Assembly (NCBI RefSeq): GCF_001429285.1
Contig: NZ_LMJJ01000023.1
Span: 257,041 to 321,040 of the forward strand
Direction: 5' to 3'
Length of the DNA: 64,000 nucleotides
From: Ensifer sp. Root278
GTDB taxonomy: Bacteria > Pseudomonadota > Alphaproteobacteria > Rhizobiales > Rhizobiaceae
Each line of letters starts with the position of its first letter. Position 1 is the first letter of the stretch. Positions 1 to 64,000 of the stretch are shown one piece after another. Under the pieces are notes generated by a model. That model searched no databases, was not told where the DNA came from, and saw nothing but the letters and a program-made list of their open reading frames with translations. Made by a program: the position numbers and the translations under genes.

Positions 1-78
1 AAGCCCGCCGAGCTGGCTCGCCAGTTCGCGGTAGAATTCGGGCTTGTCGCCGGTCTCGATTGTCTTCGTGGCAAACAT
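1..78 (-). CDS. Partial GAF-domain protein, probably free methionine-R-sulfoxide reductase
   Basis: Only the first 26 codons are inside the window; the gene runs off the left edge. The visible N-terminus reads MFATKTIETGDKPEFYRELASQ and continues with LAGL. This resembles the start of the small GAF-domain enzymes (YebR/fRMsr) that reduce free methionine-R-sulfoxide in the cytoplasm. A GGTGAGAG ribosome binding site lies just before the ATG at 78. The catalytic cysteines are outside the window, so the enzymatic call rests on the N-terminus alone. Confidence 0.55.
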   Translation of the reverse strand, partial: MFATKTIETGDKPEFYRELASQLGGL

Positions 79-153
79 CTCTCACCTTTCAAATCTCGGC
101 ATCCTGAGCCGCTGTTGGGCACGCGCCAGCCGGCATGAGCGGCACGCGGCCTG

Positions 154-1203
154 TCACCCGTCCGTTTCCGGAGCGGCCTCCACCCTTGTGATGATCTCGC
201 CGAGCACAAAGTGTAGAGCATCGCGGTAGCCGTTGCGGGCTGACGGTCCGCTCTCGGCCGAGGTCATCACCACGGTCAGATCGAGGCTCGGAACGATGTA
301 GAGCATCTGCCCGCCGTAGCCCCAGGCGAAGTGCACCTCCTCGCCAGCGATCTGGCGGTCGAACCAGCCGTAACCGTACTCGTCCCCGGAGAAACGCGAA
401 TTGGTGCGGTGCTGCCAGGATGCTGCGATCCATTCTGATGACACAAGCTGCTGGCCTGAGGTCGCGCGGCCGCCATTGCGGTAGAGTTCGCCGAAGGCAA
501 GCAGGGAACGGGCGCTCATCGCCATCTGGTTGCCCCCGAGATAGATGCCTTGGGGATCGCGATCCCAGGATCCGATGCGAAAACCCTCGAGTAGCCCCAG
601 CCAGTCGCTTGCCAGCGCCAGGGTCGACTTGCCGCTGACCTTCGTCAGGATCGCCGAAAGCAGGTGGGTCGATGCGGTGGAATAGAGCATCTCACCGCCC
701 GGGTCGTCGTCGAAGGGCTGAGCGAGCGCCGTACGCACCCAGTTGCTGCTCGCGACCCATCGGCCATAGTTCGGCCCCGACAGCCGGCCAAGCCCGGCCT
801 GCATCGACAGCAGGTTGCCGATGGTGATGTCGTTGATGCGCGGATCAGGCGAAGCCGGCAGGTCCGTCTTCAGGATCGGCGCGATCTTCTGGTCCGGCCC
901 TTCGAGCAATCCCTTGTCGATCGCAATGCCGACCAGCGCCGAGATGATCGATTTTGACGCCGACTTGATGTTGGTCGAGTCGGTCACGCGGTTGCCGCGA
1001 TAGCCGCGCTCGGCGAGGACCTTGCCGTCACGCGCGACGATCACGGTCTTCAGGGGCTCAAGCTCCTGCCGCGAAGCCAGTTCTTCCAGCAAGGTCGAAA
1101 CCGGCGCCACCACCTGGGCAGCCGCCGGCAAGGTGAGCAACGTCAGGACGACGAGTGCCAAGGCGACGATCCGGGCGAAGAGAACGGCAGCACATCTGAA
1201 CAT
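154..1203 (-). CDS. Serine hydrolase of the beta-lactamase / penicillin-binding family, exported
   Basis: The protein starts with a signal peptide (charged start, then a Leu/Val-rich core ending in PAAAQ) and continues with a class C-type serine hydrolase domain. The SxxK motif is visible as SASK about 80 residues in, a Tyr-Ser pair follows as LYSTAST, and AWGYGGQ near the C-terminus fits the third active-site box. It therefore acts in the periplasm on an ester or amide; the substrate cannot be told from sequence and true beta-lactamase activity is not implied. I chose the ATG at 1203 because it puts the signal peptide at the N-terminus; an in-frame ATG at 1254 would add 17 residues. Confidence 0.8.
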   Translation of the reverse strand: MFRCAAVLFARIVALALVVLTLLTLPAAAQVVAPVSTLLEELASRQELEPLKTVIVARDGKVLAERGYRGNRVTDSTNIKSASKSIISALVGIAIDKGLLEGPDQKIAPILKTDLPASPDPRINDITIGNLLSMQAGLGRLSGPNYGRWVASSNWVRTALAQPFDDDPGGEMLYSTASTHLLSAILTKVSGKSTLALASDWLGLLEGFRIGSWDRDPQGIYLGGNQMAMSARSLLAFGELYRNGGRATSGQQLVSSEWIAASWQHRTNSRFSGDEYGYGWFDRQIAGEEVHFAWGYGGQMLYIVPSLDLTVVMTSAESGPSARNGYRDALHFVLGEIITRVEAAPETDG

Positions 1204-1302
1204 GGAACAGCATCTAAGACGATCTTCCGCCGCCGTCATCCACTGCACGGCCATCTCACGGCGATTTGACAGCCGGGTGACTGAAAGGCCGTGGCGCTGA
1301 CC

Positions 1303-1875
1303 TCAGGCCGTCGGTTGCCTTGCAAAGGCCTCAACGAAACGCCGCAGGCTCTGTTCGACGAACTCCGCGACAGGCACTTCTGGGTCGAAACTCCACCAGA
1401 GCAGCGATCCCTGCCATTGCGATGCCATCAGGAGTCCGAGTCCAGGGGCAGCGGCGGGCAATCCCGAAAGACATTCGTCGAGCACGCCGGAAAGCACGTC
1501 GCGCCACGTCACCCCCCGCGCACGGAGCAGCGGGTCCCGTAGGTCTTCCCGGAGAATTCGGAGATCGTCGGCATAGGATTCGATGGCGCCATAATCGCCG
1601 GACAGGCCGACGAGCAGCGCGATGGCTCCCTCCGGCGTTCTCGGCACCGTCGCCACCAGCTCCGCTGTCTGGCGGTCAAGGCCGTCCCAGGCCTGGTTGA
1701 GCGCGCGCTGGATCAGCTTCGTTTTGTTTTCAAAGCGCTGCACGAGCGTGGCGCCGGAAAGGCCGGTCCTTGCGGCGAGCGACGCGAAAGTCAGGCCATC
1801 CGGCCCTTCGGCCCGCATCAGCGCAAATGCAGCCACCAGCACCTCTTCGTCTGGCATCGTTTTTGGTCGTGGCAT
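1303..1875 (-). CDS. TetR/AcrR-family transcriptional regulator
   Basis: A protein of about 190 residues with an N-terminal helix-turn-helix reading LTFASLAARTGLSGATLVQRF, as in TetR-family repressors, and a divergent ligand-binding C-terminal half. It is divergently transcribed from the SDR oxidoreductase that begins 88 bp away, the usual arrangement for a TetR repressor and its target. MPRPKTMP at 1875 is the preferred start, with GAGAG upstream; an ATG four codons earlier (1887) is possible. The ligand is unknown. Confidence 0.8.
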   Translation of the reverse strand: MPRPKTMPDEEVLVAAFALMRAEGPDGLTFASLAARTGLSGATLVQRFENKTKLIQRALNQAWDGLDRQTAELVATVPRTPEGAIALLVGLSGDYGAIESYADDLRILREDLRDPLLRARGVTWRDVLSGVLDECLSGLPAAAPGLGLLMASQWQGSLLWWSFDPEVPVAEFVEQSLRRFVEAFARQPTA

Positions 1876-1962
1876 CTTGACTCTCATTTATAACCGAACA
1901 ATCATTTATATATCCAATTCAAGAGAAAGCACCAGCGGCTATCGGCCCCAAGGAGGAAAACA

Positions 1963-2871
1963 ATGACGCTCGAAGGAAAAATCGCGCTCGTCGCCGGCGC
2001 GACACGGGGCGGCGGGCGCGGCATCGCCGCGGAACTCGGCGCCGCCGGCGCCACCGTCTACGTGACCGGCCGCACCACAAGGCAACAGCAATCCGAATAC
2101 AAGCGGCCCGAAACGATCGAGGAAACGGCCGACATCGTCACCAGCCTCGGCGGTAAGGGTATTGCCGTTCAGGTCGATCATCTCCACCCGGCCGAAGTCG
2201 CAGCGCTGGTCACGCGCATCCGCCGTGAACAGGGGCGGCTCGATATCCTCGTCAACGACGTCTGGGGCGGAGAAAACCTGTTCGAGTGGGAGAAGTCCGT
2301 CTGGGAGCACAATCTGGAGAACGGCCTGAGGCTTCTGCGCCTCGGCATCGACACCCACCTGATCACCGCGCACTACGCCCTGCCCCTGATGATAGAGAAG
2401 CCGGGCGGGCTGCTCGTCGAGGTCACCGATGGCACCGCCGAGTACAATGCCACTCACTACCGCATTTCCCCCTTCTACGACCTCGCCAAGGTGGGGGCCA
2501 ACCGCATGGCCTGGGCCCATGCCAAGGATCTGGCGCCGCACGGTGCGACCTCGGTTTCGATCACGCCCGGCTGGATGCGCTCCGAAATGATGCTGGAGCA
2601 TTTTCAGGCGACCGAGGAAACCTGGCTGGAGGGGGCCAAGGTCCAGCCGCACTTCGTCATTTCCGAAAGCCCGCGCTTCGTCGGCCGCGCCGTGGCGGCG
2701 CTGGCGGCCGATCCGGACAGGGCGCGCTGGAACGGCCAGTCGCTGTCGAGCGGTGGACTGGCTCAGATTTACGGTTTCACCGATCTCGACGGCTCGCGGC
2801 CCGATTGCTGGCGTTACATGCGCGAGGTGATGGAGGCAAACAAGCCGGCCGATGTCACTGGGTATCGGTAA
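1963..2871 (+). CDS. Short-chain dehydrogenase/reductase
   Basis: A 302-residue NAD(P)-dependent oxidoreductase. The nucleotide-binding glycine motif reads GATRGGGRGI near residues 12-21, and the catalytic Tyr/Lys pair is YDLAK around residue 175, preceded by a serine-containing strand. It is slightly longer than the classical 250-residue SDR, with a C-terminal extension. A strong AAGGAGG site precedes the ATG. The gene diverges from the TetR gene, which probably represses it. The substrate is not predictable. Confidence 0.85.
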   Translation: MTLEGKIALVAGATRGGGRGIAAELGAAGATVYVTGRTTRQQQSEYKRPETIEETADIVTSLGGKGIAVQVDHLHPAEVAALVTRIRREQGRLDILVNDVWGGENLFEWEKSVWEHNLENGLRLLRLGIDTHLITAHYALPLMIEKPGGLLVEVTDGTAEYNATHYRISPFYDLAKVGANRMAWAHAKDLAPHGATSVSITPGWMRSEMMLEHFQATEETWLEGAKVQPHFVISESPRFVGRAVAALAADPDRARWNGQSLSSGGLAQIYGFTDLDGSRPDCWRYMREVMEANKPADVTGYR

Positions 2872-3030
2872 GCCTGATGTCGCATGCCGCTGCGGCTTCT
2901 CGATGCATCCCGCCCAATAGAGCGCGAGAAATGACGGTCATGACAGCGGCCGAGCTTGAACCGAAAGGCCGGCTCCTGTAGGTCCGGGTTCGACGGAACG
3001 GCGCGGCAGCGCAATCAGGTGTGATGGAAG

Positions 3031-3285
3031 ATGGCGTCGCGGGATCGTTATTCGAGAAAGCTGGAATGCGCGAAATGCGGGGCGTCCGGTTTCGCCGAAG
3101 CCTCTGAAAATGACAAGGCGAAGGGCGGCAATCGCGGCTTTCTCATCGACGTCATGCCCAAGGGCTTTTCGACCGAGCGCACCTCTCCCGACCCCGCCAA
3201 GCACATGGTCCGCTGCCGCTGCGGCAACGTTTTTGCGTTCAGGCAGAAGACCGTCTACGCGCCCGGCAGCGAGCCACGGGACTGA
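3031..3285 (+). CDS. Small zinc-ribbon-like conserved hypothetical protein
   Basis: An 84-residue basic protein with two cysteine pairs: CAKC near the N-terminus and CRC in RCRCGNVF near residue 65. This suggests a small metal-binding ribbon. GATGGAAG precedes the ATG. No function is recognised and it stands alone between the SDR gene and the L,D-transpeptidase cluster. Confidence 0.6.
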   Translation: MASRDRYSRKLECAKCGASGFAEASENDKAKGGNRGFLIDVMPKGFSTERTSPDPAKHMVRCRCGNVFAFRQKTVYAPGSEPRD

Positions 3286-3617
3286 CGCGCCTGGAGCAAT
3301 CCGGCGCCCGCGTTGAGAAAAAATTCACCATCTTGTCTCAACATCGACCCAATCGGCGGGCAGCTATGGCGGCGCGCGTTCAAGTATTGTTGATCGCCAG
3401 CGCCCAGGACAAAGGCTTGCAGCCAGGGCTGCCACCGCTTAATCGCTGAACTAAAGCCGACCCGCTGTGCGTCGAACGCATGCCGTCGGTAACCGCGCCG
3501 AACGCAAGACGCTGGGCGGCGGCAGCATAGCCAGGAGCCCGCATGCGGCGCGAGACGATACAGAGCCCCTCTTCCCAAACGCCCTCCACTGGCAAGTTTT
3601 TCACGCAGGTGCGTCGG
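3286..3617. other. Intergenic stretch, nothing recognised
   Basis: About 330 bases without a convincing gene. The only structure seen is a 7-bp inverted repeat (GTTGAGA at 3312-3318, TCTCAAC at 3336-3342), which could be a weak terminator after the zinc-ribbon gene. A long open frame begins here, but it is an out-of-frame shadow of the following gene. Confidence 0.4.
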
Positions 3618-4607
3618 ATGCGGCATGCTCTGGCGATCGGCGCGATGGCACTTGCGCTTTCCAGCTGCATGGCGCTCGATGCCGACGACGTGCGCGAACC
3701 GCCGCCGATCCCGGCCAAGCTGATCGCCGCCATGGCGAAGAACGGCAGCAAGCCGGAAAGCCCGGTTCTGGTGCGCATCTTCAAGCAGGAAAGCGAGCTG
3801 GAAGTCTGGAAACAGAACAAGCAGGGCCAATACGCCCTGCTGAAGACCTACCCCATGTGCCGCTGGTCGGGGAAGCTCGGCCCGAAGACGAAGGTGGGCG
3901 ACCGCCAGGCGCCGGAGGGTTTCTACAATGTCTCGGCCGGTATGCTGAACCCGAAGTCGCAATATTTCCTGTCCTTCAATCTCGGCTATCCGAACCGGCT
4001 GGAGTCGGCGCTCGGCTATACCGGCGAAGCGCTGATGGTGCACGGCGCCTGCTCGTCGTCGGGCTGCTACGCACTTACGGACCAGGGCGTCGGCGAGATC
4101 TACTCCGTCGTCCAGCGCGCGCTTGCCGGCGGCCAGGGCACCTTCCAGGTGCAGGCCTATCCCTTCCGCATGACCGCCGAAAACATGGCCAAGCATCGCG
4201 GCGATCCGAACTTCGAGTTCTGGAAGAACATCAAGCAGGGCTACGACATCTTCCAGACGACGAGGCGCCAGCCGAAGGTTTCGGCCTGCGGTCGCCGTTA
4301 TGTCTTCAACACCGAATTCGCCGATGGCGAGCCGTCCGATCCGCTCGCGGCCTGCCCCGCCGCTGCGACGGCGCCAGACGCCGGGCTCGTGGCAAAGCTG
4401 CAATCGGAGGACGCGAAGCTCGCGGGCCTGATGGCAAACCAGACGTCGGCGCCGCTCAACGCCTATGTCGACGGCGGCATGCATCCGAGCTTCCGGGCGC
4501 TCCTTGAGAAAAACGGCGCCGAAAAGCTGGCAGCGAAGATCTCGGGAACTAAGTATCCTATTAGCCGACCCGAAGCGGCGCTGGCGGATCCCTACGCCGG
4601 CCTGTGA
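3618..4607 (+). CDS. YafK-type L,D-transpeptidase family lipoprotein
   Basis: A 329-residue protein of the murein L,D-transpeptidase (YkuD-fold) superfamily, YafK branch. The N-terminus MRHALAIGAMALALSSC is a lipoprotein signal with the lipobox cysteine at residue 17, so it is probably membrane-anchored in the periplasm. The catalytic motif reads HGACSSSGCYAL, with His and Cys in the expected order. MRHALA at 3618 is chosen as start because it gives a clean lipoprotein signal; the frame stays open to an ATG at 3543. It is the first of four consecutive genes of this fold. Confidence 0.82.
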   Translation: MRHALAIGAMALALSSCMALDADDVREPPPIPAKLIAAMAKNGSKPESPVLVRIFKQESELEVWKQNKQGQYALLKTYPMCRWSGKLGPKTKVGDRQAPEGFYNVSAGMLNPKSQYFLSFNLGYPNRLESALGYTGEALMVHGACSSSGCYALTDQGVGEIYSVVQRALAGGQGTFQVQAYPFRMTAENMAKHRGDPNFEFWKNIKQGYDIFQTTRRQPKVSACGRRYVFNTEFADGEPSDPLAACPAAATAPDAGLVAKLQSEDAKLAGLMANQTSAPLNAYVDGGMHPSFRALLEKNGAEKLAAKISGTKYPISRPEAALADPYAGL

Positions 4608-4685
4608 TCGTTCGTCGGCTGGCGACAATTGACCTACAAGATCGGTTGTATCGCCAGAAGCGAACACCGGACGATCGAGGGTTCC

Positions 4686-5525
4686 ATGCCTGAAAGAGAG
4701 ATCCGCCGCCGCACCTTCCTGCAACTCTCCGCGGGGCTCGCGGCCGCCGGATTGGCAGGCTGTGCCTCGACGCGGCCGACGATGACGCGCTCCTATGCAC
4801 CGGAACCTGTGCCCGAGGCGAACGCCTTCCTTGCGGATATGTACGGCGAGAAGCCGAACGAACCCTATCCCCTGCCGGCCATCCCCTACGAGAAGATCGA
4901 GCCCCGTTTCTATCGCCAGATGGTCGCCGATCCGACCGGCGAGAAGCCGGGAACGCTGGTCGTCGACGTCGGCAACCACTTTCTCTATCGGGTCTACGAG
5001 AACGGCCAGGCGATGCGCTACGGCGTCGGCCTCGGGCGCGCCGGCTTCGCCTGGGCCGGGCGCGGCGTCATCCAGTACAAACGCGAATGGCCGCGCTGGA
5101 AACCGCCGAACGAAATGGTGGCGCGCCAACCCGAGCTGCAACAATTCAGCATCGAGGCCGGCGGCATGGACCCCGGCCTCAAGAACCCGCTCGGCGCGCG
5201 CGCCATGTATATCTTCCAGAACGGCGAGGACACGCTCTACCGCATCCATGGCTCACCGGAATGGTGGACCATTGGCAAATCGGTATCCTCGGGTTGCGTG
5301 CGCATGATCAACCAGGACGTGGTCGACCTCTACAATCGCGTGCCAAACGGCACGCCGATCGTCGTCACTGACCTCACGGGCGGGGGCATGGTGCAATCGC
5401 AGCCGATGCCGGAAATACAGCCACTTCCGGACTCGCAGCCACTTCCGGATTCGCAGCCACTGCCGCAGCCGCAGGACTATATGCAAATGGGACCGGACGG
5501 ACTTCCGCCGCCTCAACCGCTCTGA
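4686..5525 (+). CDS. L,D-transpeptidase (ErfK/YbiS type), Tat-type lipoprotein signal
   Basis: A 279-residue cell-wall cross-linking enzyme. The N-terminus has a twin-arginine motif (RRRTFLQLSAG) followed by a lipobox (GLAGC), suggesting export by Tat and lipid anchoring. The YkuD catalytic box is HGSPEWWTIGKSVSSGCVRM, with the invariant His and the SxGCxR cysteine. The C-terminal 40 residues are Pro/Gln-rich with short tandem repeats (QPLPDS) and look like an unstructured tail. The start at 4686 has GAGGG upstream. Two paralogues follow on the other strand. Confidence 0.88.
   Translation: MPEREIRRRTFLQLSAGLAAAGLAGCASTRPTMTRSYAPEPVPEANAFLADMYGEKPNEPYPLPAIPYEKIEPRFYRQMVADPTGEKPGTLVVDVGNHFLYRVYENGQAMRYGVGLGRAGFAWAGRGVIQYKREWPRWKPPNEMVARQPELQQFSIEAGGMDPGLKNPLGARAMYIFQNGEDTLYRIHGSPEWWTIGKSVSSGCVRMINQDVVDLYNRVPNGTPIVVTDLTGGGMVQSQPMPEIQPLPDSQPLPDSQPLPQPQDYMQMGPDGLPPPQPL
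5418..5468 (+). repeat. 18-bp tandem repeat inside the L,D-transpeptidase tail
   Basis: Two near-identical 18-bp units (CAGCCACTTCCGGACTCG and the same with one change) plus a degenerate third encode the repeated peptide QPLPDS. It is in frame and multiple-of-three, so copy number could vary without breaking the gene. Confidence 0.75.
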
Positions 5526-5573
5526 GGCAATCCGTCCGGTGAAAGCTGGAAAATCACGCCAAAGCGTAGCGCG

Positions 5574-6290
5574 TCACAGGACGATGAGCGGGGTCTTGCC
5601 GCGGACGCGATCGTAGAGATCGATCGCGTCCTGCTGCAGCATGCGCACGCAGCCGGCGGATGCGTTCTTGCCGATCGAGCGCCACTGCGGCGAGCCGTGG
5701 ATGCGGTAGAGTGTGTCCTGACCGTTCTGGAAAATGTACATGGCCCGCGCGCCGAGCGGATTGTCGAGACCCGGATCCATGCCGCCGGCGTCAATGCCGT
5801 ATTTCTTGAGGTGCGGCTGGCGCGCTACCATGTCGTCCGGCACCGTCCAGCGCGGCCACTTGCGCTTCCAGTGCACGACCGCGCGCCCCTTCCAGGCGCG
5901 CCCCGCGGCCCCGAGGCCGACGCCGTAGCGGATGGCGCGACCGCCCGGCAGTACGTAGTAGAGGAACATCGTCTGGGTATCGACGACGATCGAATAGGGC
6001 GGCTCGTTGGTGGCATAGGCCACTTCCTGGCGCAGGAACTGCGGCTTGATCTCACCGTACTGGATGCCTGGAACGTCGTAGCCCTCGTCCTTCACCGGCC
6101 CATAGATCTTCGCATAATCGAAGGTCTTCGTCGGCACGCCCGCGGCATCGGCTGCCTTCTCCGGCGAGCCACCGTCCCCGGCGATCGGCTCGATCAGCTT
6201 CGGCTTCGGTTCTGGTTTCGGGATCTGCGTGCAAGCGCTCAAGACAGAGCTGGCGATCACCGCGAGCAGCGAGCGGCGGGACAAATTCAT
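5574..6290 (-). CDS. L,D-transpeptidase (ErfK/YbiS type), Tat-type lipoprotein signal
   Basis: A 238-residue paralogue of the preceding transpeptidase. It carries a twin-arginine signal (SRRSLLAVIASS) ending in a lipobox (LSAC), and the YkuD active-site box HGSPQWRSIGKNASAGCVRM close to the C-terminus. It lacks the Pro/Gln-rich tail. It converges on the plus-strand paralogue with only 48 bp between the stops. ATG at 6290 is preferred to a GTG two codons earlier. It should form or remodel 3-3 (L,D) cross-links or attach proteins to peptidoglycan; which of the two cannot be told. Confidence 0.87.
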   Translation of the reverse strand: MNLSRRSLLAVIASSVLSACTQIPKPEPKPKLIEPIAGDGGSPEKAADAAGVPTKTFDYAKIYGPVKDEGYDVPGIQYGEIKPQFLRQEVAYATNEPPYSIVVDTQTMFLYYVLPGGRAIRYGVGLGAAGRAWKGRAVVHWKRKWPRWTVPDDMVARQPHLKKYGIDAGGMDPGLDNPLGARAMYIFQNGQDTLYRIHGSPQWRSIGKNASAGCVRMLQQDAIDLYDRVRGKTPLIVL

Positions 6291-6476
6291 CGACACTTTA
6301 TTCTATTCCAGGTTGGGGATTTCGGTAGGAAATGTTCCGAGGAGAGGCCCAAGGCTGTTGGGCCGAACCGTGACCGAAATGTGGTGATAATCATTCTTTG
6401 GCGTGGATCGCCGCCCGCTGCGAGCACTCGTTTCCGGAGTGTTGCAGAATTCCCGCGCCACCTCTGTTGGCTGCCT

Positions 6477-7241
6477 TTAGCCAATGGCCAGATCGCCCTT
6501 CGTGGGATCCGGAATGACGACGATGGTGCTACCGTCCCGCGCCTGATCGTAGAGATAGACGACATCCTGATTGAGCAGGCGAATGCAGCCCGACGAGACC
6601 GCCTTGCCGATCGAATGCGCCTCGGGACTACCGTGAATCCGATAGAGCGTGTCCTTGCCGTCCTTGTGGATGTAGAGCGCACGGGCGCCGAGCGGGTTCT
6701 TGATGCCCGGCGGCATGCCGCCATTGGCGATGCTGTAGGGCGCGAGCTTCGGCTGGCGCGCGACCATCTCATCGGGCGGAGTCCACCGCGGCCATTTGCG
6801 CTTGTAGGCGACAATCGCCCGCCCGGACCACGCGAAACCCTCGCGGCCGACGCCGATGCCGTAGCGCATCGCCCGCCCGCCGGGCAGCACATGATAGAGA
6901 TACTTCGCCGGCGTATCGACGATGAGCGTGCCGGGCCGCTCGCCGCTCGGATAATCCACCTCCTGTCGCCAGAACTTCGGATCGATCTCGGCGACCCTCA
7001 CCTCGGGGATCGGAAACTCTTCATCCGGCATCGCGTGGTACATCGGCGGCACGGTCGGCCCGGCCGCGGCGCGGACGGGTGTTGCCGCCGGCACGACCGC
7101 CGGCGTCGGACGCGCGGTCGCGCAACCGGTGGCGAACAGCGAGGCTGCTCCGACGACAAGGCTGCGGCGGGTGAGCGTGATGCCGGTCTTGTGATCGGCC
7201 GTGGATGAAGAGGGCTCGTTTGGTTCGGTCATATCGGGCAT
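6477..7241 (-). CDS. L,D-transpeptidase (ErfK/YbiS type), Tat-type lipoprotein signal
   Basis: A third ErfK-type paralogue, 254 residues. After a Ser/Thr-rich leader comes a twin-arginine signal (LTRRSLVVGAASLFATGC) with a lipobox, then the YkuD domain with HGSPEAHSIGKAVSSGCIRL as the catalytic box. An internal ATG three codons downstream (7232) is an equally likely start because neither has a clear ribosome binding site. It lies head-to-head with the two-component operon, so both share the CTTAAG-box region. Confidence 0.87.
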   Translation of the reverse strand: MPDMTEPNEPSSSTADHKTGITLTRRSLVVGAASLFATGCATARPTPAVVPAATPVRAAAGPTVPPMYHAMPDEEFPIPEVRVAEIDPKFWRQEVDYPSGERPGTLIVDTPAKYLYHVLPGGRAMRYGIGVGREGFAWSGRAIVAYKRKWPRWTPPDEMVARQPKLAPYSIANGGMPPGIKNPLGARALYIHKDGKDTLYRIHGSPEAHSIGKAVSSGCIRLLNQDVVYLYDQARDGSTIVVIPDPTKGDLAIG

Positions 7242-7286
7242 TCAACGATTCGATTGTTGCAATGCCGCTTCAGAGGGAAGTCCTAC

Positions 7287-7316
7287 CTTAAGGCTGCCTT
7301 AAGGGAGCGATTTAAG
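7287..7316 (+). promoter_or_regulatory. QseB/PmrA-type direct-repeat box
   Basis: CTTAAG (7287-7292), five bases, CTTAAG (7298-7303), seven bases, then TTTAAG (7311-7316). The pair CTTAAG-N5-CTTAAG matches the direct-repeat site known for PmrA and QseB response regulators. It lies 32-61 bp before the response-regulator ATG, which suggests autoregulation, and it also lies 46 bp from the divergent L,D-transpeptidase start. Confidence 0.7.
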
Positions 7317-7347
7317 AGTTCCGCTCTCAAAAATGTGAGGAATAGCA

Positions 7348-8010
7348 ATGCGAGTCCTGATCGTCGAAGACGACGATATCCTCAGAGACGGCCTGAAGGT
7401 CGGCCTGGCGCTGGCCGGATTTACCACCGATGCGGTCGGCACCTGCGACGCGGCGGCGACGGCACTCGCCGCCAACAGCTTCGACGCGATCGTACTCGAT
7501 CTGATGCTGCCGGATGGTTCCGGCATGGATATCCTCAAGGACTTGCGCTCCAGCCAGAATGACACTCCCGTGCTCCTGCTGACGGCCCGCGACACGGTTC
7601 GCGATCGCGTGGCCGGCCTCGACACCGGCGCCGACGACTACCTCGGGAAACCCTTCGACCTCGACGAAGTGGCCGCACGGTTGCGGGCGCTGTCTCGGCG
7701 GTCTACCGGCCGTGCGACGGCGGCGCTCGAATGGGCAGGCCTGCGGCTCGATCCCGCCCGGCAATCGGTGGAACAGGCCGGCAAACCGGTGCAGCTCTCG
7801 CGGCGTGAGTATTCGATCCTGCACACGCTGATGGCACATCCCGGCGTCATCTTTTCGAAAACCAAACTCGAAGACAGGCTCTACGGCTGGCAGGAGGAAA
7901 TCGAAAGCAACGCCGTCGAGGTCCACATCCATCATTTGCGCAACAAACTCGGCCCCGGCCTGATCGAAACCGTCAGGGGCATCGGCTATCGGCTGGGTGG
8001 GGCCGGCTGA
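7348..8010 (+). CDS. OmpR-family response regulator (QseB/PmrA-like)
   Basis: A 220-residue cytoplasmic response regulator. The receiver domain has the acidic pocket (EDD at 7-9), phospho-acceptor Asp51 in LDLMLPDGSG, Thr79 and Lys101 (GKPF). The C-terminal winged helix fits OmpR/PhoB DNA binding. It overlaps the kinase gene by one base (TGATG), so the two are translationally coupled. The CTTAAG boxes upstream fit the QseB/PmrA subgroup. Targets probably include its own operon and perhaps the adjacent transpeptidase. Confidence 0.9.
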   Translation: MRVLIVEDDDILRDGLKVGLALAGFTTDAVGTCDAAATALAANSFDAIVLDLMLPDGSGMDILKDLRSSQNDTPVLLLTARDTVRDRVAGLDTGADDYLGKPFDLDEVAARLRALSRRSTGRATAALEWAGLRLDPARQSVEQAGKPVQLSRREYSILHTLMAHPGVIFSKTKLEDRLYGWQEEIESNAVEVHIHHLRNKLGPGLIETVRGIGYRLGGAG

Positions 8011-9383
8011 TGCGGTCGCTGCGCACCCGCCTCTTCGCCATACTGTTGATCACGACAGGACTGCTGTGGCTGTCAGCGACGGTGTGGATCTTCCTCAGCA
8101 CGCGCGCCGAGGTGGAGCGTGTGCTCGACGCGCGGCTGATGGAGGCCGCGCGCATGGTGAATTCGCTGATCGTCAGCCCAGACATGATGAAGGAGGAAGG
8201 CGACGGTGACGCCAACCGTCCGGCGCAGAGCGCGATCAAGATTCCGATTCTGGAGCACCCGCACTACGACCGGCAGCTCTCCTGCCAGATCTGGTCGCTG
8301 GACGGCACGCTGATCGGCAAGTCGGACAGCGCTCCCGACACGACGCTCGCGCCGCATGCGATGGGCTTCTCGGAAACCGTCATCAACGGTGAGACCTGGC
8401 GGGTTTTCGCGGTCGAGAATGCCAGCCTCGGCGTACGCGTCCTCGTCGGCGACAACCTTCGCATCCGCGACCGGCTGGTCAACGATCTGGTCAAGGGGTT
8501 GCTGCTACCGGCGCTGCTGATCATCCCCCTTCTGGCCGTCTTGATCTGGCTCAGCGTCGGGCGCGGGCTGGCACCGCTCCGGAAACTTGCGGGCGATCTC
8601 GCCGCGCGCGAGGCTTCGAATCTGCACGCGATCGAAGACGTGGGCACGACGCGCGAAATCAGCCCGGTGTTGAAATCGCTGAACGGCCTCTTCGCCCGCG
8701 TCGCCGGTGCCCGCGAGCGCGAACAGAACTTCATCGCCTTTGCCGCCCACGAACTGCGCACGCCTCTGGCCGGCCTCAAGACGCAAGCCCAGGTCGCGCT
8801 TGCCAGCGACGACGGCGAGATCCGTGAAAAGGCGCTCGGCCAGATTGTCGCCGGGGTCGACCGGACCGGCAAGCTGGTGCGGCAACTGCTCGACATCGCC
8901 TCCGTCGAGGCCTCCGAGAGTGCCAAGCCAGCAGGAGCCTTCAATGCCGGTGAAATATTGACAGGTCTTCGGACCGAACTCGCCGGCCAGGCTCACCGGG
9001 TCGACGTCGCCATCGACCCGCACCTCTTCGGTGTGAAGATCGAGATGGATCCGGACCTGTTTCGCCTGGCGGCGCGCAACCTCCTGGAAAATGCGATCAA
9101 CCATTCGCCGCCTGGCGCAACAGTCTCCTGCACCTGCGAGATGGCGGCCGGCCGCCTCGTCATTGTGATCAACGACACAGGCCCTGGCATTCCCGACGAG
9201 GAGATGCCGCACGTGACCGAGCGCTTCTTCCGCGGCCGCTTCAAGACATCGGTCGGCAGCGGCCTGGGCCTCAGCATCGTCGAACGGGCGCTGGATCGTA
9301 CCGGCGCGGAGCTCGAGCTCCGCAACCGGCAGGGCGGCGGTTTGTCGGCTCGCATCGTGCTGCAGCAAAGCCTCATCCGGTAA
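8010..9383 (+). CDS. Sensor histidine kinase (QseC/PmrB-like)
   Basis: A 457-residue inner-membrane kinase. Transmembrane segments lie at about residues 8-30 and 163-184, enclosing a periplasmic sensor of about 130 residues. A HAMP-like linker follows, then the phospho-accepting His247 in HELRTPLAGL. The catalytic domain shows an N-box (NLLENAINHS) and glycine boxes (NDTGPGIP, GSGLGLSIV). It is the cognate partner of the regulator it overlaps. The signal it senses is unknown. Confidence 0.9.
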   Translation: MRSLRTRLFAILLITTGLLWLSATVWIFLSTRAEVERVLDARLMEAARMVNSLIVSPDMMKEEGDGDANRPAQSAIKIPILEHPHYDRQLSCQIWSLDGTLIGKSDSAPDTTLAPHAMGFSETVINGETWRVFAVENASLGVRVLVGDNLRIRDRLVNDLVKGLLLPALLIIPLLAVLIWLSVGRGLAPLRKLAGDLAAREASNLHAIEDVGTTREISPVLKSLNGLFARVAGAREREQNFIAFAAHELRTPLAGLKTQAQVALASDDGEIREKALGQIVAGVDRTGKLVRQLLDIASVEASESAKPAGAFNAGEILTGLRTELAGQAHRVDVAIDPHLFGVKIEMDPDLFRLAARNLLENAINHSPPGATVSCTCEMAAGRLVIVINDTGPGIPDEEMPHVTERFFRGRFKTSVGSGLGLSIVERALDRTGAELELRNRQGGGLSARIVLQQSLIR

Positions 9384-9513
9384 CCGGCTATAGGACCTAG
9401 CTCGAAAGGAGGCGTTGACCTCAGGATCAGGCGTGACACGCTCAGGCTTGGGTTCATATCGGCCATCCGCGAGAGCCCATTCTCCGGATGACGCGAACCG
9501 AAAGGAGACAGTC

Positions 9514-9948
9514 ATGGCAGCGAACGGCAGCTACAACGGAAAGTGCTTCTGCGGCGCAGTCGAGATCGAAGTGAGCGGCGATCCGGCCGCCATGGGCTTC
9601 TGCCATTGCAATTCGTGCCGGACGTGGTCGGCGGGACCCGTGAATGCCTTCACGCTTTGGCCGCCGGAGAAGGTCCGCATCGTCAAGGGCGCGGACAATC
9701 TTGTCGGCTACCAGAAGACCGCGACGAGCGTGCGCAAATGGTGCAAGGCCTGCGGCGGTCACCTCATGACCGAGCATCCGCTCTGGGGCGTGACGGACGT
9801 CTTTGCTGCGGTCATCCCGGCACTGCCGTTCAAACCCGCGCTCCACGTCAACTATCAGGAGACGGTGCTGCCGATGAAGGACGGCTTGCCCAAGTATCGC
9901 GACTTCCCGCCGGCATTTGGCGGCACCGGAGAATTGATCGCGGAGTGA
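9514..9948 (+). CDS. GFA-family zinc-binding protein
   Basis: A 144-residue protein of the glutathione-dependent formaldehyde-activating (GFA/CENP-V) family. The zinc ligands are visible: CFCG near residue 11, GFCHCNSC near residue 31, and WCKACGG near residue 80. AAAGGAG lies 7 bp before the ATG at 9514. The family was named for binding a glutathione adduct of formaldehyde, but most members have no proven reaction. The next gene converges, with stops one base apart. Confidence 0.82.
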   Translation: MAANGSYNGKCFCGAVEIEVSGDPAAMGFCHCNSCRTWSAGPVNAFTLWPPEKVRIVKGADNLVGYQKTATSVRKWCKACGGHLMTEHPLWGVTDVFAAVIPALPFKPALHVNYQETVLPMKDGLPKYRDFPPAFGGTGELIAE

Positions 9949-9949
9949 A

Positions 9950-11626
9950 TCAGGCCGCTGCCGGAGCGATGCTCGCCAGATAGTGCTGAAGGGCTGTGCG
10001 CGTGTTGACGAACAGGCGATCGGGGCCGAGCTGATCGGCAAAACCGGAGGCCCGCACATAGGCGAGCACATCCGGGTTCAGCTCGGCCAGCCAGACGGTG
10101 ACCCCGTGCTCGCTGATGCGACGCTCGCCCTCCGTCATCATTTGCAGCGCGGAATATTCGATATCGAAGACCCGGCTCATGTCGAGCACGAGAACCTTGG
10201 GCTTGTGCTTGGCGACCAGCATCTGCGCCTGGTCTGCCACTTGCTGTGCATTGGCAAAGAACAGGCGCCTCTCCGGCCGAAGGATCAGCAGCCCTTCGAA
10301 GGTCTCGTCGTCAGGATGATCCGGCGACAGCGGCCGGAGCCGATCGGTGCCGCGCTTGCGGCCGACGACATAGACCTTCGCCGATGCCGCCTGGCGGGCC
10401 AGTCCGATGAAGGAAAGCACGATCGCGACGATGATGCCCTGCAGCGTCCCGAAGAGCAGCACGCCGAGGAAAGCCGCCAGCGCCCACTGAAACTCCATTC
10501 GCCGGACCTTGCGGACCGACCAGAAATCCGCCGGTTTGATAAGCCCGATCGAATAGACGATGACGATTGCCGCCAGGACCGCCTGCGGCAGCAGACCCAG
10601 CATGGGCGCCAGCACCAGCATCGTGGCAGCCGCTGCCGCCGCGGTGACCAGCGACGCCACCTGCGAATGTCCACCGACGGCACGCACGACGGCCGTCTGT
10701 GATGTTCCGCCGCCGGCGCTCATGGCGCCGAAAAGCGCGCCGCCGAGATTTGCAGCGCCGGTTGCCAGTAATTCACGGTTCGCCCTGATCGGCGGGTCGG
10801 AGGGGGCGGCAAATGCACGTCCGGCGGCGATGGTCTCGGTGAAGCTCATCAAGGCGATGCCGAGCGCGCCGGGCAGAAGCTCCTGAGCAAGACCGAGGCT
10901 CGGAAGCGTGATCGAAGGCAGAGACTGCGGGATGAAGCCGACGGTGGAGACACCGAGCGCCTCGAGGCCGGCGAACCAGGAAAGCGCAATGCCTGCAGCC
11001 ACCGCCAGAAGCGGCGCCGGCGAATGCGGCCAGAGCCGCTCCATCGCAAGAAGCGCCACCAGCGCCGCAGCCGCAATTGCAAGCGTCAGTAGCGAGGTCT
11101 CGGACAGATGGCCGGCGATGCTCAGGATATCCCGGAAGAAGCCTTCCTTGGTGAAGTGAAGGCCAAGCAGCTTCGGCACCTGGTCGAGCACGATGACGAG
11201 GCCGATGCCGGCCTTGAAGCCGATCAGGACCGGCGAGGAGATGAAGTTGGCGACGAAGCCGAAGCGGAGAAGCGAAGCCAGGATGAGAAGCCCACCGGTC
11301 ATCGCCGTCAGCGTCGCGGTTGCCGTTATCAACTTGCCGGGATCGCCATCCGGGACGGCAAGGCCGAGCTGTGTTCCGGCGAGAATGGCAAGGGTCGTGG
11401 TCGACGAGACGCTCAGCACCCGGGACGTGCCGAGAAGCGCGTAGATGATCATCGGCACGAAGGCGGTGTAGAGACCGACACTGACAGGCAGACCGGCGAC
11501 CGTGGCATAGGCCATCGCCTTTGGCAGAACCACGGCAGCGGCCGTGAGACCTGCAGTCACGTCGAGCCGGAAACCCGCAGTGGCACCGCGACCGTCGCCG
11601 ACAGGCGAATGCTCGTTCGATGCCAT
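9950..11626 (-). CDS. SulP-family anion transporter with STAS domain
   Basis: A 558-residue inner-membrane protein. The SulP transport domain fills roughly residues 20-420, with the conserved early region LTAAAVVLPKAMAYATVAGLP and about 12 hydrophobic spans. A cytoplasmic STAS domain occupies the last 120 residues (LILRPERRLFFANA ... LVLDMSRVFDIEYSAL). Members move sulfate, bicarbonate or other anions; the substrate is not decidable here. It is monocistronic and convergent with the GFA gene. Confidence 0.88.
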   Translation of the reverse strand: MASNEHSPVGDGRGATAGFRLDVTAGLTAAAVVLPKAMAYATVAGLPVSVGLYTAFVPMIIYALLGTSRVLSVSSTTTLAILAGTQLGLAVPDGDPGKLITATATLTAMTGGLLILASLLRFGFVANFISSPVLIGFKAGIGLVIVLDQVPKLLGLHFTKEGFFRDILSIAGHLSETSLLTLAIAAAALVALLAMERLWPHSPAPLLAVAAGIALSWFAGLEALGVSTVGFIPQSLPSITLPSLGLAQELLPGALGIALMSFTETIAAGRAFAAPSDPPIRANRELLATGAANLGGALFGAMSAGGGTSQTAVVRAVGGHSQVASLVTAAAAAATMLVLAPMLGLLPQAVLAAIVIVYSIGLIKPADFWSVRKVRRMEFQWALAAFLGVLLFGTLQGIIVAIVLSFIGLARQAASAKVYVVGRKRGTDRLRPLSPDHPDDETFEGLLILRPERRLFFANAQQVADQAQMLVAKHKPKVLVLDMSRVFDIEYSALQMMTEGERRISEHGVTVWLAELNPDVLAYVRASGFADQLGPDRLFVNTRTALQHYLASIAPAAA

Positions 11627-11904
11627 CCGGACTATCCTCTGGCAGGAGCTTTCATGAAGTTATTCTAAAGCGATAGCACTGGGTAAAATCCGTTGCAAGG
11701 AACGCCTCAGCCACACTTCGGGCATCACTTGTCGCCTACCAAAGCAGACGCTGGCAGGCTGCTCGACTTGCGGATATCTTGAGGACTGCGGGTGCCGGGC
11801 CGAGAGGGGATTTCGGCGGCAGGGAGCGAAGCCAAGGCGGACCGTCGCAGGCGTACGGAATCGTTAGCACGGCGGGCTTCCTACCTGGCGAGAGGGAGGG
11901 TTGC

Positions 11905-12258
11905 GTGGCGAAATCTCATCGCAGGAGCCATTCAAAAAGAATGCGGCGCCTGTTCTTCTCCAATCTCTACCAGCAACTTCAGGTGCTCTGGCCGATCTTC
12001 TCCGCAATCCTGATCGTGATGACCGGATGCGGTGTCATCATTGGCCGCATCGAGGAATGGCGGCTCGATGAATCCCTCTATTTCACCTTCGTCACCGGGC
12101 TGACGATCGGCTACGGCGACATCACGCCCAAACACCTGGGCGCACGGCTGCTGGCTCTGGTGATAGGCTTTTCCGGCATCGTCCTGACCGGCCTCGTCGC
12201 GGCCATCAGCGTTCAGGCGCTGAACGCGACGAGCAAGGATGAAACGGACGATCGCTGA
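11905..12258 (+). CDS. Small two-helix potassium channel protein
   Basis: A 117-residue membrane protein with two hydrophobic helices around a pore loop whose selectivity filter reads TIGYGD, the K+-channel signature. It resembles the minimal Ion_trans_2 channels of rhizobia. GTG at 11905 with GAGGGAGGG four bases upstream is the preferred start; ATG at 11941 is also possible. No ligand-binding domain is attached, so gating is unknown. Confidence 0.8.
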   Translation: MAKSHRRSHSKRMRRLFFSNLYQQLQVLWPIFSAILIVMTGCGVIIGRIEEWRLDESLYFTFVTGLTIGYGDITPKHLGARLLALVIGFSGIVLTGLVAAISVQALNATSKDETDDR

Positions 12259-12309
12259 GGAGAGCGGGCCGGCAATGTACCCCCGCTCCCCGTCCAAGTC
12301 TGCCGAAGC

Positions 12310-12912
12310 TTAGCCGGCCACGAAGCGCCCTTCAGACACGATTTCGGAGAGGGCTTTGCGCGGGCTTGGTTGCTCGCGCTGTTGCAGAGCCTCCGGAAGC
12401 AGAGCCTTATCGCCGAGGCGTCCGATCGCGACGGCAGCCTCGATCCGGTAGTTTTCAGGAACTTCGAGTTCGGCCCGCGCGCGGTCGTAGTCGATGCCGG
12501 CCATGCCGTGCGCCTGCCAGCCGGAATGGGCCGCCTGCAGGGCGAGTGCGCCCCAGGCGGCGCCCGTATCGAAGGAATGGGTGTAGGAAGGCACCTCCTT
12601 GCTGGCGCCTGGCGGCAGCAGGGAGGTTTTCGACAGCACGAAGATGAGGGCCGAAGCCTCCTTTGCCCAACTGCGGTTGAACTCGTTCAGAAGACCGAGC
12701 AGCTTCTCCCAGTCCTGTCCGCCGCGGCGGGCATAGACGAAATGCCAGGGCTGGGCATTGTAGGCTGATGGCGCCCAGCGGGCGGCCTCCAGGATTTCGA
12801 ACAGTTCGGCCTCGGAAATCTCTTCGCCCGAGTAGGCCCGCGGCGACCAGCGTTCGAGAAAAAGCGGATTGATCGCGTGATCCGCGACGCGTGAATTCAC
12901 ATGCAAGGTCAT
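12310..12912 (-). CDS. Nitroreductase-family flavoprotein
   Basis: A 200-residue FMN-dependent reductase. The typical N-terminal signature ERWSPRAYSGEEIS is followed by ARWAPSAYNAQPWHFVYAR, which forms the FMN site in this family. Family members reduce nitro groups, quinones or enones with NAD(P)H in the cytosol. It is single-standing and convergent with the channel gene. Substrate unknown. Confidence 0.87.
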   Translation of the reverse strand: MTLHVNSRVADHAINPLFLERWSPRAYSGEEISEAELFEILEAARWAPSAYNAQPWHFVYARRGGQDWEKLLGLLNEFNRSWAKEASALIFVLSKTSLLPPGASKEVPSYTHSFDTGAAWGALALQAAHSGWQAHGMAGIDYDRARAELEVPENYRIEAAVAIGRLGDKALLPEALQQREQPSPRKALSEIVSEGRFVAG

Positions 12913-12958
12913 GGGGATGGTCCATTCATCGGCGACGTGCTGCCGCCTTTCGGGTTGG

Positions 12959-13171
12959 TCATTGACGGCCGAAGCTTTCGTATCGGTCGCAACGACTTCT
13001 TAAGGTCGAGATTTCATCGGAGAGTTCGGCGATGCGGTCCCTGAGCTCATTGGCCGTGCCGTCCTCGACATCGTCGAAGCCGAAACAGTCCCGCGCCTCG
13101 TGCAGTTCCAAACGGCCCTGCAGGACCTCGCGAATTGCGCTCAAACGCTCAAATTGCCGCAGCATACTCAT
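12959..13171 (-). CDS. Small hypothetical protein with a coiled-coil-like helix
   Basis: A 70-residue acidic protein, MSMLRQFERLSAIREVLQGR at the start, with an alternating Leu/Glu/Arg pattern to the C-terminus that suggests a helical or coiled-coil structure. GAGG lies six bases before the ATG at 13171. No family is recognised. It follows the nitroreductase's direction but is probably separately transcribed. Confidence 0.5.
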   Translation of the reverse strand: MSMLRQFERLSAIREVLQGRLELHEARDCFGFDDVEDGTANELRDRIAELSDEISTLRSRCDRYESFGRQ

Positions 13172-13417
13172 CTCGGACCTCATTTTCAGCCGATCAACGC
13201 AAACCTGCGCCGACCGGAGGGCGTTTCTGCCCAGCTCGATTCCTGACCGAGCCTTCCGAGATTATCCACTCAAATAGTAGATTAAAGGAATTCTGACCCA
13301 AAGAGCGAGCGAGAGATGAAAAACTGCTCCGCTTTTGGCGGACGTCGGAGCTGCGAGTGCAGGGGTAGTGTAACGGAGGAAGGAGGCGGCGGCGGTGTCA
13401 TGCCCTTGGCATTGGTG

Positions 13418-13447
13418 GACCTGGGCGATGGGAGGCTCGCCCAGGTC
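13418..13447 (-). terminator. Stem-loop after the DUF1127 gene
   Basis: An 11-bp perfect stem, GACCTGGGCGA (13418-13428) with TCGCCCAGGTC (13437-13447), loop of 8. It begins 9 bases past the stop of the DUF1127 gene. No T-run follows on the minus strand, so it may stabilise the mRNA 3' end rather than terminate intrinsically. Confidence 0.5.
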
Positions 13448-13455
13448 GAAAGTAT

Positions 13456-13650
13456 TCAAGCGGTCGGGAGGTCTTTCGCGTCGGGGCGGTTGCCATCGAG
13501 GAAGCCCATGTCCCGTTTCAGGTGATCCGACAGGTCTCTGACATCGACGACCTCGAGCGCACGACGCTTTCGAGCGAACAGAAACGCCAGCCAGGAGCGC
13601 GCGGAAAAATCGTTTGTCGACGAAAAACTACGTACTTGAATGGTTGTCAT
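13456..13650 (-). CDS. DUF1127-family small protein
   Basis: A 64-residue protein whose C-terminal part (LEVVDVRDLSDHLKRDMGFLDG) matches the DUF1127 motif common in small rhizobial proteins. Members in Agrobacterium and Rhodobacter have been tied to RNA handling and phosphate or stress responses, but the role here is unknown. ATG at 13650 is chosen with AGAGG upstream; the frame remains open to 13716. It diverges from the LysR gene. Confidence 0.72.
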   Translation of the reverse strand: MTTIQVRSFSSTNDFSARSWLAFLFARKRRALEVVDVRDLSDHLKRDMGFLDGNRPDAKDLPTA

Positions 13651-13756
13651 AGCCGTCATCCTCTTCATCAATCCGTCTAATGGACGGATCTTGAAAATGG
13701 TTACGAGCGGCATCACCTTCCAATCGAATATCGCTTACCATGCATAAGGCCATTTA

Positions 13757-14656
13757 ATGCATAAGACACTTCCGCTTCCACCATTGACGGCGATCCGCGT
13801 CTTCGAGGCGGTCGCCCGGCATGGAAGCTTCACGAAGGCCGCAACCGAGCTCGGCACGACGCAGGCCGCGGTGAGTTATCAGATCAAGGTTCTCGAGGAT
13901 CGGGTCGGCGCGCCCTTGTTTTTGCGCCGACCGCGGCAGATTGCCTTGACAGAAGTCGGACAGCGGCTCGCTCCGGCGGTCACGCAGGCCTTCGAGCAGC
14001 TCAGCGAAGCCTATGTCACGGCGCGCGGCGGCGCCCAGGGAACGCTTGTCATCAGCACGATCGCCACGTTCGCCTCCAATTGGCTGGCGCGGCGTCTTGG
14101 CTCCTTTCAGATCGCCCACCCTTCCCTTGCCGTCCGCCTTCAAACGGAGCCTCACCTGGTGGACTTCAGCCGCGAGGAGGTCGATATCGGCATTCGCTCC
14201 GGCCGCGGCGATTGGCCGGGGCTTGTGGCGCACCGGCTGATCAACGCCGACTTCACCCCTATGCTCAGCCCGAACCTTGCGGCCAGTATCGGCGGGGTGA
14301 AGGAGCCGGCCGATCTGTTGCGTCTGCCGCTGCTCGATCCCGGCGATCCCTGGTGGGCGAAATGGTTTGCGGCCGCGAATGTGCCTGCCGAGGGGCTTTC
14401 CAGTCGTCCCGGCGCCAGCATGGGCGCGCAGGCCTATGAGGGCAACGCCGCCACGGCCGGCCAGGGCGTGGCGATCCTGACGCCGGCGTTCTTCGCCGCC
14501 GAGCTGGCCGATGGGCGCCTCGTCCAGCCCTTCGATCTTCTCTGCAACGACGACCATGCCTACTGGCTGGTCTACCCGGAGACGCGGCGCAATTCACCGA
14601 AGATCAGCGCCTTCCGCCAATGGATCCTCGGCGAAATCGGGGTGTCATCGCGCTGA
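13757..14656 (+). CDS. LysR-family regulator, GcvA-like
   Basis: A 299-residue LysR regulator. The N-terminal helix-turn-helix is GSFTKAATELGTTQAAVSYQI, and LPPLTAIRVFEAVARHGSF is typical of the GcvA subgroup. The remaining 200 residues form a periplasmic-binding-protein-like effector domain. It diverges from the DUF1127 gene, which may be its target. An identical 9-mer ATGCATAAG occurs at 13740 and at the true start 13757; the upstream copy hits a stop after five codons. Effector unknown. Confidence 0.85.
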   Translation: MHKTLPLPPLTAIRVFEAVARHGSFTKAATELGTTQAAVSYQIKVLEDRVGAPLFLRRPRQIALTEVGQRLAPAVTQAFEQLSEAYVTARGGAQGTLVISTIATFASNWLARRLGSFQIAHPSLAVRLQTEPHLVDFSREEVDIGIRSGRGDWPGLVAHRLINADFTPMLSPNLAASIGGVKEPADLLRLPLLDPGDPWWAKWFAAANVPAEGLSSRPGASMGAQAYEGNAATAGQGVAILTPAFFAAELADGRLVQPFDLLCNDDHAYWLVYPETRRNSPKISAFRQWILGEIGVSSR

Positions 14657-14720
14657 AGCGGGAACCGAGAACGGCACCCCGAACCGGACTGATCTGCCAT
14701 GGAATTTTGAATCTTTGCGG

Positions 14721-14744
14721 AACTCTCGGGCGTGCCCGGGAGTT
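14721..14744 (+). terminator. Stem-loop after the LysR gene
   Basis: AACTCTCGGGC (14721-14731), a 2-base loop and GCCCGGGAGTT (14734-14744) form an 11-bp stem with a single U-G pair. No clear T-run follows. It separates the LysR gene from the next operon. Confidence 0.4.
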
Positions 14745-14786
14745 GCATTCCCGAAGCGCCCATAGTGAGGGCATGCGGGAGCGAAC

Positions 14787-15611
14787 ATGCAACGCGAGCC
14801 GACGGAACAGTTCCGTTCAGCCACGGAGAACGCCTGGTGGACCGTAAATCGCGGCGATGGACCGATCGTCGGCACCGCGATCCACAATGGGCATGCCATG
14901 CGCAGCGATGCCCGGGCGCTGGTGGCGTTGACGGAGGAAGAAAGGCTGCGCGAGGAGGACCCGTTCACCGAATTCATCATCCGGGACCTTGCCAACCGCA
15001 TCGTCGTCCATCGCTCGCGCTTCGAGGTCGATATCAATCGTGCCCGCGTAGGCGCCGTCTACCTCCAGCCCGCACAGGCCTGGGGTCTTTCCGTCTGGCG
15101 GGAGCAGCCGCCTGCGGAGTTGATCGAAACATCCCTTGCCGTCCATGACGAATACTATGCCATGCTCCGGTCGATGCTGACGGCGATCGAGCGCCGCCAT
15201 CAGCGCTTCATCGTGCTCGACATACACAGCTACAACCATCGGCGGCAGGGGCCGGAGGCCGAACCGGCCGATATCGCCGAGGCACCCGAGATCAACATCG
15301 GAACCTCCTCCATGGATCGGGCCAAATGGGCCGACGTGATCGATACGCTGGTCGCTGCCATCAGCGCCACCACGCTCGCGGGTCGGCCTGTGGATGTGCG
15401 TGAAAACATTGCCTTCCAGGGACGCGGAGAACAGACGCGCTTCATCCACGAGCACTTTCCCGATACGGGCTGCGCGATCGCGATCGAGTTCAAGAAGACC
15501 TTCATGGACGAGTGGACCGGCAAGCCAGACCTCGAAGCGCTGAGGTCGCTGCGCACACTGGTCGGATCACTCGTTCCGATCCTGACCGAGGCGCTCGCGA
15601 GGCAGCGATGA
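14787..15611 (+). CDS. N-formylglutamate amidohydrolase family protein
   Basis: A 274-residue enzyme of the N-formylglutamate amidohydrolase (HutG-type, zinc-dependent) family. Recognisable pieces are TAIHNGHAMR near residue 32, RSRFEVDINRAR near residue 73 and VLDIHSYNHRR near residue 142, carrying His/Asp/Glu residues suited to metal binding. No hut genes are nearby, so histidine breakdown is unlikely to be the role. It is first in a three-gene operon: its stop overlaps the next ATG by four bases (ATGA). GGGAGCG precedes its ATG. The natural substrate may be a modified glutamyl peptide (inference). Confidence 0.82.
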   Translation: MQREPTEQFRSATENAWWTVNRGDGPIVGTAIHNGHAMRSDARALVALTEEERLREEDPFTEFIIRDLANRIVVHRSRFEVDINRARVGAVYLQPAQAWGLSVWREQPPAELIETSLAVHDEYYAMLRSMLTAIERRHQRFIVLDIHSYNHRRQGPEAEPADIAEAPEINIGTSSMDRAKWADVIDTLVAAISATTLAGRPVDVRENIAFQGRGEQTRFIHEHFPDTGCAIAIEFKKTFMDEWTGKPDLEALRSLRTLVGSLVPILTEALARQR

Positions 15612-17491
15612 CGGACGGGAGACCCATGCGCGCGAGCCCTGACCCGGAGTGGCTCGATGAAGCCATTGCCCGACTGAAGGATGGTCGCGCCGTGCGACGG
15701 GACTTCGGCGAGGGTGGACGGCTGCACATCGACCGCCTGCTTCCCTTCCTCTGCGTCCATATCGCAGCCGAGCACCAGCAGCCGGTCGCGCGCGATATCG
15801 CCCAGGCGAATGCCGCCTATCTGCTGGCTCCGAGCGTCGATATCGCCGCCGTCGTCATCGAGCGGGTCGGCCGCGTGATCGAAGAGCGGCAGGGCATGTT
15901 CATCGTTCTCGAGTTTGCCGAGCTCGAAAGCGATGACCCGCCGGCCAAGGACGCGCCGTTCCTGCCGCCCTTCCTGATCGAGGTCGTCGCCGGGCTAAGC
16001 GGCGCCGAGCAGGTTGCCGCGAAAGCACTGATCGAGACCGCTGCGACGATCGAGGGAAAGTTCCGGACCCCGCATGTGACGCTTGTCGAGCGGCAACCGG
16101 AGGCACGGGCAGGCCGAAAGACCCTGGCGCTCGACTATCCCCATCTCACCGTGCGTTTTGCCCCCATCTACTGCGAGCCGGGCACCCGCCGCATCTATCC
16201 GCAATTGCGCGAGCGGCTGGTTGCGAGCGTCTTCGATGCTGGGCTCCGCGCCGTTGCGGCCTTCGCCCGCGCGCGGTCCGATGACTTCCGGCTACCGACG
16301 CATCGCGCCCTTGGCCGGAAAGCCTTCGTCGACGCGGTCGTGCGTGCCGACCGCGGCATCGACGAGATCGCCTCGAGCTTCGATTTCCTGCTCGCGGTGA
16401 CGCCGATCAACGCCGAAACCGCCTGGGCGGAATTCGCGTCGAGCGGCTTTTCCCGAAGTCCCCGCCTCTACTATCGGCCGCTGGCGCTGCAGATCGAAAC
16501 GGCCAAGCGCAAACTCTTCACCCTCAACTTCGAACACCTCGAAGATCCGCTGCTTTATGCCCTCTATCGGGAAAAGCAGCAGGAGGTCGATCTGCAGCTC
16601 TCGATGATATCCGCGCGCGAGACCCGCAAATTCGTCGAACTCGGCCGCGCACTCTACGGCCCGGTGGAAAGCGACCTTCTCAACGCCGCGTCCGACATCC
16701 TCGCGCGCACCGCAGCCGATGGCGCCTCGTCTCCGACATCCGGCAACAAGCGCGACTGCGACTACATAAGGGAGCGAGCCCAGGCGATGATATCAGCCTA
16801 TCGGCGCCAGTCCGCCGATTTCACCGCGTCCGTCGAAATTCGCGACGACCTGCCAGCCGGCCTGCTCGTCTCGCGCGGTCAACTGCTGATCGCCAGAAGC
16901 TCGGCACTCGACCCCGATCGCGTCGAGGCGCTGCTCAGCCACGAGGTCGGCGTGCACCTGCTGACCTATTTCAACGGCTCGGCCCAGGGCCTCCGGATCC
17001 TCCGCTCAGGGCTTGCCGGTTACGAAGGCATGCAGGAAGGGCTTGCCGTTTTCGCCGAATACTTGAGTGCCGGCATGACCGCGGACCGGCTGCGGGTGCT
17101 TGCGGCGAGAGTCGTCGGCTGCGCGGCCCTGCTTGACGGCGCACTGTTTCCGGAGACCTACCGGCTGCTCGTCGACGGCCACGGCTTCGGCACCACAGAG
17201 GCCTTCAACATTACGCTGCGCATCTATCGCGGCGGCGGGCTGGTCAAGGACGCGATCTACCTGCGCGGCCTGTTGCAGCTTCTCGAGCATCTCGCCGACG
17301 GCGGCAGTCTCGAGCCCTTCTGGATGGGCAAGATCGCCGCGTCGCATTTCGGTGCGATCCAGGAACTCAATTTGCGCGGCCTCCTTGGTGCCGCGGCCAT
17401 TCGCCCTATTTTCCTCGATGACGTCAAAGCGCGCGACCGACTTCAGCGAGCCCAGAGGGGAATTACCCCGCTCGACATGGTCGCAGAGTAG
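15608..17491 (+). CDS. DUF1704 / QEGLA-motif metallopeptidase-like protein
   Basis: A 627-residue protein annotated in other genomes as a 'flavohemoglobin expression-modulating QEGLA motif protein' (DUF1704). The second half has an HExxxH zinc motif, HEVGVH, about 30 residues before the QEGLA motif (GMQEGLAVFAEYLS), whose Glu could be the third ligand. Eukaryotic DUF1704 proteins (MATCAP/TMCP) are carboxypeptidases that trim tubulin tails, so a peptidase role is a reasonable inference. The first half has its own conserved segment (YPHLTVRFAPIYCEPGTRRI). ATG at 15608 overlaps the upstream stop; 15626 is an alternative. Confidence 0.8.
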   Translation: MTDGRPMRASPDPEWLDEAIARLKDGRAVRRDFGEGGRLHIDRLLPFLCVHIAAEHQQPVARDIAQANAAYLLAPSVDIAAVVIERVGRVIEERQGMFIVLEFAELESDDPPAKDAPFLPPFLIEVVAGLSGAEQVAAKALIETAATIEGKFRTPHVTLVERQPEARAGRKTLALDYPHLTVRFAPIYCEPGTRRIYPQLRERLVASVFDAGLRAVAAFARARSDDFRLPTHRALGRKAFVDAVVRADRGIDEIASSFDFLLAVTPINAETAWAEFASSGFSRSPRLYYRPLALQIETAKRKLFTLNFEHLEDPLLYALYREKQQEVDLQLSMISARETRKFVELGRALYGPVESDLLNAASDILARTAADGASSPTSGNKRDCDYIRERAQAMISAYRRQSADFTASVEIRDDLPAGLLVSRGQLLIARSSALDPDRVEALLSHEVGVHLLTYFNGSAQGLRILRSGLAGYEGMQEGLAVFAEYLSAGMTADRLRVLAARVVGCAALLDGALFPETYRLLVDGHGFGTTEAFNITLRIYRGGGLVKDAIYLRGLLQLLEHLADGGSLEPFWMGKIAASHFGAIQELNLRGLLGAAAIRPIFLDDVKARDRLQRAQRGITPLDMVAE

Positions 17492-17499
17492 GAAACTGA

Positions 17500-18546
17500 A
17501 TGCGCATCGCCTTTTTCGTCAACTCCATCGAGGGCGAAGAGACGGTCTATGCGACGACATCGCTTGCGCTTGCGGCACTCGCCCGTGGCCACGAGATCGT
17601 CTACGTCACCCCTGGTGATTTCATCCTGAGGCCCGATGGCCGCCTGATGATCCACGCCCTCAACCTCGGCGCGGCGAAGCCGCGCAAGGCCGAAACCTTC
17701 ATCGCCGCGTTGCGGAGCGGCGCCACGCGGCGTGAGACGCTGGACATCGCCGACGTCGACGTTCTGTTTTTGAGAAGCGACCCGTCGGAAGACGCCGGTC
17801 CGCGCCCCTGGGCCACCCAGGCGGGCGTGATTTTCGGGCGGCTTGCGGCCGAGCGCGGGGCAATCGTCGTCAACGATCCCGACGGGCTCACGCGGGCGCA
17901 GAACAAGCTCTATCTCCAGGACTTTCCCGAGATGGTTCGGCCGACCACGCTGATCTCGAAGCATATTGAGGAGATCAGGGCCTTTGTCGACGAGCACCCG
18001 GAAGGTGTCATTCTGAAGCCGCTGCAGGGCTCCGGCGGCAAGAACGTCTTCAAGGTTAGCTCCAGCCACGAGACGAACCTCAACCAGATCTTCGAGGCGG
18101 TCAGCGAGATGGGCTATGTGATCGCGCAGGAATATCTGCCGGCAGCAACGGAAGGCGACGTCAGGCTGTTCCTGATGAACGGCCGGCCGCTCAAACGCGG
18201 CGATACCTACGCTGCGGTTCGGCGCGTCCCGGCGGAAGGTGAGCTACGTTCCAACATGCATGTCAACGGCAGGCCCGTCGCCGCCGTCGTCACGCCGGAA
18301 ATGCTCGCGGTGGCCGAGCAGATGCGGCCGAAGCTGGTGCGCGACGGCATGTTCCTCGTCGGTCTCGACGTGGTCGGCGACAAGCTCGTTGAGGTCAACG
18401 TCTTTACCCCGGGAGCACTGCCTGAAATCGCCGAACTGACATCGATCGAGTTCAGCGAGGACATCATGGCGGCGCTCGAACGGAAGCTCGACATCAAACG
18501 GGCCCATGTCGGCACACTTACCAATCGCGAACTGGCCACGCTCTGA
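17500..18546 (+). CDS. ATP-grasp ligase, glutathione-synthetase-like
   Basis: A 348-residue protein with the GshB/RimK-type ATP-grasp architecture: N-terminal pre-ATP-grasp Rossmann part (MRIAFFVNSIEGEETVYATT), lysine in VILKPLQGSGGKNVFKV, and the metal-site strand VGLDVVGDKLVEVNVF near the C-terminus. It starts 8 bp after the DUF1704 gene, so it is co-transcribed. True glutathione synthetases are about 315 residues and are not usually in such operons; this probably ligates an amino acid to a peptide or small molecule. Calling it gshB would be unsafe. Confidence 0.82.
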   Translation: MRIAFFVNSIEGEETVYATTSLALAALARGHEIVYVTPGDFILRPDGRLMIHALNLGAAKPRKAETFIAALRSGATRRETLDIADVDVLFLRSDPSEDAGPRPWATQAGVIFGRLAAERGAIVVNDPDGLTRAQNKLYLQDFPEMVRPTTLISKHIEEIRAFVDEHPEGVILKPLQGSGGKNVFKVSSSHETNLNQIFEAVSEMGYVIAQEYLPAATEGDVRLFLMNGRPLKRGDTYAAVRRVPAEGELRSNMHVNGRPVAAVVTPEMLAVAEQMRPKLVRDGMFLVGLDVVGDKLVEVNVFTPGALPEIAELTSIEFSEDIMAALERKLDIKRAHVGTLTNRELATL

Positions 18547-18739
18547 CCGATAGCCGGCCTGCGACCGGGGAAATCCTACCTTTCACACTGTCAAAGCCCT
18601 GTGCGCGCGGTATAAGCGCCGCGCAACCGGATATCTTCGTGCTCCCAAGTGAAGATCAACGGCTGCCGCCGGCGCGTCCAATGCGACGCCCTCCCAAGGC
18701 CCCAAGCTCCGGCGTCAACGACATCATGAGGTTAAACCA

Positions 18740-20026
18740 TTGGCAGGTATCATCACCAAGGGCGCTGAGCCCACGCGCGCGGCCTCATCCGCGTCACCGG
18801 ACGCGACGGGCTATCGATTTGCCCTCTTCGCGCTCACCTCACTGTTCTTCATGTGGGGCTTCATCACGTGCCTGAACGACATTCTGATCCCGCATCTGAA
18901 GAACGTCTTCTCGCTCAACTACACGCAGTCGATGCTGATCCAATTCTGCTTCTTCGGCGCCTATTTCATCGTCTCGCTGCCCGCCGGCGCGCTCGTCAAG
19001 CGCATCAGCTACAAATGGGGGATCGTGCTCGGCCTCGTCATCGCCGCCATCGGCTGCGCGCTGTTCGTCCCGGCGGCAAGCTTTCGCATCTATGCGCTGT
19101 TCCTCGGTGCTCTCTTCGTGCTGGCGAGCGGCATCACGCTGCTGCAGGTTTCGGCCAACCCTTACGTGACCGTGCTTGGTCCGCCGGATACGGCCGCGAG
19201 CCGTCTGACCCTGACCCAGGCCTTCAACTCGCTCGGCACGACGCTGGCCCCGATGTTCGGTGCAACGTTGATCCTGTCGGCTGCTGTCGTCGCCACTGCC
19301 GGCGCGACGCCGGAGCAGCTCGACGCGCTGAGGCTCGCCGAAGCAAGCGCGGTCAAGATGCCCTACCTGCTTCTTGCCGCCGCCTTCCTGCTGCTTGCGG
19401 CGCTCTTCGCCGCCCTGAAGCTGCCGACCGTCGAAGTGCATGACGAGATCGAGCCGATCACCGACGGCAAGTCGGCCTGGCACTACCGCCACCTGGTCCT
19501 CGGCGCCATCGGCATCTTCGTCTATGTCGGCGCGGAGGTCAGTATCGGCAGCTTCCTCGTCAACTTCCTGAACCAGCCCGACATTGCCGGCCTCTCCGAG
19601 GCCGAAGCCGCCCATTATGTGATGTATTTCTGGGGCGGAGCGATGGTCGGCCGGTTCATCGGCGCGGTTGCGATGCGCTTCGTCGACGACGGCAAGGCGT
19701 TGGCCTTCAACGCAGTCGCAGCGATCGTGCTGTTGCTGCTAACCGTCTTTGCCGGCGGCAGCGTTGCCATGTGGTCGGTTCTGGCGATCGGGCTTTTCAA
19801 CTCGATCATGTTCCCGACGATCTTCAGCCTGGCGCTCTACGGCCTCGGGAAATATACGAGCCAGGGCTCCGGCATCCTGTGCCTGGCAATCGTCGGCGGC
19901 GCGCTGTTGCCGCTCGTTCAGGGCGGCCTTGCCGACAACATCGGCATCCACCTTGCCTTCCTGATGCCCGTCGCCTGCTATGCCTATATCGCCTTCTACG
20001 GCCTGAAGGGGCACAAGCCGACCTGA
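18740..20026 (+). CDS. Sugar:H+ symporter of the FucP/GluP family
   Basis: A 428-residue 12-helix MFS transporter. The segment [19 protein letters not shown] near residue 36 and [21 protein letters not shown] are hallmarks of the FucP/GluP group, which import L-fucose or glucose/galactose with protons. The start is a TTG at 18740 with GAGG eight bases upstream; no in-frame ATG gives the full first helix. It stands alone, so no catabolic context names the sugar. Confidence 0.85.
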
Positions 20027-20037
20027 TCTCAGAAGCC

Positions 20038-20068
20038 GCACTTCGCCGCCTCGGCGGCGAAGTGCTTT
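20038..20068 (+). terminator. Intrinsic terminator after the sugar symporter
   Basis: GCACTTCGCCGCC (20038-20050), a 2-base loop and GGCGGCGAAGTGC (20053-20065) form a perfect 13-bp stem followed by TTT. It lies 12 bases past the symporter stop and may also serve the convergent ABC operon. Confidence 0.75.
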
Positions 20069-20136
20069 CCAGCCTCTTGAATTGGTGCCGTTCCAGACGG
20101 AAACCGCTTCAAATTCTCATGGAATTGTTCTGGCGC

Positions 20137-20889
20137 CTAAAGCGACTCGTCGACGATGACGACCGGACGCCCCATGGAGCAAGCCTCCACACGCGCCTCG
20201 ACGCGGTAGACCGAGCGCAGCATGTCCGCGGTGATGACCTCATGGGTCGGGCCGCTCGCCAGCACCGAGCCGCCGCTGATGACGATCGTGTCGTCGCAGT
20301 AGCGCAGCGCATGGTTCAGGTCGTGCAGCGCGATCAGCACCGCCATGCCCGACTGCGCCGACAGGCGCTTCATGAAGCCGAGTACCTCGATCTGGCGGAA
20401 GAGATCAAGCGCCGAGGTCGGCTCGTCCATCAACAGCACTTCGGGCTTGCGCACCAGGGCCTGGGCTATGGAGACAAGCTGGCGCTGGCCACCGGAAAGC
20501 TCGCCGAGGCCGCGAAAGGCGAGGTCGGCGATCCGGAGCTCGCCGAGCACCCGGTCGATCTCGGCGAGTTCGGCGTCCTTCACCTTCCAGCCGGAACCCT
20601 GCTTGGCCGACAGAAGCACCGACTCGTAGACGGTGAGCACGGCATTGGCGCCGGTATCCTGCGGCATGTAGCAGATGCCCTCGGGCCCCTTGGACGTGTC
20701 CGAAAGGTGGACGGTGCCGGGCCCGGACGTCAGGCTTGCGATGCGCTTGAACAGCGTCGACTTGCCGGCGGCATTGGGACCGATCACCGCCGTCAGGCCA
20801 CCGCCCCTAAGGACACCTGTATTGACGTCCGACAGCACCACGCGCCGGCCATAGTTCGCACCAACCTTTTCCAGCGTCAGGCTTACCAT
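20137..20889 (-). CDS. Iron-complex type ABC transporter ATPase
   Basis: A 250-residue ATPase of the FecE/FhuC group that powers uptake of ferric siderophores, haem or cobalamin. The Walker A is GPNAAGKST near residue 38, the signature LSGGQRQLVSI, the Walker B VLLMDEPTSALD and the switch His in ALHDLNHALR. It overlaps the permease gene by seven bases and is the last gene of the operon binding protein - permease - ATPase. Confidence 0.9.
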   Translation of the reverse strand: MVSLTLEKVGANYGRRVVLSDVNTGVLRGGGLTAVIGPNAAGKSTLFKRIASLTSGPGTVHLSDTSKGPEGICYMPQDTGANAVLTVYESVLLSAKQGSGWKVKDAELAEIDRVLGELRIADLAFRGLGELSGGQRQLVSIAQALVRKPEVLLMDEPTSALDLFRQIEVLGFMKRLSAQSGMAVLIALHDLNHALRYCDDTIVISGGSVLASGPTHEVITADMLRSVYRVEARVEACSMGRPVVIVDESL

Positions 20890-21953
20890 GCACGCCTCCT
20901 GTTGGTGAAAATCAGCACGAAGAAGAAGGGCACGCCGACGAGCGCGGTGATGACGCCGATCGGCAGCACCGCGCCGGGAATCAGCATCTTGCTGACGACC
21001 GAGGTGACCGAAAGCAGCAGCGCGCCGCAGAGCACCGAGGCCGGCAGGAAGAAGCGCTGATCCTCGCCGACCAGCATGCGGGCGATATGCGGCCCGACGA
21101 GACCGACGAAACCGATCGTGCCGACGAAGGAGACCGGGATCGCCGCAAGCAGGCTGACGGTCATCATCGCCTCGAGCCTTAGCCGGCGAACATTGATGCC
21201 GAAGCTCGCCGCCTTGTCGTCGCCGAGCCGAAGCGCCGTCAGCGCCCAGGCGTGCCGTGCAAAAAGCGGCAAGGCGAACAGCAGCACGGCGCCGGTGATC
21301 CAGACCTTCGGCCAGGTTGCCTTGGTGAGGCTGCCCATCGTCCAGAACACGACCGCGGCCAGCGCTTGCTCGGAGGCGAGGTATTCGAGCAGCGACAGCG
21401 CAGCATTGAAGGTGAAGACGAGCGCGATGCCGAGCAGCACGATCGTTTCCACTGTGACGCCGCGCATGGTGGAGGCGAAGTGGATGAAGAGCGCCGCCAG
21501 CATCGCCATCAGGAAGGCGTTGATCGGCACCATGTACTGGACCGCAACCGGAAAGACCGCGACGCCGGCAACGAGGCCGAGGGCCGCGCCGAAACCGGCA
21601 GCGGCGGAGATGCCGAGCGTGAACGGACTTGCCAGCGGGTTGGCGAGGATCGTCTGCATCTGCGCGCCGGCGACCGACAGCGAGGCGCCGACCGTCACGG
21701 CCATCAGCGCGATCGGCATGCGGATGTCCCAGATCACCACCCGGAGCTGGTCGCTCACGGTTTCCGACCGGAACAGCGCCGTCAGCACATCGGCAAGCGG
21801 ATAATTTGCAGGGCCAAGCGCCATGTCGACCGCGACGGACGCAAACAGCGCGCCGACGAGACAGAAGATCAGCACCAAACGGCGCAGGACGAGCGCGCGA
21901 TAGCGCCCCCGTCCCTCAACGCCGGAAATCTGGTCAGTCATGGCAACCATCAT
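20883..21953 (-). CDS. Iron-complex type ABC transporter permease (FecCD family)
   Basis: A 356-residue inner-membrane permease with about 9-10 helices. Typical FecCD segments are GASLSVAGAQMQTILANPLASPFTLGIS (residues about 93-120, given here only as landmark), FVGTIGFVGLVGPHIAR and a short cytoplasmic C-terminus. It overlaps the binding-protein gene by four bases and the ATPase gene by seven. A single permease gene implies a homodimer. Confidence 0.88.
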   Translation of the reverse strand: MMVAMTDQISGVEGRGRYRALVLRRLVLIFCLVGALFASVAVDMALGPANYPLADVLTALFRSETVSDQLRVVIWDIRMPIALMAVTVGASLSVAGAQMQTILANPLASPFTLGISAAAGFGAALGLVAGVAVFPVAVQYMVPINAFLMAMLAALFIHFASTMRGVTVETIVLLGIALVFTFNAALSLLEYLASEQALAAVVFWTMGSLTKATWPKVWITGAVLLFALPLFARHAWALTALRLGDDKAASFGINVRRLRLEAMMTVSLLAAIPVSFVGTIGFVGLVGPHIARMLVGEDQRFFLPASVLCGALLLSVTSVVSKMLIPGAVLPIGVITALVGVPFFFVLIFTNRRRAW

Positions 21954-23095
21954 TCACCATCCTTCGGAAGCGAGACGAAGTAGCCCGGGCGATAGGTCAC
22001 CGGCAGGAACTTCTCGTGAAACTCGCGGAAAGTCCGGTCCGGGTCGATGTCGGCAAAAAGCTCCGGCTGGAACCATTTGGCAAACTGCTGGATCGGAATG
22101 AACTCGTAAGGCGCGCCGTAGAACTGATGCCAGACGGCGTGCACGTTACCTTCCTTCACCGCCTTCAGGCCGGGAAAGCCCGGGCGCTGCATCAGGCCGC
22201 GCAGACGCTCCTCAGCCGCCGCCGCATCGGCGCCACGGCCGACGCTGACGAACTGGTTGAGATCGGATTCCGCCGACCAGTTGCTGCCGGTGATGATGAC
22301 ATGATCGGGATCACTGACGATGAGCTGCTCAGGATTGAGGTCGCCGAAGGTGCCCTTGATCACGTCCGAACCGATATTGTGGCCGCCGGCCTCTTCCACC
22401 ATCTTGCCGAAATTCGCCGGACCGAAGGTTCGGCAGCAGACGACGTCGCCGGTGATACCGGGAGAGCGCTCGATGAAGACTTTCGGGCGTGCGATTGCCC
22501 CCGCCTTCTTCAGGCGGTCCGTCACCAACGCGATCTGGGCATTGCGGTATTCGATGAATTCACGCGCCTTTGCCTCGGCGCCGAAGAGTTGGCCGAGGAT
22601 TTCGACCGATTTCTCGCTGTTGGCAGCCGGATCGACGCGGAAATCGAGATAGACGACGGCGATGCCGGCAGCCGCCGCCTTTTCGATGAAGCCCGATTCC
22701 TCGACAGCCTTCTCAGCCTCGAGGTTCAGGGTCAGCACATCGGGCTTCAGCGCGATCGCCGCTTCGAGGCTGAAATCGCCTGAAGGGATATAGCCGAAAC
22801 GCGGCAGCTTCTCGATCTCGGGGAAGCGCTCGACATAGGCGGCGTAGGAATCCGGGTCCTTTTTCACGAGGTCGTCGCGCCAGCCGACGATCGTGTCGAA
22901 GACATGCTCGCCTTTCAGCGCCGCCGCGACATGGATCTGCCGCGCCTCGCCCAGCAGCACGCGCTTGGCGGGCAGCGCGATTTCGACCCGGCGGCCGGTA
23001 ACGTCGATGATTTCCGCAGCACTAGCCGGCAGAGCCGCCAGCACTATGGCGGCGATCATCGCCGACGCGATTTTCCTGAAGATCGGCATTCTCAT
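21950..23095 (-). CDS. Periplasmic iron-complex-type binding protein
   Basis: A 381-residue exported binding protein (signal peptide ending in PASAAE) of the two-lobed FecB/BtuF class, with DVTGRRVEIALPAKRVLLGEARQ at the N-terminus of the mature chain. It heads the operon with the permease and ATPase (4-bp overlap). A paralogue with the same layout lies just upstream. The paired Cys in VVCCRTFG matches CC in the paralogue (DDCCMSFG), a shared unusual feature near the ligand cleft. Ligand unknown; iron-siderophore or haem is inferred from the ABC type. Confidence 0.85.
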   Translation of the reverse strand: MRMPIFRKIASAMIAAIVLAALPASAAEIIDVTGRRVEIALPAKRVLLGEARQIHVAAALKGEHVFDTIVGWRDDLVKKDPDSYAAYVERFPEIEKLPRFGYIPSGDFSLEAAIALKPDVLTLNLEAEKAVEESGFIEKAAAAGIAVVYLDFRVDPAANSEKSVEILGQLFGAEAKAREFIEYRNAQIALVTDRLKKAGAIARPKVFIERSPGITGDVVCCRTFGPANFGKMVEEAGGHNIGSDVIKGTFGDLNPEQLIVSDPDHVIITGSNWSAESDLNQFVSVGRGADAAAAEERLRGLMQRPGFPGLKAVKEGNVHAVWHQFYGAPYEFIPIQQFAKWFQPELFADIDPDRTFREFHEKFLPVTYRPGYFVSLPKDGE

Positions 23096-23127
23096 TCCTT
23101 TCGATCGCGACGCTGCTGCTGTTTTTT

Positions 23128-23147
23128 TTAAATCGCATGCGATTTAA
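23128..23147. promoter_or_regulatory. 20-bp perfect palindrome before the ABC binding-protein gene
   Basis: TTAAATCGCA followed directly by its reverse complement, centred 43 bp upstream of the binding-protein ATG. On the plus strand it is preceded by a run of eight T, so it is not an intrinsic terminator for the minus-strand transcript. Its shape suits a homodimeric repressor (MarR-like symmetry), but the regulator is not identified. Confidence 0.55.
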
Positions 23148-23175
23148 GGACGAAAACATGCAGCAATTCAAAGTG

Positions 23176-23219
23176 CTACGGCGACCTTTGCGCGTCTAAT
23201 AAGACGCGCGGCGCCGTAG
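23176..23219 (-). terminator. Nested stem-loop between the two binding-protein genes
   Basis: An inner perfect 8-bp stem (GCGCGTCT 23190-23197 with AGACGCGC 23202-23209, loop AATA) sits inside an outer perfect 8-bp stem (CTACGGCG 23176-23183 with CGCCGTAG 23212-23219). It begins 31 bases past the stop of the upstream binding-protein gene. There is no U-run on the transcribed strand, so partial termination or 3'-end protection is more likely than full termination. Confidence 0.55.
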
Positions 23220-23249
23220 AGACCTCCCCTCCTCCGGCTGTCGATCTGC

Positions 23250-24383
23250 TTACTTGCTGGCCGTCAGCGAAACGAAGTAGCCGCTCTCATAGGGAAGCGG
23301 CAGGAAGCGCTCATGCAGCTCCTTGAACGTCGCTTCCGGGTCGAGGTCGGCGAAGAGATCCGGATGCAGCCACTTGGCGATCTGCTGGATCGCGACGAAC
23401 TGGTAGGGATTGTTGTAGAACTGGTGCCAAATGGCATGGACCTGGCCGTCCTTGACCGCCTGGACGCCGGTAAAGGCCGGGCGCTTGGTCAGGTTTTCGA
23501 GCTTGCGGGCCGCTTCCTTTACATCCGCGCCATAACCGACCCCAACCCAGGCGCCGCCCGGCACGTAACCCTGCCAGTTGCCGCCGGTGACGATGATCTG
23601 GTCCGGGTTCGCAGCGATGATCTGCTCCGGATTGACCGTGCCGAAGGTGCCGGGAATGATGTCCTTGGCCATGTTCACGCCGCCGGCGAATTCGACCATC
23701 TTGCCGAAATTCTCGTTGCCGAAGGACATGCAGCAATCGTCGGAATAACCGCCGGCGCGCTCGACGAAGACCAGCGGCTTCTTCGGGTTGGCCTTCGCCA
23801 AAACGTCGGTCACCTTGGCGATGCTTTCGGCGCGGAACTTGATGAATTCTTCGGCCTTCTCTTCCTTGCCGAGCAGCTTGCCCATCACACGCATGCTCGG
23901 CTCGGTGTTTTCCATCGGCTTTTCGCGGAAGTCGACATAGACGAGCGGGATGCCGACCTTGGCGAGCTTTTCGATGTAGCCAGCCTCCTCCGTTGCGGTC
24001 TTGGCATCGACATTCATCAAGACGACATCGGGCTTCAGCGCGACCGCCTGCTCGATGTCGAAAGTGCCGTCCTTCATGCCGCCGAAGGTCGGCAGCTTGG
24101 CGACATCAGGGTATTTCGCGAGATAGGCGGCGTAGCTTTCCGGGTCAGCCTTGGAGAGATCGTCACGCCAGCCGACGACGCGTTTGAACGGCTCGTCACG
24201 GTCGAGCGCACCGAGGAAATAGATCTGGCGCCCTTCGCCGAGGATCACGTGCTCGACCGGTACATTGACCTCGACATCGCGGCCGGTCACGTCTTTCAGC
24301 GTCACGACATCAGCGAAGGCTGCCGTTGAAAAAAGCACGCAAAAGCCCGTGGCGGCCGCAGCCACCCTGTTGAAAAACCGCAT
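23250..24383 (-). CDS. Second periplasmic iron-complex-type binding protein
   Basis: A 377-residue paralogue of the neighbouring binding protein, with a signal peptide ending STAAFAD and a mature start VVTLKDVTGRDVEVNVPVEHV. The two proteins align along their whole length, including the GWRDDL, HAIWHQFY and GYFVSL segments. The gene is separated from the downstream operon by the nested hairpin and the palindrome, so it may be expressed on its own, probably more strongly. It shares the IRO-type box region with the divergent methyltransferase. Confidence 0.85.
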   Translation of the reverse strand: MRFFNRVAAAATGFCVLFSTAAFADVVTLKDVTGRDVEVNVPVEHVILGEGRQIYFLGALDRDEPFKRVVGWRDDLSKADPESYAAYLAKYPDVAKLPTFGGMKDGTFDIEQAVALKPDVVLMNVDAKTATEEAGYIEKLAKVGIPLVYVDFREKPMENTEPSMRVMGKLLGKEEKAEEFIKFRAESIAKVTDVLAKANPKKPLVFVERAGGYSDDCCMSFGNENFGKMVEFAGGVNMAKDIIPGTFGTVNPEQIIAANPDQIIVTGGNWQGYVPGGAWVGVGYGADVKEAARKLENLTKRPAFTGVQAVKDGQVHAIWHQFYNNPYQFVAIQQIAKWLHPDLFADLDPEATFKELHERFLPLPYESGYFVSLTASK

Positions 24384-24427
24384 TGTTTTCTGCTCCGCTG
24401 GGAAAATCGACGCGATCTAATGTTTCA

Positions 24428-24442
24428 TGACTTTATTAGTCA
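24428..24442. promoter_or_regulatory. IRO-type box (RirA site), TGA-N9-TCA
   Basis: TGACTTTATTAGTCA is a 15-bp inverted repeat fitting the TGA-N9-TCA consensus of the rhizobial iron-responsive operator bound by RirA. It lies 45 bp upstream of the binding-protein ATG (24383) and 47 bp upstream of the methyltransferase ATG (24489), so it can control both directions. Confidence 0.65.
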
Positions 24443-24488
24443 ACATTTATCTTTTAGAACGCCTCCAAACAGAGACGGCGGTGTCGAC

Positions 24489-25292
24489 ATGAGCGATGTA
24501 ACGGATCGGCAGAACTACAACCTGCGGGATGAAATCAAGGCCTACTGGTCGGAGCGCGCCGCAACTTTCGATCTGTCACCGGGACATGAGATCTTCTCGG
24601 AGGAGGAGCGCGCTGCCTGGCACGCGTTGTTTCTACGCCACCTCGGACCTGGCGCCGGCCGCGCCGCGTTGGACCTTGCCAGCGGGACGGGCGTCATCTC
24701 GCACCTGCTCGACGAACTCGGCTTCAAGGTGCAGGGCCTGGATTGGGCCGAACCCATGCTCGAACGCGCCCGCGAAAAGGCCCGCAATCGTGGCCGCTCG
24801 ATCCGCTTTGCCCTCGGCGACGCCGAAAATACCATGGAGCCCGACGGCCATTACGATGTGATCGTCAACCGGCACTTGGTGTGGACACTCGTCGATCCGG
24901 CCGCAGCCTTTGCCGAATGGCTGCGCGTGCTGAAGCCGGGCGGCACGCTGCTCGTCGTCGACGGCGACTTCGTCAACTCGACGGCACTCGAGCGGCTGTT
25001 CTCGAAGCTCAGCGCCTGGGGACAACGCCTCGGCCTCTTCAGGGCGGAAACGCCGACCGGTTCACCGCAGATGATGGCGACGCATCGCAGCATTCTCTCC
25101 CGCGTGCATTTCTCCAAGGGCGCCCACGCCGAGGCCGTCGTCGAACTGTTGCAGAAGGCCGGCTTCGTCGACATCACGGTCGACAGGGACCTGCGCGAAA
25201 TCCATCGCACCCAGGCCAAGAACTGGAATGTCTTCAAGGGTCTGGCACGGCAGTCCCAGCATCGCTACGCTGTGCGCGCGGAAAAACCCTAG
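24489..25292 (+). CDS. Class I SAM-dependent methyltransferase
   Basis: A 267-residue methyltransferase. Motif I is ALDLASGTGVISHLL near residue 60, followed by the acidic residue in VQGLDWAEPML and a motif IV-like DVIVNRHLVWTL. The start at 24489 removes a 23-residue AT-rich leader that covers the IRO-type box. It is divergent from the second iron binding protein, so a role in processing or using the imported iron chelate is possible but unproven. Confidence 0.82.
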   Translation: MSDVTDRQNYNLRDEIKAYWSERAATFDLSPGHEIFSEEERAAWHALFLRHLGPGAGRAALDLASGTGVISHLLDELGFKVQGLDWAEPMLERAREKARNRGRSIRFALGDAENTMEPDGHYDVIVNRHLVWTLVDPAAAFAEWLRVLKPGGTLLVVDGDFVNSTALERLFSKLSAWGQRLGLFRAETPTGSPQMMATHRSILSRVHFSKGAHAEAVVELLQKAGFVDITVDRDLREIHRTQAKNWNVFKGLARQSQHRYAVRAEKP

Positions 25293-25396
25293 CAAAATCC
25301 TGCCATTGGGATTGCCCGATATCGGTTGATCCCCCACATGATAGGACGGAATTTCGACAGCCCTGTCGTGAACGATGAACTGAAAAAGGTAGAAAA

Positions 25397-25528
25397 ATGC
25401 GCGCTACAATCTTGTTGGCAATAGTTCTGGGCCTCGCCGCATGCTCCCAAACCGGCGGTGGCGGTTACAGCGGCAACTACGAAGGCGGCGACGGTGACTT
25501 CTATCCTGGGATCGTCGCTCCAAAGTAG
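25397..25528 (+). CDS. Small lipoprotein
   Basis: A 43-residue product beginning MRATILLAIVLGLAACSQTG: a compact lipoprotein signal with lipobox LAAC at residues 13-16, followed by a Gly/Ser/Tyr-rich stub (GGGGYSGNYEGGDGDFYPG). AAAGGTAGAA lies just before the ATG. It is too short for common gene callers but reads as a genuine rhizobial entericidin-sized lipoprotein. Function unknown. Confidence 0.6.
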   Translation: MRATILLAIVLGLAACSQTGGGGYSGNYEGGDGDFYPGIVAPK

Positions 25529-25694
25529 ACGCTGAACCACCGTAAACCGTGATCTAAGATCCCTTCCCGTCGACATTGTGCAATCCTGCGATTGGCGGGG
25601 TGGGTTCTCAATAGCTCGTCACTCGCAAGTGAATGGCCGTCATGCGATGTGGAAGAACGTCGCAGGATCGCGCGCTGGTGTACGGCCGGCCATT

Positions 25695-26393
25695 CTAGCT
25701 GCCAATCCGTTCAGCCAGACGCCGCAAGCCTGGAATGTCCTTGAGCATCAGCTTCTGTCGTCCGCCCTGGACGAGGCCCTGCCCTTCCCAGGCGCTGAGG
25801 ATGCGCGAGACGGTGTGCAGCGTTGTTCCGGTCATCTCGGCGATATCCTGGCGCGAGATCGGGAAGTCGATGCGGACGCCGCCGCCTTCCGGCTTGCCCG
25901 CCTGCTCCGCAAGGCGGAGAACCGTGTGGGCGACACGGCGCTCGACCTCTTCCGTCGACATTTCGCGGATGCGGGTATGCGCCTCGTCGAGACGCTGCCC
26001 GATCGTATGCATGGCGTTGACGGCGAGGTGAGGGTTCTTCTCGACGAAGACGTTCCAAAGCTCCGTCGGCCAGGCGAGAACCAGGCTCTCGGTCGCGGCT
26101 GTCGCCGTTCCCGGATAGTCGCTGCGCTGCAGCGCGCGGGCAAAGCCGAAGAGGTCCCCGGGATTGACGACCCGGACGATGATCTGCTGCCCGTCCTTGG
26201 TGACCTGGGTCACCTTCAGCCGGCCGTGCAGCAGCAGGAAGAAGAAGTCGGCCTGCGCACCCTGCTCGAACACGGCTTCGTTCTGCGGAACACGCCGCAC
26301 CGTGGCGCGCGTCAGCAGCGAATCCAGTTCCTGATCGCTCATTTTCTGGAAAAGAGGGAGCGATTTGACGAGTGTGCGATCGAGTGCAGCCAC
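25695..26393 (-). CDS. nnrR: Crp/Fnr-family regulator, NnrR-like
   Basis: A 232-residue regulator with a cyclic-nucleotide-binding-type beta barrel (VFEQGAQADFFFLLLHGRLKV), a long dimer helix and a C-terminal helix-turn-helix ISRQDIAEMTGTTLHTVSRIL. The N-terminal Fe-S cysteines of true Fnr are absent, as in NnrR/DNR nitric-oxide sensors. It sits beside nirV-nirK and the many TTGNN-N4-NNCAA boxes, which makes NnrR the best name. The GTG at 26393 with AGGA upstream gives the normal family length; the frame is open to 26495. Confidence 0.75.
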   Translation of the reverse strand: MAALDRTLVKSLPLFQKMSDQELDSLLTRATVRRVPQNEAVFEQGAQADFFFLLLHGRLKVTQVTKDGQQIIVRVVNPGDLFGFARALQRSDYPGTATAATESLVLAWPTELWNVFVEKNPHLAVNAMHTIGQRLDEAHTRIREMSTEEVERRVAHTVLRLAEQAGKPEGGGVRIDFPISRQDIAEMTGTTLHTVSRILSAWEGQGLVQGGRQKLMLKDIPGLRRLAERIGS

Positions 26394-26567
26394 TTTGGCA
26401 TCCTGCCGTTTGAGTTGCTCTGCTCTAGCACAGCCCGGAACCCTGCAAAAGGACCACGGCGCCGCACGTCCTGTCAGATGTGCAAAGGACGCCATAGCAC
26501 CGCGATTGCCACATGCTTTTGCCGGTTGAGAGGTGCGAGCCCCAGCGGGTCCACTGCCTGCGCCATG

Positions 26568-27485
26568 TTACCCGGCGCCCTGGAGCCGGCGTTCGAAGGC
26601 GTAGAGGAAGCCCGAATACCAGCGGCCGTCGCGCACCAACCGGAAGCCGAGATTATCGGGCGGCACGCCGACGGCGCAGCCGCCACTCTTCGGATCACGG
26701 ATGAAGAAGCTCATCGATGCCCGGTGCTTGCCGTTGACGACGAAGATGCCGCAGGCGGGCTGCTCCTTCAGCACCTCGCCATCGTCGCCGATCGTCACGC
26801 GGCGGTGGCAAGTCTCTGTCCATTCCCAGACATTGCCGTCCAGGTCCGCAACGCCGTACTCGTTCTCGCCGAAAGCGCCCGAAGGCTGCGGCAGCGGGTC
26901 CTTCGCCCGCTGCCGGCTCGCCTCGCGCTCGTAGTCTGCCAACCAACGCAGCGCCGGATTTTCCTTGCTGCCGTCGATCCCGAGCGCATCGTCAGGAAAC
27001 TTGGAGCCGGCGGCAAAGGCCCATTGCTGGTCGGTCGGCAGACGCCAGATTTCGCCGGTCTTCCTGGTCAGCCATGCCGCATAGTCGTTCGCGTCGGTAT
27101 AGTTGACCCCGGTCATCGGCACGCCCGACAGGCCGGCACCATGGCCGCCCTCCGGCTGCTGGCAGGCGCCGTCGGCGATGCAGCGTTCAAAATCTTGACG
27201 CGTCACCTGGTACTTCATGATCTCGAGCGGCTGCTCGAGCGCCGCAACGACGATGGGCGCATCGACAGCAAAGCCGTTCTTCAGGAAGTGTCCCTCCGCC
27301 CGATAGCTCATTTGACGCGGTGCGATCGTCACGGTCACCGGCGGCCTGATCGACAGGTCGACGCCGTCCTTGAGATCGTCGAACAGCCCCACCTTCGCCG
27401 AAAGCACGCCACCGATTGCGGCCAAAAGGACGGCCGGGGCTGCGAGCGAGAGGAGCGAAACCGCAGATTTCTTGTTGCTGGTCAT
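26568..27485 (-). CDS. nirV: NirV, formylglycine-generating-enzyme-like protein
   Basis: A 305-residue protein with an N-terminal membrane anchor (SLLSLAAPAVLLAAIGGVL) and a SUMF1/FGE-type domain (GVPMTGVNYTDANDYAAWL, YGVADLDGNVWEWT, GFRLVRDGRW). It is the usual companion of copper nitrite reductase in rhizobia and Agrobacterium; its biochemical role is not established. It lies downstream of nirK on the same strand, separated by 100 bp containing a stem-loop. Confidence 0.88.
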   Translation of the reverse strand: MTSNKKSAVSLLSLAAPAVLLAAIGGVLSAKVGLFDDLKDGVDLSIRPPVTVTIAPRQMSYRAEGHFLKNGFAVDAPIVVAALEQPLEIMKYQVTRQDFERCIADGACQQPEGGHGAGLSGVPMTGVNYTDANDYAAWLTRKTGEIWRLPTDQQWAFAAGSKFPDDALGIDGSKENPALRWLADYEREASRQRAKDPLPQPSGAFGENEYGVADLDGNVWEWTETCHRRVTIGDDGEVLKEQPACGIFVVNGKHRASMSFFIRDPKSGGCAVGVPPDNLGFRLVRDGRWYSGFLYAFERRLQGAG

Positions 27486-27503
27486 GGGAGGCCTCCGGGG
27501 AAG

Positions 27504-27527
27504 GGCACGCGCTGACGAGCGCGTGCC
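27504..27527 (-). terminator. Stem-loop between nirK and nirV
   Basis: GGCACGCGCT (27504-27513), loop GACG, AGCGCGTGCC (27518-27527) form a perfect 10-bp stem. No T-run follows on the minus strand. It could make nirV expression lower than nirK by partial termination or by protecting the nirK message. Confidence 0.5.
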
Positions 27528-27585
27528 TTTGTTCGCGTGCGGGATCGCGCAGATCGCGGCCCCGCAATCACCTTGCTTCAGCCGT

Positions 27586-28722
27586 CTACATCGACGCCGG
27601 CTTGACGACCGAAGTCATGAGGTCGTCGTTCCAATCGCCGGTGACCTTGAAGTGGCCGGCAGCGCCGAGTTCGAAGGCCTCGATCAGGTTGTGGTTGACA
27701 TAGGCGTACACACCCGGCTGGCGGAATGTGTAGAAGGCAGCGCCCGCGGTTCCGCCCGGAATGAGCCAGGTTTCCTGGTCGAGGTCCGGCGGGTTGCGGA
27801 ACTTGCCGGTCGCCCAGACATAGTCACCATGCCCACCGATCAGGTGCGGCCGCGTATCGCGGTTGGCCTGCGAATGGACGACGAGCACGCGCTCGCCCAC
27901 AGCCGCTGTCAGGGCGTTGTCGCCGGTCAGCGCGCCGACCGCGCCGTTGAAGACGATGTGGGTCGGGGTCAGCGTGCGCATCGCCTTCACCGCATCTTCG
28001 TAGGCATCACCGGGGGTTTCGTACTTCTTGTAGTTCCCGGCCTCGTCCTTCGGCACGTAGAAATCCTGCTCGCCGACATAGTAGATCTTGTCATAGGTCA
28101 ACGGCTGACCCTTCTCGTCCTTCAGGCCCTCGCGCGGCAGCACCATGATGGCGCCGTTCATGCCCGAGGTGACGTGCCAGGGCACCATGCCTTCGGGCGC
28201 GCAATGGTAGACGAAGACACCGGGCTTGGTGGCCTTGAAGCGAAGCGTGGTTTCCTCGCCCGGGTTGACCTGCGTCAGCGCACCACCGCCCAGCGCGCCG
28301 GTTGCGGCGTGGAAGTCGATGTTGTGCAGCAGCGTGTTGGTCGCCGGGTTGATCAGCCGGAGCTCGACATAGTCGTTCTCGTGCACGACCAACAGCGGGC
28401 CAGGCACCGAGCCGTTGAAGGTCATTGCGTGGATCTCGGTGCCCTCGCGGTCGATCACCAGCTTCTTTTCCTCGATCGTCATGGTGAACTCGACGACGCG
28501 CGGTCCGGTCTTGGCGACCTGTTCATGGGCGTGGACGAAAGGCGGCTTGACGAGATCGACCTTCACGCGCGGCAGGGTCGAGATGTCGACGGGGGCAGCA
28601 CCCGCTGCCGTGGCGGCGCCGGCCGCCTGTGCCGAAGCGGTATGGAGAAGCGGCGCAACCGCGCCCGCCAGGGCAGCGCCGGCAAGCATCGTCCGGCGGG
28701 TCATCTGAAGTTGTTCAGTCAT
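27586..28722 (-). CDS. nirK: Copper-containing nitrite reductase
   Basis: A 378-residue periplasmic enzyme reducing nitrite to nitric oxide. A Tat signal ([16 protein letters not shown]) leads into two cupredoxin domains. Type 1 copper ligands are His133, Cys174, His183 and Met188; type 2 ligands are His138, His173 and His344; the catalytic Asp136 and His298 are also present. All are intact, so the enzyme should be active. The ATG at 28722 follows GGAGAG closely; a longer frame upstream has no support. nirV follows, and two Crp/Fnr-type boxes lie upstream. Confidence 0.96.
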
Positions 28723-28892
28723 CTTGCTCTCCTTCGACGCGCTCCAGCGGCCGGAATTGGCCTTTCTGCGAAACGCGCCTGTATTCAACGAGTTAGGGTG
28801 GGCGGCGCCGACTTGGGCGGCCTCACCTCCGGTCTCGACCACGGGTCCCCCAGCAGTCACAAAAGAAATAGAACCACAGACGAATCGCGTCT

Positions 28893-28906
28893 TTGTCTTG
28901 GAACAA
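28893..28906. promoter_or_regulatory. Crp/Fnr-type (NnrR-like) box before nirK
   Basis: TTGTCTTGGAACAA, symmetrical outer arms TTGT and ACAA around six bases. It is 170 bp upstream of the nirK ATG and is the box closer to nirK in the nirK-nnrS divergent region. Confidence 0.55.
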
Positions 28907-28973
28907 ATCGTTTCGAGGCGATCGTTTTTCTTTGCCCCGCATGAACACACCTGGCGGAGCGGGGCCGCGATAC

Positions 28974-28987
28974 TTGCGTTTTCGCAA
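28974..28987. promoter_or_regulatory. Crp/Fnr-type (NnrR-like) box between nirK and nnrS
   Basis: TTGCGTTTTCGCAA, perfect symmetry over TTGCG and CGCAA. It is 75 bp upstream of nnrS, an activating distance, and 251 bp from nirK. Confidence 0.75.
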
Positions 28988-29062
28988 AGAGCCCCTCTGA
29001 AGCCATTGATAGATCAAGCCTCATCCGCAAGTCCGCAAGCACGCACGATGAGGACGACGATC

Positions 29063-30286
29063 ATGTTGGACAGACTCATAAGACCGAAACCGAGCGGCGG
29101 CATCCCGCGCGGACTCTCCACCACCGGGCCGGTGCTTTTCTCCTATGGCTTCCGGCCGTTCTTTCTCGGTGCCGCGCTCTGGGCGATCGGTGCCATGGTG
29201 CTGTGGATCTCGGCACTGATTCTCGGGCTCGACCTTGCCGGCAACTACGGCGCCGCCCATTGGCACGCACACGAGATGCTGTTCGGCTTCTCCTCCGCCG
29301 TGCTCGGCGGCTTCCTTTTGACGGCGATCCCGAACTGGACGGGAAGGCTGCCGGTCTCCGGCGGTCCGCTCGCCGGCCTCTTTGGGCTCTGGGTGGTCGG
29401 ACGGATCGCTCTGCTATCGAGCGGTTTGATCGGCCTGCCAGTCGCGGCCGGTATCGAAGCGTTGTTCCTGCCTGTGCTCCTTTTGATCTGCGCGCGCGAG
29501 GTGATCGTCGGTCGCAAATGGAAAGACCTGAAAGTCATCGGCGGGCTGGTGCTCCTGTCTGCCGCCAATATCTGCTTTCACCTTTCGGTTCTCAGCGACC
29601 TCGACGTCGATGCCGCGGCGCGACTGGCGATCGGCGCCTACACCATGCTGATCATGATCGTTGGTGGACGCATTGTGCCGAGCTTCACGCGCAACTGGCT
29701 GAACAAGGTCGGGCGCACAAATTTCCCGGTGCCCTATAACCGCTTCGACACCGCGGCGATCCTGATCGGTGTCGCGGCGCTCGCTGCCTGGACCTTCGCA
29801 CCTGATCACATCGTCACGGGGACGATCGCGCTTGTCGCCTGCGCCTTCCACATGGTGCGGCTGTTCCGCTGGCGCGGATGGGCGACCCGGCCGGAGACGC
29901 TACTCTTCGTGCTGCACGCAGCCTATGCCTTCGTGCCGCTCGGCTTCCTGGCCGTCGCCGCCGGAGCGGTCGAACTCCTGAGCGAATACCCGGTCATGCA
30001 CGTGCTCACCGTGGGCGTGATTGCCTCGATGATGCTCGCCGTCATGACCCGCGCCAGCCGCGGCCACACCGGACGACCGCTGGTGGGATCAACACTCACC
30101 ACCGCCTCCTACGTCGCCATCATGGCCGCAGCACTGATCCGGCCGCTGGCAGAGGTGCTGCCCGCACACTATCATCATCTGATTGCACTTTCGGGCGTGT
30201 TGTGGATTGCCGCCTTCGCGCTGTTCGCGCTCGAATACGGGCCGATGCTGGTCTGCGATCGCCGATCGCCCCGCGCGTCATCCTGA
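29063..30286 (+). CDS. nnrS: NnrS family membrane protein
   Basis: A 407-residue inner-membrane protein with about 12 helices. The opening FSYGFRPFFLGAALWA and the pair AAHWHAHEMLFGFSSAVLGGFLLTAIPNW (landmark around residue 60) are diagnostic of NnrS, a haem- and copper-containing protein linked to protection from NO stress. It diverges from nirK across a perfect NnrR-type box. ATG at 29063 is preferred for its GAGG; 29048 is in frame and possible. Confidence 0.92.
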   Translation: MLDRLIRPKPSGGIPRGLSTTGPVLFSYGFRPFFLGAALWAIGAMVLWISALILGLDLAGNYGAAHWHAHEMLFGFSSAVLGGFLLTAIPNWTGRLPVSGGPLAGLFGLWVVGRIALLSSGLIGLPVAAGIEALFLPVLLLICAREVIVGRKWKDLKVIGGLVLLSAANICFHLSVLSDLDVDAAARLAIGAYTMLIMIVGGRIVPSFTRNWLNKVGRTNFPVPYNRFDTAAILIGVAALAAWTFAPDHIVTGTIALVACAFHMVRLFRWRGWATRPETLLFVLHAAYAFVPLGFLAVAAGAVELLSEYPVMHVLTVGVIASMMLAVMTRASRGHTGRPLVGSTLTTASYVAIMAAALIRPLAEVLPAHYHHLIALSGVLWIAAFALFALEYGPMLVCDRRSPRASS

Positions 30287-30303
30287 CTGCACGTTCGAAC
30301 CCA

Positions 30304-30339
30304 AAACAAAAGGCGCCGCATCAGCGGCGCCTTTTGTTT
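30304..30339. terminator. Bidirectional intrinsic terminator
   Basis: A perfect 16-bp stem (30304-30319 with 30324-30339, loop ATCA) whose arms begin AAACAAAAGGCG and end CGCCTTTTGTTT. It has A-rich and T-rich flanks on both sides, so it can stop nnrS on the plus strand and the DUF59 gene on the minus strand. Confidence 0.9.
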
Positions 30340-30354
30340 GTTGCAGGACAACTC

Positions 30355-30681
30355 TTAGAAGATGCCGCCTTGCGCGAATTCGATCGCGCCTTCGGCCATC
30401 ATCTCAGGCGTCCAGGGCGGCTCGTAGGTCAGGCGGACCTCGGCATATTCGACGCCTGGCACATACCAGACGCAGTTCTGTACGGCCTCCTTGAGGAAGG
30501 CCGTCGCCGGGCACCCCTTGATCGTTGTCGTCATGGTGACGCGGGCGATGCCACCCTCCTGGACGTCGATGTCATAGATCAGGCCGAGATCGACGACGTT
30601 CTTGCCCATTTCGGGGTCGATGATGATGCGCAGCGCATCGCGGATCTTCGCTTCGAGGTCCAGGGTATCAGGCGCCGACAT
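30355..30681 (-). CDS. DUF59/MIP18-type Fe-S assembly protein
   Basis: A 108-residue protein of the DUF59 (MIP18/SufT/PaaD-like) family. It has DPEMGKNVVDLGLIYDIDV near residue 23 and TTTIKGCPAT, whose cysteine is conserved in the family. Relatives help deliver iron-sulfur clusters. It overlaps the double-DUF2249 gene by 14 bases and is the last gene of a four-gene operon in the denitrification island. A role in repairing clusters damaged by NO is inference. Confidence 0.8.
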   Translation of the reverse strand: MSAPDTLDLEAKIRDALRIIIDPEMGKNVVDLGLIYDIDVQEGGIARVTMTTTIKGCPATAFLKEAVQNCVWYVPGVEYAEVRLTYEPPWTPEMMAEGAIEFAQGGIF

Positions 30682-31198
30682 GGGAGCGCCTCCCGCCGAC
30701 GCGAATAAGGATCCGGTAGGTCTCGCCGGTCGCATCGAAATTGCCGGCCCATTTGTGCCCGCGTTTGGCGAGCTCCGGATAGAGGAACAGCGGCTCGCGT
30801 GCGAGCAAGGCGAAGAGCACTTCACCCTCCGCCATCTTCTCGGCCGTCGCCAGAATGCGCACCATGGGCTCGGGCGGATCGAGCTCGGTCAGGTCGAGCT
30901 GGCGGCTCGGGTCGGGCCAGGTGTCGAGATCCGTTTCGCCGACCGAAAGCCGGATTTCGTCTACGTCTCCTTCGGGCGTGAACAGAACCTCCCAGTCGCC
31001 ATTGTCGAGCGGGCGGTCCTGATGGGTGAAACCACGTCCGGCCATGACGCTGTAGAGCGGAACGGGCCGGAAGGTTGCAATCAGCTTCAGCGCCTGGCCC
31101 GGCGCCAGATTGTCAACGGCATTCATGATGGCCTGGAACGGGTCGCTGCCACCGCGCAACAGCGGTCGGACATCGAGTTCATAGGGATCTTGGCTCAT
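30668..31198 (-). CDS. Two-domain DUF2249 protein
   Basis: A 176-residue soluble protein. Residues about 5-75 (YELDVRPLLRGGSDPFQAIM ... WEVLFTPE) look like one DUF2249 unit and about 95-170 (LDLTELDPPEPMVRILATA ... YRILIRVG) like a second, related fold. DUF2249 proteins recur beside nitrite and NO reductase genes, but no activity is known. It overlaps both neighbours (14 and 20 bases), so expression is tightly coupled. Confidence 0.72.
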   Translation of the reverse strand: MSQDPYELDVRPLLRGGSDPFQAIMNAVDNLAPGQALKLIATFRPVPLYSVMAGRGFTHQDRPLDNGDWEVLFTPEGDVDEIRLSVGETDLDTWPDPSRQLDLTELDPPEPMVRILATAEKMAEGEVLFALLAREPLFLYPELAKRGHKWAGNFDATGETYRILIRVGGRRSHVGA

Positions 31199-32558
31199 GG
31201 GAACCTCCGTGAGGAATGGATGGCAAAAACAGGCCTGGTCGAACAAGTCCATCAGGCAATCGAAGTTCAGCCGGAACGTTGATCAGACGCCGTGTTCGCA
31301 CGAACTCCAGGATGAGCGCATTGACGGCAATCAATTGGCCGAGGCTCGCAAAGCGAAAGAGGACAACACTACCGATCAGCAGGGCCAGAGTACCGAGCGC
31401 TACCGTCAGATAATAGAGCCAAAACCAGCGAAGGGCCGAGACCTCGACGACGAGGTCCTGAACCCTTGGCGTTGGCATACGCCCAAGCGCCGGCCCGTAG
31501 CATTCGAGCCAGGTCATGAACGGCACGATCTTGTAGAGCTGGGCAAGGCCCATGCCCGTCAGCCAGCCGAAGGCGACGAGATAGATAACGGCACCGGAAC
31601 CCGCGTCGAGACGGCCGGTCGCGAGCAGCGCGACGAACAGCGCAGTCGCAGCGATCAACGACGCGAAGGCGCCGATGCTGGCGCGGCTGTTGAGCTCGAT
31701 CGCCTTGCGGCGACGCTCCCGATAGATCCGCAGGATATCGGCGATATAGATCGCCACCACGGCAGCGCCGGAGCCAACGGCGAGGAGTAGGAGCGAGGAG
31801 CGACCGAAAGTACCCGCGAGAATGACCGGCACAGCCGCTGCAAGAAGGCCGAGGCAAAGGGCACCAAGCGCGAAGACCACGCGACTGCTTGTCCGCTCCT
31901 TGTCCGGCGACAGCATGAACATGGTCAAAAGCCGATAACTGACGCCCATGGTGGTGAAGCTCAACCAGCCGCACAGGCCCAGGGAAGCATGCAGTGAAAG
32001 CCCATCGATCGTCAGGTCGATCGCAGCTTCCGCATCGATCAACCCCGACAGTACCCCGGCATAGACGCCGCCGAGCAGCATCGTGCCGAAGAGCGCAGCA
32101 AGACCGACCGCGACGAAGCGGGCCGGGAGCGGCAGGGGGCGGGCATGCCAGAGCGTGGCTGCGAAAGCAAAGCCAAGCACCGAAAACCCGACAATTGAGA
32201 AAGCGGCTCCCACAGGAAGCACTGTTACCGGAAGATCTATCGCGCCGGACAGGCTGACGAAACCAAGTGTCAGGCCGGCGATGCCGGCGATGAGGAAGAG
32301 GAGCGCCGGCAGTGCGACGCTTGGGAAGGAAAGCGGCCGGCCGACGAGGACCGGCACGAACTGCAGCAGCGCGCCGGTCATCAACAGGCTCAACCAGCCC
32401 AGGACGACGGCATGGACGAGCGCCAGCGTTTCGGGCGCCTCAAGGGCTGAGACCGGGTAGCCGTAGCCGAGAACCATCATGATCTCGCCAAGGACGAGAA
32501 AGATCAGCGCGGCCGCGAAGTAGGACATCGTCCAGCGGGATAGCGTTGCTGCGAACAT
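31179..32558 (-). CDS. Polytopic membrane protein, NnrS/haem-copper-oxidase-like
   Basis: A 459-residue, about 12-helix protein. Histidines lie within helices in patterns like ALVHAVVLGWLSLLMTGALLQ, LSLHASLGLCGWLSF and VVLFRFASLGQL, suggesting a haem- or copper-binding membrane protein related to NnrS or to subunit I of haem-copper oxidases. It is not NorB, which is encoded separately. It overlaps the two-domain DUF2249 gene by 20 bases. Function unknown; NO handling is inferred from position. Confidence 0.72.
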   Translation of the reverse strand: MFAATLSRWTMSYFAAALIFLVLGEIMMVLGYGYPVSALEAPETLALVHAVVLGWLSLLMTGALLQFVPVLVGRPLSFPSVALPALLFLIAGIAGLTLGFVSLSGAIDLPVTVLPVGAAFSIVGFSVLGFAFAATLWHARPLPLPARFVAVGLAALFGTMLLGGVYAGVLSGLIDAEAAIDLTIDGLSLHASLGLCGWLSFTTMGVSYRLLTMFMLSPDKERTSSRVVFALGALCLGLLAAAVPVILAGTFGRSSLLLLAVGSGAAVVAIYIADILRIYRERRRKAIELNSRASIGAFASLIAATALFVALLATGRLDAGSGAVIYLVAFGWLTGMGLAQLYKIVPFMTWLECYGPALGRMPTPRVQDLVVEVSALRWFWLYYLTVALGTLALLIGSVVLFRFASLGQLIAVNALILEFVRTRRLINVPAELRLPDGLVRPGLFLPSIPHGGSHEPRSL

Positions 32559-32571
32559 GGTGGTTCATCCC

Positions 32572-32685
32572 CTAGAGCACGATGGTTTTGGCCGAGCCGA
32601 CCAAAAGCCATAAACGTGACCGATTCTCGTAAGTTAGAGCGGGATGTGAGCGGAAATCCGCATCCACTTTTCCCGATCCCGCTCT
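32572..32685. repeat. Rhizobial intergenic palindromic repeat
   Basis: A mosaic of inverted repeats: TTTTGG/CCAAAA (32586-32591, 32601-32606) and AGAGCGGGAT/ATCCCGCTCT (32636-32645, 32676-32685) enclosing GCGG-AAAT-CCGC. The wording (AAAGCCATAAACGTGACCGA, GAGCGGGATG) is that of intergenic repeats I recognise from Rhizobium and Sinorhizobium genomes. It lies between two co-directional genes, so it will be transcribed as structured RNA. Confidence 0.7.
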
Positions 32686-32701
32686 TGAGGCGCACTGGGG
32701 C

Positions 32702-32986
32702 TCAGTGCCCGCCGCAGCAGCAATCGCAGCCGGAGGACTGCTGCCGGCCGATTTCGACACGCCAGACAGCCGGTCCCTGCTCGAGATACTCCCAGGTGAA
32801 CTCGCCCGGATAGCGCGTTTCCAGCTGGTAGTGCAGCGGACGCGGATCGTGATCGTTGATGATGATGAAGGCACCACCCTCGGCAAGCGCATTCAGCATG
32901 CCGAAGATTTTCGGATGGCGCTCCACCGGCGGAATGGTCCGCACATCGATGAAGGGCTTGTCGGTCTCTGCAATGGTCATAGTCAT
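32702..32986 (-). CDS. Single-domain DUF2249 protein with Cys-rich tail
   Basis: A 94-residue protein, DUF2249 from about residue 10 to 82 (FIDVRTIPPVERHPKIFGML ... WRVEIGRQ), ending in a cluster of cysteines and His (GCDCCCGGH) that could bind a metal. It is the first gene of the operon continuing, past the repeat element, to the NnrS-like, double-DUF2249 and DUF59 genes. A Crp/Fnr-type box lies 94 bp upstream. The ATG at 32980 is an alternative start. Confidence 0.75.
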   Translation of the reverse strand: MTMTIAETDKPFIDVRTIPPVERHPKIFGMLNALAEGGAFIIINDHDPRPLHYQLETRYPGEFTWEYLEQGPAVWRVEIGRQQSSGCDCCCGGH

Positions 32987-33079
32987 CCGCTCTAGGCGCC
33001 GTCGTTTGATGATGGTCCGGGAAACGCCGGCGCACACGCCCCGGATTTCCGCAACCTAGCGGCGGCGGCACCGCGACAT

Positions 33080-33093
33080 TTTGTCGAAGCGCA
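33080..33093. promoter_or_regulatory. Crp/Fnr-type box before the DUF2249 operon
   Basis: TTGTCGAAGCGCAA in the divergent region between the DUF2249 operon and hemN; 94 bp from the DUF2249 start and nearer to it than the second box. Confidence 0.6.
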
Positions 33094-33128
33094 AACAAAT
33101 CCCGGTTTGGCCGAGACCACCCCCGTCC

Positions 33129-33142
33129 TTGACTTTTCGCAA
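33129..33142. promoter_or_regulatory. Crp/Fnr-type box before hemN
   Basis: TTGACTTTTCGCAA, a hybrid of an Fnr-type half (TTGA) and an NnrR-type half (CGCAA), 60 bp upstream of the hemN ATG. Confidence 0.65.
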
Positions 33143-33202
33143 AGAGTTGCCGGGCCGCGAGGCCTAGAAAGGTGCATCCATCGGCACCCAGATGAGGACG
33201 AA

Positions 33203-34555
33203 ATGTTAGCTTCCGCGCTCCTGAAATACGGTGAAATGCGCCTGCCGCGCTACACGAGTTACCCGACCGCCCCACGCTTTGCCGCAACGGTCGACGACCA
33301 CACCTACGGCGACTGGCTGAAGGCTATCCCCGCAGGTGAGGACGTGTCGCTCTATCTGCACATCCCTTTCTGTCGCTCGATGTGCTGGTACTGCGGCTGC
33401 CACACGACGATCACCAAGAAGGACGATCCGATCCTCGATTATCTCGACGTGCTGAGAGACGAGATCCGCATGGTCGCCGACACCGTCGGCAGGCCGCTGC
33501 CTGTCGCGGAAGTGCACTTCGGGGGCGGCACGCCCACGATCATCGAGCCGCGCGAATTCCTCGCGCTGATGACGCTGATGCGTGAGCGCTTCGCACTGTC
33601 GCCGTCGGCCAACGTCGCCGTCGAGATCGATCCGCGCCGGCTGACACTCGCCATGGCCGAGGCGCTCGGCGAAGGCGGCGTCAAGCGCGCCAGCCTTGGC
33701 GTGCAAAGCTTCGATCCCGTTGTGCAGAAGGCGATCAATCGCATTCAGAGTGAGAAGCAGACGGCCGAAGCGGTCGCCCATTTGCGCGGCGCCGGCATTG
33801 GCGGGATCAATTTCGACCTGATCTACGGCCTGCCGCATCAAACGGTGCGCTCCTGCATCGAGACTGTCGAAGCGGCCGTCACGATGCGTCCGGAGCGGTT
33901 CGCCGTTTTCGGCTACGCCCATGTGCCAAGCTTCAAGAAGCATCAGCGCATGATCGACGAGACGGCACTGCCGGACAGTAGCGCCCGCGCCGAACAGGCG
34001 CTGGCCATCGGCGAGGCGCTGATCAAGGCCGGCTACCGGCAGATCGGCCTCGACCATTTCGCCCTGCCTGACGACGACCTCGTCACCGCCCAGGCGACCG
34101 GCCGGCTTCGCCGCAACTTCCAGGGCTATACCACCGACAACTGCGAGACGCTGATCGGTTTCGGCGCCTCGGCGATCGGCCGCTCGCGCGACGGTTATGT
34201 CCAGAACGAGGTGCCGCCCGGTGTCTATGCGAGCCGAATCGCCTCGGGCCGCCTCGCAACCACCAAGGGCTACCGGCTGACCGACGAGGACCGGCTGCGC
34301 GCCGCGATCATCGAACGGCTGATGTGCGATTTCAGTGTCGATATTCCCGCGATCGCCGCGGCGCACGGCCGGGACGGGCAGTCGCTCGTCGAAGGCAACG
34401 GCAAATTGGCGGAGCTGCGGCAGGATGGCGTGATCGATATCGCTGATGGCGTCATCACCGTCCGCCCCGAACACCGCTTCGTCATCCGCGCAGTCGCGGC
34501 CGCCTTCGATGCCTATATCGACGAGTCCCAGAGAGTACACAGCAAGGCGGCTTGA
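33203..34555 (+). CDS. hemN: Oxygen-independent coproporphyrinogen III oxidase
   Basis: A 450-residue radical-SAM enzyme that makes protoporphyrinogen IX without oxygen, feeding haem for anaerobic cytochromes such as NorBC. The cluster motif is CRSMCWYC within LHIPFCRSMCWYCGCHT; further HemN landmarks are YTSYPTAPRF near the N-terminus and GVQSFDPVVQKAINRIQ. The ATG at 33203 with GAGG upstream gives the usual length. A Crp/Fnr-type box lies 60 bp upstream. Confidence 0.94.
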   Translation: MLASALLKYGEMRLPRYTSYPTAPRFAATVDDHTYGDWLKAIPAGEDVSLYLHIPFCRSMCWYCGCHTTITKKDDPILDYLDVLRDEIRMVADTVGRPLPVAEVHFGGGTPTIIEPREFLALMTLMRERFALSPSANVAVEIDPRRLTLAMAEALGEGGVKRASLGVQSFDPVVQKAINRIQSEKQTAEAVAHLRGAGIGGINFDLIYGLPHQTVRSCIETVEAAVTMRPERFAVFGYAHVPSFKKHQRMIDETALPDSSARAEQALAIGEALIKAGYRQIGLDHFALPDDDLVTAQATGRLRRNFQGYTTDNCETLIGFGASAIGRSRDGYVQNEVPPGVYASRIASGRLATTKGYRLTDEDRLRAAIIERLMCDFSVDIPAIAAAHGRDGQSLVEGNGKLAELRQDGVIDIADGVITVRPEHRFVIRAVAAAFDAYIDESQRVHSKAA

Positions 34556-34581
34556 GCGATCTTATCCCGTCTTGAACGCGA

Positions 34582-34610
34582 AAGGCCCGGCGATTGCCGG
34601 GCCTTCTTGT
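34582..34610. terminator. Terminator between hemN and norD
   Basis: AAGGCCCGGC (34582-34591), loop GATT, GCCGGGCCTT (34596-34605), followed by CTTGT. A perfect 10-bp stem between two convergent genes. Confidence 0.8.
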
Positions 34611-34634
34611 CTTCTCGGCTGATTTCCACCTCCA

Positions 34635-36536
34635 CTATCCCACCAGATTGCGGTAGATCGCCGGCAGTGCCGCGGGCAGGCGCGAGATGTTGCCGACCAC
34701 GGCGTAGCCGTTCTGGCCGAACATGGCAGGCACATAGGACTTCGCCTCGCGATCGACCGTGACGGCGAAGGTGTTGATGCCGCTGCGCCGTGCTTCCGTG
34801 ACCGCACGGCGGCTGTCTTCGAGCGCGAAGCGCCCCTCGTAATGGTCGATGTCGTTGGGCTTGCCGTCGGTCAGTACCAGGAGAAGCTTCTTGCGGTTCG
34901 GTTGTCGGCGAAGCTCGGCAGAGGCATGACGGATCGCGGCGCCGATGCGGGTGTAATAGCCGGGCTTCAGCGCCGCGATGCGCGCCTCGACCAGGGGTCC
35001 CATCGCCTCGTTGAAGGCTTTCACCGTTTCGACCCGCACCCAGTCGCGCCGTCGCGAGGTAAAGGTCAGGATCGAGTGGTTGTCACCGCAGGCCGACAGC
35101 CCGTGCGCCAGGATGAGCAGCGCCTCCTTCTCCACGTCGAGCACTCGCCGGTTGTCGGACCAGGAATCGGTCGACAGCGACACGTCGACGAGGATCGTCA
35201 CCGCCAGATCGTGCACCTGCGGCCGGCTCATCAGATGGATGCGATCACTGCCCTGGCCGCCAGCGGCGAGATCGGTGCGGGCGCGCACGACCGCATCGAG
35301 ATCGAGATCGGCGCCGTCGAGTTGCGCGCGCAGCATCTCGTGCCGCGGGCGCAGCACTTCGAACTGGCGCCGCACCCGGCGGATCAGGCTCTTGCTTTCC
35401 TCCGTGAGCTCGGTCCGCTCTTCCTGGGCCCAGGCAGGCGTCGCCAGCACCCGGCAATGGTCCTTGAGGTATTGTCCGGTTCGGTAGTTCCATTCGGGAT
35501 AGGTGAGCTCGGCCGTCAACGGCGTCGCATCGACGGCTTCCGGCGGCAGGTCGAGATCGAAGCGGAAGCGTGCCGAGGGGCGTCCCTTGCGCTCGCCAAG
35601 CGTCATGTCGTCGAGTTCCTCGGCCGCCTTGCTGTCGTGGTCGTCGCTGTCGTCGCCGGGACGGTCGACATTGACCATTTCGGCCATGGCGAGGATCTTC
35701 TCGAAGCGGTTGAGAATGAAGGGGCTGCGCTCCCCCTTGCGGTTTTCCGGATTTTCGCGCACGGCGACGTGGCGTTCGACTTCGGCAACCGCACTCTGAG
35801 TGCCCGGTGTCGCGGCGACATCCTCGTCGCGCGTGGTCGTCGTTTCTGTGCGCAGCAGCGTGTCTGGCCAAAGCGGCATCGGCAGCATCGGCAGGTAGCC
35901 GGGCGGCGCGCGATGCGGGAAGATCACCGGCAGCGTCGCATCCGCCTCACCTACGACCTTGCGCAACAGGCGCAGGATACGGTTTTCGAGATGCTGCTCG
36001 ATCGACGGCAGCGCGCCACGCTGGCGCTCGGCAAGCGTCGCCTCGGCCAGGCGCCGATAGCGCCGCCGGAGACCGGGGAACCGCTGGAATACTTCCTCGA
36101 CCGTTTCCTGGGCGCGCGATACCAGCGCCAGGTCGCGACGGAGCGGATCGGTTTCGTCGATGGGATCAACGGGCATCGTCGCCATATAGGCGACGAGCCA
36201 GTGATAGAGATCCCGGTTCAGGTCTTTCGTCGGAAAAATATCGATCTCGCCCGGCAGCATCAGCGACGCGTGGTCGCGCGCCGGCTGGACGAGCTTCTCT
36301 TCGCCGAGCCCCATGCGCTGCCGCCAGCGCAAGCGATGGCCCGACGTGCGCCCGCGGGCGGGTACGATCTGCACCGCCGCCTCGCCGCCGTGTCCGCGAA
36401 ATGAGACGCCGAGCACCGGCATCATATCGGCGAGCTTCACCGCGTGTTCCGGGTAACGCCGCCAGGTTCTGGTATTACCGACGAAGCGGTGCCAGGCCCG
36501 TCCGACGGTCTCTTCGAGCTCGAGGAAATCAAGCAT
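34635..36536 (-). CDS. norD: NorD, nitric oxide reductase activation protein
   Basis: A 633-residue cytoplasmic protein with a C-terminal von Willebrand A domain whose MIDAS motif is DVSLSTDSW. It pairs with the NorQ ATPase as a MoxR-VWA chaperone needed to mature the NorBC reductase. It starts 8 bp after norQ, at the end of the nor operon. Confidence 0.93.
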   Translation of the reverse strand: MLDFLELEETVGRAWHRFVGNTRTWRRYPEHAVKLADMMPVLGVSFRGHGGEAAVQIVPARGRTSGHRLRWRQRMGLGEEKLVQPARDHASLMLPGEIDIFPTKDLNRDLYHWLVAYMATMPVDPIDETDPLRRDLALVSRAQETVEEVFQRFPGLRRRYRRLAEATLAERQRGALPSIEQHLENRILRLLRKVVGEADATLPVIFPHRAPPGYLPMLPMPLWPDTLLRTETTTTRDEDVAATPGTQSAVAEVERHVAVRENPENRKGERSPFILNRFEKILAMAEMVNVDRPGDDSDDHDSKAAEELDDMTLGERKGRPSARFRFDLDLPPEAVDATPLTAELTYPEWNYRTGQYLKDHCRVLATPAWAQEERTELTEESKSLIRRVRRQFEVLRPRHEMLRAQLDGADLDLDAVVRARTDLAAGGQGSDRIHLMSRPQVHDLAVTILVDVSLSTDSWSDNRRVLDVEKEALLILAHGLSACGDNHSILTFTSRRRDWVRVETVKAFNEAMGPLVEARIAALKPGYYTRIGAAIRHASAELRRQPNRKKLLLVLTDGKPNDIDHYEGRFALEDSRRAVTEARRSGINTFAVTVDREAKSYVPAMFGQNGYAVVGNISRLPAALPAIYRNLVG

Positions 36537-36544
36537 GGTCCACC

Positions 36545-37357
36545 TCAGGCGATCAGCGAACCGGCCACTTCGAGAAGTGCTGCGCGCACATCCGGTTCAT
36601 CCGTGAGCGGTTCGATCATCGCGGCGCGCACCGCGTCCCTGACCGGCATGCCGGCATCGATCAGCGAGGCGCAATAGACGAGCAGCCGGGTCGACACGCC
36701 TTCTTCCAGATCATGCCCCTTAAGCGCACGCAGCCGCTGCGCGAGGTTGACGAGCGGCGCCACCTGGCTTTCCAGCAATCCACTTTCCTGGGAAACGACT
36801 GATATCTCTTCGTTCCGCGGCAGAAAGTCGAACTCGATCGCCACGAAGCGCTGCCTTGTGCTGGGCTTCAGGCTCTTGAGCAAGTTCTGGTAGCCGGGAT
36901 TGTAGGAGACGATCAGCATGAAGCTCGACGGAGCCTCGAGCAGTTCGCCGGTGCGTTCGAGCGGCAGCATGCGGCGATCGTCGGTGAGCGGGTGCAGGAC
37001 GACGGCCACGTCCTTGCGGGCCTCGACGATCTCGTCGAGATAGCAGACGCCGCCATTGCGCACGGCGCGGGTCAGGGGGCCGTCGACCCAGACGGTGTCG
37101 CCGCCCTTCAGGAGATAGCGGCCGGTGAGATCGGCGGCGGCAAGGTCGTCGTGGCACGAAACGGTCGAAAGCGGCAGGCCGAGCTTCGCTGCCATGTGGC
37201 TGACGAAACGGGTCTTGCCGCAACCGGTCGGTCCCTTGAGGAGCAGCGGCAGTTGCCGCACCCAGGCGCTTTCGAAAAGCGCGCATTCATTGCCGGAGGG
37301 ACTATAGGCGGGAATATCGAGCGCCGCGCGGCTGACGGCGGTTTGGACAGGGCTCAT
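36545..37357 (-). CDS. norQ: NorQ, MoxR-type AAA+ ATPase
   Basis: A 270-residue AAA+ ATPase. The Walker A is GPTGCGKT at residues 42-49, the Walker B is VCYLDEI near residue 103, and SYNPGYQNLLKSLKPSTRQRF matches NorQ/CbbQ proteins. It works with NorD on NorBC assembly, probably metal insertion. ATG at 37357 is taken as the start, giving the usual family length. A stem-loop separates it from norB. Confidence 0.94.
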   Translation of the reverse strand: MSPVQTAVSRAALDIPAYSPSGNECALFESAWVRQLPLLLKGPTGCGKTRFVSHMAAKLGLPLSTVSCHDDLAAADLTGRYLLKGGDTVWVDGPLTRAVRNGGVCYLDEIVEARKDVAVVLHPLTDDRRMLPLERTGELLEAPSSFMLIVSYNPGYQNLLKSLKPSTRQRFVAIEFDFLPRNEEISVVSQESGLLESQVAPLVNLAQRLRALKGHDLEEGVSTRLLVYCASLIDAGMPVRDAVRAAMIEPLTDEPDVRAALLEVAGSLIA

Positions 37358-37390
37358 GGCAAGTCTCCATGGTGGGATTTCTTGGGGGTG

Positions 37391-37412
37391 CCGGCGCGGC
37401 AAGCCGCGCCGG
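37391..37412 (-). terminator. Stem-loop between norB and norQ
   Basis: CCGGCGCGGC (37391-37400), loop AA, GCCGCGCCGG (37403-37412): perfect 10-bp stem, 8 bases past the norB stop and with no U-run. It probably sets the ratio of structural subunits to accessory proteins. Confidence 0.55.
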
Positions 37413-37420
37413 TTGCTTGG

Positions 37421-38767
37421 TCATTCGGCAGGCTGGACGATGCTGGCGAGCTTTGCGCTGCGCTCGCGGCCGGGGACGAGAACCGCCCAGATGAACATCA
37501 GCGCCGAGATCAGCACGACGGCACCGGAGCCGAGGCGGATCCAGTAGAACAGCGCGAGCTGGTCCTGGACGTCCATGTAGCTTTCGCCGAGCACCCGCTG
37601 CAGGTGCGCCTGGAGGACACCGGCGAAGGTGAGCGCGAAGGTCATGACCGACATGGCGGTGCACATGGTCCAGAAGCTCACCATCGACAGCCACTGGTTA
37701 TAGGGCGCGCGGCCGCGGATCTCCGGGATGGCATAGGCCATGACCGCCAGGTTCAGCATCACATAGGCGCCGAAGAAGGCGAGGTGTCCGTGGGCCGCGG
37801 TCACCTGCGTGCCGTGGGTGTAGTAGTTCACCGAAGACAGCGTGTGCAGGAAGCCCCAGACGCCGGCACCGAAGAAGGCCATAACCGAGCAACCGATGGA
37901 CCAGAGGAGGGCTGCGCGATTCGGATGCTTGCGGCCGGCCTTCCAGGTCATCACGAAGGTGAAGATCACCATGGTGAAGAAGGGGGCCACTTCGAGCGTC
38001 GAGAACAGCGAACCGATCCACTGCCAGTAGCCCGGCGCACCGATCCAGTAATAGTGGTGGCCCGTGCCGAGAATACCGGAGAAGAGCGCCAGGCCGACGA
38101 TGACATAGAGCCACTTCTCGACGACTTCGCGGTCGATGCCGTTGAGCTTGATCATCAGGAAGGCGAGCACCGATGCCATGATCAGCTCCCAGACGCCTTC
38201 GACCCAGAGGTGAACGACGTACCACCAGTACATCTTGTCGAGCGCCAGGTTGATCGGGTTGTAGAAGGCGAAAAGGAAGAAGATCGCCACACCCCAGAGC
38301 CCGAAGATCAGGATGTTGGTGACGGTGGTCTTGCGGCCTTTCAGCACCGTCAGCGTGATGTTGTAGAGAAACATCAGCGCGACGATGACGATTCCCACCT
38401 TGATTGCGAAGGGCTGTTCGAGGAATTCGCGCCCCTCATGAATGTGCAGGAGGTAGCCGACGACGGCGACGGCCGCGGCGATCAGGAAGATCCAGAACTG
38501 CGCAATGGCGATCTTCGTGCTGTAGAGTTCGGTTTCCGCCTCTTCCGGCAGCAGGTAATAGGTCGCGCCCATGAAGCCCATGAGCAGCCAGACGATCAGC
38601 GCGTTGGTGTGGACCATGCGCACGATATTGAAGGGCAGGAGCTCGGAGAGCGTATTGGGTAGGACATAGATGGTGCCGGCAAGCACGCCGAACAGCACCT
38701 GGGCGAGGAACAGGCCGAGCGCTCCGTAGAAGTAGAGCATCGCGACCTTCTGGGTTTGGTATTTCAT
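37421..38767 (-). CDS. norB: Nitric oxide reductase catalytic subunit B
   Basis: A 448-residue inner-membrane haem-copper-family protein with 12 helices that reduces NO to nitrous oxide. Metal-binding histidines are visible in IVRMVHTNALIVW, WYVVHLWVEGVWELI, GTGHHYYWIG and AAHGHLAFFGAYV. The length matches cNor NorB. It lies directly after norC, which supplies its electrons. Confidence 0.96.
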   Translation of the reverse strand: MKYQTQKVAMLYFYGALGLFLAQVLFGVLAGTIYVLPNTLSELLPFNIVRMVHTNALIVWLLMGFMGATYYLLPEEAETELYSTKIAIAQFWIFLIAAAVAVVGYLLHIHEGREFLEQPFAIKVGIVIVALMFLYNITLTVLKGRKTTVTNILIFGLWGVAIFFLFAFYNPINLALDKMYWWYVVHLWVEGVWELIMASVLAFLMIKLNGIDREVVEKWLYVIVGLALFSGILGTGHHYYWIGAPGYWQWIGSLFSTLEVAPFFTMVIFTFVMTWKAGRKHPNRAALLWSIGCSVMAFFGAGVWGFLHTLSSVNYYTHGTQVTAAHGHLAFFGAYVMLNLAVMAYAIPEIRGRAPYNQWLSMVSFWTMCTAMSVMTFALTFAGVLQAHLQRVLGESYMDVQDQLALFYWIRLGSGAVVLISALMFIWAVLVPGRERSAKLASIVQPAE

Positions 38768-38791
38768 GGTGTCACACTCCAATTGCTCTGC

Positions 38792-39244
38792 TCAACCCGC
38801 CTCGTTCGGCGGCCAGTTCTGGGTCTTGATGCGGCTCGTCCATTCGAGGAAATCGGCGAGGTCGTTGAGTTCCTGTTCGGAGAGGTTGAACTGCGGCATC
38901 TGTCGCCGCCCCTCGATGCCGGTCGGCTGGGCGGCCATCCAGGCTTTGAGCGTTTCGCGGGCGCCGTCTCGATCGGCCTCGCCGCCGAAGCGCTTCCAGA
39001 CATTGCCGAGCTCGGGCGCGAAATAGGCGCCCTCGCCCAGGAGCGTGTGGCAGTTGATACAAGAGTTCTTTTCCCAGACGTGTTTGCCGCGTGCGACCGC
39101 ATCGGTCAGCGTCGTTTCATCCGTCGAGGTCGTCCGCATGTAGTAGTGGCTGTGAGCTGTCAGCCCGACGAAGATTGCGAAGAAAAAGAAGGACCCGCCG
39201 TAAAAGACGTTACGGGCCCCGGTTTTGGTGAGGCGTTCTGCCAT
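38792..39244 (-). CDS. norC: Nitric oxide reductase cytochrome c subunit
   Basis: A 150-residue membrane-anchored cytochrome c. An N-terminal helix (NVFYGGSFFFFAIFVGLTAH) anchors a periplasmic domain with the haem motif CINCH in NSCINCHTLLGEGAYFAPEL. It passes electrons to NorB. GAAAGGA lies 8 bp before the ATG at 39244. A NnrR-type box lies 139 bp upstream, so norCBQD probably has its own promoter besides read-through from norEF. Confidence 0.95.
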   Translation of the reverse strand: MAERLTKTGARNVFYGGSFFFFAIFVGLTAHSHYYMRTTSTDETTLTDAVARGKHVWEKNSCINCHTLLGEGAYFAPELGNVWKRFGGEADRDGARETLKAWMAAQPTGIEGRRQMPQFNLSEQELNDLADFLEWTSRIKTQNWPPNEAG

Positions 39245-39382
39245 CACGTGGTCCTTTCGATTTCAGTTGGCCGCGAAGAGCGCGGCCGGCTGATCTGATC
39301 CCCTCCCCGTGTGGCGTCGGTACTTCCAACGCCGGCAACAATCGGGGCGAACCCATGTCTAGGGAAATCGGCGGCGGCTTCT

Positions 39383-39396
39383 TTGCGTTTCGGCAA
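39383..39396. promoter_or_regulatory. Crp/Fnr-type (NnrR-like) box before norC
   Basis: TTGCGTTTCGGCAA in the 170-bp gap between norF and norC, 139 bp upstream of the norC ATG. Confidence 0.7.
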
Positions 39397-39414
39397 ACAA
39401 GTCGGCGGGTGAGC

Positions 39415-39693
39415 TCAGATGAAGAGAACAGTGCTCAACACCTGCTTCGCTGCGGCGAGCAGGACGAGCGTTACGGGCCAAATCAAAAGGCCTAAGCGAA
39501 GGGCGGACGGCGCCTGCCTGAGCCCCATGAAATCGAGCGCGACGAACCGGCATTTGACGACGGCGAGCCCGAGCAAGACCGCGATGACGGGAGCTGTCGG
39601 CCCGGCGATCGCCATCAACGCCATGCCCGCGATCACGACCACGGCGAGCACGAGCCAGGTGTTGAACAATTGTCGGGGATTTCGGTCGGTCAT
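39415..39693 (-). CDS. norF: NorF family small membrane protein
   Basis: A 92-residue protein with three hydrophobic spans (TWLVLAVVVIAGMALMAIAG, a second after PVIAVLLGLAVV, a third LLIWPVTLVLLAAA). It fits NorF/cytochrome oxidase subunit IV-like proteins found after norE; needed for full NO reductase activity in Paracoccus. The ATG at 39693 is 5 bp after norE. Confidence 0.82.
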   Translation of the reverse strand: MTDRNPRQLFNTWLVLAVVVIAGMALMAIAGPTAPVIAVLLGLAVVKCRFVALDFMGLRQAPSALRLGLLIWPVTLVLLAAAKQVLSTVLFI

Positions 39694-39698
39694 GGCAC

Positions 39699-40256
39699 TC
39701 ACACGAGATAGACGAGCGGAAACATCACGATCCAGACGAGATCGATCACATGCCACAGAGTGGTGATCAGGGTGACGTTGCCGGATGCCGGGCGCCACGC
39801 AACGATGAGCAGCACAAAGGCACCGAAGACGACGTGCAGCAGATGGAAACCGGTGACGAGGAAATAGAGTTCGAAGAAGGAGCCGAATGCAGGATCGCCG
39901 GCGACGCCCGCCTCCGTGCTGTATTCGAAGAGCTTGATCGCCACGAAGGCAAAGCCGATAAGCGCGGCATTCACCAGCGCCCGCCGGCGCTGCCCGAGCG
40001 ACGCCCGCGGCCTTGTCGCCAGGGCCGCCTGCCAGCCGCTGGTCAGAAGAACAAGCGTGTTGATACCGGCAAGCAGCGGATCGAGATGCAAACGGGCGGC
40101 AACAAACGCGTCCGGCTGGACGAGACCGACAAGCAGAAAACCGGCAAGCAAAATGCCGAAGGCGGCAAGTTCGCTCCAGACGAGCACCCAGAGCAGCAGT
40201 GTGTCCGTCGTGTCCTCTTCCGCCGTCGCGGCAATCGGATGACTGCGCGCATCCAT
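39699..40256 (-). CDS. norE: NorE, cytochrome c oxidase subunit III-like protein
   Basis: A 185-residue five-helix membrane protein of the COX3 family. SELAAFGILLAGFLL, ELYFLVTGFHLLHVVFGAFVLL and TTLWHVIDLVWIVMFPLVYLV are typical of NorE. It is first in norE-norF, upstream of norCBQD. The ATG at 40256 is taken as start; a longer frame upstream crosses the box. A NnrR-type box lies 59 bp upstream. Confidence 0.9.
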   Translation of the reverse strand: MDARSHPIAATAEEDTTDTLLLWVLVWSELAAFGILLAGFLLVGLVQPDAFVAARLHLDPLLAGINTLVLLTSGWQAALATRPRASLGQRRRALVNAALIGFAFVAIKLFEYSTEAGVAGDPAFGSFFELYFLVTGFHLLHVVFGAFVLLIVAWRPASGNVTLITTLWHVIDLVWIVMFPLVYLV

Positions 40257-40315
40257 GTCAGCGCCTCCGTCAAAAAACTTGAGGCTTGAGCTAGGCACGG
40301 GCGCCCACCCTGTCT

Positions 40316-40329
40316 TTGCGATTGAGCAA
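40316..40329. promoter_or_regulatory. Crp/Fnr-type (NnrR-like) box before norE
   Basis: TTGCGATTGAGCAA, 59 bp upstream of norE (minus strand) and 50 bp upstream of a small plus-strand gene, so it may switch on both. Confidence 0.7.
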
Positions 40330-40379
40330 AGAAGGCGGCAGGGGGCGGGGCTATTGGCGGGAAACAAAGGAGCCTTCCG

Positions 40380-40535
40380 ATGACAGACGCACAGATCGGC
40401 CTTTCCGTCGCCACCCCCATCATCATCGTCTTCGCCCTGGTGCTTTATCGTATGGGCGTGCTTCAGCGCGGCGCGACGCTGTCGGCGATCCTCTCCTCCG
40501 TTGCAATCGCGATCGTTCTCTTCCTCGATCGCTAA
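40380..40535 (+). CDS. 51-residue membrane protein divergent from norE
   Basis: The product starts MTDAQIGLSVATPIIIVFALV and has two hydrophobic spans (ATPIIIVFALVLY and LSAILSSVAIAIVLFL) joined by a short basic turn (RMGVLQRG). AAAGGAG lies 7 bp before the ATG. It is below common length cut-offs. Its head-to-head position with norE across a NnrR-type box suggests co-induction with NO reductase. No family is recognised. Confidence 0.7.
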   Translation: MTDAQIGLSVATPIIIVFALVLYRMGVLQRGATLSAILSSVAIAIVLFLDR

Positions 40536-40814
40536 GGCGCGAAGTCTTCCGCGGCGCCAGCTGCCTGGACCTAAGGGAGTGGACTCATAACCACGCTCGC
40601 GGACGGCTTGTCAGATTCCGCTTTTGGAGCGATGAGCCGCCCTTCCAAGTCATGCTATAATCGGAGTTCGAGCCTCGCGGTTGACACATGTCAGCACTGC
40701 TCAGCTTCGGTTTCTTCCGCATCCAAACTGGGCGCGTGTCGCGGGCGCGGAGCGATGCAGAAGAGTTCAGCCTGACGAGCTGCCCTCTCTCACGGACTAG
40801 GGGAGGATCAGGGT

Positions 40815-41498
40815 ATGATCGACCAATGGCTATTCAAGAGCGAGACTTACGATAACTGCAATTGCGCCATGAACTGCGGCTGCCAGTTCAACCTGCCGAG
40901 CACCCACGGCTATTGTCAGTCGGCATTCGTCGGCAACATTGTGGAAGGCTACTTTGGCGATACGCCGATAGCGGGCCTGAACTGGGCGGCGATGTACAAG
41001 TGGCCAGGTGAAATCAAGGATGGAAACGGCCAGCGCCTGATCGTTATCGACGAGCGTGCGGATCAAGCGCAACGGAGCGCGCTTGAAGCGATCATCTCGG
41101 GCGAAGCAGGCGAACCACTCAGCAATCTGTTCTCCGTGTTCGCATCCACATGCTCGGAGTTTTGCGAGACATTGTTCCTGCCGATTCATCTTGAAGCGGA
41201 CCTGGAACTCAGAACCGCCAGAGTAGAGATACCCGGCGTCATGCGCAGCAGCGGTCGGCCGATGATCAACGAGTTTACTGGTCAACCGTTCCACATTGCG
41301 ATGGCACGTCCGAGTGGCAGTTTCGAGTTTACCTACGCAGAGATCGGGCTAGGTACGACTGCGGTCACCGGAAGTATGGAGATGGCCTACGAGGATTCAT
41401 GGGCGCATTTTTGTGTTCACCACTTCAATCAGAATGGTTTGGTCCGCGAAAGATCAAGACTGACTGCATGGCTTGATCGATTGACACCGCGTCCGTGA
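40815..41498 (+). CDS. DUF1326 domain protein
   Basis: A 227-residue soluble protein of the DUF1326 family, with a Cys-rich N-terminus (YDNCNCAMNCGCQFNLPSTHGYC) and STCSEFCETLFLP in the middle, suggesting metal binding. GGGGAGG lies before the ATG. Function unknown. It lies inside the anaerobic island, but I see only a weak Crp/Fnr-like site (TTGACACATGTCAG at 40681-40694) far upstream, so membership of the regulon is uncertain. Confidence 0.8.
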   Translation: MIDQWLFKSETYDNCNCAMNCGCQFNLPSTHGYCQSAFVGNIVEGYFGDTPIAGLNWAAMYKWPGEIKDGNGQRLIVIDERADQAQRSALEAIISGEAGEPLSNLFSVFASTCSEFCETLFLPIHLEADLELRTARVEIPGVMRSSGRPMINEFTGQPFHIAMARPSGSFEFTYAEIGLGTTAVTGSMEMAYEDSWAHFCVHHFNQNGLVRERSRLTAWLDRLTPRP

Positions 41499-41658
41499 AT
41501 GACGGCGACGGAGCCAAGCCCGGCCAAAGGCCGCGGCCGTGTTCCGGGCTTGCAAACTCCAAGTCACAATCTGATTGCTGTGACAAGGACGCCCGTCGCC
41601 AACGCGTTCGTATCGCGCGAGACAAGCGTCCGAGCCATGAACGGTCACGCCGCAGACT

Positions 41659-41672
41659 TTGAGAAATGTCAA
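41659..41672. promoter_or_regulatory. Fnr/FixK-type box before the hemerythrin gene
   Basis: TTGAGAAATGTCAA has the classical Fnr/FixK form TTGA-N6-TCAA, 55 bp upstream of the hemerythrin ATG. It differs from the NnrR-like boxes (TTGCG) elsewhere in the island. Confidence 0.7.
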
Positions 41673-41727
41673 AGAGGACCGTTGCCGTTGGGTGTAGTTC
41701 AAGCACGACACTCAACGGAGCAGATCG

Positions 41728-42156
41728 ATGCAGCAGCAATTTTCGGAACACCACGAGCTGGGACAGGCTTACCGCGAGCTTCTTTCGCTGTGCGATCGCC
41801 TCGAGACGCTCGCCGATTCCATTCCGCGCCGCATCGACCTGACAAGCTGCCGCGTGATCATGACGGAACTTCCGGAAAAGCTCCGGCGCGTCCACGCGCT
41901 GGAGGAAATGATCCTGTTTCCTGCAGTCGAAGACCGGCGAGCGACTGATGATCGCGACGCCTTGATCGCCCGACTGCGCGCCGAACACGACCAGGACGAT
42001 CGGGCAGCCGCCGAACTGGTGCACGTGCTGAAGGCCGTTCTCGACAACAGGGCTTCGCTCAGCTGGGATGCGATCGGCTACATGTTGCGGGGCTTCTTCG
42101 AAACCGTTCGCCGCCACGTGGCAACGGAACGCCTGCTTCTCTGGCGCCATGCGTGA
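41728..42156 (+). CDS. Hemerythrin-domain protein
   Basis: A 142-residue all-helical protein of the hemerythrin HHE family. Candidate di-iron ligands are His8/His9 (FSEHHELG), His and Glu in RRVHALEEMILFPAVE, His in RAEHDQDD and His in VRRHVATE near the C-terminus. Such proteins bind O2 or NO, or repair Fe-S clusters. It starts the short operon hemerythrin - nnrU (11 bp apart) with an Fnr-type box upstream. Confidence 0.82.
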   Translation: MQQQFSEHHELGQAYRELLSLCDRLETLADSIPRRIDLTSCRVIMTELPEKLRRVHALEEMILFPAVEDRRATDDRDALIARLRAEHDQDDRAAAELVHVLKAVLDNRASLSWDAIGYMLRGFFETVRRHVATERLLLWRHA

Positions 42157-42166
42157 GGAGATCGAC

Positions 42167-42859
42167 ATGACCTATTTCCTCCTCGCCTTCGCCGTCTTCC
42201 TCCTGCTCCATCTGGTGCCGGCCTGGCCGGCGCTGCGCCAGGGCCTGATCGACCGGCTCGGCCGCTCGACCTATTTCGCGGTCTACTCGCTGCTGTCGCT
42301 GCTCGCTCTCGGGTTCATTTTTCACGCAGCGCTGCAGCTCGATTTCATCCCGCTCTGGGAACCGGCCGCCTGGCAGGCGTGGATGACCTTCATGCTGGCG
42401 CCGCTAGGGATCTTTCTCGTGCTGGCCGGCCTTTTCAGCGAGAACGCGCTGTCGATCTCGATCTACCAGGGCAACGAGCGGCCCGGCGCCATCGTGACGA
42501 TCACCCGTCATCCGGTGCTCTGGGGCTTCCTCCTCTGGGCCGCCGGTCACATCGTGCCCAATGGCGACCTGCGCTCGCTCGTGCTTTTCGGCGGCTTCGC
42601 GCTGTTTTCCGTCGGCGGTTTTTTCATGCTCGAAAAGCGCGCACGCCGTCGTCTCGGTGACGGCTGGCAAGCGGCCTCGAAGGGCACATCGGTCTGGCCC
42701 TTCGCAGCGATTATTCGGGGCGAAACCCGTTTGCGTGCCGATCCGGTGATGATCATCGCCGCCTTTGCCACCGTGGCGATTGCCGTCTGGCTGCTGCTTG
42801 GCGGTCACGAGGTCCTCTTCGGCGCCGACCCGCTGCTCCAGGCTGCTGCCTTCGACTAG
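42167..42859 (+). CDS. nnrU: NnrU family membrane protein
   Basis: A 230-residue membrane protein with about six helices. FAVFLLLHLVPAWPALRQGLIDRLG at the start and ITRHPVLWGFLLWAAGHIVPNGD in the middle are typical NnrU signatures; homologues occur with nir/nor genes, and the fold resembles isoprenylcysteine methyltransferase-like proteins. Role in NO reduction is genetic, not biochemical. GAGGAG precedes the ATG at 42167. Its stop overlaps the convergent ubiX by four bases. Confidence 0.9.
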   Translation: MTYFLLAFAVFLLLHLVPAWPALRQGLIDRLGRSTYFAVYSLLSLLALGFIFHAALQLDFIPLWEPAAWQAWMTFMLAPLGIFLVLAGLFSENALSISIYQGNERPGAIVTITRHPVLWGFLLWAAGHIVPNGDLRSLVLFGGFALFSVGGFFMLEKRARRRLGDGWQAASKGTSVWPFAAIIRGETRLRADPVMIIAAFATVAIAVWLLLGGHEVLFGADPLLQAAAFD

Positions 42860-43434
42860 CCTTCACCTTGCCAGGCCTTTGCCAGCGGGGCGATCGGCAG
42901 CGCCAGGAGGTCGATAGCCCGCGCCGCCAGATGGTCGACGATGGCGTCCACGGTTTCAGGTCGATGGTAGAAGGCCGGCACGGGCGGCATGATGATCGCC
43001 CCCATTTCGGTGACGGCGCACATGTTGCGCAGGTGACCGAGATGCAGCGGCGTCTCTCGCGCCATCAGTATCAGCCTGCGGCGCTCCTTCAGATGCACGT
43101 CGGCGGCGCGAACCACGAGATTGTCGGCCATGCCGGCGGAGATAGCCGCGAGCGTACGCATGGAGCACGGAGCAATGATCATGCCCGCCGTCGAAAACGA
43201 CCCGCTCGCAATCGCCGCACCGATGTCGGCGTGATCATAGGTTCGGGTAGCCCTACGTAACAGCGACGGAAGCGCCTCCGCGCCAACCTCGTGCGCGAGT
43301 GTGCGGTGCGCCGCCGGCGACAGGACGAGATGCATCTCGACGCTTTCGATATCGCTGAGCCGCTCGGCGATGCGCACCGCAATCGCTGCACCGGAAGCGC
43401 CGGTGACGCCGAGCACGATCTTCATTCGGGTCAT
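42856..43434 (-). CDS. ubiX: UbiX, flavin prenyltransferase
   Basis: A 192-residue FMN-binding enzyme that makes the prenylated FMN cofactor for UbiD. GVTGASGAAIAVRIAERL at the N-terminus and IIAPCSMRTLAAISAG, LVLMARETPLHLGHLRNM-like segments are diagnostic. It overlaps ubiD by four bases, so cofactor maker and user are translationally coupled. Confidence 0.93.
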   Translation of the reverse strand: MTRMKIVLGVTGASGAAIAVRIAERLSDIESVEMHLVLSPAAHRTLAHEVGAEALPSLLRRATRTYDHADIGAAIASGSFSTAGMIIAPCSMRTLAAISAGMADNLVVRAADVHLKERRRLILMARETPLHLGHLRNMCAVTEMGAIIMPPVPAFYHRPETVDAIVDHLAARAIDLLALPIAPLAKAWQGEG

Positions 43435-44942
43435 CGTGTCAGTCCTCCAAGCCCGAGACCGGCCCAGATCGCATCGACCTGACCGATGACCTCTGGCGAC
43501 ATTTCGAGGACCCGCCCCCAGTCGCGATCGGTTTCGGTGCCTATCTTGTTGGTGGCGTCGAGCCCGAGCTTGCCGCCGAGGCCAGAGCGCGGCGAGGCGA
43601 AGTCGAGATAGTCGATCGGCGTACCCTCGATCACGGTCACGTCGCGGCTGGCATCGAAACGAGTCGCCAAGGCCCATATCACATCGGACCAGTTGCGCAC
43701 GTCGATATCGGGATCGACGGCGATAATCAGCTTGGTGTAGCTGAACTGCGGCAGCATCGACCAAAGCCCCATCATCACACGCTTGGCCTGTCCCGGGTAA
43801 CGTTTGTCGATCGAGACGACCATGGCCCTGTAGGAACAGGCTTCCGGAGGCAGCCAGAGATCGGATATCTCCGGAAACTGCTTGCGAACCAGCGGCACGA
43901 ACAGCCTGTTCATCGCTTCACCGAGCCGCGAGGGCTCATCCGGCGGCCGGCCGGTATAGGTCGAGAGATAAAGCGGGTTCCGGCGCATGGTGATCGCCGA
44001 CAGACGCATGACCGGGAACGGCTCGACCGAATTATAGTAGCCGGTGTGGTCGCCATAGGGACCCTCCTCTACCGTTTCGACGGCAGAGACGGTACCCTCC
44101 AGCACGATCTCCGCATTGGCCGGCACCGAAAGCGGCACGGTCTTCGCCTTCACAAGCTGTGTCCTGCCGCGCCTGAGCAGTCCTGAAAAATTCAGCTCGC
44201 TCAACCCGTCGGGCAGCGGCATGACGGCAGCTAGGATCGTTGCCGGGTCGGCGCCAATAACGACCGCTATCGGCATATCCTGACCCAGCCGTTGCCACAG
44301 ACGGTGGTGGCGGGCGCCGCCGCGGTGCGCGAGCCAGCGCACGATGGCACGATCGGGGCCGAGCACCTGCATGCGATAGATGCCGACATTGACATCCAGC
44401 GGATCATCCGGGGCGCGCGTGATCACCAGCGGCCAGGTGATGAGCGGCGCCGGCTCGCCCGGCCAGCACCATTGGACCGGCAGGCGCCCGAGGTCGATTT
44501 CGTGATCACGCCAGACGACCTCCTGGCAGAGTGCGCGCGTTACCTTTCGCGGCCGCATATACATCGCCGATCTCAATAGAGGCAGCCGATCCCAGGCGTC
44601 GCGCAGCGACTGCGGCGCTCTGGGGTCGCGCAGTTCCGCCAGTTCGGCGGCAAGCGCATCGAGCCCTCCCGGCATCAGGCCGAAACCGCGTTCGATCCGG
44701 CGTTCCGACCCGAAGAGATTGGTGAGAAGCGGGATCGGCTGCACGGCGCCAGAGGCATCGATCGGCTGCTCGAAAAGAAGCGCCGGCCCGTCGTCCGCAA
44801 GCACGCGGCGGTGGATCTCGGTCATCTCGTGCACCAGCGAAACCGGCCGTGAGATGCGCTTCAGGTCGCCCTCGCGCTCGAGCGTATCGACAAATTCCTG
44901 AAGCGTTGCAAAGCCCTGGGACGGGCGGAAGGTCCTGTTCAT
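43431..44942 (-). CDS. ubiD: UbiD, prenyl-FMN-dependent decarboxylase
   Basis: A 503-residue decarboxylase, close to the 497 residues of E. coli UbiD, that removes the carboxylate from 3-polyprenyl-4-hydroxybenzoate in ubiquinone synthesis. GPYGDHTGYYNSVEPFPVMR and the Glu/Arg pair around WLPPEACSYRAMVVSI fit the active site. A Crp/Fnr-type box lies only 35 bp upstream of the ATG, shared with divergent ubiT. Confidence 0.93.
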   Translation of the reverse strand: MNRTFRPSQGFATLQEFVDTLEREGDLKRISRPVSLVHEMTEIHRRVLADDGPALLFEQPIDASGAVQPIPLLTNLFGSERRIERGFGLMPGGLDALAAELAELRDPRAPQSLRDAWDRLPLLRSAMYMRPRKVTRALCQEVVWRDHEIDLGRLPVQWCWPGEPAPLITWPLVITRAPDDPLDVNVGIYRMQVLGPDRAIVRWLAHRGGARHHRLWQRLGQDMPIAVVIGADPATILAAVMPLPDGLSELNFSGLLRRGRTQLVKAKTVPLSVPANAEIVLEGTVSAVETVEEGPYGDHTGYYNSVEPFPVMRLSAITMRRNPLYLSTYTGRPPDEPSRLGEAMNRLFVPLVRKQFPEISDLWLPPEACSYRAMVVSIDKRYPGQAKRVMMGLWSMLPQFSYTKLIIAVDPDIDVRNWSDVIWALATRFDASRDVTVIEGTPIDYLDFASPRSGLGGKLGLDATNKIGTETDRDWGRVLEMSPEVIGQVDAIWAGLGLGGLTR

Positions 44943-44976
44943 GGAGCCTGTTTGTGGCGGCGAATGGCCCTTGTCT

Positions 44977-44990
44977 TTGACGTGGCGCAA
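44977..44990. promoter_or_regulatory. Crp/Fnr-type box between ubiD and ubiT
   Basis: TTGACGTGGCGCAA, 34 bp upstream of ubiD and 79 bp upstream of ubiT. The distance fits activation of ubiT-ubiU-ubiV; the effect on ubiD depends on where its transcript starts. Confidence 0.65.
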
Positions 44991-45069
44991 ACAACCGGCG
45001 GCGGCGGGCGACTAGCATGCGCCGCATCGTCCGATTCCGTCGCTTCGCAGGTAGCCCCAAAAGGTAACA

Positions 45070-45588
45070 ATGTCACTTCCGCTCGCGATCACCGCACCTC
45101 TCAGCTTCGTTCCCATCATCGCCATCGAAAGCGTGGTGCAACGTGTCTTCACCCGCGTGATCGAGACCCATCCCGGCCTCTTCGATCGCTTGGCTGACCA
45201 TGCCAACAAACGCTACGCCTTCCTGCCCTCCGATCTGCCGATCGGCTTTCTCGTCGAACCGGCCGTGCCGCGCATTTCCGTCCATCGCAAGGAGCGCGCG
45301 CCGGCTTCCGATGCCTGCATGGAAGGCGAATTGGTGCTGCTGCTGGCCCTGCTCGAAGGCCGTGTCGATGGCGACGCCGTCTTCTTCTCGCGTGATCTCA
45401 CCGTCAGCGGCGACATGGAGGCGATGCTGGCGCTGCGCAACGCACTCGACGATTGCGAAATCGATCTCCCACGCGATCTTGCGCGGATGAGTGGGCCGTT
45501 CGCACCGCTCGTGCGCCGCGCCACGGAGGAAATCCGCGAGCGCGCACTTGGCCGTGTTGTCAAGGAGGAGGCTCCCCAATGGAACTGA
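45070..45588 (+). CDS. ubiT: UbiT, SCP2-domain lipid-binding protein for anaerobic ubiquinone synthesis
   Basis: A 172-residue SCP2 (sterol-carrier-like) protein matching UbiT/YhbT: a membrane-proximal N-terminus, then VHRKERAPASDACMEGELVLLLALLEGRVDGDAVFFSRDL (landmark around residues 72-110) and SGDMEAMLALRNALDD. UbiT holds ubiquinone precursors during O2-independent synthesis. Its stop overlaps ubiU by ten bases. Confidence 0.88.
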   Translation: MSLPLAITAPLSFVPIIAIESVVQRVFTRVIETHPGLFDRLADHANKRYAFLPSDLPIGFLVEPAVPRISVHRKERAPASDACMEGELVLLLALLEGRVDGDAVFFSRDLTVSGDMEAMLALRNALDDCEIDLPRDLARMSGPFAPLVRRATEEIRERALGRVVKEEAPQWN

Positions 45589-46556
45589 TCTGCCCCGCCG
45601 GCACGCCGGCCGCCTTCCGCGAAGCCGTCGATGCCGGCGCCGACGTGGTCTATTGCGGTTTTCGCGACGAAACCAACGCCCGCAATTTTCCCGGGCTGAA
45701 CTTCTCCCGAGAGGAACTCCGGACGGCAATTGCCTATGCCAAGCAGCGCAAGGTGATGACCTTCGTCGCGATCAACACCTTCATGCGCGCCGGCCAGGAG
45801 ACGCTCTGGCACCAGGCGGTGGACGACGCCGTGGCACTCGGCGCCGATGCCGTCATCCTCGCCGACTTCGGCCTGATGGCCTACACGGTCGAACGCCATC
45901 CGCAACAGCGGCTGCATGTCTCCGTGCAAGCCTCCGCCTCCAATGCCGATGCCGTTCGGTTCCTTGTCGAGGCTTTCGCGGCAAAACGCGTCGTGCTGCC
46001 ACGCACGCTGACGATCGCCGACATCGCCCGACTAGCCAAACAGATCGATTGCGAGATCGAGGTCTTCGCCTTTGGCGGCCTCTGCGTCATGGCCGAGGGG
46101 CGTTGCTCGCTCTCTTCCTACGCCACGGGCAAGTCGCCCAACATGAACGGCGTCTGCTCGCCCGCAAGCCATGTGCGCTACCGCCAGGACGGGCGCGAAC
46201 TCGTCTCCGAGCTCGGCGACTACACGATCAACCGCTTCCCGGCCGGAGAGGCCGCCGGCTACCCGACGCTCTGCAAGGGGCGCTTCGATATTGCCGACGA
46301 ACGCGGTTATGCCTTCGAGGATCCGGTTTCGCTCGACGTGATGGACCATATCGATGCGCTGCGCAGCGCGGGCGTCAGCGCGCTGAAAATCGAAGGGCGG
46401 CAGCGCGGCAAGGCCTATGTTGCCGAGGTCGTCTCGGTCATGCGGCGGGCACTGACCGCCGGCGCCGCCGAGCGGCCCGCTTTGGTATCGCGGCTGAAAG
46501 CGCTTAGCGAAGGCCAGAAGACGACAACAGGCGCCTATGAAAAGCGCTGGAGGTAA
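45579..46556 (+). CDS. ubiU: UbiU, U32-family hydroxylase subunit for anaerobic ubiquinone synthesis
   Basis: A 325-residue peptidase-U32-family protein. Cysteines 169, 176, 193 and 232 fall at the same numbers as the 4Fe-4S ligands of E. coli UbiU, which makes the call firm. With UbiV it hydroxylates the ring using prephenate instead of O2. GGAG at 45565-45570 precedes the ATG. ubiV follows 8 bp later. Confidence 0.94.
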   Translation: MELICPAGTPAAFREAVDAGADVVYCGFRDETNARNFPGLNFSREELRTAIAYAKQRKVMTFVAINTFMRAGQETLWHQAVDDAVALGADAVILADFGLMAYTVERHPQQRLHVSVQASASNADAVRFLVEAFAAKRVVLPRTLTIADIARLAKQIDCEIEVFAFGGLCVMAEGRCSLSSYATGKSPNMNGVCSPASHVRYRQDGRELVSELGDYTINRFPAGEAAGYPTLCKGRFDIADERGYAFEDPVSLDVMDHIDALRSAGVSALKIEGRQRGKAYVAEVVSVMRRALTAGAAERPALVSRLKALSEGQKTTTGAYEKRWR

Positions 46557-46563
46557 TCGGCCC

Positions 46564-47508
46564 ATGACCACATCTACGAGCCCATCCAAACCCGCCTTGA
46601 GCCTCGGCCCAGTCTATTATCTCTGGGACGGCCCCAAGTGGCGCGACTTCTACTTTCGCATCGCCGACGAGGCGCCGATCGCCCATGTAACGATCGGCGA
46701 GGCCGTGTGCTCGAAGCGGCTGCATTTCATCGAGCCGCATGTCGGAGAGGTCATCGAGCGGCTGGAGAGTGCCGGCAAAGAGGTTAGCCTCGCCTCGCTG
46801 GCGCTGGTGACGCTGGAACGCGAAAGCCAGCTCGTGCGCGGGCTGGTGCGTGACAGCACCTACCCGATCGAGGCCAACGACCTATCCGCGCTGCACCTGC
46901 TTGCCGGCAGGCCGCATTCGGTCGGGCCGCTGGTCAACGTCTACAACGGCGCAACCGCCAGGCTATTGGCATCGAGGGGCGCGACGAGCATCTGTCTGCC
47001 GCCAGAACTGCCGATGGCATCGGTGCGCGGCATCATCAAGGACAATCCGGGCCTCGCTTTCGAGATCTTCGCCTTCGGTCGCGTGCCGCTGGCGATCTCG
47101 GCGCGCTGCGCCCATGCCCGTTCCAAGGGCCTGATCAAGGACAATTGCCAGTTCATCTGCGGCGAGGACACGGATGGCCTGACCGTCGAGACGCTCGACC
47201 GTCAACCTTTCCTCGCACTGAACGGCGTGCAGACCATGTCGCACACCTGCCAGGCGCTGATGCAGGAACTGCCTGAACTTGCCGCCGCCGGCGTCTCCCG
47301 GATCCGGCTGTCCCCACAGGACTGCGACATGGTCGCCGTCGCCGAGATCTATGGCGACGCGATCGCCGGCCGGCGCGCCATCGACGAAAGCCTGGCACGC
47401 CTCGAGTCTGTCTATCCGGGAGTCCCGTTTTCCAATGGCTTCCACCACGGCCAGACGGGAGCGGCCTGGGTCAAGGTACCAGCGTCCTTGGCGATCCCGG
47501 CTGCCTGA
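46564..47508 (+). CDS. ubiV: UbiV, U32-family hydroxylase subunit for anaerobic ubiquinone synthesis
   Basis: A 314-residue U32 protein. Cys49, Cys182, Cys195 and Cys199 keep the ligand pattern of E. coli UbiV (a distant first Cys, then spacings of 13 and 4). It forms the O2-independent ring hydroxylase with UbiU. Last gene of ubiT-ubiU-ubiV; convergent with the RbsD/FucU gene 58 bp away. Confidence 0.94.
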   Translation: MTTSTSPSKPALSLGPVYYLWDGPKWRDFYFRIADEAPIAHVTIGEAVCSKRLHFIEPHVGEVIERLESAGKEVSLASLALVTLERESQLVRGLVRDSTYPIEANDLSALHLLAGRPHSVGPLVNVYNGATARLLASRGATSICLPPELPMASVRGIIKDNPGLAFEIFAFGRVPLAISARCAHARSKGLIKDNCQFICGEDTDGLTVETLDRQPFLALNGVQTMSHTCQALMQELPELAAAGVSRIRLSPQDCDMVAVAEIYGDAIAGRRAIDESLARLESVYPGVPFSNGFHHGQTGAAWVKVPASLAIPAA

Positions 47509-47565
47509 GTCGCGGGCCGGCCACACTTCTGCCGGGCGGCGAGGAAGCAACGATGCCGACTTCCG

Positions 47566-48036
47566 TCACATCGCCTCGTCCCAACGGCTGGTGGGCGGCA
47601 CTACGCCCTTGGTGAACAGGAAGCAGCCATAAAGGCGCGCCTCGCCGGTCACGATGACGCAATAGGCGCGTCTTGCTTCCTCGTAGAAGGCGAAGCGCTC
47701 GATCGCGTACATCTTCGGCGCGTCGCCATCCGCCCGTGCGATTTCGGCCTGCACCTCCAGCTGGACATCCGGCAACTCCCCCGCCTTGGCTTCTGGCGCC
47801 ATTCGAGCGGCGGAAGGCTGCAGCGGCGTATCGAGCGGCATGACGGAGAGGATGGCTCTGGCTGCGCGCGCAGCCGAAACATTGGCAATGTGCAACGGCA
47901 GGCCAAGCCGGGTGTTGCGGGCAATCGTGTCGGCCGGAAAGTTCGCGTCGACGAGCGCGATCCGGTCTCCGTGGCCCATGGAGCGAAGCGCGTGCAACAC
48001 GTCCGCATTCAGTGCCGGGTCAACATTCATAAGCAT
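47566..48036 (-). CDS. RbsD/FucU family sugar mutarotase
   Basis: A 156-residue cytoplasmic protein. HGDRIALVDANFPADTIAR carries the family's catalytic His near residue 22, and YCVIVTGEARLYGCFLFTKG ends the fold. RbsD/FucU enzymes interconvert sugar anomers after import. It is the last gene of the sugar ABC operon (about 140 bp after the permease). The ATG at 48036 has AAAGGA seven bases upstream. Confidence 0.87.
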   Translation of the reverse strand: MLMNVDPALNADVLHALRSMGHGDRIALVDANFPADTIARNTRLGLPLHIANVSAARAARAILSVMPLDTPLQPSAARMAPEAKAGELPDVQLEVQAEIARADGDAPKMYAIERFAFYEEARRAYCVIVTGEARLYGCFLFTKGVVPPTSRWDEAM

Positions 48037-48171
48037 CAGCCTATCCTTTCCTCAGCTTGTCTCTGCCCACGGAAATCCGGGCACGAAACTGCGATGCATG
48101 CGGGCCTTATCGCCCCAGCAGCGCGCATGAACGTTTCTCGTTGGTTGGGAGCGGGCGGCAAGCCGCCCCGA

Positions 48172-49185
48172 TCAAATGCCCGTCAGCCGCTCGCGATATT
48201 TGTCGATGATCACGGCGAGGATGATGACGACGCCTGTTATCATCTGGCGCATGAAGTCGCTGAGCCCGAACAGGATGAGGCCGTTGGCCAGAACCCCGGT
48301 GATGCAGGCGCCGAGCAATGTGCCGATGACCGTGCCCCGGCCGCCGTTGAGACTGGTGCCGCCAATGATGACTGCCGCGATCGCATTGAGCTCGAAGCCG
48401 ATGCCTATGATCGGGCTCGCGATGTTGAGGCGGGCCATGTAGACCATGGCGGCAATGCCGACGAGCGCGCCGGCGATGGTGAACGCCGCCACCTTGTAGA
48501 ACATCAGCGAGTGGCCGGCGAGGCGCACGGCCTCCTCGTTGTTGCCGATGCCATAGAGCAGCCGGCCGAACACCGTCTTCGACAGCACGAACCAGGCGAT
48601 CGCGACGAGCACCAGTGCGATCAGGAAGACCACGGGTATGCCGAGGATCATCTGCGAACCGAAGGCGTTGAAGCTCGGCGGGAAGGAATAGATCGTCCGC
48701 GCATCCGTCACCTGAAGTGCTGCGCCGCGCGCGATATTCAGCATGCCGAGCGTGACGATGAAGGAGGGCAGCCCCCAGAAGGCGCTGATCCAGCCATTGA
48801 GGAAGCCGCAGACCACGCCGGTGCCGACGGCCGCAAGGGTCGCAAGGGCTACTGCCTGAAACACAGAGAGATCGGGGATCGTCAGCACCGTGCCGCCGAC
48901 GACGGCGCAGAAGGCGAGCATCGAGCCGACGGAAAGATCGATGCCGCCGATCAGGATGACGAAGGTCATGCCGACGGCGAGGATCAGGTTGATGGTGATC
49001 TGCGTCAGGATATTGGAGATGTTGTTGGGCGTCAGGAAATGCTCGGTGCTGACCGAGAAGAACACGATCAAAAGCAGCAGCGCCAGGCCGATACCGGCAT
49101 CGCGCAGGAGCACCTTCGGCGACCAGCCCGTCAGCCGGCGCGTATCGGCGGTGTCGCTTGCTTGTGTCTTTTCGAGTGCTTGCAT
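48172..49185 (-). CDS. Sugar ABC transporter permease, RbsC type
   Basis: A 337-residue permease with 8-10 helices. LAVGMTFVILIGGIDLSVGSMLAF and NAIAAVIIGGTSLNGGRGTVIGTLLGA are hallmarks of the RbsC/AraH/XylH group. It starts one base after the ATPase gene ends. The sugar cannot be named; ribose, fucose or another monosaccharide is possible. Confidence 0.9.
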   Translation of the reverse strand: MQALEKTQASDTADTRRLTGWSPKVLLRDAGIGLALLLLIVFFSVSTEHFLTPNNISNILTQITINLILAVGMTFVILIGGIDLSVGSMLAFCAVVGGTVLTIPDLSVFQAVALATLAAVGTGVVCGFLNGWISAFWGLPSFIVTLGMLNIARGAALQVTDARTIYSFPPSFNAFGSQMILGIPVVFLIALVLVAIAWFVLSKTVFGRLLYGIGNNEEAVRLAGHSLMFYKVAAFTIAGALVGIAAMVYMARLNIASPIIGIGFELNAIAAVIIGGTSLNGGRGTVIGTLLGACITGVLANGLILFGLSDFMRQMITGVVIILAVIIDKYRERLTGI

Positions 49186-49186
49186 C

Positions 49187-50752
49187 TCAGTGCCTCGCCT
49201 GTTGCTGCTCGCCCTGGTAGGCATATTGCAGGATACGTTCTTCGGAGAATTCCGGCCGCGACAGTTCGCCGACGACGCGGTGCTGCGACATCACCAGGAT
49301 GCGGTCCGACAGCGTCATCAGCTCCGGCAGTTCGGAGGAGACGACCAGCAACGCCAGGCCACGCTCGGCGAACTGGCGGATCAGCGCATAGATTTCAGCC
49401 TTCGCGCCGACGTCGACGCCGCGCGTCGGTTCGTCGAGCAAAAGCACTTTCGGATTGCGCGCCAGCCACTTGGCGAGCACCACCTTCTGCTGGTTGCCGC
49501 CGGAAAGGGTCGCGGCATTCCTGCCCGGCCCGCCATATTTCAGCTTGAGCTCGGCACCGAGCCGCTCCGTCACCGCGATCTCGGCCTTCCTGTCGAGGAT
49601 GCCGGCGCGCGACACGTCCGAGAGAGACGCGAGCGTGACATTGGCGGCGATCGGCATGTTGAGGATCAACCCCTCTTCCTTCCTGTCCTCGGTGACGAAA
49701 CCGATGCCGGCATTGATCGCCTCGCGCGGCGAGCGGAAGGAAACGGGCGCACCCTCAAGACGAAGCGCGCCGGAGAGCGGTGGCTCGGCAGCGGCGATCG
49801 CGCGCAAGAGCTCGGTGCGCCCCGAACCGACGAGACCGGCAATCCCGAGGATTTCGCCTTTGTGCAACTGAAGCGAGATGCCTTGGGCATGGGGCGATTG
49901 CGGATGGCGGAAGTTGACGAGCGACAGCGCTTCTTCGGGGCGCGCCAACGACACCATTTCGCTCGCCATCTGTTGTTGCAGCTTGCGGCCGACCATGGCG
50001 CGCACCAGTTCGTCCTGGTTGGTTTCGGCAATCGGCCGCGAGAACACCGTCTCGCCATTGCGCAGCACCGTCACTCGGTCGCAAATGCGGAAGACTTCGT
50101 CGAGGTGATGGGAAACGAAGATGATCGACACGCCGCGACTGCGAAGCTCGTTGATGATCTTGAACAGCCGCTCGGTCTCGCGCGACGTCAGCGTTGCCGT
50201 CGGTTCGTCCAGTATGAGGATGCGGCTTTCCGTCATCAGCGCTCTGGCAACTTCGACGAGCTGGCGATGGGCGATGCCGAGCCGCTCGACCGGCCAGCAC
50301 ACGTCGATGTCGCTGAGTCCGATGGCGTCGAGCGCGGCACGCGCGCCGGCATGCATCTCCTGCAGCCTGACAACGCCGAGTGCATTGCGCGGCAGATGTT
50401 CGATGAAGATGTTTTCCGCCACTGAGAGATAGGGCAGCAGGTTGAATTCCTGGTGCACGACCTGGAGGCCGTTGGCCTTGGCCTCGCGCGGCGTCGTCGG
50501 CGCGTAAGCGCGGCCGGACAGGTTGATCGCGCCCTCGTCCGGACGGACGATGCCGCAGAGCACCTTGATCAACGTGGACTTTCCGGCGCCGTTCTCGCCG
50601 ATCAGGCCATGCACTTCGCCTGGCTCAATAGAAAGGCTGACGCCGTTCAGCGCCTTGGTGCCGCCGAAGGCCTTCCTGACATCGTGCAGCTCCAGAACGG
50701 GCCGCGTCGAAATGTCAGCCGCATCCGCGCGCACTGATTCCGTGTTCATCAT
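49187..50752 (-). CDS. Sugar ABC transporter ATPase, RbsA type (two nucleotide-binding domains)
   Basis: A 521-residue fused double ATPase. The first domain has GENGAGKST and LVEVARALMTESRILILDEP; the second has GLVGSGRTEL in place of a standard Walker A, as usual in RbsA proteins, and LSGGNQQKVVLAKWL. It powers the adjacent permease. Two adjacent ATGs (50752, 50749) are possible starts. Confidence 0.92.
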   Translation of the reverse strand: MMNTESVRADAADISTRPVLELHDVRKAFGGTKALNGVSLSIEPGEVHGLIGENGAGKSTLIKVLCGIVRPDEGAINLSGRAYAPTTPREAKANGLQVVHQEFNLLPYLSVAENIFIEHLPRNALGVVRLQEMHAGARAALDAIGLSDIDVCWPVERLGIAHRQLVEVARALMTESRILILDEPTATLTSRETERLFKIINELRSRGVSIIFVSHHLDEVFRICDRVTVLRNGETVFSRPIAETNQDELVRAMVGRKLQQQMASEMVSLARPEEALSLVNFRHPQSPHAQGISLQLHKGEILGIAGLVGSGRTELLRAIAAAEPPLSGALRLEGAPVSFRSPREAINAGIGFVTEDRKEEGLILNMPIAANVTLASLSDVSRAGILDRKAEIAVTERLGAELKLKYGGPGRNAATLSGGNQQKVVLAKWLARNPKVLLLDEPTRGVDVGAKAEIYALIRQFAERGLALLVVSSELPELMTLSDRILVMSQHRVVGELSRPEFSEERILQYAYQGEQQQARH

Positions 50753-50867
50753 AATCTAGCCCTTTGAAACGCAGCAATTCCGAACGGGAGCCAATCGCAT
50801 CCCGCGTCCGCTGTTCCTGCCTAAGCCGCACCGGGCGACACCCGGTGCGGTAGAAGCAATCTCTGGG

Positions 50868-51800
50868 CTATTTCACGTCGTCCTTGGTCACGAGTTTGAT
50901 GTCGGTCTTGACCCAGCCTTCAAGCTTGGGACCGCCGGCGACGACGGCGAGCGCCTTGTCGATCGCATTGGCCGCCATCTCCGAGCCGAACTGGTCGACG
51001 GTCGCGAGCAGCTTGCCGTCCTTCAGCATGGGCGCGACCGCTGGCACGTTGTCGAAGCCGACGACCTTGATGTCATTGCGGCCGACCGCATCGAGCGCCT
51101 TGACCACCCCGATCGCCATCGAATCGTTGGCCGCGAGCACACCCTGGATATCGGGATGCGCCGTCAGCATGGTGGAAAAGACGGCGTTCGCCTCTTCCGT
51201 TTCCCAATGAGCCGTGCGGGAATCGAGAAGATCGAGCTTGCCGGCGGCGACCGCGTCTTCAAAACCGAGCTTGCGCTGCGCCGCATTGTCGGCGCCCGGG
51301 TTGCCTTCGAGGATCACGACCTTGCCGCCGGCGCCAAGGTCCTTGGCGAGCGCATCGCCGACCATCTTGGCGCCGCCGCGGTTGTCAGGACCGACGAAGG
51401 CGAGGTCGACACCCGCATCCTTCTTCGCCTGCTCGTCGAGCGAGACGTCGAAGTTGACGACGACGATGCCGGCGTCCATCGCCTTCTTCAGCGGCGCGAC
51501 CATGGCGCGGGAGTCGGCTGGTGCGATGACGATCGCGTCGACGCCTTGGGTGATGAAGTTTTCGACGCCGTTCAATTGGCTCTCGAAATCCGTCTCGTTC
51601 TGCATGCCGATGGCTTTGAGCTCGTAGTCGCCCCGCTTCTTTGCATGCGCCTCTGCGCCTTCGAGCATGTTCTTGAAGAAGTCGTTGGCAAGCGACTTCA
51701 TGACGAGGCCAACGACGGGTTTGTCGGCGGCCATCGCGATCGTCGGGAGCGCAGTGGCAACAGTGAGCGCGACGATAGATGCGAATCTTGAAAGCTTCAT
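50868..51800 (-). CDS. Periplasmic sugar-binding protein, RbsB type
   Basis: A 310-residue exported binding protein with a clear signal peptide (MKLSRFASIVALTVATALPT, cleavage after AMA). The mature chain VVGLVMKSLANDFFKNMLEGAE and VLAANDSMAIGVVKALDAVG follow the ribose/galactose-binding-protein fold. GGAGGAG precedes the ATG at 51800. It heads the operon and lies 39 bp from the first LacI-type operator. Confidence 0.9.
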   Translation of the reverse strand: MKLSRFASIVALTVATALPTIAMAADKPVVGLVMKSLANDFFKNMLEGAEAHAKKRGDYELKAIGMQNETDFESQLNGVENFITQGVDAIVIAPADSRAMVAPLKKAMDAGIVVVNFDVSLDEQAKKDAGVDLAFVGPDNRGGAKMVGDALAKDLGAGGKVVILEGNPGADNAAQRKLGFEDAVAAGKLDLLDSRTAHWETEEANAVFSTMLTAHPDIQGVLAANDSMAIGVVKALDAVGRNDIKVVGFDNVPAVAPMLKDGKLLATVDQFGSEMAANAIDKALAVVAGGPKLEGWVKTDIKLVTKDDVK

Positions 51801-51838
51801 GGGTTCTCCTCCGGTGAAACGACGGTCCTCCAACCATC

Positions 51839-51854
51839 GATGAAACGTTTCATC
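51839..51854. promoter_or_regulatory. LacI-type operator 1
   Basis: GATGAAACGTTTCATC, a perfect 16-bp palindrome 39 bp upstream of the binding-protein ATG. Confidence 0.85.
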
Positions 51855-51916
51855 AAGTGAATGCGAATGAACCGCTTCTGCCGCCAAGAAAAGCGAAACA
51901 TCTCTCTGCTGTCAAT

Positions 51917-51930
51917 ATGAAACGTTTCAT
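51917..51930. promoter_or_regulatory. LacI-type operator 2
   Basis: ATGAAACGTTTCAT, a perfect 14-bp palindrome with the same core; centres are 77 bp apart. A pair so spaced suits repression by looping. Confidence 0.85.
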
Positions 51931-52096
51931 CACGGTGAAATTTGTGCTGGAAGTCGCTATCTGTTGCCGGCATTCTCTGATTTAAAAGGAAGAAACCAGC
52001 CGCCACCCGATACCCCGGGGGCTTGCGATAACGCTTTGATCTGCTGCATGATTTCTAACCGCAGCGGACGCAGAAAATGGGACTGGAGCCGACCGT

Positions 52097-53098
52097 TTGA
52101 ACCCGACGATAAAGGATGTTGCCCAGCGTGCCGGTGTCTCCGTGGGCACTGTTTCGCGCGTCCTCGCCAAGAACAAGACGGTCAGCGAAGACATCCGGAA
52201 GAAAGTGGAAGCAACGATTGAGGCAATCGGCTATCGCCCGAACATCCTCGGCCGCAGTCTCAGGCTCGCCAAAACCGACATCATCGGGCTCGTCGTGCCC
52301 GATATCACCAATCCCTTCTTCGCTGAGCTTGCCAAGCATGTCGAGATGCTTGCTTCGGCCGAGGGATATTCGGTCCTGCTCGCCAACACCCATGACGATC
52401 CGGAGGCCGAAAGGCAGCAGATCGAGACACTGCTCGGGCGCCTGCCCGCCGGTTTGATCCTCGTTCCCGTCAGCAACAGTCTCGTCGACGGACTTGTCGC
52501 CGGCACGCGGACGGTAACCGTCGACCGGCCCTTGAGCGGGCATGCACTCGTTGCCGTCGACAACAGGCAGGGCGGCTACCTCGCCGCCGATCATCTGCTC
52601 GCACTCGGGCATCGCCGGCTCGGCTACATCAGCGGACCGAGTTCGACCGAGGTGTCGGGCGAGCGCCGCGATGGCTTTAAGCAGCGGCTCGAGGAATTCC
52701 GCACGACCCATCCAGGCGAATACGTCGCACCGCAGGTCGTCGAAGGTCACTTCGACTACCGCTCGGGCGAAGAGATCGGTAAGCAGATGCTGACACAAGC
52801 GGCAGCAACGCGCCCGACGGCGATCGCGACTGCGAGCGATCAGCAGGCGATCGGTCTTCTGCGCGCCGCCGGCGACATGGGCGTGCGCGTGCCGACCGAT
52901 CTTTCGATCGTCGGCTTCGACGACATCCCGCTTGCCTCGCTGGTGCTGCCGCGCCTGACGACGATCCGCCAGCCGATCGACGAGATCGCACGGCTGGCGC
53001 TGGACGGCGTGCTCGGCAGCCACGCGCTGCAGGAGGAATACAAGCTGCAGCCAGTCCTCATACGCCGCGGATCCTGCGCAGCGCCTGGGACGCCCTGA
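52097..53098 (+). CDS. LacI-family transcriptional repressor
   Basis: A 333-residue repressor. The N-terminal HTH reads TIKDVAQRAGVSVGTVSRVLA, followed by the hinge and a periplasmic-binding-protein-like core (IIGLVVPDITNPFFAELAKHVE). The start is a TTG at 52097 with GGAG upstream. It diverges from the sugar ABC operon, and the two GAAACGTTTC operators lie between them. Effector is probably the transported sugar or its phosphate (inference). Confidence 0.9.
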   Translation: MNPTIKDVAQRAGVSVGTVSRVLAKNKTVSEDIRKKVEATIEAIGYRPNILGRSLRLAKTDIIGLVVPDITNPFFAELAKHVEMLASAEGYSVLLANTHDDPEAERQQIETLLGRLPAGLILVPVSNSLVDGLVAGTRTVTVDRPLSGHALVAVDNRQGGYLAADHLLALGHRRLGYISGPSSTEVSGERRDGFKQRLEEFRTTHPGEYVAPQVVEGHFDYRSGEEIGKQMLTQAAATRPTAIATASDQQAIGLLRAAGDMGVRVPTDLSIVGFDDIPLASLVLPRLTTIRQPIDEIARLALDGVLGSHALQEEYKLQPVLIRRGSCAAPGTP

Positions 53099-53161
53099 CT
53101 GCGAGCCTGCCCAAGTGAGGCGCGAAAATTGCGCGCGATTTCCGCACCCGTCTCGCACCGG

Positions 53162-54151
53162 CTAACAGCCAAGCACCACCGCGCCTCCGGTGAGCCCGGC
53201 GCCCGCTGCCGTCAACAGCAGCTTCTCCCCGCGAGCGAACGGCCGATTTTTATGCGTCAGCGATAGTGACAGCGGGATCGTCGCGGCGGACGAGTTGCCG
53301 TAGTCCGCGATGGTCCGTACGGTTCTTGCAGGCTCGATGGCAAGGCGATCGCAGACGGCGTCAAAGATCCGGGCATTGGCCTGATGCGGCACGAAGCGGC
53401 TGATCTCTTGGGGATTGCAGCCGGCGGCATCCATTGCGCGGACGGCACAGGCTGTCATCATCTCCACCGCCTGGGCGAACATCTCCCGCCCGTCGCGCAT
53501 CGTCATCAGGAAATCCTCGGGCTGCAGGCCCGGTGAGAACGGTTGGCTGCTGCCGCCGGCTGCGATTGAGATCAGGTCGTAGCGGCTGCCGTCGGCGGCA
53601 AGGTCAACGCCAAGCAAACCGGTCTGCGGATCATCGGAAGGAGCAACGACGACCGCACCCGCCGCGTCGGCAAAGAGAACGGTGCTTGCTCTTTCCGCCG
53701 GGTTGATGCGTCGGCTCAGAATGTTGGCCGCCACCACCAATACCGGTTTTCCCTGCGAACGGACAAAGCCGTCGGCAAGCGTCAAAGCATAGAGGAACCC
53801 CGAGCACGCACCGGCCAGATCGATCGCGCCGGAACGGGTGAGCCCGAGCCGGTGGGCGAGCAAAGGTGCGGAAGGCGGCAGGAGATGATCGGGCGTGGAG
53901 GTCGCCAACAGGGTCAGGGCGACATCGCCCCGCAGCATGCCGGCATCCTCGAGCGCCGCCGCGCCGGCGCTCGACGCAAGTCCCGTCAATGTCTCGCCAT
54001 CCTCGACCCAACGCCGCTCGCGAATGCCGGTACGACGCTCGATCCAGCCGGGCTCGAGACCGAGCTTCGTTTCGATCTCGGCATTGGCAACGCGCCGTGC
54101 CGGCACGGCATGGCCGAAGCCGGCGAGCCGGGAGGACCGTGCGGCGCTCAC
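53162..54151 (-). CDS. bioZ: BioZ, FabH-like beta-ketoacyl-ACP synthase for biotin precursor
   Basis: A 329-residue thiolase-fold enzyme with the KASIII triad: Cys116 in [12 protein letters not shown], His256 in VPHQANARI and Asn286 in [11 protein letters not shown]. In Agrobacterium and Brucella, BioZ condenses glutaryl-CoA with malonyl-ACP to start the pimeloyl chain, replacing BioC/BioH. Its position as last gene of bioBFDAZ, overlapping bioA by four bases, supports BioZ rather than housekeeping FabH. Confidence 0.9.
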
Positions 54152-55416
54152 AGCCGCCCTGCCGCGAAAAGCGATGCCGCCTCGTCGACCGCGCCATAGG
54201 CCCGGTCGAGCTCTTCAGCGGTCACGCAATAGGGTGGCATCAGATAGATGACATTGCCGAGCGGGCGGATCAGCAATCGCCGCTCGCGGAAGAAGGCCCT
54301 GAGCCGCGGGCCGATCTCGGAGAGATAGCCGCCGGCCGGAACCTTGAGATCAAGGGCAGCAATCGTTCCGAGCTGGCGGGTATCGCTGAAGCGGGGATCG
54401 TCGGCGAGGCGGGCGCCATGCCGACGCTGCTCCTCCGACAACGCGGCGATACGTTCCCGCACTGGCTCTCCCTTCCAGACGGCGAGATTGGCGAGCGCTG
54501 CCGCGCAGGCGATAGGATTGGCCGTATAGGAACTCGAATGAAAGAACGTCTTGCGTCGATCGGTCGAGAGATGCGCCTCGAAGATCTCGGCCGTGCAGAG
54601 TGTCGCCGCCAAGGGCAGCGCGCCACCGGTCAGTCCCTTCGACGTGCAGAGAATATCGGGCGTGATGCCGGCCTGATCACAGGCGAACAGGCTGCCCGTC
54701 CTTCCCCATCCGGTCATCACCTCGTCGGCGATCAACAGGCTGCCATGCCGTTCGGCAATCCGTTTCAACTCGGCAAGCACGGAAGCCGGGTAGGTTTTCA
54801 TGCCGCCTGCACCGAGGAGCAGTGGTTCGATCAACAGGGCCGCGACCTCGCCGGTGGCACAGGCCGCCTCGAAGGCATCAAGCGTCGCCTGCTCTTGAGC
54901 CGGCTCCGGAAACGTCAGCCGATCGACGGCAAAGAGCAACGGTGCGTAAGGCGCATTGAAGACGCCCCTTTCTCCCGCGGACATCGTGCCGATCGTATCG
55001 CCATGATAGCCGTGTTCGAGCACACAGATGCGGTTCCGCGGCCGGCCGAGATTGTGGAAGAAACCAAGTGCCATCTTCAGCGCGACTTCGACCGCGGTCG
55101 AGCCGCTGTCGGAATAGAACACATGGGCGAGCCCGGGTGGCGCGATCTCGATCAGCCCGCGCGCCAGGTTCTCCGCCGGCGCATGCGTATATTCGGCGAA
55201 GATAAGCTGATCGTAGGTTTGCGAGGCGGCGCGGATCGCTTCCATGATGGCGGGATGCCGGTGGCCGTGGGTGATGACCCACCAGGACGAAATCGCATCG
55301 AGGATCGCCGCCCCGTTTTCGTCGATGAGATAGGCGCCCTCGGTCCGGACGACGCGTCGCATCGCCGGCTCCAATGCATGCTGGGTGAAGGGATACCAGA
55401 CGGTGGAATTTCTCAT
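54148..55416 (-). CDS. bioA: Adenosylmethionine-8-amino-7-oxononanoate aminotransferase
   Basis: A 422-residue PLP aminotransferase converting KAPA to DAPA with SAM as amino donor. Landmarks are [13 protein letters not shown] near residue 39, the cofactor-binding [12 protein letters not shown] and the PLP lysine in [16 protein letters not shown]. It overlaps bioD and bioZ by four bases each. Confidence 0.95.
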
Positions 55417-56051
55417 GCCGGCACCTCCAGCAAATCGTCGACGTTGAAATTCTCGCGAAACGCCTGCCGCAGCCGTTCCGGCGTCAACGGGTCGAGCCGC
55501 GGCAGCCGCCCAAGCCGTCGAACCTCCCCCAGTTCCGCGATGATCGCTTCGCTATCCGCCTGCTCGTCGCCGATGAAGGCGACACCCAGGACCGGGATCG
55601 CACGGCGCCGGAGCGCATCGAGCGACAACAGCGTGTGATTGATCGTGCCGAGCCCCGTGCGGGCACAGAGAATGACCGGGATGTGCCAACGCGCGAACAC
55701 ATCGGCAAAGACGCTCCGCTCGGTGAGAGGCACCAGGAGCCCGCCTGCCCCCTCGATGACGAGCGGGCGGTCGACCTTGGGCGGCAAGAGATGTTCAGGT
55801 TGGATCGACTGACCATCGATCCGCGCCGACAGATGTGGCGAAGCCGGTGTCCGCAGCCGATAGGTCTCAGGCAGGATGCGGTCGGGCGGGATCCGACCGA
55901 GCCGCGCTACAGCCTCGCTGTCGGTCTCTTCATCGAGCCCCGACTGCACCGGTTTCCAGTAGCAACCGCAAAGCGCGTCGGTCAGCGCCGCGGAGAATAT
56001 CGTCTTGCCGATCCCGGTATCCGTGCCGGTGACGACGAAACGGCGCATCAT
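55413..56051 (-). CDS. bioD: Dethiobiotin synthetase
   Basis: A 212-residue ATP-dependent carboxylase forming the ureido ring of dethiobiotin. The P-loop is GTDTGIGKT at the N-terminus and [12 protein letters not shown] is the conserved substrate loop. Slightly shorter than E. coli BioD. It overlaps its neighbours by four bases. Confidence 0.93.
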
Positions 56052-57193
56052 GACCGCTCCTCCGTCATTGCGACCTTCAAGCCCTGCAGCATGCGCGTGA
56101 TCATCGGCCGGTCGACATTCAGCGTGATCGCGATCCGAAGCCGCGCCGTCCCCTCGGGAACGGTCGGTGGACGGATCGCCCTGAAATCGAAACCTTCGGC
56201 GCGCATTCGCGCGGCAATCCTCACGGCGCGACCGTTGTCGCCGATCAGGACGGGCTGGATCTGCGAGCCGCTGCCTTCGATGCCGAGGGTCTCGGCAAGC
56301 GCCCGATTGGCGAAGGTCCTGAGATCATCGAACGCTGCCCGGCGCTGAGGCTCATCCGCCAGTGTCACAAGAGCCTCGCGGACGGCGACAGCAATGAGCG
56401 GCGAAGGCGCCGTCGCATAGATGAAGTTGCGAGCACGGTTGACGAGATAGTCGCAAAGCACGGCGTTTGCGCCAACGAGGGCGCCGGAAACGCCGAGCGC
56501 CTTGCCGCAGGTATGCAGCACGACGAGATTTTCCCTGCCGTCCAATTCGGCCGTCAAACCGCGGCCATCTGGCCCGAAGACGCCGGTCGCATGCGCTTCG
56601 TCGACCACCAGAAATCCATCATGCCGATCGGCGAGCGCGGCGAGGTCTGCAAGCGGCGCCCGGTCGCCGTCCATCGAATAGAGGCTTTCGACGGCAATCC
56701 ACGGATGTCCCATGCCGCCGCGCTTGCGCCACGCACCGATCGCATCGGCAAAGGCGTCAACGTCGCTATGCTTGACCGCGATCGCACCGGCCCTGCTTGC
56801 GGCGATACCCTCATGGGCACTCGCATGGATCAGGGCATCGTGGACGATAATATCGTCGCGCTGCGGCAGCGTCGAAAACAAGGCGGCATTGGCCGCATAG
56901 CCGCTGCCGAAGAACAGCGTTCGCTCCACGCCAAAGAAGGCGGCCGCCTCCGCCTCCAGCGCCTCGTGTTCCCTGTGGTTGCCGCGCAACAGTCTCGAAC
57001 CGCCTGATCCAACCGGCAGGCCGCGGTCGATCGCCGCGATGATCGCCGCCTTGAGACGCGGCGAACCGGCAAGCGCCAGATAGTCGTTCGAGGTGAAGTC
57101 GACCCCACTGCCGGAGGCGAGTTCGCGGCGGCGCTCCTTGCGTTCAAGGCCGTGAAGCGTCTTCTCGTAGCGGTGGAGCAAGCCCGCGGTCAT
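56048..57193 (-). CDS. bioF: 8-amino-7-oxononanoate synthase
   Basis: A 381-residue alpha-oxoamine synthase joining L-alanine and pimeloyl-ACP/CoA. The PLP lysine is Lys231 in [11 protein letters not shown], the ring-nitrogen Asp is Asp198 in VVDEAHATG, and the glycine-rich [12 protein letters not shown] near residue 62 matches the family. Confidence 0.94.
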
Positions 57194-58206
57194 TCGGCCG
57201 CTTCCGGTTCTGCCGTAAGCGGCATCGGCTTCAGCCCGAGCCGGCGGAAGAGTGCCGCATCGTGATCCTCGCCGGGGTTGTCGGCGGTCAGCAGCGTTTC
57301 GCCGACGAAGATCGAATTGGCGCCGGCGAAGAAACAGAGCGCCTGCATCTCGTCGCTCATATCGGTGCGGCCGGCCGAAAGGCGGACATGCGACTGCGGC
57401 ATCAGGATACGCGCCAGGGCGATGGTGCGAACGAAATCGATCGGATCGACCGGCGCCGCATCGGCAAGCTTCGAGCCCGGGATCGGAATCAGCATGTTGA
57501 TCGGCACGCTTTCGGGGGGCACCGGCAGATTGGCAAGCGTCACCAGCATCGAGATCCGATCGTCAGCCGTCTCGCCCATGCCGAGGATGCCGCCGGCACA
57601 GACCTTGATGCCGGCGTCGCGGACGTTCGCCAACGTTTCCAGCCGGTCGGCAAAGCTGCGGGTGGTGATGATCTCGCCGTAGAAGCGCTCCGACGTATCG
57701 ACATTGTGGTTGTAGTAATCGAGCCCGGCATCTGCGAGCCGCCCGGATTGTTCCGGCGTCAGCATGCCAAGCGTCATGCAGGTCTCCATGCCGAGCGACC
57801 GGACGCCGCGGACCATGGCGACGATCGCCTCCATGTCGCGCTCCTTCGGGCTGCGCCAGGCGGCGCCCATGCAATAGCGCGTCGCGCCGCCATCCCTCGC
57901 TTTGCGTGCCTCTGCAAGAACCTGTTCGACTTCCATCAGTTTCGACGCTTTCAGCCCCGTCGGGTAGTGTGCCGACTGGCTGCAATAGCCGCAGTCTTCG
58001 GCACAGCCGCCGGTCTTGATCGAGAGCAGGCGGCTCATCTGGATGGCATTGGGGTCGAACTGGGCGCGGTGAACGGACTGCGCACGATACAGAAGGTCGT
58101 TGAACGGCAAATTATAGATTTTTTGCGCGTCGCCCAGATTCCAACCGGTTTTGCCGGGCTTCGTAGCTCCGGAGGTCGGCTCAGTCGAACTGTTTGTGTC
58201 GAGCAT
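57190..58206 (-). CDS. bioB: Biotin synthase
   Basis: A 338-residue radical-SAM enzyme inserting sulfur into dethiobiotin. The SAM-cluster cysteines are Cys68, Cys72 and Cys75 in [16 protein letters not shown]; later Cys residues in [10 protein letters not shown] and [13 protein letters not shown] and the Arg of [10 protein letters not shown] serve the second cluster. First gene of bioBFDAZ; BioR-type boxes lie 18-46 bp upstream of the ATG. Confidence 0.96.
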
Positions 58207-58223
58207 GTTCGTTCACTTCCCCA

Positions 58224-58252
58224 GAATAGATAGAATCCATTATTATCTATAA
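58224..58252 (-). promoter_or_regulatory. BioR-type boxes before bioB
   Basis: A perfect palindrome TTATCTATAA (58243-58252) fits the BioR consensus TTATMKATAA, and a weaker copy GAATAGATAG (58224-58233) lies 19 bp away centre to centre. On the minus strand the first box contains a TATAGAT that could be the -10 element, so binding would block the bio promoter. Confidence 0.7.
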
Positions 58253-58520
58253 TTTTCACGGACACTGCATCGAGCAACCATCTAAAAGGAGACCTAATTG
58301 CAATGACTCAACCTTGTCGTGCTTTTTCGTGCCTCGACGGCTGCGGTCAGAAGGGCAAATACCGCGACTTTCCGCCTCGGCGGCATCAGCTGATGGCGAT
58401 GACAGCAACGGCCAGATGCCCGGATTTTCGGGACCTTGCGCCTTGCACTAGCCGTAGATCTCTCGACCGATGCCCGCTACCGACACCAGCGAGCCTCAAG
58501 AACACATGTCCTTCCACTTT
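58253..58520. other. Stretch between the BioR boxes, no convincing gene
   Basis: A plus-strand frame at 58303-58530 (75 codons, with AAGGAG upstream) is open, but the product is Cys/Arg/Pro-rich without recognisable features and its stop lies in the next BioR-type box. I do not call it a gene. Confidence 0.4.
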
Positions 58521-58530
58521 TTATAGATAA
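58521..58530. promoter_or_regulatory. Third, isolated BioR-type box
   Basis: TTATAGATAA, a full match to TTATMKATAA, 268 bp beyond the bio boxes and 33 bp before the TTGACA of the thi leader. Its target is unclear. Confidence 0.5.
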
Positions 58531-58562
58531 TTTTTTGCGCACGAGGTACACACCGGCAGCCC

Positions 58563-58591
58563 TTGACAAAATCCGATCCAGCCGCTCAGTT
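58563..58591 (+). promoter_or_regulatory. Candidate promoter of the thi operon
   Basis: TTGACA (58563-58568), 17 bases, then TCAGTT (58586-58591), a weak -10 as is common in this group. Transcription would begin just before the TPP riboswitch. Confidence 0.45.
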
Positions 58592-58599
58592 TGAAGCAT

Positions 58600-58705
58600 T
58601 CACCAGGGGTGTCCCGACAAGGGGCTGAGATTCTGCTAGGCGGTTTCCGCGGCGCAGTGACCCGTTGAACCTGATCCAGTTCATACTGGCGTAGGGACGG
58701 TGCAG
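58600..58705 (+). ncRNA. TPP riboswitch (THI element)
   Basis: The conserved blocks appear in order: AGGGGTGTCCC, GGGGCTGAGA, then TGACCCGTTGAACCTGATCC, AGTTCATACTGGCGTAGGGA. These form the two arms that bind the pyrimidine and pyrophosphate of thiamine pyrophosphate. The remaining 170-base leader up to thiO has GGCAAGG and CCTTCCC segments that could form the expression platform. Binding of TPP should lower expression of thiOSGE. Confidence 0.93.
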
Positions 58706-58875
58706 ACATCGCTGCCGCATTCGCGTTCGCGCGAGCAGATCTCGGCAAGGCGTCCTTCCCTCTCTTCCGGTCCGAGCTGGGTCTCCAACAATGGAGCCTC
58801 GGCAATGCGTATCTTCATCGCGATTCTGCTTCCTTCTGGCCGACGTTCGGCTCGCCGCAGCTGGGCGCATTGACC

Positions 58876-59847
58876 ATGCGTGTCCTGATCAAAGGTGCCG
58901 GCGTCGGCGGGCTGACCTTGGCGCATGAGCTGGCGGGCCGCGGCGTCGAGGTGGCCGTTGCCGAGCGGCAGCCAGACTTCGGCGGGGCGGCCTCGTGGTT
59001 TGCCGGCGGCATGCTGGCGCCCTGGTGCGAACGCGAGAGCGCCGAGGAAACGGTGCTGACGCGCGGCATCGGCGCCATCGACTGGTGGGACCGCGCGCTT
59101 CCGGGCGAAGTGTCACGCAACGGCACCCTCGTCGTCGCTCCGCCGCGAGACGTCGGCGAACTCAAACGCTTCGCTTCGCGCACGTCCGGCTTCGAATGGC
59201 TCGGCGGAGAAGCGATCGCGAGGCTGGAGCCGGCGCTTGCCGGTCGCTTCCGAGAGGCGTTGTTCTTCCCCGGCGAGGCGCATCTCGACCCGCGCCGGGC
59301 GCTTGTCTTGCTGCGGCAAAAGCTCGTCGAGAACGGCGTCGCCTTCATCGGCGAGGCGGATAATAGCAGCGACAGCGATCTGATCGCCGACTGCAGCGGC
59401 GCTTCGCGGATCGGCGCCATCGCCGGCCTGCGCGGCGTGCGCGGCGAGATGCTCTATCTGCAGACGGGCGAAGTGGAATTGTCGCGGCCAGTCCGTCTCA
59501 TCCACCCGCGCATCCCGCTCTACATCGTACCGCGCGGCAATGGTCTGTTCATGTGCGGAGCGACCATGATCGAAACCGACGACGGCGGTCCGATTGCCGC
59601 CCGTTCGCTGATGGAATTGCTGAACGCAGCCTATGCGCTTCACCCCGCCTTCGGCGAGGCGCGCCTTCTCGAAACCGGCACCGGCGTCCGGCCGGCCTTT
59701 GCCGACAATCTGCCGCGCGTCATGCGCGCCGGAAACACCATCACGCTCAACGGGCTCTATCGCCACGGCTTCCTGCTTTCACCGGCCCTGGCCGAGGAAG
59801 CGGCGAACCTTGCCCTTACCCGGAACCTGAAGGGAGACGCCGCATGA
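58876..59847 (+). CDS. thiO: ThiO, glycine oxidase for thiazole synthesis
   Basis: A 323-residue FAD-dependent oxidase making the imine of glycine for the thiazole ring. The FAD-binding GAGVGGLTLAHELAGRGVEV lies at the N-terminus, with SWFAGGMLAPWCE and GVRPAFADNLPRV further on. It is the first gene behind the TPP riboswitch; in related rhizobia thiC usually comes first. Its stop overlaps thiS by four bases. Confidence 0.9.
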   Translation: MRVLIKGAGVGGLTLAHELAGRGVEVAVAERQPDFGGAASWFAGGMLAPWCERESAEETVLTRGIGAIDWWDRALPGEVSRNGTLVVAPPRDVGELKRFASRTSGFEWLGGEAIARLEPALAGRFREALFFPGEAHLDPRRALVLLRQKLVENGVAFIGEADNSSDSDLIADCSGASRIGAIAGLRGVRGEMLYLQTGEVELSRPVRLIHPRIPLYIVPRGNGLFMCGATMIETDDGGPIAARSLMELLNAAYALHPAFGEARLLETGTGVRPAFADNLPRVMRAGNTITLNGLYRHGFLLSPALAEEAANLALTRNLKGDAA

Positions 59848-60041
59848 AATTGACCGTCAACGGCGAGGATCACGACCTCACAGTCACGACCCTTGCCGAA
59901 CTCCTGGCCGCACTCGACTTCGAAGGGGATTGGCTTGCCACCGCCGTCAACGGCGAGCTGGTGCACCGAGCCGACCGCTCGGCCCATTCCCTCAGCGATC
60001 GCGACCGGATCGAAATTCTCTCGCCGATGAAAGGAGGCTGA
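59844..60041 (+). CDS. thiS: ThiS, sulfur-carrier protein
   Basis: A 65-residue ubiquitin-fold protein, MKLTVNGEDHDLTV at the start and ending in MKGG, the diglycine needed for thiocarboxylate formation. It carries sulfur to ThiG. thiF, needed to activate it, is not in the window. Confidence 0.93.
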   Translation: MKLTVNGEDHDLTVTTLAELLAALDFEGDWLATAVNGELVHRADRSAHSLSDRDRIEILSPMKGG

Positions 60042-60044
60042 GAC

Positions 60045-60818
60045 ATGCTGACGCTTTATGGACAGGAACTGCGTTCCCGCCTGCTTCTGGGCACCGCCCG
60101 CTACCCCTCGCCTGCCGCGCTCGAAGACGCGGTTCGTTCGTCGGCGACCGAGATTGTCACGGTTTCGCTGCGCCGCGAAACCGCCGGCGGCCGTCAGGGC
60201 GGCGCTTTCTTCGACCTGATCCGGTCGCTCGGCGTGCACGTGCTGCCCAACACCGCCGGCTGCCACTCGGTGGCGGAGGCGGTGCTGACCGCCAAGATGG
60301 CGCGCGAGGTCTTCGGCACCAACTGGATCAAGCTCGAAGTCATCGGCCATCAGGATACGCTTCAGCCCGATGTCTTCGGGCTGGTCGAAGCAGCACGCAT
60401 CCTTTGCGCCGAAGGCTTCGAGGTCTTCCCCTACACGACCGACGACCTCGTGGTCGGCGAGCATCTCGTCGAGGCCGGATGCAAGGTGCTGATGCCCTGG
60501 TGCGCGCCGATCGGCAGCGCCATGGGGCCACAGAACATCCCGGCGCTGCGCGCCATGCGGGCCCATTTTCCGGATATGCCGCTGATCGTCGATGCCGGCA
60601 TCGGCCGGCCCTCACACGCAACGACAGTGATGGAACTCGGCTTCGACGCGGTTCTGCTCAACACCGCCGTGGCCGGGGCAACGAAACCGGCCCTCATGGC
60701 CTCCGCCTTCGCCCGAGCAATCGACGCCGGACGCGATGCCTTCGAGGCGGGCATGCTCGAACCGCGCGATTTTGCCGTTCCCTCCACGCCCGTCATCGGA
60801 AAGGCGGTGTTCGCGTGA
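60045..60818 (+). CDS. thiG: ThiG, thiazole synthase
   Basis: A 257-residue TIM-barrel enzyme forming the thiazole phosphate from DXP, ThiS-thiocarboxylate and dehydroglycine. The Schiff-base lysine is in NWIKLEVIG near residue 96, and [20 protein letters not shown] binds phosphate. It starts 3 bp after thiS and overlaps thiE by four bases. Confidence 0.95.
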
Positions 60819-61420
60819 AACTCGACCCCTTCTACCTCATCGTCGATAGTGCCCAATGGATCGGGCGGCTGGTGCCGCTCGGCGTGAAACTGGTGCAGCT
60901 TCGCGTCAAGGACCGTCCGGAAGCAGAGCTTCGCGACGAGATCCGCGCGGCCAAGGCGATCTGTGACCATCATGGGTGCCAGCTCGTCGTCAACGACTAC
61001 TGGGGCCTCGCGATCGAGGAAGGCTGCGATTTCGTCCATCTCGGCCAGGAGGATCTCGCGGATGCGGATCTTGCCGCAATCCGCGCTTCCGGCCTGAAGC
61101 TCGGCCTCAGCACCCACGACGAGAGGGAGCTGGAGACGGCGCTTGCCGCCAAGCCCGACTATGTCGCGCTCGGACCGATCTATCCGACGATCCTCAAGCA
61201 GATGAAATGGGATCCGCAGGGGCTGCCGCGCCTCTCCGCCTGGCGGGAGCGCGTCACGCCGCTGCCGCTCGTTGCGATCGGCGGCCTCAATATCGACCGG
61301 ATTGCCGGCGTCTTCGAGCATGGCGCCGACAGCGCCGCGGTCGTCACCGATATCACGCTGAATGCCGATCCAGAGGGGCGGACGCGGGAGTGGATTGCAC
61401 GCACGGCGCCGTGGCGCTGA
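60815..61420 (+). CDS. thiE: ThiE, thiamine phosphate synthase
   Basis: A 201-residue TIM-barrel enzyme joining thiazole phosphate and [41 protein letters not shown] and [13 protein letters not shown] match the family; the Thr/Ser-rich Mg-site loop is shorter than in Bacillus ThiE. It starts at a GTG inside the thiG stop (GTGA). Confidence 0.88.
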
Positions 61421-61461
61421 TCGAGGAAAACAGCGGGATCACCTGACGCCGTGGCTCTGCC

Positions 61462-63147
61462 TCAGGCAATCGCCAGTTCTGAAAGCCAGGCCGAACCCAG
61501 GCCGTGCTTGTCGCAATAGGCGGTAAGCCGGTCGCGCGTTTTGCCGGGCCGGTCGAGACCGAGAAAGCGGGAAGCGTTCCTCCAGAGGATATTCTGCTGG
61601 TGCTCGTCGCTGACGCTGGCGAGCGTCAGTTGCTCGACTATTCTCGAAACATAGGCGTTGTAGTCCTTCTCCAGCGCCATCATCGACCAGTCGGTGCCGA
61701 ACATGAGATGGCGGGCGTCCGGGTCGTAATCATCAAGCCATTCGTCCAACAGCTGCCGGATCTTCGTGTGAAGATTCTTGTCGTCGCTGCTGACCAGTTC
61801 GCTGAGATAGCTCAGATCCGCAAACAGGTTCGGGCGACGCTCGTGATCGATCGTCCTGCCGATGATCTCTTCCCAGGTCGGCGGCCCGGAAAACTTGTCC
61901 TGGGCACAGGAGACCATCACGCCTGTCGGCGCCCCCGGGCGCAGGATTTCGTCGAAGGCGCCGAAATGCGCGAGATTGATCCGCAGCTTATCGTACTGGT
62001 TCGTGTCGAGCAGCTTCTTCCAATAGGCGGGGCTTGCAAGATTGCCGTAGCCGCAGCCGGCCCCGATGCTGTTTTCCGCATGGGCCATGATCGGCACATC
62101 GTTGTCGCGACACCAGGCGTAGAGCCGCTTCAGCGCGCCATCGATCGCCGGATCCGCATTGCCCCATGCCTTGAAGCCCATCGGCGGGTAGATTTTGACA
62201 CCGATGAAGCCCTTTTCCATGATCGCGTACTGGACGTTTGCCAGCGATGAACCCGGCCTTTGCGCTTCCCGATGCGGATCGAAGCCGACGAAGCTGTGCA
62301 TGCGGATGCCGTGCTTCCTGGTGACGATCTGCTGGACCTCGTCCATGACGTCGATCTGGTCGCGCTGTGGCGATGATGTCCCGTGAAGCGATTTATCGAA
62401 GTCCAGGATGCTCGGCGTGATCAGAGAGAGCCGACATTTGGAAGCGAAGATCTTGACATAGGCTTCCGCCAGGTTTTCCCGGTAGTCCTGCATCAGCCGG
62501 ACGAAGGAAAGATAGGTTCCGATCTGGTCGTGCGCCTTTGCGGCGGTGGCGACGGTATCGACATCCGCTTCACTCACGCCGCCGCCCGAACGCCGCTGGA
62601 ATGTCTGGGGCAGATCGGGAGTTCCGCCGAGCTGACGCAGCAAACCGTCATAGTCAGGGGATTCGCCAAGACTGCGCCTCGAAAACGTCGATCGTTGCTC
62701 GCCTGCGCGCGCGATCAGATCCCTTACCGCGACGCGCAATTGCTCGTCCTTGCGCCGCGCGAGCTCGGCGTCGGAAAGGCGCCGAGCGCCTTTTTTCAGA
62801 ACAGCAAGTTCATGTTTGGCTTTGGGCGCGACATCGCCAAGCGCTGTCACGAGAAAGACCACCAGGGCATTTTCCAGCCCCTTCGCCTCCTCAGCGTTCG
62901 CGGAGAGCCTTTTCTCCGGCATCTTCTCCCGCAGCGCCACATAGCGAACCAGTCCATCCACCGGCACATCGGCCGCGTTGAAGAAATGGCAATGGACGTC
63001 GATGATCGGATGACTGAGACTGCAGGCGCCGGGCGAAGGCAGATGCCGGCACCCGGAAAGCACATTTGCAAGCACGCCCGCCGAAACCAGCCGCAAGACA
63101 TCGCGGCGCGTCACGGCGGCGACCGGACCAGCCCAGTCGACCTCCAT
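61462..63147 (-). CDS. Amidohydrolase-family lipoprotein (Tat signal)
   Basis: A 561-residue metal-dependent hydrolase. The N-terminus has a twin-arginine motif (VTRRDVLRLVSAGVLANVLSGC) with a lipobox, so it should be exported and lipid-anchored. The metal motif is HPIIDVHCHFF; further ligands are likely in IMAHAENS, INLAHFG and MFGTDWSMMAL, a TIM-barrel amidohydrolase-2 pattern. A very strong AGGAGGGG precedes the ATG at 63147. The substrate is unknown; an exported amidohydrolase with a long insertion (residues about 75-230) is unusual. Confidence 0.8.
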   Translation of the reverse strand: MEVDWAGPVAAVTRRDVLRLVSAGVLANVLSGCRHLPSPGACSLSHPIIDVHCHFFNAADVPVDGLVRYVALREKMPEKRLSANAEEAKGLENALVVFLVTALGDVAPKAKHELAVLKKGARRLSDAELARRKDEQLRVAVRDLIARAGEQRSTFSRRSLGESPDYDGLLRQLGGTPDLPQTFQRRSGGGVSEADVDTVATAAKAHDQIGTYLSFVRLMQDYRENLAEAYVKIFASKCRLSLITPSILDFDKSLHGTSSPQRDQIDVMDEVQQIVTRKHGIRMHSFVGFDPHREAQRPGSSLANVQYAIMEKGFIGVKIYPPMGFKAWGNADPAIDGALKRLYAWCRDNDVPIMAHAENSIGAGCGYGNLASPAYWKKLLDTNQYDKLRINLAHFGAFDEILRPGAPTGVMVSCAQDKFSGPPTWEEIIGRTIDHERRPNLFADLSYLSELVSSDDKNLHTKIRQLLDEWLDDYDPDARHLMFGTDWSMMALEKDYNAYVSRIVEQLTLASVSDEHQQNILWRNASRFLGLDRPGKTRDRLTAYCDKHGLGSAWLSELAIA

Positions 63148-63318
63148 TGTCCCCTCCTGTTGCGAGACCCCCTCGAACAATCGGGCAAACATTACTCCGT
63201 CCGAAAGCCGCGCGAAACAGATATTTACTTGCCGTTACTGGGGTCCCGTAGATCAGCGTGAGTCGACTTTCAGTCAGACAGGAGGCGTGTTACTCTAAAA
63301 TCTTGGGGAGAATTTTGC

Positions 63319-64000
63319 GTGGTTGGTGGCGCCGGCAAATATGAGTTCCAACGTTACCTGTCCGGAGCCCTGGTCCAATGGTCCTCCCCGGCAGCAACGG
63401 AATCGGCTGCCCCCGCTCGGGAAGACTTTCTCGGCTCGCTGCTTTTCGCCGACATCTCCGGCTTTACGCGTTTGACCGCCAAATGGTCCGAAAGCGACCG
63501 CGCTGCCGGCGCCGAACGCGTCAGCCTGCTTCTGAACGCCTTCATGGGCGAGCTCATCACCCATATCGAGGAGCATGGCGGCACGGTCTTGAGTTTCGCC
63601 GGCGACAGCCTGATTGCCGGCTGGCGGGCACCGTCCCCGGATGAGCTCGAACAGACGGCCTGGCGCAGCTGTTATTGCGCCGAACGTATCCGCGAGCAAA
63701 TCGGCGGGCCGGGCAATCCCGAAGACGCGCTTCAACTGCGCATCGCCGTCGGTGCCGGCGCCATCACGCTGCTGCATCTGCTGCCGCGCGCGGACCAGCG
63801 TTGGCTGATCGTCGGAGGCGACTGCCTGGCCCAGGCCGATCATGGCGGCCAACTGAGCGACGCCGGAGAAATTCTCGTCTCCGATGCCGCGTGGCAGCTG
63901 ATCGGCAGGCGCGCCAAGGGCGGGTTGAACCGGGAGGGGACCACACGCCTCGAAAGCATCGAGCCCTGCTCGACCACGAAGGAAGCGCCCCGCACTCAGC
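63319..64000 (+). CDS. Partial class III adenylate/guanylate cyclase-domain protein
   Basis: The first 227 codons of a longer gene. The cyclase domain begins near residue 40: SLLFADISGFTRLTAKW carries the first metal Asp, and EEHGGTVLSFAGDSLIAGW the second, as in soluble adenylyl cyclases of the ADCY10 type, which in bacteria often continue into an ATPase/TPR region. The start is a GTG at 63319 with GGGGAG nine bases upstream. It diverges from the amidohydrolase gene and runs off the right edge. Confidence 0.82.
   Translation, partial: MVGGAGKYEFQRYLSGALVQWSSPAATESAAPAREDFLGSLLFADISGFTRLTAKWSESDRAAGAERVSLLLNAFMGELITHIEEHGGTVLSFAGDSLIAGWRAPSPDELEQTAWRSCYCAERIREQIGGPGNPEDALQLRIAVGAGAITLLHLLPRADQRWLIVGGDCLAQADHGGQLSDAGEILVSDAAWQLIGRRAKGGLNREGTTRLESIEPCSTTKEAPRTQ

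Follow-up and report, generated by a model that had tools for sequence, protein, structure and literature searches.

Gene organization of the locus

The window analysed here, a 64,000-nucleotide stretch of the Ensifer sp. Root278 genome, carries an operon of three genes encoded on the forward strand in the order FGase, DUF1704 and GshB-like ATP-grasp ligase. The features of the locus, in window coordinates, are as follows:

13757..14656, + strand, LysR-type regulator upstream of the operon (GcvA model, 286.6 bits against a cut-off of 288)
14787..15611, + strand, FGase-family metallohydrolase of 274 aa, not HutG (PF05013, HutG model, predicted structure)
15608..17491, + strand, two-domain DUF1704/MATCAP protein ('QEGLA motif protein') of 627 aa (PF08014, TIGR02421)
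15677..16279, + strand, DUF1704 N-terminal FGase/M14-fold domain, residues 24–224
16385..17488, + strand, DUF1704 C-terminal MATCAP-type metallopeptidase domain, residues 260–627
16940..16957, + strand, HEVGVH (HExxxH) metal-binding and catalytic motif, residues 445–450 (sequence, MATCAP alignment)
17033..17047, + strand, QEGLA motif, residues 476–480, with E477 as the presumed third metal ligand (alignment)
17500..18546, + strand, GshB-like ATP-grasp ligase of 348 aa, PRK12458 subfamily (NF009110)

The FGase and DUF1704 genes share a 4-bp ATGA overlap, the DUF1704 ATG lying at 15608, and the ligase ATG at 17500 is 8 bases past the DUF1704 stop. The coordinates, overlap and spacing from which an earlier sequence-only reading had taken the genes to form one unit are thus all confirmed. 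The LysR-type gene is a possible candidate regulator of the operon; it is not conserved across the 80 rhizobial loci compared (the best 80 of 109 relatives). A promoter and terminator scan of the operon found none, no more than in shuffled sequences. A role as a defence system was considered and rejected: a PADLOC search gave no match for any of the three proteins.

Conservation and co-inheritance of the three genes

The rhizobial set was collected with the DUF1704 protein as query and comprises the best 80 of 109 relatives. Gene order was counted with tblastn, because the ORF caller loses genes lying under longer antisense ORFs. The FGase–DUF1704–ligase order on the same strand is found in 80 out of 80 loci (best 80 of 109), none of their 240 genes has an internal stop, and the 4-bp FGase/DUF1704 overlap recurs in 72 of the 80, a count that depends on the starts chosen. 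In a Rhizobiaceae-level sample of 199 genomes, DUF1704 is found in 19 and the ligase in 18, and all 18 ligase-bearing genomes have the two genes adjacent; in the 19th DUF1704 genome, the contig end falls within the adjoining ligase gene. Similarly, 9 of 11 ligase copies in a phylum sample (299 genomes) adjoin a long DUF1704 gene, as does the ligase in 15 of 17 ligase-bearing genomes of a Gammaproteobacteria-like class sample (321 genomes), where FGase is adjoining or fused in 14 of the 15 genomes with the pair. Across 81 loci, the pairwise identities of each protein track those of the other two, with correlations of 0.89–0.95. The tie of the ligase to DUF1704 is far from chance, and the fixed set of three families that the sequence-only reading had proposed to look for was borne out by the neighbourhood survey; rare co-occurrence, which it had named as a ground for refutation, is not what was seen for the long DUF1704 form. 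The association holds for the long, two-domain form but not for the DUF1704 family as a whole, as short DUF1704 genes showed no link to these partners in 22 loci.

A conserved small partner gene, to be looked for in the same survey, did not emerge: clustering of ORFs of at least 60 aa around the 80 rhizobial loci (best 80 of 109) revealed no fourth gene fixed beside the trio. The next-largest ORF clusters around these loci (best 80 of 109) were read as transporters at varying places and antisense shadow ORFs. HdfR was considered as a general partner and rejected: an HdfR-like neighbour is present in some loci only and was not found in loci L143–L159.

The DUF1704 protein has a MATCAP-type metallopeptidase domain

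The DUF1704 protein matches PF08014 with 295.4 bits (cut-off 27) and scores just below the cut-off of the QEGLA model TIGR02421 (336.5 versus 338.65), which five of its relatives exceed (344.8–482.6 bits). Its HEVGVH motif aligns with HEIGTH of MATCAP, and QEGLA aligns with the MATCAP EEG. An alignment of 54 sequences shows no variation at H445, E446, H450 and E477, and HExxxH followed by EG 26 residues on is found in 102 of 102 long DUF1704 proteins. The predicted model has the MATCAP fold, as identified by a VIA-align 2 run over the top 1000 Foldseek matches; MATCAP is not among the 50 matches listed by Foldseek itself, and a single-sequence PDB search with the protein found no relative. Both the zinc-peptidase layout and the kinship with MATCAP proposed from the sequence alone are therefore upheld by motif alignment and predicted fold, and the long DUF1704 form does not lack a metal site, the other outcome that would have told against the proposal. 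Eukaryotic MATCAP/TMCP enzymes are reported to take off C-terminal residues and to shorten poly-glutamate chains (PMC10499314).

The TIGR02421 name would instead make the DUF1704 protein a regulator of flavohemoglobin expression, not a peptidase. That the protein is such a regulator is highly improbable: apart from the name, for which our literature search found no supporting paper, the HExxxH and Glu motif is intact in all 102 long proteins and the predicted fold is shared with an active carboxypeptidase.

The N-terminal domain (residues 24–224) has an FGase/M14 fold without the FGase DxHSY motif and is probably not catalytic. As to its kinship with FGase, a whole-alignment comparison (13.7%) and a comparison with a single fused protein (9%) speak against it, whereas wider alignments (94–96%), the domain HMM and the fold of the predicted model all speak for it.

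The FGase is not HutG and has relatives fused to MATCAP

The FGase matches PF05013 with 86 bits (cut-off 28.9), and its AlphaFold model (pLDDT 89.3) matches the FGase structures 2q7s (E 2.3e-11) and 2odf, with a weak structural match to CCP5; PDB searches with the single sequence and with a profile found no relative. FGase motifs, scored as simple motif patterns, are present in 94 of 96 relatives. Although the protein shares family and fold with HutG and other N-formylglutamate amidohydrolases, it falls far under the HutG cut-off (TIGR02017, 21.1 versus 278.75 bits), lies in the trio operon and has relatives fused to MATCAP. FGase and MATCAP domains occur in one protein, both above Pfam cut-offs, in 4 of 4 fusions tested; the fused proteins of genome G588 and of Vibrio sp. 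HDW18 have no ligase alongside.

The ligase is GshB-like but scores below the GshB cut-offs

The ligase matches PF02955 with 185 bits (cut-off 23) and exceeds the cut-off of the PRK12458 subfamily model NF009110 (459.5 versus 408). It has both Pfam domains in common with GshB and aligns along the length of E. coli GshB (1gsa) with the core kept. However, it falls below both GshB equivalog cut-offs (219.5 versus 272 for PRK05246; 206.1 versus 299.05 for TIGR01380), whereas the genome's own, separate GshB scores 456 and 410 bits, respectively; the two proteins differ at DPPFD and NVTSPTGIRE. A ligase paralog, 63.5% identical, is encoded in the same genome without the peptidase genes.

These data bear on whether the ligase is a second glutathione synthetase, with the hydrolases recycling glutathione or adjoining it by chance. 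The full-length alignment favours this, as do fusion-type ligases, which score above the PRK05246 cut-off for GshB, though not above the other. Moreover, no separate GshB scores above cut-off in 5 of 27 genomes (G006, G037, G093, G113 and G787; 90–99% complete), where the ligase is the only GshB-like match listed and could therefore make glutathione. Set against this are the separate GshB of at least 403 bits in the other 22 genomes, that of the window included, the failure of the window ligase at both cut-offs, its divergence at the two motifs and its non-random tie to DUF1704. We consider a second glutathione synthetase improbable.

The suspicion that current names hide the function is thus well founded for two of the genes: FGase and the ligase fall below the HutG and GshB cut-offs, so that the names HutG and glutathione synthase mislead. 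In the literature, PRK12458 has been counted as GshB (PMC3462692), and a salt-induced 'GshB', RS17020, has been treated as the glutathione synthetase (PMC10308900). The labels glutathione synthetase, HutG and flavohemoglobin modulator direct readers to the wrong biology. A literature search, which for two of its result lists covered the first 20 of 540 and the first 10 of 1,134 papers, came across no paper addressing what bacterial DUF1704 does, and no activity, substrate or phenotype was found for any of the three proteins.

Genomic context and salinity response

In Photobacterium damselae, which belongs to another order than Ensifer, 'GshB' RS17020 is reported to rise 38.4-fold at low salt and the neighbouring QEGLA gene RS17025 27.5-fold, together with RimK (52.2-fold) (PMC10308900). 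RS17020 is assigned to the PRK12458 ligases from its locus tag, consecutive with that of the QEGLA gene, and from two other Photobacterium records, in which such a ligase directly precedes a long DUF1704 gene. The joint rise points to osmotic adaptation. Elsewhere, an rlo-like cluster directly follows the operon (L040), an AstE/AspA hydrolase gene adjoins it (L039), and a ligase relative lies within a CorA–MscS–RimK–AstE locus (L154). RimK is not required, as 19 of 27 genomes, among them that of the window, lack it at the threshold used.

The neighbourhoods also bear on a purely catabolic operon, in which the hydrolases would degrade an imported N-acyl peptide and the ligase would conjugate a breakdown product. 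Hydrolases make up two of the three genes, annotated sugar ABC transporter genes follow the operon in S. meliloti, and an ABC transporter precedes the ligase paralog of the window genome. Nevertheless, the 80 operons (best 80 of 109) have no type of transporter in common as a neighbour, and in L145 and L146 a second ligase takes the place of a transporter as partner; this scenario appears even less probable than a second glutathione synthetase.

A stronger competitor holds that the operon serves the synthesis and salvage of a small, soluble gamma-glutamyl or glutathione-like metabolite instead of a protein tail, with the ligase building the compound and the FGase and MATCAP-type enzymes degrading it. 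GshB, the closest solved relative of the ligase, acts on a free dipeptide; the 80 operons (best 80 of 109; ORFs of at least 60 aa) share no other conserved protein gene next to them; and in one genome, G243, the neighbours of the pair include an FAD-oxidase gene and two genes resembling glutamine synthetase. However, these neighbours score under curated cut-offs, including that for gamma-glutamylputrescine synthetase, the characterised MATCAP/TMCP enzymes work on protein tails, and in other loci RimK and rlo form the closest context. Such a metabolite is a real possibility, if a doubtful one.

A putative ligase/carboxypeptidase cycle

We tentatively favour, at close to an even chance, a cytoplasmic ligase/carboxypeptidase cycle whose substrate would be an acidic peptide or tail. 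In this scheme, the ATP-grasp ligase would convert the C-terminal carboxylate of a peptide-like substrate into an acyl phosphate, to which an amino acid is then joined, and the MATCAP-type domain of DUF1704 would take C-terminal residues off the same product. FGase may cut, next to a glutamate-like residue, either an N-acyl bond or the final amide bond, while the FGase-like N-domain, which has no metal motif, could dock FGase or hold the substrate. The combined effect of the three proteins would be to control how long an acidic, glutamate-type peptide or protein tail is or how fast it turns over; falling salinity would turn the genes on, along with the S6 glutamate ligase RimK, in at least one lineage. 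The gene unit, families, folds, intact motifs, co-inheritance and fusions are observations; the reactions are deduced from the families, and the opposing action of the enzymes, the substrate and the role are proposals. The sequence-only reading, which had suggested a glutamate-rich tail or a small gamma-glutamyl compound as possible substrates, is supported in part; it had overlooked the FGase-like N-terminal domain of DUF1704, the FGase–MATCAP fusions, the short DUF1704 proteins that lack these partners and the osmotic link.

The module would work like RimK–RimB and Rlo, in which a cytosolic ATP-grasp ligase is encoded with a peptidase; for Rlo, a part in the tolerance of osmotic stress is reported (PMC12239564). 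The trio operon shares this arrangement but has MATCAP- and FGase-type metallohydrolases as peptidases and a ligase of the GshB branch; none of its three proteins matches the retropepsin-like peptidase family PF05618. The 2009 survey of amidoligases by Iyer et al., which reportedly covers ATP-grasp ligases and neighbouring peptidases, may already list the trio neighbourhood.

TTL/TTLL enzymes are ATP-grasp ligases and CCP carboxypeptidases are M14 enzymes; by sequence, the operon FGase does not belong to the M14 carboxypeptidases. The trio can be likened to eukaryotic tubulin-tail editing by TTL/TTLL ligases and the MATCAP/TMCP and CCP carboxypeptidases (PMC10499314), with an ATP-grasp ligase opposed by MATCAP-type carboxypeptidases, except that it has no tubulin and that its ligase belongs to another ATP-grasp branch. 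A more specific version, a bacterial protein-tail code with the ligase as writer and the MATCAP- and FGase-type enzymes as erasers of an amino-acid tail on a cytosolic protein, tuned by osmolarity and using tubulin-tail enzyme classes, perhaps near their bacterial source, is unlikely as a whole. If the ligase–carboxypeptidase cycle is real, it would make the reaction pair of tubulin-tail editing accessible to study in a tractable bacterium, with the S. meliloti copy as a ready target and the link to osmotic adaptation open to experiment. The operon copy of S. meliloti 1021 lies on pSymB, and the trio as such is present in soil and marine bacteria.

Gene content and family assignment

The three adjacent genes that the sequence-only reading had placed at 14787–18546 agree with the gene calls, and Pfam assigns them as follows:

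14787–15611, + strand, FGase (PF05013)
15608–17491, + strand, DUF1704, now named MATCAP (PF08014)
17500–18546, + strand, ligase, glutathione-synthetase ATP-grasp (PF02955)

Against the curated NCBI models, the FGase scores 21.1 bits with HutG (cut-off 278.75) and, judged by its sequence, is not HutG. The DUF1704 protein falls 2 bits under the cut-off of TIGR02421, and the ligase belongs to the PRK12458 subfamily (459.5 bits, cut-off 408), outside both GshB (glutathione synthetase) equivalogs. The structural model of FGase (pLDDT 89.3) is matched by structures of N-formylglutamate amidohydrolase (2q7s, E 2.3e-11); the next matches are weak and correspond to M14-type carboxypeptidases, including CCP5 (E 2.5e-3, TM 0.32). 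The motifs presumed, from general features of the family, to be metal and substrate residues are present in 94 of 96 FGase sequences, three of them fused domains; of the two sequences without them, one is a mis-started ORF and the other a broken one. By its DUF1704 protein, the 7.1-Mb genome is closest to Ensifer/Sinorhizobium. Downstream of the operon (18740–24383), inspection of the ORF list by eye revealed a transporter-like ORF and, on the opposite strand, ORFs resembling an ABC system for iron siderophores, two binding proteins included.

Conservation of the three-gene unit

Searching species genomes with the DUF1704 query, we kept the best 80 of 109 relatives, and all 80 loci carry FGase, DUF1704 and ligase genes on one strand in the same order. 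With starts of our own choosing, none of the 240 genes has an internal stop, a 4-bp overlap is common to 72 loci, and the ligase starts no more than 15 bases after the DUF1704 gene in 78. In S. meliloti 1021 the three genes reside on pSymB. Pairwise identities computed for each of the three proteins over 81 loci correlate between the proteins at 0.89–0.95.

Adjacency extends across wider samples. Of 299 genomes drawn evenly from the phylum, 29 carry DUF1704 and 8 the ligase (11 copies); nine copies adjoin a gene for long DUF1704, the two-domain form with an FGase-like N-domain and a MATCAP-type C-domain, and the other two are a copy at a contig edge (G109) and a stand-alone paralog in the window's genome. 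In the window's own family (199 genomes), DUF1704 occurs in 19 genomes and the ligase in 18, the pair being adjacent in all 18; in the remaining DUF1704 genome, G468, a contig end falls inside the adjacent ligase gene. The class sample comprised 321 genomes from the class of G243, taken to be Gammaproteobacteria from its Vibrionaceae relatives. Here the ligase is found in 17 genomes and is adjacent to DUF1704 in 15; in the exceptions, G688 and G670, it scores below the subfamily cut-off, as do some adjacent ligases. FGase is beside or fused to the pair at 14 of the 15 loci (three fused, one cut by a contig end, one in two frames), and was not seen at the fifteenth, L146, which is cut by the contig start. 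On frame length and neighbours we called 16 DUF1704 proteins of the class sample long; the ligase accompanies 15 of them and is missing from G588. Since the samples share G243 and the window's genome and include related genomes, the hypergeometric co-occurrence values of 3e-7 and 1e-24 overstate independence, and adjacency is the stronger fact.

The short form was checked at 22 loci (L005–L025, L033): none showed the N-domain, and neither ligase nor FGase was seen within ~1.5 kb of any. One short copy is located near the operon of G764. At L039 (G093:C24, 9658–12610), a long DUF1704 gene has an overlapping neighbour that encodes an AstE/AspA-type hydrolase in place of FGase, and no ligase match accompanies this copy. 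At L049 (G240, 8544–10339), an internal TAG interrupts a DUF1704 remnant that adjoins an HdfR-like LysR gene.

Relationship of the ligase to GshB

E. coli GshB (1gsa) can be aligned along the length of the ligase, in which 103 residues are invariant among 81 relatives. DPPFD and NVTSPTGIRE of the window genome's own GshB become DPSED and NVFTPGALPE in the operon ligase. A separate GshB of at least 403 bits was found in 22 of 27 genomes tested, including 19 of the 24 that carry the pair (G588, G688 and G670 lack it); none was found in G006, G037, G093, G113 and G787, which are 90–99% complete. Ligases accompanying FGase–MATCAP fusions (G243, G698, G586 and Photobacterium L161 and L162) pass one GshB cut-off, PRK05246, as do the ligase relatives of G688 and G670, which argues against a clean split between ligase and GshB. 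Two tandem ligases follow the DUF1704 gene at L145 (1835–3980) and L146 (1445–3552), the latter with an additional short DUF1704 gene. The second ligase copy of the window's genome (L034, G000:C9, 9120–10199; also L136) stands without peptidases, is 63.5% identical to the operon ligase and lies directly 3' of a PF06472-type ABC transporter, an arrangement found in G367 and not in G447.

Proposed function

In the best reading, ligase and carboxypeptidase would form a cycle whose substrate is an acidic peptide or tail, and FGase may be a further hydrolase. Eukaryotic TMCPs cleave off C-terminal residues and trim poly-glutamate chains, leaving the branch-point glutamate (PMC10499314). By analogy, the last residue could be taken by a second hydrolase, here FGase. 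Sequence alone cannot separate a protein-tail from a small-metabolite version. We file the system, as a variant, under the known amidoligase–peptidase kind.

Genomic neighbourhood and osmotic stress

At L040 (G093:C21, 5765–12910), the operon is directly followed by an rlo-like cluster encoding a retropepsin-type protease (PF05618), an inactive-transglutaminase 7TM protein (PF14400/14402) and an ATPgrasp_ST ligase (PF14397), so that two ligase–peptidase systems adjoin each other. The cluster has the same make-up as the Rlo operon of P. aeruginosa, for which a role in osmotic stress tolerance is reported (PMC12239564). At L154 (G688:C24, 7020–11991), the GshB-like ligase relative precedes CorA, an MscS channel, RimK and an AstE/AspA-type hydrolase. 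HdfR-like LysR genes lie within ~1.3 kb of the operon at L036, L037 and L040 and near long DUF1704 genes at L160–L162; none was found at L143–L159, and of five proteins tested the L161 protein alone passes the HdfR cut-off. HdfR-like, DUF413/MaoP-like and long DUF1704 genes occur together in the Vibrionaceae loci L160 (5507–8965), L161 (4504–8983) and L162 (4498–8992); in the Vibrio record L160 this group has no adjacent ligase.

Expression in Photobacterium damselae is higher at 1% than at 3% NaCl for RimK (52.2-fold), RS17020 ('GshB'; 38.4-fold) and RS17025 (QEGLA, a name of DUF1704 motif proteins; 27.5-fold) (PMC10308900). We infer that RS17020 is the PRK12458-type operon ligase because the two tags are consecutive and because, in two further Photobacterium records, a PRK12458 ligase lies directly 5' of the long DUF1704 gene. 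Among 27 genomes tested, 8 have RimK above threshold; the window's genome does not. COG3930 is presumably the DUF1704 family. In a V. vulnificus table, the COG3930 gene VV2_1203 precedes the 'glutathione synthetase' VV2_1204 (PMC3091676).
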